From a virus: a stretch of 30,755 nt of DNA. This document shows positions 1 to 30,755 of this stretch, piece by piece. Both the position numbers and the translations under genes were made by a program. Location of the stretch: positions 1 to 30,755 of IMG/VR virus record IMGVR_UViG_3300044643_000203, one strand, 5' to 3'. How positions within the stretch are numbered: the stretch's first letter is position 1; each line of letters begins with the position of its first letter. The notes below the pieces were generated by a model. It was not told the DNA's origin and made no database searches. It saw nothing but the letters and a program-made list of their open reading frames with translations.

Positions 1-126
1 AAGAAAAAGACCGTTAAGCGCATACTTTCGAGCGTAACTAGACGACGAGCCGAACGACTGCGCTACGTCCATGCCTTTGCGGTTTATGTCAATGCCAGCC
101 TGGGCCGTTACCGCTCGGCCTTCCAT
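1..126. repeat. Terminal direct repeat, left copy
   Basis: Bases 1-126 are identical to 30628-30753. The next base differs (A at 127, G at 30754) and the one after matches again. The repeat lies inside the ERF gene, and only joining the two copies gives a complete reading frame. It is therefore best read as the assembly overlap of a circular or circularly permuted genome rather than a biological terminal repeat. Confidence 0.93.
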
Positions 127-339
127 ATCTTTTTGAATGCTTGCGGTTGCCTCAATAAAAACAATGCCGCCAACTTCTTTAACCTCGTCCTCAATTATTA
201 AGGTGCATTCGTATTTTAAAAGCAACGGTTTTACGGCTTCCAAAATGTCCTCAACTGAACGATACTTGTATTTGCCAAAGGCGTTGTACTGGTTTTTTGG
301 AGCTTTTAACTCCGCTTGGATTGCAATTAATTCTTTCAT
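1..339 (-). CDS. erf: ERF family single-strand annealing protein, N-terminal part (split by contig ends)
   Basis: Phage recombinase that anneals complementary single strands during recombination and repair. The frame runs from an ATG at 339 without a stop to base 1 (113 codons) and continues at 30627 down to 30421, giving 181 aa across the join. The N-terminus carries the family signature: IQ-ELKAPKNQ near residue 8, then FGKYKYRS-EDI and EAVKPLL at about residues 22-40, followed by the GMDVAQSFGSSSSYARKYAL stretch typical of ERF proteins. An AAACACC element ends two bases before the ATG. The Gp157 gene follows with a one-base overlap. ERF next to Gp157 and an SSB-like gene is a common phage recombination set. 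Family assignment is by motif recognition. Confidence 0.88.
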   Translation of the reverse strand, partial: MKELIAIQAELKAPKNQYNAFGKYKYRSVEDILEAVKPLLLKYECTLIIEDEVKEVGGIVFIEATASIQKDMEGRAVTAQAGIDINRKGMDVAQSFGSSSSYARKYALNGLFL

Positions 340-351
340 TGGTGTTTTTGT

Positions 352-618
352 TTATAGGTTGCGTTCAATTTCAATTTCTAACTCGCAAAGAATAGACTGC
401 GTTGGGATAACGTCAACAACTTTGTCTGTTGCGTCATTGTAATAAGATAAACTGTTTGTGTGGTCAATCGAAATTTCAGTTTCGCCGTACCCTGGGGCGT
501 ACTCGCTTTCGTCCTCTACGCAGTTGGTAACCGTGTAGTCGCCGTGCCAAACGTATTCAAGGCCCTCATAAATAAAATTAATTTCCTTGTCGTAATGTGT
601 TTCTTTGTCGTAATTCAT
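352..618 (-). CDS. Hypothetical acidic protein, 88 aa
   Basis: I do not recognise a family. The protein is acidic and rich in Tyr, Asp and Glu, with no membrane segment. The N-terminus holds a short repeat (NYDKET then HYDKEI, residues 2-13), mirrored in the DNA as an 18-base tandem repeat. It contains DYTVTNCVEDESEY in the middle. It lies 12 bases upstream of the ERF gene in the same leftward early block. A UUCG-loop hairpin precedes it, and an ACACC element ends three bases before the ATG. The position suggests an early accessory function, but nothing in the sequence shows what it does. Confidence 0.65.
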   Translation of the reverse strand: MNYDKETHYDKEINFIYEGLEYVWHGDYTVTNCVEDESEYAPGYGETEISIDHTNSLSYYNDATDKVVDVIPTQSILCELEIEIERNL

Positions 619-633
619 AAAGGTGTATTTTAA

Positions 634-647
634 GGCCCCGAAGGGCC
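634..647 (-). terminator. UUCG-loop hairpin between early genes
   Basis: On the minus strand the RNA reads GGCCC-UUCG-GGGCC, a very stable C(UUCG)G tetraloop, just after the stop of the 81-aa gene. The U-tract behind it on the minus strand is poor (UUAAAAUA), while on the plus strand the hairpin is followed by six Ts. It may act as a partial terminator or RNA-stability element leftward, or stop rightward antisense transcription. Confidence 0.5.
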
Positions 648-652
648 GTTTT

Positions 653-898
653 TTAGTTTAAGAATAGTTCTGGCATTGAGTTGATTAATTCCATCTGTTT
701 TTTAATTAATTTTCTCCCCCCCATCAAACCAATACCTTTCCCTGTCTCTTTAATTGATGCGGTGTACTTTGTTGTTGACCAAGCTGATTTTTTACATATA
801 ATGAAATGGCTATATGCTTGGACTACAAAAGTCATATTTGAATACTGAACTTCGATTGTTTTAATTTTTCTTGTTTTGTTGTTTTCTAAAGTTTTCAT
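653..898 (-). CDS. Hypothetical basic protein, 81 aa
   Basis: No family recognised. Small Lys-rich protein: the N-terminus is strongly basic (KTLENNKTRKIKTIEV) and a GLMGGRKLIKKQMELI segment lies near the C-terminus. No clear membrane helix. It is the first gene of the leftward early run, separated by a 145-base divergent spacer from the plus-strand genes. Its start is preceded by ACACT directly before the ATG and by an ACACC copy a few bases further up, like other early genes here. A TATTTTTA promoter-like box lies about 80 bases upstream. Confidence 0.6.
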   Translation of the reverse strand: MKTLENNKTRKIKTIEVQYSNMTFVVQAYSHFIICKKSAWSTTKYTASIKETGKGIGLMGGRKLIKKQMELINSMPELFLN

Positions 899-973
899 AG
901 TGTTTTGGTGTTTTGATTGTTTGTGACTGATTGGTGATACAATAATACAAGCTATTTCTGAGATTCCAAAGTA

Positions 974-985
974 TTTGTAAAAATA
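974..985 (-). promoter_or_regulatory. Possible leftward early promoter box TATTTTTACAAA
   Basis: The 899-1043 spacer lies between divergent gene sets. On the minus strand it holds TATTTTTACAAA, which is also found in the gaps before the prohead protease and portal genes. It resembles the Bacteroidota -7 box TAnnTTTG with A in the last place. No TTG at the usual distance is visible, so this is tentative. I found no convincing plus-strand promoter in the spacer. Confidence 0.3.
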
Positions 986-1043
986 TTTTAAACAAAAGTG
1001 AAGATTTTTTTCAAGTGTCGTTTTTTATGCTTTTAACTTGCGT

Positions 1044-1349
1044 ATGGAAGACGCACAAATAATTAACCCGTTTGGCTACCTAAGCGCAACCAAGGTGCTG
1101 GACGAGAACAGAAAGCCTGCTGATTGGTGGCATCAATATTTAGAGTTTAACGAGCCAGTTGCTGAAAATGAGTTTTACATTTTGTTTGCGGATGGCTTAC
1201 TTGTCAAAAAAGGAAAATCTAAATTTAGGACCAGTCAATATGTTAAAGGCGAAAAATACTTGGACTTTAAAACGTTTTACAACAAAACGAAATCTGAAAA
1301 AGATGCCAACGATGTTTGGATTAATTATGGTATTAATTTGCCTTATTAA
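1044..1349 (+). CDS. Hypothetical protein, 101 aa, plus strand
   Basis: No family recognised. The sequence begins MEDAQIINPFGYLSATKVL and is rich in aromatic residues (WWHQYLEF, FYILFADG) with a basic stretch (KKGKSKFRTSQY) in the middle. It looks like a soluble globular protein without membrane segments. A TTG six bases upstream is also possible, but the ATG is preferred. It is the first of three rightward genes, the only ones on this strand, and is followed after 11 bases by the DUF1599-like gene. The reading frame is clean and codon use matches the neighbours. Confidence 0.65.
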   Translation: MEDAQIINPFGYLSATKVLDENRKPADWWHQYLEFNEPVAENEFYILFADGLLVKKGKSKFRTSQYVKGEKYLDFKTFYNKTKSEKDANDVWINYGINLPY

Positions 1350-1360
1350 AATTATAAGTA

Positions 1361-1621
1361 ATGGAACATAATTTTTTTGCCGTGCAAGTCGGCGTTGTGC
1401 TGGACGAAATACGCGAGCTGCTAATTGCTAAAAATAAAAAGTACGGCAATTCAGCGCTGGAACCACTTGGCGTATTTAGTCAGTTGTCCGCTAAGCAAGG
1501 ACTACTGGTTAGAATTGACGACAAGTTAAAACGAATTAAAAACGGCAGCCTGGAACGCGACGACGAGGACGTTATAAACGATTTAATTGGTTACCTTGTT
1601 TTATTAAAAATTAACGGATAA
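1361..1621 (+). CDS. DUF1599/Nmad1-like (MazG-like) small protein, 86 aa
   Basis: All-helical small protein resembling phage DUF1599 (nucleotide modification associated domain 1) proteins, relatives of the MazG-type all-alpha NTP pyrophosphatases. Visible signature: helix EIRELLIAKNKKYGNSAL (the KYG-S motif near residues 26-31), then RIDDKLKRIKNG and EDVINDLIGYLVLLK at the C-terminus, which supply the acidic and basic residues of the four-helix fold. Family members are often suspected of binding or cleaving modified nucleotides, but activity is unproven and the protein lacks the full EExxE motif of active MazG. It sits in the rightward three-gene island. Confidence 0.62.
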   Translation: MEHNFFAVQVGVVLDEIRELLIAKNKKYGNSALEPLGVFSQLSAKQGLLVRIDDKLKRIKNGSLERDDEDVINDLIGYLVLLKING

Positions 1622-1661
1622 AGTTAAAAATTATTTACAAAAATGGTAATAAATGTAAAAT

Positions 1662-1859
1662 ATGAGTCCAGATATTGCAAAATGCATGGGGACAGATTGT
1701 CCCTATAAAGAAACTTGTTACCGCTACACGTCAGAGCCAAGCGATTGGCAAACCTATTTTTCTGTCCCTCCAATTAAGGACGGCAAATGTGATATGTATT
1801 GGGGAGATTTAAGCAAAGCTATTTGGGGCCAGCTTAAAGAAATAATTAAATCCAAATAG
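1662..1859 (+). CDS. Small cysteine-rich protein, 65 aa
   Basis: Four cysteines in the pattern C-x4-C-x4-C followed by a fourth about 24 residues on (CMGTDCPYKETCYRY ... GKCDMYW) suggest a small metal-binding or disulphide fold, probably a zinc knuckle. The C-terminus is a helix rich in Lys and Trp (AIWGQLKEIIKSK). Similar small Cys-rich proteins of unknown role occur in Bacteroidota phages. It is the last rightward gene and its stop lies 16 bases from the stop of the convergent spanin-like gene, with no obvious terminator hairpin between them. Confidence 0.6.
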   Translation: MSPDIAKCMGTDCPYKETCYRYTSEPSDWQTYFSVPPIKDGKCDMYWGDLSKAIWGQLKEIIKSK

Positions 1860-1875
1860 GGTAAATCTGCCACAA

Positions 1876-2424
1876 TTAAAACAACTTTTTAGCCACGCCT
1901 ATTTGATGGACTTTTTGCATAGGTTGAAATTGGTATTGAAAAAGATATTTGTTGTCCAAATAGGCAACCGATGCGCTTGGCTGGAGCAATGAATTGACGC
2001 CAGCACCTAAGTAAATTCCTTTCGGTTTCTTTACAATTGTCTCGGTTTTTGTCTCGGTTATTGTATTCGTAACGACTGGCAATTTATAATCGTTTGTGGC
2101 GGTCATTTTAAGTACCTCTCCAAGGACTTCTCCGCTCACGCTTGTACTTCCATGCTCAAAAGGAAAAGACGCCGTAAACTGGCTAATTTGCGGCTTAAAA
2201 TCAATTAACACCGTGTCTCGTAAAACCTTGGTTTTTATCCTTGTTTTAGGGATGTAAACCGTCTCCAATTTGTCGACAAACAAAGTGTCTGTTTTTGTCA
2301 CGGTTTTAAACTTATAAACGGTTTCTTGCTCGGGCTTTGGGTAAATTACAAAAGTCAAAACAACGCCCATTAAAAAGGCCACAATTGCAATTCTTATGCG
2401 CTCGTCGTCCAGCAATTCCTTCAT
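1876..2424 (-). CDS. Spanin-like membrane protein with long periplasmic domain, 182 aa
   Basis: The N-terminus has one membrane segment (about residues 11-28, IAIVAFLMGVVLTFVIYP) after a short cytoplasmic head, so most of the protein should lie in the periplasm. The outer part is Thr- and Val-rich with repeated short polar strands (KTVTKTDTLFVDKLETVYIP; TETKTETIVKKP) and a C-terminal part that looks beta-rich (GIYLGAGVNSLLQPSASVAYL), recalling an outer membrane or OmpA-like strand set. At the end of the lysis block, a tether from inner membrane to envelope could be an Rz/spanin-like function, but no lipobox partner is visible. It overlaps the preceding 47-aa gene by ATGA. Confidence 0.55.
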   Translation of the reverse strand: MKELLDDERIRIAIVAFLMGVVLTFVIYPKPEQETVYKFKTVTKTDTLFVDKLETVYIPKTRIKTKVLRDTVLIDFKPQISQFTASFPFEHGSTSVSGEVLGEVLKMTATNDYKLPVVTNTITETKTETIVKKPKGIYLGAGVNSLLQPSASVAYLDNKYLFQYQFQPMQKVHQIGVAKKLF

Positions 2425-2564
2425 TTTTTAGCTTTATATTGAGTGTAACAAACAACAACTCGCTGGTCCATACGTGGAAACTCGCGCTCCATTACTGGGT
2501 CAGTTACGCATCTAGCGACAAAATCGCTTTGGCTTTCGGCTGGCTTTGGCTTTGGTAATGGCAT
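2421..2564 (-). CDS. Short conserved phage peptide with PKPKPAESQSDFVARC motif, 47 aa
   Basis: A reading frame of 47 codons fills the space between its neighbours, with a one-base overlap (TAATG) upstream and an ATGA overlap downstream, a strong sign of a real coupled gene. The protein starts MPLPKPKPAESQSDFVARC and ends in EREFPRMDQRVVVCYTQYK. This resembles a short motif (PKP-E---DF--RCM---VM--EFP---QR-AVCY-QW) that I recall from many phages, often attached to prohead proteases or head proteins. Here it stands alone within the lysis block. Function unknown. Confidence 0.72.
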   Translation of the reverse strand: MPLPKPKPAESQSDFVARCVTDPVMEREFPRMDQRVVVCYTQYKAKK

Positions 2565-2785
2565 TATTGCTCTATATATAGGTTGTCCTCTGCTAATATT
2601 TTTCTTAATTCCTCACGACACCACTTTAAAGCCTTGTAAGTATCGTCCGATAATTCTTTGTATTTCATTTCTGAGCGCAAAAGCTGGTCAAAATCCCAAT
2701 GCGCGCTTTTATACTTATGTCCGTTTATAGCCGCATGGAAATCGTGGTTTTCTTCGGGCAAATCAAATTCAAGTCTTGCTTTCAT
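2564..2785 (-). CDS. Conserved small phage protein of unknown function, 73 aa
   Basis: The pattern MKARLEFDLPEE-HDFHAAINGHKYKSAHWDFDQLLRSEMKY is a recurrent small phage protein family (FDLPE ... NG-KY---WD-DQ-LR) usually found near lysis or late accessory genes. No catalytic motif is known for it. It is soluble, mixed alpha/beta, with a helical C-terminus (ALKWCREELRKILAEDNL). It overlaps the M15 peptidase gene by four bases and the 47-aa gene by one base, so it is translated as part of the same lysis-block message. Confidence 0.72.
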   Translation of the reverse strand: MKARLEFDLPEENHDFHAAINGHKYKSAHWDFDQLLRSEMKYKELSDDTYKALKWCREELRKILAEDNLYIEQ

Positions 2786-3159
2786 TTATTCCAGCGTGCT
2801 TTAGTTCCTCTAAAATCGTAATGCACCCAAGTGCGGTAAATTCCAAGACCTCCCTCTTTCATTTTGCCATCTTTAATTAATAACTCAATTGCTTTTGCAA
2901 CTTCTTCGGGTTTAACCTTTGCAATTTGGATGTCTGCTGCCATTCCCAAAACGTGGTAACTATTTAAAGCGCCGCCAATCTTTGTGTTGTGTTCTTTGCT
3001 TCTAAAGCCTGAAGTTATGCGAATCGGCTGGCCCAAATGCTTGCGCAATACCTCTAAATTCTTGGCTAACTCGGTCAAGTTTTTAAGCACCTCGCCATTT
3101 GGCGCCGTTCCGTCAGCGCTGGCAAATTCGTCAAGGTTAAAATTAGTCGAGAGTTTCAT
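2782..3159 (-). CDS. Peptidase M15 (D-Ala-D-Ala carboxypeptidase-like) endolysin, 125 aa
   Basis: Zinc peptidase of the M15_3 type that cuts peptidoglycan stem peptides, the likely endolysin. Visible residues: SGFRS-EHN (about 50-58), S-H (H69) and AADI (D76) and WVHYD (H113), which form the usual H-D-H zinc set. The N-terminal FNLDEFASADGTAPN matches the start of phage M15_3 proteins. The length of 125 aa is normal for the single-domain form. There is no signal peptide, so it needs a holin. ATGA overlaps link it to the phosphoesterase gene before it and to the 73-aa gene after it. Confidence 0.93.
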   Translation of the reverse strand: MKLSTNFNLDEFASADGTAPNGEVLKNLTELAKNLEVLRKHLGQPIRITSGFRSKEHNTKIGGALNSYHVLGMAADIQIAKVKPEEVAKAIELLIKDGKMKEGGLGIYRTWVHYDFRGTKARWNK

Positions 3160-4037
3160 AATGGAAATTTACAAGAATCAACAAGCATTTCGTAATAATC
3201 GTTTTTAGTGTTTCTTGTTCGGCTTGCGTCTAAGGTTAAAATTCTGCCTCCAGTTGGCTTTACTGGGGCGCCACGTTCAACGTGCCAACCTCCAAATCCG
3301 TCCTCGTATTCCTCCTTATAAACTCCGCAAATTGCTAAATGTATTTGCTTTTGTACTATTTCATGCGTGTGCTTACCTGGATTATATTGGACCGTGTCCC
3401 TAACGTCATTTCTGCTAGAGTTTTCGTGAATATGGCCCATGACAAAAACGTCCATATTTTCATAAATTTCTAGCGCTCTAGTTAAGTTTATGGCTCCGCG
3501 TGTAACAATTCCGCCTAATCCTAGACCGTGGTGATATTTTAAATTTTTTGTCATAAAAGTATTTGAATCAACTTGCTTTTTAATTACAAGCCAACCCCCA
3601 TATCCGCCAGCATAAACGCTGGTTTTATTTGTATAATTCAGCAAGTCAACAAACCTTTGTAAAGGGTCAGTTTCTAAATTTTTAATAATTGCCGTCTCGT
3701 GGTTTCCGTAACCGATAACGGTTAACAAATGCGCGTAAGGGCTCCACCAGTCAACGGCATCCTCAATTACTGCATCAATATAGTTTGCCTTGTTATGTTC
3801 TGGCAGTACGTCCTTTTTGCTTCGTCTTGGGTCGTATTTTCCCTGCATTAAACAGAAAAAGTCGCCATTAATAAAAATTGGAATTTCTTGCTCTTTGCAA
3901 TATTCCAAATGCCTGGTAAGTTTTTCTCGGTCACATTTAGGATTGTCCCAATGTATGTCCGATAATAAAGCAATTTTGGACTCTGTTTGGCCAAGGTTGA
4001 TTTGGTGCAAATTCCTTGAAATTCTTTTTATTTCCAT
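3156..4037 (-). CDS. Calcineurin-like metallophosphoesterase, 293 aa
   Basis: Two-metal phosphoesterase. The full set of motifs is present: SDIH (D27, H29), NGD (D59), GNHE (111-114), a histidine pair YHHG (169-170) and GHIHE (202-204). The substrate is unknown: DNA 3' ends, nucleotides, phosphodiesters or a protein phosphate are all possible. The protein is soluble with no signal peptide. Its position inside the lysis block, coupled by TAATG to the 60-aa membrane protein and by ATGA to the endolysin, is notable. Related phosphoesterases occur in other phages without a settled role. Confidence 0.9.
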   Translation of the reverse strand: MEIKRISRNLHQINLGQTESKIALLSDIHWDNPKCDREKLTRHLEYCKEQEIPIFINGDFFCLMQGKYDPRRSKKDVLPEHNKANYIDAVIEDAVDWWSPYAHLLTVIGYGNHETAIIKNLETDPLQRFVDLLNYTNKTSVYAGGYGGWLVIKKQVDSNTFMTKNLKYHHGLGLGGIVTRGAINLTRALEIYENMDVFVMGHIHENSSRNDVRDTVQYNPGKHTHEIVQKQIHLAICGVYKEEYEDGFGGWHVERGAPVKPTGGRILTLDASRTRNTKNDYYEMLVDSCKFPL

Positions 4038-4219
4038 TATAGGATTAGAGAGGTTACAATTGTTTTAAGTAGGTCAAAGAAAGACCCAACGGAATGCTCG
4101 GGTAATAAAAATGCAGCCGTTAAACCAACCACAATTAAAAAAACCGCCCAAATTCCTAGGCGGATGTATTTTGATTTTTCAGCGTCCTTGTCCACGATAT
4201 TTTTTTGGCTTTTGCTCAT
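4037..4219 (-). CDS. Small single-span membrane protein, 60 aa
   Basis: Basic N-terminal head (MSKSQKNIVDKDAEKSKYIR) followed by one hydrophobic span (LGIWAVFLIVVGLTAAFLLP, about residues 21-40) and a second, weaker hydrophobic end (FFDLLKTIVTSLIL). The start at 4219 is chosen because a longer version from 4270 would overlap the 40-aa gene almost entirely. Even so, it overlaps that gene by 41 bases. Its place between the holin candidate and the endolysin suggests a lysis helper (antiholin or second holin), but this is inference from position. Confidence 0.6.
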   Translation of the reverse strand: MSKSQKNIVDKDAEKSKYIRLGIWAVFLIVVGLTAAFLLPEHSVGSFFDLLKTIVTSLIL

Positions 4220-4301
4220 TCTTAGAATAAGCTTTTTTAGCTTTTCCGTTTCTACGCTTGCCAAATGCATTTGGCTTTGTTGCTTGTACTGCTTTTGCCA
4301 T
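4179..4301 (-). CDS. Very basic 40-aa protein (AFGKRRNGKAKK type)
   Basis: A frame of 40 codons, missed by length cut-offs, linked to the upstream gene by TAATG and overlapping the next gene in another frame. The protein starts MAKAVQATKPNAFGKRRNG and ends KNEQKPKKYRGQGR, with about a third Lys or Arg. This KRR-GKAKK-----EQKPK-YRGQG pattern looks like a recurrent tiny phage protein in Bacteroidota phages. It could bind nucleic acid or act in the virion, but nothing proves a role. Support comes from the coupled start and the coherent composition. Confidence 0.65.
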   Translation of the reverse strand: MAKAVQATKPNAFGKRRNGKAKKAYSKNEQKPKKYRGQGR

Positions 4302-4510
4302 TACTTTTTAAATATTTTGCGCCAAATCCCTTTCACGTCTTCCAAAAAAAACTCGCTTTTCTTTATTTGCTCCCAAAGTTTGATAACCACACCCACAAAG
4401 GTTAAAAGCAGAATAAGAAATTTTAGGCTTTCGTTCATGTCAATAATTGAGGCAAGCGTTCCAATAATGCCGAGGCCTAAGACTTGTTCAAATGGTGGGA
4501 CGTGGTGCAT
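4301..4510 (-). CDS. Holin candidate, 69 aa
   Basis: Small hydrophobic protein with two likely membrane segments (about residues 9-23, QVLGLGIIGTLASII, and 29-46, LKFLILLLTFVGVVIKLW) and a charged, basic C-terminal tail (KKSEFFLEDVKGIWRKIFKK). This is the layout of a two-span holin. It is the first gene of the lysis block, after a terminator and a TAnnTTTG box, and the M15 endolysin follows three genes later. A shorter start at the internal MNESL would leave only one span. Named by topology and position, not by family. Confidence 0.6.
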   Translation of the reverse strand: MHHVPPFEQVLGLGIIGTLASIIDMNESLKFLILLLTFVGVVIKLWEQIKKSEFFLEDVKGIWRKIFKK

Positions 4511-4532
4511 TACATTTAATTAATTCGTTTAC

Positions 4533-4540
4533 CAAAAATA
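4533..4540 (-). promoter_or_regulatory. TAnnTTTG promoter box of the lysis block
   Basis: On the minus strand TATTTTTG matches the Bacteroidota -7 consensus TAnnTTTG. It lies between the late terminator (4557-4581) and the holin candidate start (4510), where a new promoter is expected. A TTG lies only 13 bases upstream, closer than usual, so the -33 part is weak. The box reads TTATTTTTG, the same as the one before terS. Confidence 0.55.
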
Positions 4541-4556
4541 AAGTATTTTAAAGCAA

Positions 4557-4581
4557 ATAAAAAAGGGCTATTTCTAGCCCT
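4557..4581 (-). terminator. Intrinsic terminator of the late structural operon
   Basis: On the minus strand the RNA forms AGGGCUA-GAAA-UAGCCCU, a perfect 7-bp stem, followed by UUUUUUAUUU. It lies 26 bases after the stop of the last tail-end gene and before the lysis promoter, so it separates structural and lysis transcription. Confidence 0.85.
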
Positions 4582-4606
4582 CTAAATTGTTAATGGTGGT
4601 TTACTA

Positions 4607-4894
4607 TTACTTTTCCTTTAAAGCCTCGTAAAGCGGCCCTAAAACAAGCACAGTAAAGCCTTTTGCCTTGACCTTCTCCTTGATTAAATCGGCGTCGGAT
4701 TTGCTAACTTCAATGTCGCCTTCAGAATAGTAAATTTTCTTAGCAAGCTCGTAAAGTCTAATAGGGTCTTCTTTCTCTTCAGCAGAAAACAAAGCGTTTC
4801 CGACCATCTTAGAAAGAAGCATAAACTCGCCGTTTTCGTTGGTAATTTCTTTGCCTTCGATGTCAGTCAAGGCAATTGCTAGGTTTACAATCAT
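4607..4894 (-). CDS. Conserved phage protein after tail fibre, 95 aa
   Basis: No named family. The layout resembles a small phage protein found in many genomes near structural genes: a short N-terminal strand (IVNLAIALTDIEGKEI), a helix with LLSKMVGNALFSAEE, then RLYELAKKIYYSEGDIEVSKSDADLIKEKV and a helical C-terminus. Such proteins are small, acidic and of unknown role. It is the last gene of the tail operon, five bases after its neighbour, and is closed by a strong terminator. Confidence 0.7.
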   Translation of the reverse strand: MIVNLAIALTDIEGKEITNENGEFMLLSKMVGNALFSAEEKEDPIRLYELAKKIYYSEGDIEVSKSDADLIKEKVKAKGFTVLVLGPLYEALKEK

Positions 4895-4899
4895 AAATT

Positions 4900-5181
4900 T
4901 TAGATAAGTGTTAGGTTTAATTTCTCCGCAATATAAACATAAGCCGCCTCGTTTGAGTTATCCCAGTCGATATAATCTTGGCCACTCATAGTAATATTAC
5001 CCTCGGCAACCGCTTGGCCAATAACCAAAGGCATTGCTTCGGTGCCTTCTCCTCCTGTATTTAGGGAATAGTAGAATGAGCAAGACGTTGCAAGGTTGTC
5101 GTTGATGATGTAGGCATTTAGGAAATTAGCCTCTAGTTGTTCGCCGTTTTTCCAGGCTTGGATTGGTTCGATTTGTTTCAT
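4900..5181 (-). CDS. Conserved tail-end protein, 93 aa
   Basis: Begins MKQIEPIQAWKNGEQLEANF and contains SFYYSLNTGG and GNITMSGQDYIDWDNS, then AYVYIAEKLNLTLI. Proteins with the W-NG ... G-----G-DY--W pattern follow the tail fibre gene in many Bacteroidota phages and are probably minor virion or fibre-associated proteins. No enzymatic motif is visible. It starts four bases after the end of the S74 fibre gene, so the two are co-translated. Role inferred from position only. Confidence 0.7.
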   Translation of the reverse strand: MKQIEPIQAWKNGEQLEANFLNAYIINDNLATSCSFYYSLNTGGEGTEAMPLVIGQAVAEGNITMSGQDYIDWDNSNEAAYVYIAEKLNLTLI

Positions 5182-5185
5182 TTTA

Positions 5186-8185
5186 TTAGTTTTTTAAAGT
5201 GTCTATTTCTTGTTTTAATTCTTTAATTGATTGAATAAGTAAAGGTACTATTTTAGAATAATCAACGCCTTGCATTTGGATTCCATCTTTTTGGCCACTT
5301 ACCGCATAAGGTAAAACCTCGGCTAATTCGTGAGCCAAAACGCCATCCATTCGAGTTTCAGATTCCTTCCATTTATAATTATAAACATTTATAGCGTTTA
5401 TTTTTTCAAGTCCATTTACTTTTCTTAAATCCTCTTTTAATCTATAATCTGACATAGTATTATAAGCCGTGAAAGTACTATAACCAATAATAGAGCCTGT
5501 GCCAGTTCCATTATATCTGAAATCAATGTAAAATTGAGCCGCTGCATTTGAATGGTCTATAATTTGCGCCCAAGCTACTCCTCCTTGGTTAACCCTTAAT
5601 TTTGAACCAGCGTCCGTCGTCGTTCCAATCAGCACGTTGCCGCCTGAGGTGATTCGCATTCGTTCGGTGTCGTTGGTAGCAAAAATTAAAGGAATACTTG
5701 TTAATGATGTTAAAACTACCGCTGTATTAGTACTTGCAAAATACCTTCCGTATGGCGTTCCATTATACATTACCTCAAATATGCTTCCAAATGTGCTGTT
5801 GTTTATAGATAATGTCGTGTAACCAGTTAGGTTTGTTGGCGCCGTTGTCCCAATACCAACGTTGCCGCCTGAGGTTAGCACTACTCTCTTTGTCGCACTA
5901 CCGCCAGATGATAAGAAAATTTCGTTTTCTGAAAATATACCAATGCTATAATCAGTGCCTGAACCTGCAACTAAATTGTAAGGATATAAACCACCCCTAT
6001 TTGCTGAAGCTTCATAAATTTTAAATACCCTTGAGTCTATTGTTCCACTTCTTGCAAATATATCATTTGAAAAGGTCGCCGCGCCTGTTGATTTAACAAT
6101 ATTTAAAACAACGGAATTTGTGCCGTATGAATACAAAGACAAATCCGATGTTGCATTACCTAAAGGAGATGAACCTAAATACCAATCAGCGGACCCAGTC
6201 GTACTCCATACTAAACCATTTGAATTACTTGTTCCAGACCTAGTTATCGTTACTGAACTTGTTGCCGTCACACTACTCGAAAACCGCCCAGTCCCGTTAA
6301 CGTCTAGCTTAAACCCAGCGTCAGTTGTAGTGCCGACAAGTAGGTTGCCACCGCTTGGTTGAATTGCTAAAGGTAAAGACGTCCCAACTCCGTCGCTTGA
6401 TTGAATCCATCCAGCAAAAGACCCCGATGCCAAAGCGCCAATTGTAACATTTGCATAACCTCCACTTTGAAAAAATCTTGCATAAGAATTTGTTCCAATT
6501 AAAGTTGGAGAAGCAGCAGTGCCTAAAACTTCTAATTTATTAGACGCACTCGGTGTTACTCCTAAGCCAAGGTTGCCTGTGGAGTTAATGGTTGCATATA
6601 CACTGCCTCCTCCTGAACTTCTAAAAAAATGAGACGTATTATCGTAATAGTTTGCAGCATCGCCTGTTCCACCTAAGTAAATACCAACTCCTCCGCTTCT
6701 TCTATAAATCTCAGTATAGTTTGTGGATTGCGTTAATAATGGAGTAGCAGCACTTCCTGCGTTAATAGCTAAATTTCCTAACGAGCCAATATTTAGATTT
6801 CCTGCAATAGATATAACACTACCATTTTCACTTATAATACTATTCCCAATTGTGCTTGTTCCTGTAAATTTAGGTATAGTATTAGTCGTGCCAGTCCCAG
6901 TTACTGGGTTAGTTAGTGCGTTTTGCTTAGAGTTAAATGTTGTCCAATCTGTACTGGATAACAAGCCATTTTGGGAGCCGCTTGCCGTTGCAATTGCAAT
7001 TGTAATTGTTCCGCTCCCAGTTACTGGAGTCGAGCCAATAGTTACCCCACTAGTTGCTGACGATAACCCAACACTTGTAACCGTTCCAACGTTAAACGTG
7101 CGGTTTGCGCTTAAATCCTGAGTAGTTCCGTTAATCGTAATTGTTCTGGTGCTTGGAACGTAAGCCGAGCCAATGACTTGGGCTAAAGTCTTATTCTCCC
7201 ATAAACCGCCAGCTTGCAATTGCAATAAATCGCCAGTAGTTCCAGACGTGATTTTTACCCCTTCGTCTGTATTTATATTCGACCCATAAGTTGGGCGCAC
7301 TAAAATAGTACCGTTGTTTTTTGAGTTAATAGCCGCAGCAATTAAAACAATATTATTGGGAGCAACTGGAGCCGTTGTTTGAAAACCTCCAGCAACAGTT
7401 GTGCTTGCGTAAAGCAAAGCTCCAGCAGTATAAGCACTTGTATTAATTCCGCCTAACTCGCCAAAATGCATTACTTGGCCAAAAGCGCCGTTTGCAATTG
7501 TCTCAGCAGTAACGCCGACAAAATAATTACTCGGGTAAGTTCCATTTGCCAAAAATGGAGCAATTTTTAAATGACCACTTGCGCCGTCTGTTCCGTCAAA
7601 CCTTACCGAAGTTCCTTTGGCAATACTTGAGCCAGTCGAGTTTTTGACATAAAAGAAAGTATCTTGGCCAATGTGTTGTAATACGCCATTCATTATTAGC
7701 GCCGCCGTGCTTCTCGATGCATCCCAATACATTAACCCTTGTTCGTCTGGAACGCTTGTAACTGAAGTGTCAAAACGAATGTAACCAGCACGCAAACCTT
7801 GGGCTCCTAAATCTACGGTAGTAACTGCGCCAGTATAAGGGACATAACCACCGCTGGAGTTTTCCCATTTAGAGGTTGAGGAATTGTAAACTAAGACTTG
7901 GCCATTGGTTGGGGACACAATAGACACGTCGCCCAACTCGCTTAAATTAATGTCGGTCCTGTCTACGTTTTCCCATTTGCCAGTAGTGCTATTATATTGC
8001 AGTATCTGGCCATTAATTAGCCCCGCAATGTCGACATCGGTTAAACCTTCCAAAGACGTTGGAGCGCCTTGTATAAGCGTTCCCTTGGTCGTCTGTTTGT
8101 TCATTCCGTCTTGCCATATCAAAACAATATCACTGTCGCCAACACTTGACGCAATGGGAAAATCTATAAACCGTCTATTTGCCAT
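5186..8185 (-). CDS. Tail fibre with C-terminal S74 intramolecular chaperone, 999 aa
   Basis: Trimeric receptor-binding fibre. The N-terminal part has two repeats of about 30 residues (SLEGLTDVDIAGLINGQILQ and ELGDVSIVSPTNGQVL, each followed by a YNS-T-KWEN unit). The middle is Gly/Ser/Thr-rich and holds repeated GGNVLIGTTTDAG-KL-VNG units typical of fibre shafts. The last 90 residues are a peptidase S74 self-cleaving chaperone: SDYRLKEDLRKVNGLEKIN (Ser about 912 and Lys about 916 as the expected dyad), GVLAHEL and a C-terminal coiled coil (IKELKQEIDTLKN). The chaperone is expected to trimerise the shaft and then cut itself off. It follows the distal tail protein gene directly. Confidence 0.92.
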   Translation of the reverse strand: MANRRFIDFPIASSVGDSDIVLIWQDGMNKQTTKGTLIQGAPTSLEGLTDVDIAGLINGQILQYNSTTGKWENVDRTDINLSELGDVSIVSPTNGQVLVYNSSTSKWENSSGGYVPYTGAVTTVDLGAQGLRAGYIRFDTSVTSVPDEQGLMYWDASRSTAALIMNGVLQHIGQDTFFYVKNSTGSSIAKGTSVRFDGTDGASGHLKIAPFLANGTYPSNYFVGVTAETIANGAFGQVMHFGELGGINTSAYTAGALLYASTTVAGGFQTTAPVAPNNIVLIAAAINSKNNGTILVRPTYGSNINTDEGVKITSGTTGDLLQLQAGGLWENKTLAQVIGSAYVPSTRTITINGTTQDLSANRTFNVGTVTSVGLSSATSGVTIGSTPVTGSGTITIAIATASGSQNGLLSSTDWTTFNSKQNALTNPVTGTGTTNTIPKFTGTSTIGNSIISENGSVISIAGNLNIGSLGNLAINAGSAATPLLTQSTNYTEIYRRSGGVGIYLGGTGDAANYYDNTSHFFRSSGGGSVYATINSTGNLGLGVTPSASNKLEVLGTAASPTLIGTNSYARFFQSGGYANVTIGALASGSFAGWIQSSDGVGTSLPLAIQPSGGNLLVGTTTDAGFKLDVNGTGRFSSSVTATSSVTITRSGTSNSNGLVWSTTGSADWYLGSSPLGNATSDLSLYSYGTNSVVLNIVKSTGAATFSNDIFARSGTIDSRVFKIYEASANRGGLYPYNLVAGSGTDYSIGIFSENEIFLSSGGSATKRVVLTSGGNVGIGTTAPTNLTGYTTLSINNSTFGSIFEVMYNGTPYGRYFASTNTAVVLTSLTSIPLIFATNDTERMRITSGGNVLIGTTTDAGSKLRVNQGGVAWAQIIDHSNAAAQFYIDFRYNGTGTGSIIGYSTFTAYNTMSDYRLKEDLRKVNGLEKINAINVYNYKWKESETRMDGVLAHELAEVLPYAVSGQKDGIQMQGVDYSKIVPLLIQSIKELKQEIDTLKN

Positions 8186-8186
8186 C

Positions 8187-11100
8187 TTAATTTATTGGGT
8201 AAACGTATGCCGTAGGTACTTGCCCAAAGGTAATTCTTGCAACTCGAGTTGCCAAGTCGTACTCCCAGCCAATTACTTGCAATCTTACAGTTGAATAGCC
8301 AGTATATACTAGTTGTGTAGCTATGTAACCATTTCCAAACGTGTCGCCCTTGCGTCTAAATGAACCCTCCAAACGATAGCTCAAAGCGTTGTAAATGGTC
8401 AACACATTACGCGCGTAACAATCGCGCAATCGTGGCGAATAACCCCCCAAAAGCGCTTGGTTTTCAAACGAGATATTTGTTTGCGAATAGGTAATGGTCC
8501 CATTTGCATTTACTTGCAAAAGAAAGGTTGACGTTTGGTAATTGTTGCCGTTAGAATCTTTTAAAAACACTTGGAGTTGAACGTTTGCCTCGCCTGTATA
8601 ATCGTAATCGTCAAAGGTTACGGTTAAATTTCTTTGCGTGCTAGAAATAGTTGTAACAATTGGCAAAACGGCCGTACCTGTTGGAATTGTTCCAGACAAG
8701 CTATTTACCAAAATAAATGTTGAATCAATAGTAAATCCACTCGCCGCCACAAATTGGCGCTGATATTGACCATTTACAACACCTCCTGTAAAGTCTAGCG
8801 TATTGGCGCCAAGAGTATCTGTAAGCCTGTTAACCTGAGTAACTGCACCACTTGGAACTTGAATAATTCCTGGCGTATCTGCCAAAGACTTTTCAACAAA
8901 GACAATGGCTGGCAACTCTCCTATTTTTAGCCAGTTTTTCGATGCAGTAATGCAAAGGTCGCTAAATTTTAAAGTATCGTCTCGCAAGCTTGTATAAGCT
9001 CTGGCCGTTTCATAAATCTTTTTTACCTCTGTCGGATTTTTTTTGCCTTCAAAGGTTGGGATTATCTTTGCCGCAGTTACTACCGCGCTGCCAGTCTCCC
9101 CAAAATACTTTAATTCAATCGACAAAAATCCAGCCGTTGGCAATACAAAAGAAGACAATTTAAATTTTCGCGTGTCATCGTCCCTAGTTGAATAGTAAAC
9201 AAAGGTAAAGTAAGTCTCGGACCATTCTAAAAGATTTAAAGAACCAATAATGGTTGTTCCCAAATATCTAATTGTTCCGCTACTGTCAACGTGTTTAATT
9301 GCAATTGCCATTGCACTTGCCGAGGTTAAATAATTAATATCAACCTCAAGGTCAAGGCTTAAACCAGCAAAGTCCAAGAAAACAGGCTTTGAGATAATTG
9401 GCTCGTCTGTCTCTTCACCGTTTGGCACAAAACGAATGTCCCAAGAAACTCCTTCCTCATCGTTAAAACTAGACTGAGCTGGAATATTATTTGGGAAAAT
9501 TTGAATAATTGGCGAATCTGGGTCTGGAGTAATGGTCCAATCAAAAGGTTTATAAGGGCCCTCTAAAAACCAACTTGATTCGTTTAAACTTTCACCGTTT
9601 GCAATTATAGACTGGCCCAAACCACCTTGAGTAAGTGTAAGCTTTTTAATAGGTCTTTGATATTGCAAAATCTGGTCGCCTCCAACTGGAATCCAAGTTG
9701 TGTTTTCGTTTGTTTGGTCGCCAATTATTTCGTTTGCAAATCCTTCAAAATAATTAATCATTATTGTATTTGAGCCAGTATCGGCAACGCCTACAAATGT
9801 GTTTTCTCCAAACGTTATTCCCCTATAAGTATTTAAAGTAGGTGAAGCGATAGCAGTCCACGTAATTGCGTCAGTTGAATAATAAATTCTATTAGTGCCA
9901 GTTTCAACTAATCCGACAAAGTAGCCATTTCCGTAGGTTATGCCAAGCGCGTTAAAATTTGTGTTTGATTCAGACCAAGTAATACCATTACTTGAATAAC
10001 GATAGCCCGTTGTAAATTTACCAGCGGCAAAATGCACAGTTGAGGCGGTCCAAGTTAAATTTCTTTGAGTCCAATTAATTCCGTCTGTTGAGGTCATGAC
10101 ATTTCCTCCAGTTACTCCAGACCCTCCAGTACTAACCGCAACAAAAACACCGTTTCCATAAGCTACGCCTTTAAAATTTGCATTCATTGGCGTTGTTCTG
10201 CTTGTCCAATTAATTCCGTTTGGTGAGGTCATAACTCTATTGCCTGTACCAGTTTGTGCAACGGCAACAAATAATCCATTTCCATAAACTACGTCTTGCC
10301 ACCATATATTAGCGGCTGGCGTTCGACTAGTCCAATTTATGCCGTCAGTTGAAGTGAAAACGAACCCAGTTAATACGCCAGGAGAGCCGACACTTGCATA
10401 ACCAACCCCAACAAATAATCCATTGCCAAACGTTAAGGAATCAATTTGCCAACCTCCTCCAGGTATGGATTCCACCCAGTCAATTCCATTAAATGAGTAT
10501 GCACGAAAAGGACCGTTTGAGGCTACAAAAACCCCGTTTCCGTGAGCTACTGTTTTGTAGCCATTATCAAGCGTTAAATTTGTCCATTCAGAAATAGCAA
10601 TACTTGCATTATTTTCAAAACTTTCAATTACTGAGCCGTCAACGTAGCTATGCACGTAAATAGTTGTTCCCTCAATGTTTCTTGCAATTGGCCTCTGAAT
10701 TAACCATCGTCCATTTTTTTGTAGCAAAATCCAACCAAATGTGCGACAGATTTCCAACAGAAAATCGTAGGCGTTTAATCCTAATTCGTCAAAAGTAAAC
10801 TCTTGGACAAGCAATTGCTCGCCCTCTTCTTGGTCAAATATGGACTTTGTATTGTCCATTACAAGCCCCTCGTAAAGGTCGTTACAAACCTCAATATCTA
10901 AGTCTAGCTCCAAGCGGTTTAAAGTCTCAAAAATTAGGCTCCCAAGTTCAGTATCTATACTTGGCCCAACCAAAGCAACTTCTTTAAGCTGAGCAAGTCC
11001 ATCCGTTGCCGTAACTACAACAGGGTAAGGAGGGTCTTGAAATGGCTCCCCAGTAATGTCGTTTAGTAAATACCCTTTAAATACAATGTTTCCCTCAAAT

Positions 11101-11372
11101 TTATGCACAACTAAAAACTCGCGGTCGGAATAGCTAAAGAAGTTCCTAAAATCCGTGTTTTCAGTTGAAAAAAAACTAATTGTAAAGGTTGTGGACATTA
11201 TTGGCGTTGTAATGTCCTCGTTGTCTTCGCGCTCGTATTTGTGAGTTGCTGGCTGGTCCGTTGCAATTAATTCAGTTGACGTGCCAACAAATCCATCCTG
11301 GTAAATTTCGACTAGGTTGGAATAGTTGTCAATGTCTTTAAAAGGGATTGTATATTTTAAGCCGTATGCCAT
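8187..11372 (-). CDS. Distal tail/baseplate protein with inserted seven-repeat beta-propeller, 1061 aa
   Basis: Large protein between tape measure and fibre, the place of the tail hub or baseplate protein. Residues 1-255 read like a tail component (IPFKDIDNYSNLVEIYQDGF; VVVTATDGLAQLKEVAL; FGWILLQKNGRWLIQRPIAR). About residues 258-545 hold seven imperfect repeats of some 35-50 residues with the core YGNGVFVAV---G---MTSTDGINWT, a pattern expected of a seven-bladed beta-propeller. The surrounding protein resumes at TTWIPVGGDQILQYQRPIKK and ends in beta-rich domains. The propeller may bind glycans on the host. It ends one base before the fibre gene. Confidence 0.85.
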   Translation of the reverse strand: MAYGLKYTIPFKDIDNYSNLVEIYQDGFVGTSTELIATDQPATHKYEREDNEDITTPIMSTTFTISFFSTENTDFRNFFSYSDREFLVVHKFEGNIVFKGYLLNDITGEPFQDPPYPVVVTATDGLAQLKEVALVGPSIDTELGSLIFETLNRLELDLDIEVCNDLYEGLVMDNTKSIFDQEEGEQLLVQEFTFDELGLNAYDFLLEICRTFGWILLQKNGRWLIQRPIARNIEGTTIYVHSYVDGSVIESFENNASIAISEWTNLTLDNGYKTVAHGNGVFVASNGPFRAYSFNGIDWVESIPGGGWQIDSLTFGNGLFVGVGYASVGSPGVLTGFVFTSTDGINWTSRTPAANIWWQDVVYGNGLFVAVAQTGTGNRVMTSPNGINWTSRTTPMNANFKGVAYGNGVFVAVSTGGSGVTGGNVMTSTDGINWTQRNLTWTASTVHFAAGKFTTGYRYSSNGITWSESNTNFNALGITYGNGYFVGLVETGTNRIYYSTDAITWTAIASPTLNTYRGITFGENTFVGVADTGSNTIMINYFEGFANEIIGDQTNENTTWIPVGGDQILQYQRPIKKLTLTQGGLGQSIIANGESLNESSWFLEGPYKPFDWTITPDPDSPIIQIFPNNIPAQSSFNDEEGVSWDIRFVPNGEETDEPIISKPVFLDFAGLSLDLEVDINYLTSASAMAIAIKHVDSSGTIRYLGTTIIGSLNLLEWSETYFTFVYYSTRDDDTRKFKLSSFVLPTAGFLSIELKYFGETGSAVVTAAKIIPTFEGKKNPTEVKKIYETARAYTSLRDDTLKFSDLCITASKNWLKIGELPAIVFVEKSLADTPGIIQVPSGAVTQVNRLTDTLGANTLDFTGGVVNGQYQRQFVAASGFTIDSTFILVNSLSGTIPTGTAVLPIVTTISSTQRNLTVTFDDYDYTGEANVQLQVFLKDSNGNNYQTSTFLLQVNANGTITYSQTNISFENQALLGGYSPRLRDCYARNVLTIYNALSYRLEGSFRRKGDTFGNGYIATQLVYTGYSTVRLQVIGWEYDLATRVARITFGQVPTAYVYPIN

Positions 11373-11375
11373 TGG

Positions 11376-14003
11376 TTAAAATTTGCGTTGTCTTGTTTTA
11401 TTTGCTCTGTTCAAAGTTCCAACTAGGTTGTCGCCGCTTATTGTAAAGGTAACGTTTCCGCCCATCATATTTTGCAACTTGTTTAAAGGTGCAATAACTT
11501 CTGGGTTATTTCTTGCGCCTGGATATTCACCAACCAACGCAGCAGTTGGACCGCTTACAATTCCACCAGCAGCAAACGGAATTAATCCCCCAAGTGGACC
11601 ACCTCCACCCATTCCACCAAGTAATTTTTTAAAACCTCCTGTCCCTTTGCCAAATCCAGCAATTCCAACACCTCCTAACAAAATATTTAAAGCAAAAGCA
11701 GCCGCAACAGTTGCCGCTAATTGTATAGCCATTTTTTTAAGACCTTGAAATATTAATTGAAACGATACTGTCCCGCTTTCGGCCATTTGTGCAAATGATT
11801 GCGCTAGTAAATCCCCAAAAGGTAAAGCAAGCGCAAGGTTTTGCTCTGTTTTTAAAGTTTCATAGGCCAAAACTGATTGAGCCATTGCGGCTTGATTAAT
11901 TCTTGCAATTGCTTCCTCAGGTATAATAATACCTGGCATTGTTAAAGCAATTTGTTTATTCATTGCCAAAATGCTAGATTGAGCCGTTTGCATCATTTGC
12001 AAGCGCTCTGGGCTAACTTGCTCAGATGTGTCCGTAGGCTGTCCGCTAAATGCGTTTCTAGTTCCGACTTTTCCTAAAGTTACATTTTGAGTTTTGAGAA
12101 ATTCTGAAGCCTCCTCCCTAAGTCTTTTAATTCTTTCCTCGTGCGTTTCTGACTGCTTGGCGTTTAGCATTTCTGTTGCTTTTTGCTCAGTCTGAATCGC
12201 CTTTACTTTTTCATGTGTTGCTGTTGTTGTTTTAGTAATTGCCGCCTCTTGAGTAATTAAACTGGCTTTATTAGTGGCAATTGATTTGTTTAAAGCGTCA
12301 ATACTAGTATTAACCAAATCGCCCATTTTGAAAAACTCCGCAAATGGTTTTATTATGGTTAAAATTTTGACTCCTAATCCAGACAAAATTATTTCAAGTC
12401 TTGTAAATGCAGTCGTAAAATCACCTTTTACAATATCTGTCATAAACCCAAAAGTTTGGGAAACAACAAGACCTAAAAATTTAATATTAGCAATAAAATT
12501 ATTTACTATGAAATCAACAACAGGCCTCATAATGTCGTAAAATTCCGCCAAACTTCCTGTTGCGTCAATAAATGAGTCCGATAAAGCGTTTTCTACTGCG
12601 TTGGCCAATTCTTTAACGCTGTCAATTATTTCAATAAAAACCTGAGTAATGCCAGATTTTTCCAAAGCCTCCGAGATTGCATCCCAATTGCTAATAATTA
12701 CTATTGCTAAGGCTGCAATTCCTGCAATTACCAGGGCAACTGGTCCAGAAATTCCTAGTAAAGCCGTTCTAACAGCTGTTAAACCTGCTGTCAATACAGG
12801 TATCATCTCAATAAAAGTCCCAACGTAAAACAAAACAGGGCCTATTGCAGCAGCTAAAGCAGCAAAAACAATTATTACGCGTTGGGTGGTAGGTGATAGA
12901 CTAGTTAAAAAACCAATAACTTTAACTAAAACATTGTTTATTGCCTCCAAAGCAGGTGCTAAACTTTCCCCAAAAGAAATTGCCAAATTATCAATTGCAA
13001 CTTTTGAGCGTTCTAATTGACGGCCCAAAGATTTGTCGACCTCTTCAAATGCAGCAACAGCAGACCCAGCCGCATTGGCTTGTCTTTCCAATTCTATTGT
13101 AAACTTTTCCGCTCCAGTCCCAGCCAAAACGTTCGCAGCCGCAACCGCTTCAGTTGAGCCAAGCAATGTTTGCAACTTTCCGTTGTTCCCCTCACTTGCA
13201 GCCTTTACCGCGTCCAAAGCAAAACCCAAACCTTTTTGTTCAATTGCAAATTGTGCAGATTGAAAGCCCAATTTTTGGAAAATTGCGTCTAGTTCCTCGC
13301 TGGGTCTTTGCAATCCTGTTAAAGCTGCACGAATTTGCGTGGTTGCAACAGCTGTTGGCGTACCTCCTGCCGTTAAAGTGGCAATTGCAGCGTTAACCTC
13401 TTGAAAAGAAACGCCTGCGGCCGCAGCTGCTGGAGCAATATTAAAGATTGACGCAGATAATTCGTTAAATGTAGTTTTACCACCCTGAACAGCTGCAAAC
13501 ATTGAATCGGCAACGTTGCCAGCCTCTGTAATTTCTAAGCCAAAAGCGTTTACGATAGATGTTAATCCATCTACTGCGGTGTTTAGGTCAGTAACACCAC
13601 CAATTGCGGCTTTACCTGCAACTTGTATAAATGTAAAAACATTTTCTTGGGGAACGCCAGCAGAAATTGCGTTGTAAATACCTGGCACAACATCGCTTTG
13701 CAAAATTCCCAATTCTTTAGATGCCTTTTCGGAAATGTCATAAAGAATACTAAAATTTTTGTCAGCTTCGGCGCCAGTTAATCCAAACAAAGTGTTGATT
13801 TCTCGGAGGCCTTTTTCGACTTTGGAAAATTCATTTGTTGAAATGGCCCCCATTGCCAAAATAGGCGCTGTTAAAGCAATAGACAATTTCCCGCCAATGT
13901 CGGTTAATTTTCCGCCAAGTTTTCCAAACTTATTTTCAACCTCTTTTAAGCTGGCAGATAGTTTGTCAATGCCTGCAATTATATCAATTTTTAATTCTGC
14001 CAT
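11376..14003 (-). CDS. Tail tape measure protein, 875 aa
   Basis: Sets tail length and passes with the DNA at injection. Family features of the TP901-type tape measure: an N-terminal helical region with SLKEVENKFGKLGGKLTDIG, a conserved core rich in Ala and Gly (LGILQSDVVPGIYNAISAGV; GGTPTAVATTQIRAALTGLQ), several hydrophobic segments (about residues 370-440: RVIIVFAALAAAIGPVLFYV; GPVALVIAGIAALAIVIIS), a long helical part and a Gly-rich C-terminus ending with the usual NPEVIAPLNKL motif. At 875 aa the tail should be in the low-hundred-nanometre range. It follows the chaperone gene after three bases. Confidence 0.95.
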   Translation of the reverse strand: MAELKIDIIAGIDKLSASLKEVENKFGKLGGKLTDIGGKLSIALTAPILAMGAISTNEFSKVEKGLREINTLFGLTGAEADKNFSILYDISEKASKELGILQSDVVPGIYNAISAGVPQENVFTFIQVAGKAAIGGVTDLNTAVDGLTSIVNAFGLEITEAGNVADSMFAAVQGGKTTFNELSASIFNIAPAAAAAGVSFQEVNAAIATLTAGGTPTAVATTQIRAALTGLQRPSEELDAIFQKLGFQSAQFAIEQKGLGFALDAVKAASEGNNGKLQTLLGSTEAVAAANVLAGTGAEKFTIELERQANAAGSAVAAFEEVDKSLGRQLERSKVAIDNLAISFGESLAPALEAINNVLVKVIGFLTSLSPTTQRVIIVFAALAAAIGPVLFYVGTFIEMIPVLTAGLTAVRTALLGISGPVALVIAGIAALAIVIISNWDAISEALEKSGITQVFIEIIDSVKELANAVENALSDSFIDATGSLAEFYDIMRPVVDFIVNNFIANIKFLGLVVSQTFGFMTDIVKGDFTTAFTRLEIILSGLGVKILTIIKPFAEFFKMGDLVNTSIDALNKSIATNKASLITQEAAITKTTTATHEKVKAIQTEQKATEMLNAKQSETHEERIKRLREEASEFLKTQNVTLGKVGTRNAFSGQPTDTSEQVSPERLQMMQTAQSSILAMNKQIALTMPGIIIPEEAIARINQAAMAQSVLAYETLKTEQNLALALPFGDLLAQSFAQMAESGTVSFQLIFQGLKKMAIQLAATVAAAFALNILLGGVGIAGFGKGTGGFKKLLGGMGGGGPLGGLIPFAAGGIVSGPTAALVGEYPGARNNPEVIAPLNKLQNMMGGNVTFTISGDNLVGTLNRANKTRQRKF

Positions 14004-14006
14004 GAC

Positions 14007-14369
14007 TTAGTTAATTCTTTTTGTGACCGTGTCGAAATTAGCTTCGTCTGTAAAATTAAGCGTTTGCCATTGCTTTGCAATTTCGTAAGCTTTTTCCATT
14101 TCTTCTTGAGTAGGTACCTGAATTTCTTTTTTATCAATTAAAGGAATTCTCCAGTATTTTTCAGGATTTTTTATTATGTCTGCTTTTTTCTGGGCATTTA
14201 CATTATTAAGCTGAACCCAGATAGACCTAAACAATTGCTCGTGTTTTGACTCTCTTAATTGATACCCGTAACTAACCGACTGATACTCAGCAAACGACAT
14301 AAAATAAAAGGAGTTAGGATCAAGTCCTAACTCCCCTATTGCATAGTGCAAAATTTGGTTAAAAGTTAT
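14007..14369 (-). CDS. Tail assembly chaperone, -1 frameshift extension (T part)
   Basis: This frame has no convincing start codon of its own: the nearest candidate is a TTG. It is open back to the A10 run at 14369-14378 at the end of the preceding gene, without a stop. A -1 slip there gives a fusion of 243 aa that continues ITFNQILHYAIGELGLDPNSFYF. The AIGELGLDP--F--MS--E pattern matches the T domain of tail chaperones, which binds the tape measure. Expected to be made only as the fusion, at a low ratio. Confidence 0.82.
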   Translation of the reverse strand: MTFNQILHYAIGELGLDPNSFYFMSFAEYQSVSYGYQLRESKHEQLFRSIWVQLNNVNAQKKADIIKNPEKYWRIPLIDKKEIQVPTQEEMEKAYEIAKQWQTLNFTDEANFDTVTKRIN

Positions 14370-14737
14370 TTTTTTTTTGTGGTTGAAATAGATTTTAAAG
14401 TAGGGGTTGCAACCTCGCTAATTTGCTGCAAGCCAGCCGCCATTACTTCGCTAATTCTAGACAATTCGCTAACTGGCGAAGTGTCCAACCAGTCAATTAA
14501 ATCCGACAAAGTCAAATCCAATTCAACTTCTTTGTACAAAGCATCAACGTATAAAGCAGAAAATATAAATTTTCCAATTGCCTTTATTTGTTGGATACCT
14601 GATTGCTGGAGCTGTTGCATAGTCTTTTCAACGTCTCCACCAAAGGGCTCGCTAAAATGCATTAAAGCCCCCATCCCAAATTTTACCAGGTAGGTTTTAC
14701 CTCCCACCTCAATAGTTGTTCTTGCTGCTTGTTTCAT
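14366..14737 (-). CDS. Tail assembly chaperone (G part), 123 aa
   Basis: Small helical protein between the tail tube and tape measure genes, the standard place for the tail chaperone. It begins MKQAARTTIEVGGKTYLVKF and has FGMGALMHFSEPFGG and a helical DLIDWLDTSPVSEL segment, then ends in STTKKK on a run of ten A. The zero-frame product stops at the TAA right after the run, and the -1 product continues into the next frame. It acts in the cytoplasm, coating the tape measure before tube assembly, and is absent from the virion. Confidence 0.85.
   Translation of the reverse strand: MKQAARTTIEVGGKTYLVKFGMGALMHFSEPFGGDVEKTMQQLQQSGIQQIKAIGKFIFSALYVDALYKEVELDLTLSDLIDWLDTSPVSELSRISEVMAAGLQQISEVATPTLKSISTTKKK
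14369..14378 (-). promoter_or_regulatory. Programmed -1 frameshift site (A10 slippery run)
   Basis: Ten consecutive A residues on the coding strand, read ACA-AAA-AAA-AAA-TAA in frame 0. A -1 slip gives AAA-ATA-ACT and an open frame of 120 codons with tail chaperone T-domain character. Homopolymeric A runs are known slippery sites, and frameshifting at exactly this gene pair is widespread in long-tailed phages. Confidence 0.82.
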
Positions 14738-14756
14738 TTGCGCAAGTTAGCAATTA

Positions 14757-15179
14757 TCAAGTACTTGGTGCAGTAACAGTCGCTTTTGTTAGTGGTCCTT
14801 TTCCTGTAAATTCTACGGAGTAAGTTACTGCCGCTTCCATTTCAGCTGAAACTGAAATTGAGGCAACAGATGCGGTGCCAGAAAATACAAGGTCTCCAGT
14901 TACATTGGTTGTAAACTTCAAAGAAACAGAAGTTCTGCCGCTTAGTAGAGTGTAAAGGTCGCCAATGTTGTTGGTCCCGTTGTAGCTTACCAATCCGTCT
15001 GTTGAAACTGACCAGTCGCGCAATCCATGGATATGGTCAGCCCATCCGCCATCGTCTTTGCAAGTTGCATCCGCAAGGTCTACGTTTACAGAAAGTTCTG
15101 AAGATGTTGCGCATCCAATAATAACGTTATCTAGGTAAACGTTTAGGAGTGTTCCGTTAAATTTGCCAGTAGTAGCCAT
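14757..15179 (-). CDS. Major tail tube protein paralogue 2, 140 aa
   Basis: Tail tube subunit of the TP901-1 type. It starts MATTGKFNGTLLNVYLDN and shows the family pattern: S-ELSV--D-ADATCKDDGGWADHIHGLRDWSVSTDGLV, then a middle hairpin, and GTASVASISVSAEMEAAVTYSVEFTGKGPL at the end. The neighbouring 154-aa gene shares the same blocks (FADHI--LGSWSLSSDSL and MENAA-ISVTFKGVGGL), so the two are paralogues. This copy is preceded by a 75-base gap with a TTG-N19-TATTTTTA promoter-like element, which could give it higher expression, as expected for the main tube subunit. Confidence 0.85.
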   Translation of the reverse strand: MATTGKFNGTLLNVYLDNVIIGCATSSELSVNVDLADATCKDDGGWADHIHGLRDWSVSTDGLVSYNGTNNIGDLYTLLSGRTSVSLKFTTNVTGDLVFSGTASVASISVSAEMEAAVTYSVEFTGKGPLTKATVTAPST

Positions 15180-15213
15180 ATTTTTTTGTTATAGTTAATT
15201 GCTATTTTTTTTT

Positions 15214-15243
15214 TAAAAATAAAAGGACTTTAAAAAAATGCAA
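15214..15243 (-). promoter_or_regulatory. Promoter-like element TTG-N19-TATTTTTA before tail tube gene
   Basis: On the minus strand TTG (15241-15243), 19 bases, then TATTTTTA (15214-15221). The same arrangement with the same spacing occurs before the prohead protease gene (20527-20556). It is close to the Bacteroidota -33/-7 pattern with A in place of the last G of TAnnTTTG. It lies in the largest gap of the tail region. Confidence 0.45.
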
Positions 15244-15254
15244 TACAATAAAAT

Positions 15255-15719
15255 TTAAGTGTAGACCAAAAAGTTTCCGTCTTGGTCTATAATAATTTCG
15301 AAAAGTTCGTCAATAATGAAACGCTCAGACGGTAAAATTGTAGGATAAAGACCGCCAACACCTTTAAAAGTTACAGATATAGCAGCAGCATTTTCCATTT
15401 CTCCCAACTGTCTTAAAGATTCAATTGTTGCTAATCCAATAAATGTTAGGTTGTCCTCTTGCCCAGCTGACAAATAAACCCTTTGTCGGGTTACGTATGC
15501 GTTAAATAAATCTCCAAAGGAATACCCGTCTTGAATATAAAGCGAATCACTTGACAAAGACCAGGACCCAAGCTTTGAAATATGGTCTGCAAAATATCCA
15601 GACTCGTTGCTTGTCTTATCCAATTGGCTCATCTCAGCAGACAAATTGTAAGCTGTTGATTTGGCCACTCTTTCAAGTCCAACAGTAACAAATAAAGCAG
15701 AGCCGTTAACCTTAGCCAT
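15255..15719 (-). CDS. Tail tube protein paralogue 1, 154 aa
   Basis: Shares blocks with the next gene: LSAEMSQLDKTSNESGYFADHISKLGSWSLSSDSLYI near residues 27-63, a YVTRQRVYLSAGQEDN hairpin and GLATIESLRQLGEMENAAAISVTFKGVGGL. It is likely a second tail tube-type protein (minor tube, tube terminator or alternative subunit). It has a C-terminal extension (about residues 128-154) with RFIIDELFEIIIDQDGNFLVY not seen in the other copy. Its start overlaps the tail completion gene by eight bases. Confidence 0.8.
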   Translation of the reverse strand: MAKVNGSALFVTVGLERVAKSTAYNLSAEMSQLDKTSNESGYFADHISKLGSWSLSSDSLYIQDGYSFGDLFNAYVTRQRVYLSAGQEDNLTFIGLATIESLRQLGEMENAAAISVTFKGVGGLYPTILPSERFIIDELFEIIIDQDGNFLVYT

Positions 15720-16137
15720 CTACCCAGTTTTCAATTGTTAAAATTTCCCTATGCACAATGTTTGTGTCTGTTATGCTCGACAAACTGGCTTGGTCTATGA
15801 GTTTAGCTGTTACAATTTTTCCAATGTCAATTGTTGGGTAATTAGGAGGGTAAAGACAAACCTTTTGCAAAATTGCATCCGCAATTAAATCCGCATCCAA
15901 TCTACCATAAGGAGCAACCGCAGCGGTTACCACGTCCAAAGTAATGGTTGTGATATAATTAAATTCTTGGTTGTCCTTGTCGTCGACCTGGGTTTGATTT
16001 GTTATTAAAATATAAGGAAAAGTAACATTATCTGGGGCAAATGAATCGTAACAAGGCACCAATAACCCTTTGTGAGTAATTGTATTGTTTAAAGCCGTCC
16101 AGTATGCCTTTCTTATATAAAGCTTAATATTTCTCAT
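15712..16137 (-). CDS. Tail completion/terminator protein (DUF3168-like), 141 aa
   Basis: Position between the gp10-like gene and the tail tube gene is that of the tail terminator or completion protein. The sequence fits the family: N-terminal helix RNIKLYIRKAYWTALNN, a strand pair with VPCYDSFAPDNVTFPYILIT, then a region DDKDNQEFNYITTITLDVVTA followed by DADLIADAILQKV and a final HREILTIENWVDG strand. Expected to cap the tail tube and join it to the head. It overlaps the upstream gene by four bases and the next by eight. Confidence 0.75.
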   Translation of the reverse strand: MRNIKLYIRKAYWTALNNTITHKGLLVPCYDSFAPDNVTFPYILITNQTQVDDKDNQEFNYITTITLDVVTAAVAPYGRLDADLIADAILQKVCLYPPNYPTIDIGKIVTAKLIDQASLSSITDTNIVHREILTIENWVDG

Positions 16138-16580
16138 GGGTTATTTAATAAGGTTTCCAAAGTTCTTTCAATTGCTTTTGGCAATTCTGTCCTTTGTTTA
16201 AAAAACTCTGGGTAAAAAAAAGGTCTTGCTGGCAAGTTGACTTCTTTAATTCCTTTGCCTTTAAATTGCTTTGCAAAATCCTGCAACTCAACTGGCACTT
16301 TTACTCTGGTCCCTGTTCCAAATTCTACATATGCCGCGTAATCTGCACCAACTTCAACACCGCCTTGCACCTTTGTTTTGGTTTGTTTTACTGGGGTGCT
16401 TTGGATGCTTTGTTTTAGCGTGCCTGTGTCGACTTTTACTTTTCTAACTGCTTCGCTTTCTATTTTTAATAAAGCGTCCTCAACTTCACCCCTAACCATA
16501 TCTAAAACCTGTTTGTTTTTGCCTTTTAATTGCTTCAACAAATCATTTATTGATTTTTGGTTAAAATTAACTGTTAACAT
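16134..16580 (-). CDS. HK97 gp10-like head-tail/tail completion protein, 148 aa
   Basis: Matches the HK97 gp10 family: N-terminal helices with NQKSINDLLKQLKGKNKQV and VEDALLKIESEAVRKV, the hallmark KVDTGTLKQSIQ (about residues 54-65), a strand GGVEVGADYAAYVEFGTGTR (about 78-97) and PARPFFYPEF near the C-terminus. Proteins of this family help join the head to the tail. It is in the standard position after the head-tail adaptor and is co-translated with its neighbours through short overlaps. Confidence 0.9.
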   Translation of the reverse strand: MLTVNFNQKSINDLLKQLKGKNKQVLDMVRGEVEDALLKIESEAVRKVKVDTGTLKQSIQSTPVKQTKTKVQGGVEVGADYAAYVEFGTGTRVKVPVELQDFAKQFKGKGIKEVNLPARPFFYPEFFKQRTELPKAIERTLETLLNNP

Positions 16581-16933
16581 TATAGACGCTCTTTAGCTAT
16601 GATTTTAATAATTCTGTCGTATTCGTTCAAGTCAATAATTTCACTAATTACAAGTGTTCGTTGATTGTAAAGAATATGCATTGATTTTGTAACTGGTGCT
16701 AATTCGTTTTTTCTTATTAAAATTTCCCATTCGTTTTTAATAACCATTTGGTCCTCGCTATTTTGACGAGCTCCATTAAGATTTGTAACCTTTGCCCAGC
16801 AAATATAAGTAACGCTCATGCGTGAGTAAAAACCCCCGTATCCGTCCCCAAATAAATTTGGGTTTAGAAATTGGATTTTATCCCGCAAATCTCCAGCTTT
16901 AATTTCTTTATTAGTCCTCACGCGCCAAACCAA
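16580..16933 (-). CDS. Head-tail adaptor (phage head-tail joining family), 117 aa
   Basis: Pattern of the small beta-barrel head-tail joining proteins: AGDLRDKIQFLNP at about residues 13-25, then FGDGYGGFYSRMSVTYICWAKVTNLNG, and a second half with IRKNELAPVTKSMHILYNQRTLVISEI. Forms a ring in the neck between connector and tail. It overlaps the gp6-like gene by 16 bases and meets the gp10-like gene by one base. Confidence 0.88.
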   Translation of the reverse strand: MVWRVRTNKEIKAGDLRDKIQFLNPNLFGDGYGGFYSRMSVTYICWAKVTNLNGARQNSEDQMVIKNEWEILIRKNELAPVTKSMHILYNQRTLVISEIIDLNEYDRIIKIIAKERL

Positions 16934-17508
16934 TTATAAGTTTTATAAGGCATCAATATAGCTTTTACTCCCAAAGGTGAAGGAATCGCCTGCAAATCGC
17001 TAAAATCTTCTCTACGTTCGTAAAGGGTGTTTACCATCATTTTAACAGCCAACTTAATATCCTCTGGAACCGTTGTAAATCCAGCAGTATAAACCATTTT
17101 AAATTTAAAAGATTGTGCGCCGCTAGTAATTGCAATTTTAGGAAATAACCCAACGTTTACCTGGTAATTTAAAGCAGTTTCAACGTTGTTTTGGTCAATC
17201 GTTACAACCTTAGTAATATCGCTTGCAGATATTAAAGGACCGTATGGAATTTGCCAAACATAAGGAAAAGAAAAAGAATCTATTGTAACAGTCTTTCGAA
17301 TAATTGCTTTTCCCATGTAGGATTCGCAATGTAAGCGAGCCATTTTTATTAGGCTAGTAATTAAAGTGTCCTCGCTACTGCCGTCAATTCTAGCGTATTC
17401 TTTTGCCTCTGCCAATGTAATTGGCTCGGTAAGTGGGCCCAAGTCTGTAAATTGGATAGAATATCCAGTAAAACTGCTATTGTTTGGGCTATATAGTAAA
17501 TCACTCAT
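16918..17508 (-). CDS. gp6-like head-tail connector, 196 aa
   Basis: Begins MSDLLYSPNNSSFTGYSIQF and then shows the gp6/connector signature LTEPITLAEAKEYARIDGSSEDTLITSLIKMARLHCESYMGKAI, all helices, followed by a strand-rich insert and FTTVPEDIKLAVKMMVNTLYERREDF. Forms a ring beneath the portal. The start at 17508 is chosen over 17532 because it gives a short overlap (8 bases) with the glycosyltransferase gene, while the longer one would overlap by 32. The gene directly follows the GT4 gene, so the transferase is built into the head operon. Confidence 0.88.
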   Translation of the reverse strand: MSDLLYSPNNSSFTGYSIQFTDLGPLTEPITLAEAKEYARIDGSSEDTLITSLIKMARLHCESYMGKAIIRKTVTIDSFSFPYVWQIPYGPLISASDITKVVTIDQNNVETALNYQVNVGLFPKIAITSGAQSFKFKMVYTAGFTTVPEDIKLAVKMMVNTLYERREDFSDLQAIPSPLGVKAILMPYKTYNWFGA

Positions 17509-18487
17509 TGTATGGTTTCTTTGCTTTGTCAACGATAAAATTAAAGAATCTTTCCAACTCTTGGTCTTGGTATTTTAGTCTTTCCTCGGCAAGGTTGCGC
17601 ATTATATTTTGGTGGAAATCGTAAAGGATTTCGTCTGTCATTAACTCCTCAATTTTTGCAGCCATTCCGTCTATGTCGTTTCGGTCAAAGTATAAACCAG
17701 ATGCTCCAAGACATTCCTTTAATCCGTCTGTTGGCGTGCAAATAACTGGCAATCGATTAATAGCAGCCTCTAAGCCAACACGACCGTAGGACTCGTAATA
17801 AGATGGCACAAGAACAATATTTGTTTTTCCATAAATCAAATGCACGTCTGGAGTTTGCGCAACGTACTTTAAATTTTTTAAAGTGTCGTCCATTATCTGT
17901 TCGCCATAACTACCAAGCACTCCAAGAAATTTAAACTTAGGCAATCGCTTTGCAAGTTCAATTAAAATATGACCGCCTTTGTTTTCGTTGCAATTTATTA
18001 GGGTAATATATTTTCCATGCTTTCGATTGTATTTTACATCCTCTGGAAAAATTGGAGGCTTGCAAACAATTGAGGCATTTGGATAAGGCCCATTTTCCAA
18101 ATTGTTTTCGTTTGCTTTATTATTATAAACAACGTGAATGTTTTGCGCTTTAAATCGCACGTTTCTATAATCTGAATCGTTGTGGCTTAAAAAAATCAAT
18201 TGCTTTTTGTACTTCATGCACCAATTAATCGCAACGCTTGTATTATCCAAATGGGAAAATATTAGGCTTGCATTTTGTAGGGCAAGAAAAAAATCGTTTG
18301 AATAATAACCCGTAATAAATTTGATAAAATTAAACTTTTCGCCATCTGGGTAAATTTGCCCCTCGGGTAAAATAACCTCAATATTGCAACCTTTTTCATG
18401 CAAATATTTGGCGTAATGTTGAACGGTCCACTCGGCCCCTGAATTATGAGTTCCAGCCCAAGCGTGTACAAAAAAGACTATATTCAT
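17501..18487 (-). CDS. GT4-type glycosyltransferase inside the head operon, 328 aa
   Basis: GT-B fold sugar transferase that moves a sugar from a nucleotide donor to an acceptor. The N-terminus MNIVFFVHAWAGTHNSGAEW is a Rossmann start with a GAE acceptor-site pattern. The C-terminal donor domain has the E-x7-E motif (YESYGRVGLEAA, Glu 232 and Glu 240) and LPVICTPTDGLKECL. The acceptor cannot be predicted; capsid or other virion proteins, or host surface glycans, are candidates. It sits between major capsid and connector genes, after the capsid terminator, and overlaps the connector gene by eight bases. No signal peptide. Confidence 0.88.
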   Translation of the reverse strand: MNIVFFVHAWAGTHNSGAEWTVQHYAKYLHEKGCNIEVILPEGQIYPDGEKFNFIKFITGYYSNDFFLALQNASLIFSHLDNTSVAINWCMKYKKQLIFLSHNDSDYRNVRFKAQNIHVVYNNKANENNLENGPYPNASIVCKPPIFPEDVKYNRKHGKYITLINCNENKGGHILIELAKRLPKFKFLGVLGSYGEQIMDDTLKNLKYVAQTPDVHLIYGKTNIVLVPSYYESYGRVGLEAAINRLPVICTPTDGLKECLGASGLYFDRNDIDGMAAKIEELMTDEILYDFHQNIMRNLAEERLKYQDQELERFFNFIVDKAKKPYNE

Positions 18488-18531
18488 GTTTTTTTTTGTT
18501 GATTTCTTGAAAGTTATTGATTTTTAGATAA

Positions 18532-18563
18532 ATAAAAAAAAAGGCCGCCAATATTTGGCGACC
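18532..18563 (-). terminator. Intrinsic terminator after the major capsid gene
   Basis: On the minus strand the RNA folds as GGUCGCCAA-AUA-UUGGCGGCC (9 bp with one A-C mismatch) followed by ten U. It lies 27 bases after the capsid stop and just before the glycosyltransferase gene. It should cut transcription of the downstream genes relative to capsid. Confidence 0.85.
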
Positions 18564-18589
18564 CTTTTACAAACAAACACCTATTTTAC

Positions 18590-19792
18590 TTATACTGCGG
18601 AACCGTTAGCCAAAGCAGCTGCAAAGTTTCCGTAAACCAAAGCTTTAGAGTTGTAAACCGCAAATGCAATTCTTTCCTCAACTCGAACCGTAACAAAGTT
18701 CTTAGTTACGTTGTCAGCATCTTGCTCGAAAAACTCAAGAGTTACGCCCTGACGAACGAACAATTGAGAACCAAGAGCCCAGTCACCAACGAAGAAATCT
18801 CCAGCAGCTACTGCGTTAATGCTGTAAACAGGAACTCCCAAGATAAACATTTGGCCGCCAGTCATTGAAACGTAGCTTGGCAAAATGTAAGCTCCAGCAG
18901 TTTCCTTAACAGATACCAAAGCAAGGTAATCGCTTGGGTTGATAAGGATTGCATTTGGAGAATATTCGTCTTTTGTAGTCTGAACAACAGCAGATGCCAA
19001 AACGTCAAATCTATTGATTAGAGTACCAAATTTAACAGTAGTCCAAGCAGAGCCGTCGGTTGCAACACCGTGCAAGTTTTGACCAATTCCGCTTCCGTAA
19101 AGGATTTGCGTATCTTCAACGTTCAACAATTTGCTAGGCGCACGGCTAGAAAGGTATGCAATCAAACCTGGGGTGTCGTCCAACATTTCTTTAGTCAATC
19201 GCATAAAAGTTGGGATTGTTCTAATAGAACGGTCTACCGCGGTCAAATCGAAATCAGACTGAGGCTTTGGAGAACCTTGAGCGGTTGGAGCCGCAGCGTT
19301 GTCGTAAGCAGATTCGCGAACAAAACGAATAAGGTTAGAGCTAGTCTGTCCAGTTGGAACCAATGAACGAACGTGGATACGTCTGTTTGGGTCAAACTTC
19401 AAATCTGGAACTCTGTCCGCTGGAATAACTTCGCCAGTATAAGCGTTTCCAACTGTCATGTCGGCGCCTTTCAATTCCAATTCCATTTTTACTTTGTTGG
19501 AATTGCCGCTTTTGTAGTTAGCGAAAGAATCGCCAGCAAAAGCTTTTTCCAATTCAGAGGAGAAGTTTGCAGCCTTTTTGTTGCCAGCGAAACCAGCTTG
19601 AGTGCGTGCATCTACTCCGTCCAACTGAGCCTGTAGAGCGTCAGCTTTTTCGTTTAGTTTTGCAGTCTCGGCAGAAAGTGACTTTCTGAATTCTTCGCCT
19701 GCTTCTTTCATTGACTTTACGTCGGAAATCAAAGCCTCGTTTGATTCCAATTTAGCCAATACAGAGTCCAATTGTGATTTAATTGCGTCCAT
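18590..19792 (-). CDS. Major capsid protein, HK97 family, 400 aa
   Basis: Main shell subunit. Residues 1-65 form a coiled coil (DAIKSQLDSVLAKLESNEAL; ETAKLNEKADALQAQLDGV), the delta domain that acts as a built-in scaffold and is removed by the protease. The rest is HK97-like: VPDLKFDPNRRIHVRSLVP, a TSSNLIRFVRES strand, FDLTAVDRSIRTIPTFMRLTKEMLDDTPGL, the ILINPSDYLALVSVKETAG helix, GVPVYSINAVAAGDFFVGDW and an RVEERIAFAVYNSKALVYG end. It lies six bases after the protease gene. A strong terminator follows. Confidence 0.95.
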   Translation of the reverse strand: MDAIKSQLDSVLAKLESNEALISDVKSMKEAGEEFRKSLSAETAKLNEKADALQAQLDGVDARTQAGFAGNKKAANFSSELEKAFAGDSFANYKSGNSNKVKMELELKGADMTVGNAYTGEVIPADRVPDLKFDPNRRIHVRSLVPTGQTSSNLIRFVRESAYDNAAAPTAQGSPKPQSDFDLTAVDRSIRTIPTFMRLTKEMLDDTPGLIAYLSSRAPSKLLNVEDTQILYGSGIGQNLHGVATDGSAWTTVKFGTLINRFDVLASAVVQTTKDEYSPNAILINPSDYLALVSVKETAGAYILPSYVSMTGGQMFILGVPVYSINAVAAGDFFVGDWALGSQLFVRQGVTLEFFEQDADNVTKNFVTVRVEERIAFAVYNSKALVYGNFAAALANGSAV

Positions 19793-19798
19793 TTTGTT

Positions 19799-20512
19799 TT
19801 AAATAAATTTTTTGAATTTAGGTATATATTCGAACTCCAAAGCCATTGCCAAACTCGGGTCTTGTTCGCTGACGAATTGACTTGCGTCGGATTCTACGGC
19901 CAAAACTGATTTAATGTCCAATGCCTTTAAATGCTCTTGAATTTGTTTTAATCCGATTTCAAGTTGAATCATTGACTCGTCGGTAAGGTTGCCATTTCTA
20001 AGGATTCCGCAAAACTTTGCAATCATGTCCTCAGTTTTAGGCTTGTCCCAGCTTTTCATTGATTCAATCGGAGTGTTTGGATTGGCTCCCCATGTAACAG
20101 TTGAACCCTCCCAAAGTTTAATCTCTTTTATTTCTCGGTAACCAGCTTTATTGTCGGCCTTTACAATTTCAAATCCAACGCTGTGTTCGTTAAAAACTCC
20201 CTCTTTGTAAAGTTTAATAACGTCTAATCCGTAACTCGTTTCGGTAATCTTAGAGGTAAAGCGCAAGCCTTTTGCGTCCTCCATTAATTCCATGGGTTTT
20301 GCCAATGGCATTAAAGGATTATGCTGGAGCAAATGCATGATTCTATTGCGGCCCATTGGTCCGTTTTCGGCAACTGTCTTTTTGTAAGCACCTGAAACGA
20401 TAACGTCGCCGTCTGAATCAATATTGTTAAATGCGGAAAAATAGCCAGTCACAATGCCTTTAACATCGTCAACGTCCTCAATTATTCCCTCGCTTAAATT
20501 CTTGTAAATCAT
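19799..20512 (-). CDS. Prohead protease, HK97 family (S78), 237 aa
   Basis: Serine protease that matures the capsid by removing the delta domain. The N-terminus contains VKGIVTGYFSAFNNIDSDGD, the catalytic His is in LLQHNPLMPLAKP (H64) and the Ser in FNEHSVGFEI (S111). A strand KEIKLWEGSTVTWGANPNTP matches the family. The C-terminal 75 residues are helical. It precedes the capsid gene as usual and is preceded by a gap with a TTG-N19-TATTTTTA element. Confidence 0.93.
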   Translation of the reverse strand: MIYKNLSEGIIEDVDDVKGIVTGYFSAFNNIDSDGDVIVSGAYKKTVAENGPMGRNRIMHLLQHNPLMPLAKPMELMEDAKGLRFTSKITETSYGLDVIKLYKEGVFNEHSVGFEIVKADNKAGYREIKEIKLWEGSTVTWGANPNTPIESMKSWDKPKTEDMIAKFCGILRNGNLTDESMIQLEIGLKQIQEHLKALDIKSVLAVESDASQFVSEQDPSLAMALEFEYIPKFKKFI

Positions 20513-20517
20513 TGCCT

Positions 20518-20556
20518 CTTTTTTTGTAAAAATAAAAAGGTTAAAAAAAAATGCAA
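20518..20556 (-). promoter_or_regulatory. Promoter-like element before the prohead protease/capsid genes
   Basis: On the minus strand TTG (20554-20556), 19 bases, then TATTTTTA (20527-20534), continuing as TATTTTTACAAAAAAAG. That 17-base string also occurs exactly at 23296-23312 before the portal gene, and the TTG-N19-TATTTTTA spacing recurs at 15214-15243. An internal promoter for high capsid expression is plausible. Confidence 0.45.
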
Positions 20557-20566
20557 ACCAATAAAA

Positions 20567-21145
20567 TTATTGATAAATAAAATGAAAAGCTTTGGCCTCG
20601 CTTTCCTCAAATATGCCAGTAAAGTTTTGGTAACAATTTTCGATGTCACTTTGATTTGGTGTTTGAAAAGAAAGAAAAGGCACGCAAATATAGGAATTAC
20701 CTTTTGGATGGACTTTTGTCCTAAAATGTTCGTCAATTGGTATGTCCAAATCTAGTTCGGCCATTTCCTTTGCAAATCTATGCGAATAAATAATGGCGTG
20801 CGTTGTCCAAGAGCCATAAGTTCGAACTAATCTTGGGCTTATTCTGTCAAGTCTTGAGTCTTTAATATTTGCCCCAAGCATTAACATATCCCAACCATCG
20901 GGCAAGTCATTAAAGCAATTAATAAAGTCGGAATAATTGCCTTTAAATGTTGCGTCGTCCTCAAAAATTAAAACGTCGCTTTCGCATTCTTGAAATAATT
21001 TTTTAAATGTATACCACAATCCAAGCCAACCCCAATCGTGTTTAATTGCGCTGATTCGATTAATGTTAAAATGAGGCGATAACTCATTATAAACAAGTTG
21101 CCATTTGTCTTTGCGGTGGTCTAAGTTTATAACGTTTGCAATCAT
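20567..21145 (-). CDS. GT25-like glycosyltransferase inside the head operon, 192 aa
   Basis: Resembles glycosyltransferase family 25 (LPS beta-galactosyltransferase type): the N-terminal VINLDHRKDKW motif at about residues 5-15, an acidic metal-site motif LIFEDDATFKGNYSDF (DD at 63-64), DGWDMLMLGANI and TTHAIIYSHRFAKEM, then PIDEHF. Likely transfers a sugar using a nucleotide-sugar donor. It is coupled by an ATGA overlap to the Mu F-like head gene and lies just before the protease gene. It is short of the usual 200-250 aa, yet the core motifs are intact. Confidence 0.85.
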   Translation of the reverse strand: MIANVINLDHRKDKWQLVYNELSPHFNINRISAIKHDWGWLGLWYTFKKLFQECESDVLIFEDDATFKGNYSDFINCFNDLPDGWDMLMLGANIKDSRLDRISPRLVRTYGSWTTHAIIYSHRFAKEMAELDLDIPIDEHFRTKVHPKGNSYICVPFLSFQTPNQSDIENCYQNFTGIFEESEAKAFHFIYQ

Positions 21146-21927
21146 TTTCGCATCGGTAGGCCGTCAACTGTTCGCATAATTCTAAACACAACTTTACATC
21201 TGCAATTGCAAACTTGTGAAGCTGGCGCACCTGCTGCTCCTGGTTGTTGCATTTCTATACCTCCAACGATAAAAGGTTGATTAAATGGAATGTAGTCCCC
21301 AGATAGCATTGCAAGATGGTCTGGCCTTGTCCTGTTGTCTATTGCTGGAATCCACTTTTTTTCATACATAAAATCTGAAGTCGCAGACGATTGCATTGCA
21401 GCTGTGTTGGTTGCTTTGACCATTTCTGTTCGAGCTATTAATTTAGCCCTATTAATAAAAATATTGTTTACCTGTTGCTCAATTTGTTTTGCAATTTCTA
21501 AAACGCCCAAGCCTTCTTGCAGGCCAGTAGCAACTAAACGCTCAATTAAAGAAACAGAGGTTCGGTTTATATCTAGCAATAGACCAGTAATATTTGTAAC
21601 GGCAAAGCGTCGCATAAAATCCCGAAATATTGCGCGAGCTTGTTGACGTGTTGTTTTTGTTGGCGGTTGTATGGCGCTAAACATTTCGTCAGCGTATGCG
21701 GTTCCAGCGACTACGTAAAGAGATTCTAAAACATCCGCCAAAGGTGCTGGACTTATTAAATCAAACCTATTAATATTTCCTGGAGCCTCCTTTATAGCTG
21801 CTAAATATGGTTTTAGTTGTGCCTTTAGCGCGCTAAATATTTGCTTTTCGTATCGTTGTTCGTAACGTCTTTGCAAAGCATCCAATTTACTTGCAAGCGC
21901 TAACTCTTTTTTAGTTGGTTTGGGCAT
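21142..21927 (-). CDS. Mu F-like minor head protein, 261 aa
   Basis: Minor head protein of the Mu F/SPP1 gp7 family that joins portal and shell. The N-terminal half is helical and basic (KKELALASKLDALQRRYEQR), and the C-terminal F domain starts near NIFINRAKLIARTEMVKATN (about residues 155-175), with the conserved RTEM, WIPAIDNRTRPDHLAMLSG and the cysteine knot CNCRC (240-244). It overlaps the portal gene by 17 bases. The GT25 gene follows with a four-base overlap. Confidence 0.92.
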   Translation of the reverse strand: MPKPTKKELALASKLDALQRRYEQRYEKQIFSALKAQLKPYLAAIKEAPGNINRFDLISPAPLADVLESLYVVAGTAYADEMFSAIQPPTKTTRQQARAIFRDFMRRFAVTNITGLLLDINRTSVSLIERLVATGLQEGLGVLEIAKQIEQQVNNIFINRAKLIARTEMVKATNTAAMQSSATSDFMYEKKWIPAIDNRTRPDHLAMLSGDYIPFNQPFIVGGIEMQQPGAAGAPASQVCNCRCKVVFRIMRTVDGLPMRK

Positions 21928-23287
21928 AGTCTCCCAAATTTTCTATGTCTTCAACTGGTTGCGCTGAAAATTCCGACAAGGTCATTAAACCTTGCGGAAT
22001 AAACGGCTGTTCCATTAACGAGCTTTGGTATTCGCCGTAATTCATGGCCGCACGCTTTTCGTTTGGAGTAAGCCACCAAGCTTGGGACAATTGGTTTACA
22101 AGCTTGTCCATGTCGTCTTGCATTTCGGGATAGGCCATGTAATCAAAATCCAAGAATAGATTTTTATTACCGTACGATTCCAAAAGCCAGTTGTTTAGCA
22201 CGTCCCTAATTTCAATATGCAAAGGACGGACAACGTTATTAATTAGGGCTTTGTAAGCCGTTTCTGTGTTGTTAAACGTGCTTGCCTCAGTATCACCAAG
22301 TAACTTAGCGTCGACCCCGTAAACGCGGCATAAAGACCTTAAAATTACTTTTTGCGTGTCAATTATGGACATATCTACCGCGTTCATTCCCATTTGAACC
22401 CAAGACAATTTGGCTGGCGTAATAATTACGTCGCCAGCTCTATTTGCGCCCTGGTAATTGCTCGCGTAATCCTCCTTTAGTCCTTGCGCTTGCTCTCGTG
22501 TAATGTTAACCGTTCCATCGCCTGTAAGAATACCGCGCGCGCCCATGTTTTGCAACATACTTAAAAGCGCTTGTTTGCCATCGTTTGAGGTTGTCAAGTC
22601 ACGAACGGCAGAACGCAAAGGAGAAGCGCCATAAAGATGGTTAGCAGTTCCAGCGGTATAGCTAAGGTTTATATTTTTTAGGTGACCAACATTTTTGGCA
22701 TTAATTCGCTCGTAACCGTTGTAAGTCAATCTGTATTCTTTAATTGGTTGGTTTAAACCTCCGCTAATAATTTCCATGTATTGCGAAGGCAAAGAGTACA
22801 ACGCAATTATTGGTGCGTTTGGTTGCTCACCACGTCTAGCCCCATAAATGTAAGCGTTTCCAGTAATTAGACGGAATGCAGCAATTTCCTTTAAAAGGTT
22901 GTCCCACGTTTGAAACTCGTTTGGCTTTTTAAATAGTTTCTCAAGTTCGGGAATGTGGACCTCTTCAAGTGCCTTTGTTTTAAGTCTCTCGGCTTGGAAT
23001 TTAACGCCTGAGTTTTCAAAGTTCCGAGACATTGATTTGTAATAATTTAATGCCTTTTGGTCCTTTACCTCATAAACAACAATAGGAGCTGTGGAAACCT
23101 TGTTAATAATTAGGTTAATAATAGCGTAAAGGTCGGAGTTAAGATATAGACCTTTTTCGATAAAATTTTGCGTTGTTGGTGCGGTCCAAATAACATTGTT
23201 CCCCAAGTAAGGAAAAACCGCGTTTAAATAGGTGGAATCTTTTTGGTTAAAACCTAGCGCGGCTTTTATTCTATCTACGTAATTCAT
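21911..23287 (-). CDS. Portal protein, HK97 type, 458 aa
   Basis: Dodecameric ring at the unique vertex, the channel for DNA. The sequence shows NSDLYAIINLIINKVSTAPIVVYE near residue 50, a stem region with LFKKPNEFQTWDNLLKEIAAFRLITGNAYIY, the crown-side YGASPLRSAVRDLTTSNDGKQALLSMLQN and a C-terminal wing region with SRVYGVDAKLLGD-like (CRVYGVDAKLLGDTEASTFNN) and helices. The gene order TerS-TerL-portal is canonical. The start at 23287 is preceded by a 56-base gap containing TATTTTTACAAAAAAAG. Confidence 0.92.
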   Translation of the reverse strand: MNYVDRIKAALGFNQKDSTYLNAVFPYLGNNVIWTAPTTQNFIEKGLYLNSDLYAIINLIINKVSTAPIVVYEVKDQKALNYYKSMSRNFENSGVKFQAERLKTKALEEVHIPELEKLFKKPNEFQTWDNLLKEIAAFRLITGNAYIYGARRGEQPNAPIIALYSLPSQYMEIISGGLNQPIKEYRLTYNGYERINAKNVGHLKNINLSYTAGTANHLYGASPLRSAVRDLTTSNDGKQALLSMLQNMGARGILTGDGTVNITREQAQGLKEDYASNYQGANRAGDVIITPAKLSWVQMGMNAVDMSIIDTQKVILRSLCRVYGVDAKLLGDTEASTFNNTETAYKALINNVVRPLHIEIRDVLNNWLLESYGNKNLFLDFDYMAYPEMQDDMDKLVNQLSQAWWLTPNEKRAAMNYGEYQSSLMEQPFIPQGLMTLSEFSAQPVEDIENLGDYAQTN

Positions 23288-23295
23288 TCCGTTTG

Positions 23296-23312
23296 CTTTT
23301 TTTGTAAAAATA
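23296..23312 (-). promoter_or_regulatory. Shared 17-base promoter-like string before the portal gene
   Basis: TATTTTTACAAAAAAAG on the minus strand, identical to 20518-20534 before the prohead protease. No TTG stands at the 19-base distance; the nearest is 24 bases upstream. Possibly a weak internal promoter or a leader element. Confidence 0.35.
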
Positions 23313-23343
23313 GGGTAATAAAATAAAAAAATGATTCAATATT

Positions 23344-24555
23344 CTAAACGTGCCAAAATTTACTAACCGAAAGTTTATCAAACACATACCTAATTGCATC
23401 GATGGTATGGTTGAAATCGTCTTTTGGCGTGTCCGAGCGTTTGTCGCTCCAAATGTAGTTGTTAAGCTCTTTAATAATTGTTTTGCTTTCGCTTGTTACA
23501 ACAATTTGGTAATCCTGCATTTTCTTAATTCCGTACCTTACCGAATCTGGGCCCTTGGTGCATGGGATAATATTAAAGCCCATGTTATAAACTTCGTTTA
23601 TCAGCCTTGGCTCTGCTGAATCGGCAACAATCATATCGTTAGGTTGGCAATGTTTACCTATCTTTTTTGCAATATCGTTGGTTGTTAACCCTGTTTCTGC
23701 AAAGCATTCATGACAATAAATTATTGCTTTGTCCTCATCAACTGCAACTTTTATTAACGTTGTAGGGTCAACACTAAAGCCAAAGTCCATTCCAAATCCA
23801 AAAGGTAATGAGCTGTCGAAATCTGAAATTTTCCAGTTTTCAAAAATAGCTCCCTCGGCCTTGTCCATCCAATAACCTAAAACAATGTGGTTAAATTTTG
23901 CTGGGTTTCGTTCTTTTATGGCCTCAAACCTAGCCACAACTGTACTATTTAAATTGTCTATATTGTCTAAATAGGTAGTGTGGATATAGGTACAATCGTT
24001 TTTTGTACCTGTAAACCCTGAATTAACCATATAATCCTCGAAAAAACGTTTATAAACCCAATGCTCTTTGGTTGCTGGGTTCATTATAAGCAAAACGCGG
24101 TTTGGTTTATCAACTGCACGCACCGATAAGTCGATGCGGTCAAAAATATCTTCTTCAACTAACTCCTCCGCCTCGTCCATTACCCAAGTAGTTACTCCAG
24201 CAATCGATTTTAGATTAGCTGTTGCGGTTCCTTGGCTTGTTTTAATTCCACGAAATAGAATTTTTGAACCTGTCGCCTTGTTTATTATTTCAGATTGGGT
24301 AATTTCAAAGTCCTCCGCTTTATTCATTAACTCTATTTTGTCGATAAACTCGGGAATAATTGAAATAAACGCACTTGTTAAGGTCCAACGCGTAAATAAT
24401 ATCACGTGGCCCTCCTCATACGTCAGATTTAACAAAAACATTGATAAAGTCCAGGATTTACCAGAACCACGACCGCCAGTTATCAGATAATAACGCGTTT
24501 TAGGCGTCTCTAAAAATAGCGGTTCGTATTTATCAATTATTTGGATTTTATCCAT
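23344..24555 (-). CDS. terL: Terminase large subunit (Terminase_3 type), 403 aa
   Basis: Packaging motor and DNA-cutting enzyme. ATPase domain: Walker A GGRGSGKS (27-34), Walker B WVMDEAEE (124-131), MNPATKEHW coupling motif near 158. Nuclease domain: GMDFGFSVDPTTL (D257), MIVADSAEPRLI (D312) and DFNHTIDAIRY (D386), the three acidic residues expected for an RNase H-like nuclease. The length is normal for the family. The gene overlaps terS by 19 bases. The packaging mode (cos or headful) cannot be told from the sequence. Confidence 0.95.
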   Translation of the reverse strand: MDKIQIIDKYEPLFLETPKTRYYLITGGRGSGKSWTLSMFLLNLTYEEGHVILFTRWTLTSAFISIIPEFIDKIELMNKAEDFEITQSEIINKATGSKILFRGIKTSQGTATANLKSIAGVTTWVMDEAEELVEEDIFDRIDLSVRAVDKPNRVLLIMNPATKEHWVYKRFFEDYMVNSGFTGTKNDCTYIHTTYLDNIDNLNSTVVARFEAIKERNPAKFNHIVLGYWMDKAEGAIFENWKISDFDSSLPFGFGMDFGFSVDPTTLIKVAVDEDKAIIYCHECFAETGLTTNDIAKKIGKHCQPNDMIVADSAEPRLINEVYNMGFNIIPCTKGPDSVRYGIKKMQDYQIVVTSESKTIIKELNNYIWSDKRSDTPKDDFNHTIDAIRYVFDKLSVSKFWHV

Positions 24556-24794
24556 TCGATTGGCGGCGTTACTTTTTCGCCTTGCGTTGTTACGTCAAGT
24601 ACTTGCTTAGGCATTCCAAAACGATAATTTAGCCAGCATTTAATTGCCTGAATATCGCCGTCTTGGCATCTATCCCAAAGCGCTTTCCATGCTTGTTCAG
24701 GGACTGCAATTGCGTCCATTTGCTCAATTATTTTTATTTCGTCAGCCTTTGGCTTTCTGCCAGCTCCTGGCCTTACGCCTCCATTTTGTCCCAT
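24537..24794 (-). CDS. terS: Terminase small subunit-like DNA-binding protein, 85 aa
   Basis: Begins MGQNGGVRPGAGRKPKADE, the glycine-basic start typical of phage DNA-packaging small subunits, followed by helices (KALWDRCQDGDIQAIKCWLNYRFGMPKQ) like an HTH-type recognition unit. It sits directly before terL and overlaps it. It is shorter than many small subunits (85 aa), so it may be a minimal form. First gene of the late operon, after a promoter box and a palindrome. Confidence 0.85.
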   Translation of the reverse strand: MGQNGGVRPGAGRKPKADEIKIIEQMDAIAVPEQAWKALWDRCQDGDIQAIKCWLNYRFGMPKQVLDVTTQGEKVTPPIEWIKSK

Positions 24795-24798
24795 GTGA

Positions 24799-24813
24799 AA
24801 TAAACTGTTTATT
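24799..24813. promoter_or_regulatory. Perfect 15-base palindrome before terS (possible late operator)
   Basis: AATAAAC-T-GTTTATT (7-base arms, one central base) lies four bases upstream of the terS ATG and four bases downstream of the TATTTTTG box, about where transcription should begin. A regulator bound here would block the late promoter. It could also be a small hairpin in the mRNA leader. The function is inferred from position and symmetry. Confidence 0.5.
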
Positions 24814-24817
24814 CAGT

Positions 24818-24825
24818 CAAAAATA
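24818..24825 (-). promoter_or_regulatory. TAnnTTTG promoter box for the late operon
   Basis: TATTTTTG on the minus strand, matching the Bacteroidota -7 box, 24 bases upstream of the terS start. It overlaps the U-tract of the methyltransferase terminator, so transcription is ended and restarted at one site. TTTG 14 bases upstream is closer than usual for a -33 box. Confidence 0.55.
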
Positions 24826-24850
24826 AAAAAAAGCCTAACCAAAGTTAGAC
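24824..24850 (-). terminator. Intrinsic terminator after the methyltransferase gene
   Basis: The minus-strand RNA forms GUCUAAC-UUUG-GUUAGGC (7 bp with one G-U pair) followed by eight U. The hairpin begins inside the stop region of the methyltransferase gene. On the plus strand the G-U becomes an A-C mismatch, so it is directional. Confidence 0.82.
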
Positions 24851-25405
24851 CTTATCAAATACCATAATTGTATATCCAAACCAAGACGCATTTGTTGCAG
24901 CGTCCCTAATTGTTTGAGAGTCCTTTACGTTATGCTTAAAACCTCGGTCAACAATTTGTGCAATAATATAATCGTTGTTTTTACAATTTACGTGTCCGCT
25001 TCCTCCTTGGCCCTCAATCGCCCAGCTAATAACCAAATGCTTTTTTGCGTGCTTTGTAATGTTGTCAATAAATTGCTCCTCAAATTCAGCTGGAATATGT
25101 TCGCCAACTTCCAATGACAAAACAATGTCAAATTTTTTACCTAAATAAAATGGCTTTGACAAGTCTAGCACTTTGGCAATACCTCCGCTTAGCGTTTCCG
25201 TATTAGGGTTGCCGTCGTATGCCTCCACCTTGTAACCGTCAGCTTTAAAAGCTTTTGCATAGTCACCCATACCACAACCAAAATCGACAACTGTTTTGGC
25301 TTGCTTATCGGCTAAATACTGACACAATGCAGCTGAAATGCTGCGGTCGTGAATGTGTCCTGTTTCGTCTGTTGTCTCCCAAAATCCCAAATCGTTAATT
25401 TTCAT
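24845..25405 (-). CDS. Class I SAM-dependent methyltransferase, 186 aa
   Basis: Rossmann-fold methyltransferase: motif I VVDFGCGMGDYAKAF (about residues 39-53), acidic residue in VEAYDGNP after strand 2, and DIVLSLEVGEHIP, the type-11-like motif, near 95-107. The C-terminal part WAIEGQGGSGHVNCKNNDYII resembles small-molecule or sugar methyltransferases more than DNA methyltransferases, as no (D/N/S)PPY catalytic motif is present. The ATG at 25405 is preferred over one at 25471, which would run into the upstream terminator. The gene is isolated between two terminators like a moron. The substrate is unknown. Confidence 0.85.
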   Translation of the reverse strand: MKINDLGFWETTDETGHIHDRSISAALCQYLADKQAKTVVDFGCGMGDYAKAFKADGYKVEAYDGNPNTETLSGGIAKVLDLSKPFYLGKKFDIVLSLEVGEHIPAEFEEQFIDNITKHAKKHLVISWAIEGQGGSGHVNCKNNDYIIAQIVDRGFKHNVKDSQTIRDAATNASWFGYTIMVFDKV

Positions 25406-25429
25406 ATTTAATTTTTTTTTTAAAGTTAT

Positions 25430-25456
25430 AAAAAAACCTTGACCACTTAGCCAAGG
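25430..25456 (-). terminator. Intrinsic terminator ending the replication/regulator operon
   Basis: The minus-strand RNA forms CCUUGGC-UAAGUG-GUCAAGG (7 bp including one G-U) followed by seven U. It lies 29 bases after the stop of the 83-aa gene and 25 bases before the methyltransferase start. A weak TAACTTTA box behind it could restart transcription. Confidence 0.82.
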
Positions 25457-25484
25457 CTTTTCACTTAACAAAAACCCAAAATAA

Positions 25485-25736
25485 CTACATTAATATAATC
25501 GTTTGTCCCGTTGGCTCGCCGCTAAAATTGCAGATCTTTCCGTTCCATTCAAATCTAACCTCTTTCTCTCGTCCTTGGTAAGCTGCTGCCAAAGTTCTTA
25601 TTTGGCGCTGGACCAGTTCGATGCATTCAAATTTACCCTTTCCTTTATTTGACCAAGGCGACCAATTACCGTCGCGTAATCGGTAACGAATCTCAAGCGA
25701 ATAATCAGGTTTTGTAATCGGGTAACCTTTAGCCAT
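25485..25736 (-). CDS. Hypothetical protein after the XRE gene, 83 aa
   Basis: No family recognised. The sequence MAKGYPITKPDYSLEIRYRL is followed by a Trp/Gly-rich stretch (DGNWSPWSNKGKGKFE), a basic helix with RQIRTLAAAYQGREKEV and a hydrophobic end (GEPTGQTIILM). It looks like a small mixed alpha/beta protein. It overlaps the XRE gene by eight bases, so the two are likely expressed together. It is the last gene before a terminator. It may act with the regulator, but this rests only on linkage. Confidence 0.65.
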   Translation of the reverse strand: MAKGYPITKPDYSLEIRYRLRDGNWSPWSNKGKGKFECIELVQRQIRTLAAAYQGREKEVRFEWNGKICNFSGEPTGQTIILM

Positions 25737-25932
25737 CTTTTCTTTTTATTACTACCTCCAAGCCAATCTCGTCGCAAATCTTGCGCAAGTTAAAAAGGCT
25801 AATTGATTCTAAGCCATTTTCAACGTGGTTAATTGGCGCCGCTGAAATGCCTAATTTATTGCAAAGTTGCAGCTGTGTAAATCCAGCTTGCTTGCGCGCT
25901 TTCCTTATTAAAATTCCTTCGTAAATGCTCAT
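25729..25932 (-). CDS. XRE-type helix-turn-helix regulator, 67 aa
   Basis: Cro/CI-like DNA-binding domain filling nearly the whole protein: helices IRKARKQAGFTQLQLCNKLG (about residues 9-28), the recognition helix SAAPINHVENG and the closing SLFNLRKICDEIGLEVVI. No second domain, so it is a Cro-size regulator. It has its own promoter (25949) with an inverted repeat that overlaps the -7 box and reaches the start codon, fitting autoregulation. It could time the switch between early and late genes. There is no integrase, so a lysogeny role is less likely. Confidence 0.88.
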   Translation of the reverse strand: MSIYEGILIRKARKQAGFTQLQLCNKLGISAAPINHVENGLESISLFNLRKICDEIGLEVVIKRKDG

Positions 25933-25953
25933 TTGCTTAATCTTTACGCAAAT
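25931..25953. promoter_or_regulatory. Inverted repeat ATTTGC-N11-GCAAAT at the XRE promoter
   Basis: The arms ATTTGC and GCAAAT lie 11 bases apart. One overlaps the TATATTTG -7 box and the other overlaps the ATG of the XRE gene. This is where an autorepressor would bind. The arms are short, so chance is not excluded. Confidence 0.45.
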
Positions 25954-25976
25954 ATAAGGTTTCGGTTTTATTCAAA
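25949..25976 (-). promoter_or_regulatory. Promoter of the XRE gene (TTG-N16-TATATTTG)
   Basis: TATATTTG (25949-25956) is a full match to the Bacteroidota -7 box TAnnTTTG, with TTTG 16 bases upstream. The start codon is 17 bases downstream of the box. The same TTATATTTG string forms the promoter box at 28260. Confidence 0.7.
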
Positions 25977-25996
25977 GTTATAAAGCGGTTTTTTGT

Positions 25997-26338
25997 TTAA
26001 AATGGCAACATTTGATAAATGCCCATTTGTAAAAACTCTTCACCTTTTTTTACAATACATTTCCGAACGTTAAGCTCGAAAACATTAGAATCGTTAAAGC
26101 CGTATTTTTTTTGCGCTAGGTCAAGAAGTAATTTAACGGGATTGTCTAGGTCGCTGGCTTTGTTGCTAAATCCAAAGAAAAACTCAACGCGTAACATTTG
26201 GCTTGTGTCTACCTTTGACGCTGGCATACGCAAAAGCATTGCCTTTTCGTATTCTTTGTAAGCTGGCGTTTTAAAACGTTTTCCTTGCCAAGCCTGGTTA
26301 ACGCTCAAAGGCTTTTCGTTTATCTTAAATTGAATCAT
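25997..26338 (-). CDS. rusA: RusA-like Holliday junction resolvase, 113 aa
   Basis: Small endonuclease that cuts four-way junctions before packaging. RusA features: N-terminal KPLSVNQAWQGKRFKT, central strand RVEFFFGFSN, then SDLDNPVKLLLD (the conserved Asp pair) and a YGFNDSNVFELNVRKCIVKKGEEFLQMGI end. The ATG at 26338 is chosen because it overlaps the stop of the 49-aa gene by ATGA, while an upstream TTG would be longer by two residues. It lies in the replication block. Confidence 0.9.
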   Translation of the reverse strand: MIQFKINEKPLSVNQAWQGKRFKTPAYKEYEKAMLLRMPASKVDTSQMLRVEFFFGFSNKASDLDNPVKLLLDLAQKKYGFNDSNVFELNVRKCIVKKGEEFLQMGIYQMLPF

Positions 26339-26484
26339 TTGCAACGCTCATAAATCCAAGACCAGGCCAAAGTCCACAAAGCCAAGCAGACCATAAAAAG
26401 CAGCAAACTAGAAACCTTTAGCAACGCCAGTAAGGCAATGCCTACCAGCGCCACAAAGATTGCGTATAAATCGTTTTTTTTCAT
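26335..26484 (-). CDS. Small two-span membrane protein in the replication block, 49 aa
   Basis: A 49-codon frame that fits exactly between its neighbours: its ATG follows the SSB-like stop directly (TAAATG) and its stop overlaps the RusA start by ATGA. Two hydrophobic segments (YAIFVALVGIALLALL and LLLFMVCLALWTLAW) with a charged start (MKKND) and end (YERCK) make a hairpin membrane protein. A membrane protein among replication genes may attach replication to the membrane or exclude other phages, but there is no direct evidence. Confidence 0.72.
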   Translation of the reverse strand: MKKNDLYAIFVALVGIALLALLKVSSLLLFMVCLALWTLAWSWIYERCK

Positions 26485-26775
26485 TTAGAAAGGTAATGCG
26501 TCGTTTTCAACTATTCGCTTCTCTACTGGCTTAAAATTGCCCTGATTTTTATTTGCAACTTGTAAGGATTCTTTTTGCCATACTTCCAAATAATGCGTTG
26601 CCTTGCCTTCTACTTTTTCAGGTTTTTCCTTTACCGAAGAATTGACCCATTCAGCGTCGTTGTCGTTTAGGTATTTCAATAGGTTTTCCAGGTCTTTTCT
26701 TGACTGGCTAATTGTCCACAATTCGCCATATTTTGTGGTAATCATCTTTGCATTTCCGCCGTAAATCTTGCTCAT
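26485..26775 (-). CDS. SSB-like single-stranded DNA binding protein, 96 aa
   Basis: The last residues ENDALPF resemble the acidic tip ending in PF by which single-stranded DNA binding proteins recruit partners. The body is one short domain (NAKMITTKYGELWTISQSRK, a helix DLENLLKYLNDNDAEW and HYLEVWQKES), smaller than a bacterial SSB, with a Lys/Pro linker before the tip. The replication block, with ERF and RusA nearby, supports an ssDNA role. The fold was not confirmed, so this is a moderate call. Confidence 0.65.
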   Translation of the reverse strand: MSKIYGGNAKMITTKYGELWTISQSRKDLENLLKYLNDNDAEWVNSSVKEKPEKVEGKATHYLEVWQKESLQVANKNQGNFKPVEKRIVENDALPF

Positions 26776-26786
26776 AATTGTTTTGG

Positions 26787-27416
26787 TTAAATTAATTTAT
26801 CTAAATTTTTATTGTTTTTAATTGCGTCCAAAATAAACAATTTCCAAATTTTATTCTTTGTTTTGGCCCCAACTGTTGACTCTTCAACGTAACGGGTTGT
26901 CAATCGCAATTCTTTTCGCGCGTCGTTTTCTATTTGCTCAACGTTAAACTCCCAAGGTTTTAAAATTCCTTTTTCTTGAAACTTATTAAACCAATTTATT
27001 CCCCATTCTGCAATATCTCTACAAAAGCCAGTTTCTTTTGCGTGCTGGTAATTGTCTCTAAATATCTGTTTTCCAATTTCTATCCAGTACGCAATCTCTT
27101 CGGTTGTTGGCTCTTTTTCTTTGTTATTTAAAGCTTGCACCTCTTGAACGATTTGGCTTTGGTGGTGTGCGTAATATTGATTTATCCAAACGCTAACGGT
27201 CTTCTCGTTTACGTGGTAAAAATCTCCATACTGTCCACGCATACCAGCGTGCAAAATGTAATCAACTCTTGCCTCTGACATCCAGCCATAAGAGCCAAAC
27301 AATTTGCTAAGGCATCCAAGTAATTCGTTTGCCTCTTCTTTCTTGTATTCTTTAAACTGCTTTAGTCCGCAAACAAACTCCATTTTTCGGAGGTGTGTTA
27401 AAATAATCTCATTCAT
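26787..27416 (-). CDS. Replication-block protein, possibly helicase loader-like, 209 aa
   Basis: No clear family. Helical and soluble. The region WMSEARVDYILHAGMRGQYGDFYHVNEKTVSVWINQYYAHH (about 45-85) recalls proteins next to the replication initiator in Bacteroidota prophages. It continues with TEEIAYWIEIGKQIFRDNYQ, GINWFNKFQEKGIL and ends KIWKLFILDAIKNNKNLDKL. There is no Walker motif, so it is not a helicase or a DnaC ATPase. It follows the DUF4373 replication gene with an eight-base overlap, which suggests a partner role such as loading or scaffold. An ACACC element lies upstream of its ATG. Confidence 0.55.
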   Translation of the reverse strand: MNEIILTHLRKMEFVCGLKQFKEYKKEEANELLGCLSKLFGSYGWMSEARVDYILHAGMRGQYGDFYHVNEKTVSVWINQYYAHHQSQIVQEVQALNNKEKEPTTEEIAYWIEIGKQIFRDNYQHAKETGFCRDIAEWGINWFNKFQEKGILKPWEFNVEQIENDARKELRLTTRYVEESTVGAKTKNKIWKLFILDAIKNNKNLDKLI

Positions 27417-28161
27417 TGTTTAGGTGTTTTTGTCGTTGTAAATCCTCGTAAAGTTCGTCGAATACATTTTTTGTTTTGCTTTCTTTTTTTGGTACTGGGT
27501 TGCCTCTTTTTACCCAATTAAAAAAATGCTCTTTGGCAAGCTTTTCATTTTCTTTAAAATCTGCTTTTAAAATGCATTCAAGTCTAAAGGTATTCAAATG
27601 GTTTTTAACTTCTTTTAAATCTGCTTTCCAATTTAAAGCTAATCCTTCCAGCCAAATGTTATTATTCCATAATTGTCTAAAAATCGCATTATGTAAATCC
27701 TCATTTACTTTACTTTCTTTTATTTGATTTTCTTTTATTTCTTTTCCTTTACTTTCCTTTAATTGCATTGCATCCGCATTGCCATCGCTATGCGTTCGCA
27801 TTGCGTTCGCATCAATGTCTCGATTCCATCGTTTCTTAGCTGATTCTCTTGCCTTTTCTGAACGCTCTTCCTTCAATTCCATACGCTTTAATAGGCTTTC
27901 AGACCAAAAATATTGCTCGTCTAATTTGAATAAATCAAATTCATTAATTAGCTTTTTTATGCTATCCTCATGCGTTTGCAATGCAAATGCAATGCCTTTG
28001 TAATGCGTTCGCATACGAAAGTCGCTTTCGTTTCTTAGCATTTCAATTATGGCCCAAAAAAGACCATAACCCTCCCAACCCATTTCCATTCGCAATTGCA
28101 AAATTTTGGGGTCATCTTTCGCATTTGAATCGTGCGAAAAGTAATAAGCCTCTTTTTTCAT
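27409..28161 (-). CDS. DUF4373 (Lin1244/Lin1753-like) replication initiation protein, 250 aa
   Basis: N-terminal domain of the DUF4373 type: YYFSHDSNAKDDPKILQLRMEMGWEGYGLFWAIIEMLR (about residues 6-43), a winged-helix-like module common at the start of phage replication proteins. Residues 105-150 are a low-complexity, charged linker (SAKKRWNRDIDANAMRTHSD; LKESKGKEIKENQIKESKVN). The C-terminal part has NTFRLECILKADFKENEKLA and HFFNWVKRGNPVPKK. Probably binds the origin or loads the host replisome. The leader RNA with a terminator ending eight bases before the ATG suggests attenuation or translational control. Confidence 0.82.
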   Translation of the reverse strand: MKKEAYYFSHDSNAKDDPKILQLRMEMGWEGYGLFWAIIEMLRNESDFRMRTHYKGIAFALQTHEDSIKKLINEFDLFKLDEQYFWSESLLKRMELKEERSEKARESAKKRWNRDIDANAMRTHSDGNADAMQLKESKGKEIKENQIKESKVNEDLHNAIFRQLWNNNIWLEGLALNWKADLKEVKNHLNTFRLECILKADFKENEKLAKEHFFNWVKRGNPVPKKESKTKNVFDELYEDLQRQKHLNNE

Positions 28162-28168
28162 GTAAAAT

Positions 28169-28253
28169 AAAAAAGCCTGCCAGGTAGGAGTCTGACAGGC
28201 TAGGTTTAGTTAACCTATGGAATCATTTTTGGCTCCTACCTCAAAAATAATTC
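28169..28253 (-). ncRNA. Structured leader RNA/attenuator or small RNA before the replication gene
   Basis: A transcript from the promoter at 28260 would be about 85 nt to the U-run. It contains: an element AGGUAGGAG (28241-28233); a hairpin UAGGUU-AACUA-AACCUA (28217-28201); and immediately after it a terminator GCCUGUCAG-ACUCCUAC-CUGGCAGGC (28200-28175, 9 bp with one G-U) with six U. The loop and start of the 3' arm read CUCCUACCU (28190-28182), complementary to AGGUAGGAG over nine bases. Pairing with it would break the terminator or form a pseudoknot. AGGAG is also placed as a ribosome site for a micro-ORF AUG-AUU-CCA-UAG. All seen directly; the function is inferred. Confidence 0.7.
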
Positions 28254-28259
28254 GATGTA

Positions 28260-28287
28260 CAAATATAAACATTTTACATTTATCCAA
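28260..28287 (-). promoter_or_regulatory. Promoter for the leader RNA and replication genes (TTG-N17-TATATTTG)
   Basis: TATATTTG (28260-28267) is a full match to TAnnTTTG, with TTG 17 bases upstream (28285-28287) and an alternative TTTG at 21 bases. This is the best promoter in the window. It lies just after the 49-aa HTH gene and about 100 bases before the replication gene. Confidence 0.75.
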
Positions 28288-28429
28288 CCAAACAACGCTT
28301 TTTTAGTTGAAAATAAATGCAACCATAAGACAAGCCCATTTCGTGGGCAATTACTTTTATTTGCTTGCGGTCTTGCCAAGCTTCAAATATTAACTCCTTT
28401 TGGTATTCAGTTAGATTTCGTCCCCTCAT
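28280..28429 (-). CDS. Small helix-turn-helix protein, 49 aa
   Basis: A 49-codon frame overlapping the end of the preceding gene by 23 bases, with its stop inside the promoter spacer of the leader RNA. The protein MRGRNLTEYQKELIFEAWQD... is a short three-helix unit with TEYQKELIFEAW then QIKVIAHEMGLSYGCIYFQLKKR, a homeodomain-like HTH (IAHEMGLS as turn and recognition start). It could regulate the promoter right next to it. Support comes from the coherent HTH pattern and position. Confidence 0.65.
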   Translation of the reverse strand: MRGRNLTEYQKELIFEAWQDRKQIKVIAHEMGLSYGCIYFQLKKRCLVG

Positions 28430-28772
28430 GGTCATTTAAAATTTGTTCAATAGCTGCTAAACAGTTGTGAAATATATTGCCGCCTTGGTCAATTGAATTG
28501 TGCAAGCGTTCAAATAAAGTTACAAACTCGTGAAACTGCTTAATTGTTGCCTCGCCTCCGTCGTAATTTTCCAGGAACCTAAATGCCTCTGTTGACTTAC
28601 GTTTTAAAGCGTTAATCATGTTTTTATGCTTAGTTTTTAAGTCGCCGTCGAAAGCTTTAAGCATGGTTACGTCCTCGTAATAATCCAACATAATTTCTTG
28701 GAGGGCCAAGTAAACCAAATACTTTTGTGTTGCTCGGTGGTTAAGTTCCAAAATTGCTTCCTCGCGTGTCAT
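28407..28772 (-). CDS. Hypothetical helical protein, 121 aa
   Basis: No family recognised. Almost all helical and charged: MTREEAILELNHRATQKYLV, DYYEDVTMLKAFDGDLKTKH, STEAFRFLENYDGGEATIKQ, then FVTLFERLHNSIDQGGNIFH and a C-terminal AIEQILNDHEG. Two Gly-rich turns (DGGE, DQGGN) separate the helices. No membrane segments. It is within the early block, coupled by a four-base overlap to the HTH gene upstream and overlapping the 49-aa gene downstream. An early accessory or regulatory function is possible but not shown. Confidence 0.65.
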   Translation of the reverse strand: MTREEAILELNHRATQKYLVYLALQEIMLDYYEDVTMLKAFDGDLKTKHKNMINALKRKSTEAFRFLENYDGGEATIKQFHEFVTLFERLHNSIDQGGNIFHNCLAAIEQILNDHEGTKSN

Positions 28773-29020
28773 AAATCTAATTTAATTTTTTCCGCAGCCT
28801 CACGCATTTTTTTATTTAAACAAGTGTAACGTGCAACTCGTTTTCCGTTTTCCAAAGTTACCATTTCAGTAATTATGTGAAAACCTTCGTTTTTAAGGTT
28901 GGCAATTCGAGCCGCCAGCCTAAAGCATCCAAACTGGGTAAGTGCCTCTAATTGAGTTAATGAATAGCCATTTAAAAGCCAGCCTTTTATCAGCGCGTTT
29001 TGTGAGTCGGTGCTTTCCAT
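28769..29020 (-). CDS. Helix-turn-helix domain protein (HTH_39-like), 83 aa
   Basis: Resembles the phage helix-turn-helix family in which a winged helix is followed by a strand pair: DSQNALIKGWLLNGYSLTQLEALTQFGCFRLAARIANLK (about residues 5-43), then GFHIITEMVTLENGKRVARY, the wing. The end is basic (KKMREAAEKIKL). It is likely a small DNA-binding protein used in early regulation or in DNA handling. It overlaps the next gene by four bases and is linked to the previous one by one base. Confidence 0.78.
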   Translation of the reverse strand: MESTDSQNALIKGWLLNGYSLTQLEALTQFGCFRLAARIANLKNEGFHIITEMVTLENGKRVARYTCLNKKMREAAEKIKLDL

Positions 29021-29319
29021 TAATTTAAATAGTTTAAAAGTAAAACATTGGCCTTAGTGTACTCGTCCTTAAACTCTTGCTCGCTGATTGGCACTAACTG
29101 TTGTTTAATGCTTTCGTCATACCATCGGGCAGCGGAATAGCTAATTTGTGCAATTGAAATTTCGGGATAAACTAGCAAACTAGATTCCAAATTAGCCTTG
29201 ACAAACAAATAGGTTTTGTCGTCCAAAATCATTTGGTAATGATGTCCAATTTTAAAGTACTTAGGCACGTTAAATTCGGTTTCGACAAAGTGCGTGGTTT
29301 TAATTTTAATCGTTTCCAT
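29020..29319 (-). CDS. Hypothetical early protein, 99 aa
   Basis: No family recognised. Beta-rich start (METIKIKTTHFVETEFNVPK; FKIGHHYQMILDDKTYLFVK) followed by a helical end with ISYSAARWYDESIKQQLVPI, EQEFKDEYTKANVLLLNYL. Soluble. Two copies of the AAACACC leader element precede it, one ending a single base before the ATG. It shares a one-base overlap with the HTH_39-like gene downstream. Confidence 0.68.
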   Translation of the reverse strand: METIKIKTTHFVETEFNVPKYFKIGHHYQMILDDKTYLFVKANLESSLLVYPEISIAQISYSAARWYDESIKQQLVPISEQEFKDEYTKANVLLLNYLN

Positions 29320-29339
29320 AGGTGTTTAATTTTAGGTGT

Positions 29340-29429
29340 TTAAGATAATTTTAAGCCAAGCATATAGAACAAGGCGAAAATTGGTGCAAAAGCTAAAATT
29401 GCGTAAAGGATTTTTCCAATGATTTTCAT
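29340..29429 (-). CDS. Tiny membrane peptide, 29 aa
   Basis: A 29-codon frame in the 168-base gap between larger genes. The peptide MKIIGKILYAILAFAPIFAL then FYMLGLKLS is one hydrophobic span with a Lys-flanked start. An AAACACC element ends one base before its ATG, as at other early genes here, which is the main evidence that it is translated. Function unknown. At this length chance is not excluded, yet the leader match and membrane pattern support it. Confidence 0.55.
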   Translation of the reverse strand: MKIIGKILYAILAFAPIFALFYMLGLKLS

Positions 29430-29487
29430 GGGTGTTTGGTTTAAATGTTTGACAATATTAAAAAGAATCTAAGAAATAAAAAAGATT

Positions 29488-29820
29488 TTATACTTTTTTT
29501 TCAATCATGTTTTTTGATTCTGCCACGTCAAGCAACTTTTTAACTTTTTTAAATTCCAAGTTTTGGTCTTCTGCTATTTCTCGGCAGCAATAACCGTAAG
29601 TCGCCAAAGTTAAAATCCTACTAATTTGGTGGTCTGTTAAAATCTGAAAAATATTTTCGTCTATTAATTTTCTTGGGTAAATCTCGTGAAGCTTCATTTT
29701 TGTATAAAGTAGGTAACCAACTTTTTGCGCATCCAAGCCAAGAGTTTTTGCTATTTTTTTGCGAGTCAATCCCTCAAGGTAAAGGCACTTAATTTTTTGC
29801 ATTATCTCGCAAGTTTCCAT
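29488..29820 (-). CDS. Protein with two HTH-like segments, 110 aa
   Basis: Two similar helix-turn-helix-like units: LTRKKIAKTLGLDAQKVGYL (about residues 18-37) and YCCREIAEDQNLEFKKVKKLL (about 77-97), each with the I/A-A----L or I-AE-----F-KVK turn pattern, joined by a linker (MKLHEIYPRKLIDENIFQIL). A tandem DNA-binding protein of this size suggests an early transcription regulator. It overlaps the 45-aa gene by 19 bases. Exact family not recognised. Confidence 0.68.
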   Translation of the reverse strand: METCEIMQKIKCLYLEGLTRKKIAKTLGLDAQKVGYLLYTKMKLHEIYPRKLIDENIFQILTDHQISRILTLATYGYCCREIAEDQNLEFKKVKKLLDVAESKNMIEKKV

Positions 29821-29939
29821 AATCTTTCAAAGGTTTCGTTAAAAGGTAATTTTTCTTTGTCGTAGGTGGAGGCGACACCTTTTGGCGCCAAGTCTCCTGG
29901 GCGCTTAATGAATTTGCCTAAATAGGTGTAATTGCTCAT
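29802..29939 (-). CDS. Small early protein, 45 aa
   Basis: A 45-codon frame linked to the Gp157 gene by an ATGA overlap and ending inside the next gene. The protein MSNYTYLGKFIKRPGDLAPK then GVASTYDKEKLPFNETFERL ends WKLAR. No family recognised; basic, Pro- and aromatic-rich with a short C-terminal helix. Overlap with both neighbours and sensible composition make it likely real. Confidence 0.68.
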   Translation of the reverse strand: MSNYTYLGKFIKRPGDLAPKGVASTYDKEKLPFNETFERLWKLAR

Positions 29940-30421
29940 TTTATTGATAAGTTAAAGTTTTCGATTAGTCTTGCGCCAGTCACATTTTCGCCGCGTTTAA
30001 TTGCGTCCTTAATTGCTAATTTGTCAGCGGTTACCACGTTTTTAATGTTTATATATTGGCTAGGTAAAGCCTCCACAATGTCAACCTCGACGGACTCGCT
30101 ACGGCGTAAATAAAGCTTAAATAAAGGGCTTTCTATTTTATCGATGGCACTTACTAGCATTGCCTCCCTAACCGCGTCCTTGAGCCTTGTAACGGCTCGG
30201 TCCTTGCTTTCCTTCATTGCTTTAAGTCGCTTAATTTCTTGGTCAATTGCATCGCTATCGCTTTGGATGTTTGAAATTACCTTGGCATAGTTGCCAGCCT
30301 TTGTTTGAAGTTGCTCTTGATTAATTACTAGCATTTGCTCCAACTCAGGCGTTAACTCCTCGTTTTCAAGTAGGGAGGCAAGTTCCAGCGCCTCCCTTGT
30401 TATTTCGTATAAATTTGCCAT
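29936..30421 (-). CDS. Gp157-like protein (Siphovirus Gp157 family), 161 aa
   Basis: Coiled-coil protein of the Gp157 type found next to recombinases in many phages. The N-terminal helix LYEITREALELASLLENEEL, then the family core NQEQLQTKAGNYAKVISNIQSDSDAIDQEIKRLKAMKESK (about residues 34-73), another helix with RLKDAVREAMLVSAIDKIES, and the C-terminal LYLRRSESVEV, VNAL-type strand and GARLIEN. Function is unclear; a streptococcal relative is linked to phage resistance when cloned. It shares one base with the ERF stop. Confidence 0.9.
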   Translation of the reverse strand: MANLYEITREALELASLLENEELTPELEQMLVINQEQLQTKAGNYAKVISNIQSDSDAIDQEIKRLKAMKESKDRAVTRLKDAVREAMLVSAIDKIESPLFKLYLRRSESVEVDIVEALPSQYINIKNVVTADKLAIKDAIKRGENVTGARLIENFNLSIK

Positions 30422-30755
30422 TATAGTAAGCCGTCTAAAGTGTCCGTTTGTTCCTGCGTCAATTCGTATTTAGTCAAAGCGTCTTTGGCTTGCTTTCGCT
30501 GGGCATCCGTTCCGTTTAAATAGCGAACGATGTACGCAAATTGCTCGTCTGTTGGCTTGGTTTTTACAACCGCTGCAACCTTTGGTGAATGGTCATTAGT
30601 TGCGTCAGGGTCTTTCGTATCATCGATAAGAAAAAGACCGTTAAGCGCATACTTTCGAGCGTAACTAGACGACGAGCCGAACGACTGCGCTACGTCCATG
30701 CCTTTGCGGTTTATGTCAATGCCAGCCTGGGCCGTTACCGCTCGGCCTTCCATGT
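30421..30755 (-). CDS. erf: ERF family single-strand annealing protein, C-terminal part (split by contig ends)
   Basis: Downstream part of the gene at 1-339. The first 42 codons here repeat residues 72-113 of that part, and the last 68 codons (DDTKDPDATNDHSPKVAAVV to DGLL) complete the 181-aa protein. The apparent ATG at 30753 is internal, so it is not the start. The C-terminus is a charged tail with EQFAYIVRYLNGTDAQRKQA, likely a helical partner-binding region. The base difference at 127/30754 changes GAT to GAC (both Asp) if the base before is the same. Confidence 0.87.
   Translation of the reverse strand, partial: MEGRAVTAQAGIDINRKGMDVAQSFGSSSSYARKYALNGLFLIDDTKDPDATNDHSPKVAAVVKTKPTDEQFAYIVRYLNGTDAQRKQAKDALTKYELTQEQTDTLDGLL
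30628..30753. repeat. Terminal direct repeat, right copy
   Basis: Identical to bases 1-126. Together with the left copy it defines the circular unit of 30,627 bp. Confidence 0.93.

Follow-up and report, generated by a model that had tools for sequence, protein, structure and literature searches.

A covarying loop-loop helix joins a 5' hairpin to the intrinsic terminator of a leader RNA upstream of phage replication genes

How is a phage replication gene expressed when its start codon lies only a few nucleotides beyond an intrinsic transcription terminator? This question is raised by a virus record of 30,755 bases, the whole of which we call the window, that displays a tailed-phage gene order with almost every gene on the minus strand. 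Positions 1–128 of the window recur at 30628–30755 (~128 nt, not identical throughout), and this repetition of the start near the end suggests a circularly permuted, nearly complete genome. The gene in question (27409..28161, minus strand) encodes a Lin1244_N/DUF4373-type phage replication initiation protein of 250 residues that matches Pfam PF14297 Lin1244_N (E = 9e-13) and the phrog_2562 family 'replication initiation protein' (E = 5e-24). Its ATG at 28161 is located 8 nt past the end of a structured leader RNA, and a gene for a small helix-turn-helix-like protein (49–51 aa; 28280..28435, minus strand) adjoins the leader on the upstream side, with a weak helix-turn-helix match in relatives of the small protein (PF13936, E = 1e-6). 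Very probably, the leader is a hitherto undescribed RNA switch that controls replication of the virus.

Anatomy of the leader RNA

The leader occupies positions 28169..28255 of the minus strand, on which all of its elements lie, and consists of the hairpins P1 and P2 followed by a terminator. A Bacteroidota-type −7 promoter element, TATATTTG, is read from the sequence at 28260..28267. Hairpin P1 is built from the 5' arm GAATTATTTTTG (28242..28253) and the 3' arm CAAAAATGATTC (28220..28231), and its loop displays the element X1, GUAGGAG (28233..28239), which bears the barcode AGG. The small hairpin P2 (AGGTT AACTA AACCT; 28202..28216) is weak, with a stability of approximately −2 kcal/mol, and is a feature of the class I leaders to which the window RNA belongs, being absent from classes II–IV described below. 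The intrinsic terminator hairpin P3 (GCCTGTCAG / CTGGCAGGC; 28175..28200) combines a 9-bp stem with an 8-nt loop, runs into six U residues (28169..28174) and is the strongest terminator detected within 25,000–30,755. The terminator loop contains X', CUCCUAC (28184..28190), which is complementary to X1, and the exact complementarity extends over 9 nt, from AGGUAGGAG (28241–28233) to CUCCUACCU (28190–28182).

The minimum-energy fold of the window leader comprises P1, P2 and P3 at −31.3 kcal/mol, and its fold z-score is −4.8, with none of 200 shuffled sequences folding as well. A covariance model, R1, built from 52 relatives, matches the window at 28169–28255 with 98.5 bits. The promoter element recurs in the relatives: 128 of 138 class I leaders and 51 of 53 class II leaders carry the box TAnnTT[TC][GA] 27–34 nt 5' of X1, compared with 12% of shuffled windows. 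The sequence-only reading that drew attention to this locus had described a promoter, a terminator and the complementarity of the terminator to an upstream element directly before the replication gene, and had taken them for a structured leader or small RNA with its own promoter and terminator. Every element is present where it had been placed, the 9-nt match is exact, and the interpretation as a structured RNA is supported. The 5' element was in part misdrawn: its complementarity is exact, but P1 encloses AGGUAGGAG, and thus the element is itself a hairpin loop.

Conservation and covariation of the loop-loop helix

A search with the replication protein yielded 68 IMG/VR loci, the upstream regions of which carry the same RNA; a DNA pattern of the terminator returned 91 contigs, and two further protein searches enlarged the set. 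A scanner that registers a terminator loop with a 7-mer complement 15–75 nt upstream gave 226 hits of this family across related loci totalling 3.06 Mb, with one hit per locus, and a single hit in 0.71 Mb of shuffled sequence. Approximately 230 homologous leaders from uncultured phages retain the 7-bp X1/X' pairing, and six class I barcodes occur, GU[AGG/GAG/GGU/GGA/CGG/CGC]AG. BLAST searches of named phages, plasmids and bacterial genomes detected no homologue of the window RNA. The covariance model found no copy in 395 Bacteroidota genomes, and a pattern search found none in GTDB contigs, both empty answers being weak evidence. A 33-bit covariance-model match in one genome (L446) has no GUNNNAG loop pair and was taken as chance, and a search of viral contigs with the pattern GAGGTNNGAGNC...CTCNNACC gave, among the matches listed, mostly chance hits.

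The loop-loop helix is preserved through compensated changes. We aligned 33 distinct sequences (alignment A3) and, separately, 19 sequences with a loop shorter by 2 nt (A4), and the X1/X' helix is paired in all 52 of these class I sequences. Two-sided changes affect the three central pairs of the helix (pairs 3–5) in 19, 14 and 3 sequences of A3, with the exchanges G-C/A-U/C-G, G-C/A-U and G-C/C-G, and one-sided changes at these pairs number zero; in A4, U-A is exchanged with A-U in 7 sequences. The stems covary as well, with 96.5% of the P1 cells paired, two-sided changes at 7 of the 12 P1 pairs and covariation of the P3 terminator stem in both alignments. The covariation score of the whole A3 structure, 0.328, is reached by none of 500 shuffles, and sliding the partner strand by one column lowers the pairing from 90% to 46–55%. 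A direct illustration is given by the loci L298 and L399, which share the same sequence from P1 to the U-run except for GUGGAAG/CUUCCAC in one and GUGGUAG/CUACCAC in the other, a compensated U/A swap. RNAalifold applied to A3 without pseudoknots recovered P1 only, because the loop-loop helix cannot be represented in that mode and the MAFFT alignment shifts P3. The structure of the leader RNA is near certain.

Barcodes have been switched repeatedly. Trees of the three replication-gene families require a minimum of 20, 27 and 9 changes of the barcode label, to which recombination contributes, and on the RNA's own tree, constructed with the barcode masked, 14 changes are counted versus approximately 53 for shuffled labels. 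The third P1 pair from the loop (28244 / 28229 in the window; columns 12/27 of A3 and 12/25 of A4) shows a pattern of its own: it is a C-A mismatch in 10 of the 33 A3 sequences, is non-standard in 18 of the 19 A4 sequences and is standard in AGG and CGG leaders; the mismatch may be conserved and tied to the loop type.

These data bear on the folds that had been envisaged from the window alone, namely a terminator, a 9-bp helix that removes it and, as a third fold, a pseudoknot using only the loop. It is the loop-only pseudoknot that covaries, in both A3 and A4. The absence of compensatory changes had been named beforehand as a refutation; the search for them uncovered two-sided changes, and the finding survived. 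The terminator-removing helix fared less well as a general fold, as no more than about half of the leaders could form it: the two extra pairs needed for stem invasion exist in AGG and GAG leaders and are missing in GGU leaders with CA and in most CGG and CGC leaders. Invasion of the terminator stem by a 9-bp helix was therefore rejected as a universal alternative fold. The originally envisaged switch is possible for this window, and the conserved element is the loop-loop helix. The micro-ORF AUG-AUU-CCA-UAG, through which a ribosome had been suggested to choose the fold, does have its AUG in the window, but this codon falls within P1, in the 3' arm, and is not conserved in relatives. An AUG near loop 1 is found in 72 of 130 leaders and the complete micro-ORF in 24 of 130; because it is absent from most leaders, ribosome-chosen folding is unlikely and leader-peptide attenuation was discarded.

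Which sequence does loop 1 pair with? Across 26 near-complete genomes, extra copies of X amount to 0.35 for the own barcode versus 0.86 for foreign barcodes, and extra copies of the complement amount to 0.62 versus 0.61. A second phage-encoded target of the barcode was accordingly rejected, as the own barcode is not enriched elsewhere in these genomes, and in the window X and its complement each occur exactly once on the transcribed strand. The only consistent partner of each loop is thus the other loop. Loop 1 covaries with the terminator loop of its own RNA, either in cis or on another copy of that RNA.

Genomic context and recurrence of the architecture

The class I RNA is followed by three kinds of replication gene. 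In addition to the Lin1244/DUF4373 kind, these are a DUF6291 kind (PF19808, E = 2e-24) and a 'replisome organiser'-like kind without a Pfam match, the relatives of which bear annotations as DnaD-like or replication proteins. The RNA therefore accompanies replication genes as a class rather than one particular protein. In the inspected class I loci, the small helix-turn-helix gene adjoins the RNA on the upstream side whichever gene lies downstream, and the swapping of three replication genes behind this RNA and helix-turn-helix cassette indicates that the RNA marks a recombination boundary (e.g. L078, L097 and L115). The replication ATG is located 5–13 nt 3' of the U-run in nearly all relatives, in agreement with the attenuator layout first noticed in the window. 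At the locus L278, a CGC-type RNA at 1966–2054 is separated from the replication gene at 2501 by an insert of ~450 nt, which seems to contain another ORF.

The same layout is found in leaders of unrelated sequence. Class II (L510-L520 and L579-L654 from IMG/VR, e.g. L649:3460-3600) comprises 76 pattern stretches corresponding to approximately 48 distinct real leaders, in which TATATTTG is followed by a short hairpin, an A/U-rich linker and a terminator. Four class II barcodes are represented by GUUGCAG, GUGCAG, AAGCAG or AGGCAG in loop 1 and by CUGCAAC, CUGCAC, CUGCUU or CUGCCU in the terminator apical loop. Class II is further distinguished by a third barcode copy, X3, which is identical to X1 and immediately precedes the start codon of the replication gene in 44 of the 47 real leaders; among the exceptions, L588 and L610 have no X3, and L641 has an X3 with a different barcode. 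A third copy at the start codon occurs neither in class I nor in class III.

Class III (L660-L705, e.g. L687:1390-1500) exhibits a polarity opposite to that of class I, with a pyrimidine-rich loop 1 and a purine-rich terminator loop. The pattern is scored in 22 of 36 distinct upstream regions, a few of which are chance, compared with 10 of 225 shuffled regions, and at least nine barcodes occur among 15 leaders checked singly. Several class III leaders are separated from the replication gene by a small ORF. Class IV is contained in 46 records of cultured Flavobacterium phages with the hosts LMO6 and LMO9, where it lies in the intergenic region upstream of the replication region, as exemplified by mumin, snusmum, morran and lillamy (L739-L742; MN812220, MN812237, MN812219 and MN812212). 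The loop pair is GUGGAACG/CGUUCCAC in mumin and snusmum, GUGAGAAG/CUUCUCAC in morran and GUGAGACG/CGUCUCAC in lillamy, each fully compensated, so that class IV contributes two compensated changes of its own and three barcodes. The mumin-related phages have been described as virulent and devoid of lysogeny genes (PMC7077304). Classes I, III and IV share a further trait: the loop helix nearly always consists of a purine-rich strand that starts with 5'-GU and a partner that ends with AC-3'.

Flavobacterium phage 11b (AJ842011) probably provides a further unrelated leader of this architecture. Shortly before its DUF6291 gene, the candidate leader (L656:1242-1347) presents CGGGCAGG in the loop of a 7-bp hairpin and CCUGCCCG in a terminator loop. 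With the scanner, 784 kb of phage genome yielded 9 further hits and an equal length of shuffled sequence yielded 3, a background that makes this single case likely but not certain. That at least four unrelated sequence forms display this layout suggests that one architecture has been used convergently.

Proposed read-through control, rival explanations and precedents

We propose that the RNA is a self-contained, autoregulatory phage leader/small RNA whose loop-loop pairing controls read-through into the replication operon, a reading to which we assign a probability slightly above even (approximately 0.55). Transcription would start at the TATATTTG promoter, and P1 would display X1 in its loop. 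X' would then emerge as the loop of the terminator hairpin and pair with X1 over 7–8 bp, and since the polymerase reaches X' earlier than the terminator's 3' arm, this pairing can form first. Such pairing would compete with or delay the terminator and would allow some polymerases to read through to the replication ATG, whereas the remaining polymerases would stop and release an RNA of ~90 nt. Given that the ATG is only 5–13 nt past the U-run, the replication-gene transcript must pass the terminator. In the simplest reading, the leader would be an RNA-only attenuator in which the loop-loop helix sets the fraction of polymerases that read through. The released RNA bears both loops and could pair with new leaders, which would render the system autoregulatory: pairing in trans with the nascent leader of another genome copy would generate feedback. 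In class II, X' may also pair with the third barcode copy and cover the start codon, and translation is therefore probably controlled too; no third copy occurs in class I, and some steps may accordingly differ between the classes. From this anatomy we infer that read-through is regulated, as well as the sign of the regulation and its action in cis or in trans. The kissing complex might also tolerate a closed terminator, in which case the pairing might leave termination unaffected.

Folding and geometry calculations qualify the route by which the loops would meet. When folds without pseudoknots were computed for the growing transcript, 56 of 89 sequences transiently adopted the X1:X' helix as their minimum-energy fold and 88 of 89 ended with the terminator; the transient antiterminator fold appeared in only 1 of 10 GGA leaders and 5 of 15 CGG leaders. 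By rough estimate, an end-to-end stack of P1, the loop helix and P3 would be ~78 angstrom long, and the linker reaches ~48 angstrom with P2 folded and ~120 angstrom with P2 open; without P3, cis pairing of X1 with X' fits easily in this rough geometry. The model suggests that in class I either cis pairing competes with P2 or with full closure of the terminator, or the pairing takes place between molecules.

Alternatively, the RNA could control translation rather than transcription. The terminator hairpin next to the AUG, or the X':X3 helix over the start in class II, would block ribosomes, and X1:X' pairing would free the start. The short distance from the U-run to the ATG is consistent with this explanation, as is the barcode-matched X3 just before the ATG in most class II leaders. 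The absence of X3 from class I, class III and the class II leaders L588 and L610, and the mismatched X3 of L641, speak against it, and we consider translational control plausible without favouring it. Should the RNA instead act alone, the terminator would merely be its 3' end: a compact RNA or dimer would act on a host RNA or protein, and the replication gene would be fed by constitutive leaky read-through. Its own promoter and strong terminator, the stability expected of a compact fold with a 7-bp kissing helix and its retention when the downstream gene is exchanged all suit such a small RNA. Nevertheless, all classes lie immediately before replication genes and the RNA is never found elsewhere in 26 near-complete genomes, class II links the barcode to the replication start codon, and a function outside the operon leaves unexplained why X' is always the terminator loop. 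A stand-alone small RNA is thus improbable in our assessment.

The multiplicity of barcodes raises the further idea that the released RNA stops transcription of the replication gene only on leaders with the same barcode, which would amount to barcode-specific replication control or superinfection exclusion. Classes I to IV have six, four, at least nine and three barcodes, respectively, which are often switched, as counted on the three replication-gene trees, the changes lie at the centre of the helix, and the strain on a cis kiss with P2 folded (~78 versus 48 angstrom) favours intermolecular pairing. On the other hand, the barcode set is small and could be generated by drift and compensation, these phages show no sign of lysogeny, cis pairing is kinetically favoured, and the geometry is a rough estimate; trans-acting control of this kind is accordingly a doubtful candidate. 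A metabolite riboswitch or a ribosome-mediated attenuator is far less probable: although loop-loop tertiary contacts occur in riboswitches and the micro-ORF is kept in some leaders (24 of 130), nearly all positions are helical and variable with no conserved unpaired core, most leaders are devoid of the micro-ORF, and Rfam gives no match. Chance complementarity without function is hardly conceivable in view of the covariation score, which no shuffle reached, and of the slid structures, in which pairing drops from 90% to at most 55%. The control of read-through by loop-loop pairing remains our preferred reading.

The RNA probably belongs to a known kind, that of RNA attenuators and dual leader/small RNAs, within which its barcoded, recurring architecture is distinctive. 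A search of Rfam 15 with the whole window gave 0 hits, the best score of the leader region being 25.8 bits against a threshold of 60, which agrees with the initial impression that no family had been described; Rfam holds no family for class II, III or IV either. The open-access literature, to which the survey was confined, yielded no description of this layout, subscription literature being outside its scope. In the countertranscript-driven attenuators of the plasmids pT181 and pIP501, an intrinsic terminator in a replication-gene leader is likewise chosen by RNA-RNA pairing, but the partner is a divergently transcribed antisense RNA, whereas here both partners reside in one transcript. Plasmid antisense RNAs also define incompatibility groups. 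The packaging RNA of phage phi29 has two complementary loops that are able to kiss between molecules. That RNA serves packaging, whereas the RNA described here differs in sequence and structure and is found in the replication operon of siphovirus-like phages, at 28.2 kb in the window, with the terminase gene at 23.3–24.6 kb.

The nearest precedent for RNA-only control of a phage replication gene by premature termination is the CI RNA of phage P4, which defines immunity together with seqA/seqC, as summarised in PMC4825925. In P4, complementary segments lie upstream and downstream of the regulatory RNA in the replication-gene leader. The class II order X1 – X' – X3 is similar; class I has no downstream barcode copy. 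According to that summary, the P4 CI RNA arises by processing of a longer transcript and acts in lysogenic immunity, whereas the complementary segment described here forms an intrinsic-terminator loop and those phages that have been characterised are virulent. Mutual action of a short RNA and its read-through mRNA has its nearest characterised precedent in IsrK of the Salmonella prophage Gifsy-1, which ends at an intrinsic terminator, with a fraction reading through into the downstream ORF, so that short and long forms arise from one promoter and the short form acts on the long one by base pairing (PMC4825925). The window leader likewise has an intrinsic terminator between its promoter and a same-strand downstream ORF. 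IsrK differs in using long helices and in activating orf45/anrP, and so antQ, rather than a replication initiator, and the available text of that study describes no pairing of a 5' hairpin loop with the terminator loop (PMC4825925); IsrK is moreover represented by one locus instead of a barcoded family. The repZ leaders of IncI-alpha/IncB plasmids share with our RNA a hairpin-loop pseudoknot in a replication-gene leader and a loop-letter code: a pseudoknot between the leader loop and a downstream segment switches synthesis of the replication initiator under the antisense RNAI, and the loop letters define specificity (PMC10724649). The plasmid mechanism is translational, needs a leader peptide and an antisense RNA from the opposite strand and has no terminator (PMC10724649). 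In class I, an antisense −7 box lies inside the RNA in 1 of 138 leaders, and no leader peptide is conserved.

Through the pairing described here, which is compensated on both sides, a 5' hairpin is connected with a transcription terminator immediately upstream of replication genes. To our knowledge, regulatory RNAs of Bacteroidota-infecting phages are almost unknown. Speculatively, barcoded kissing-loop RNAs could form a widespread undescribed class in lytic Bacteroidota phages, recognising themselves by a code of 6–10 letters placed in the 5' loop, in the terminator loop and sometimes at the start codon. Each would gate its replication operon, the short RNA would serve as a brake in trans on copy number or superinfection by the same code, and the codes would correspond to RNA incompatibility groups among virulent phages. 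Class IV occurs in virulent Flavobacterium phages that are in culture and whose hosts are known, so that control by the loop-loop pairing can already be tested at the bench. If read-through control is true, lytic phages would set the dosage of their replication genes without a protein repressor, and their leaders would constitute a natural set of orthogonal RNA switches.
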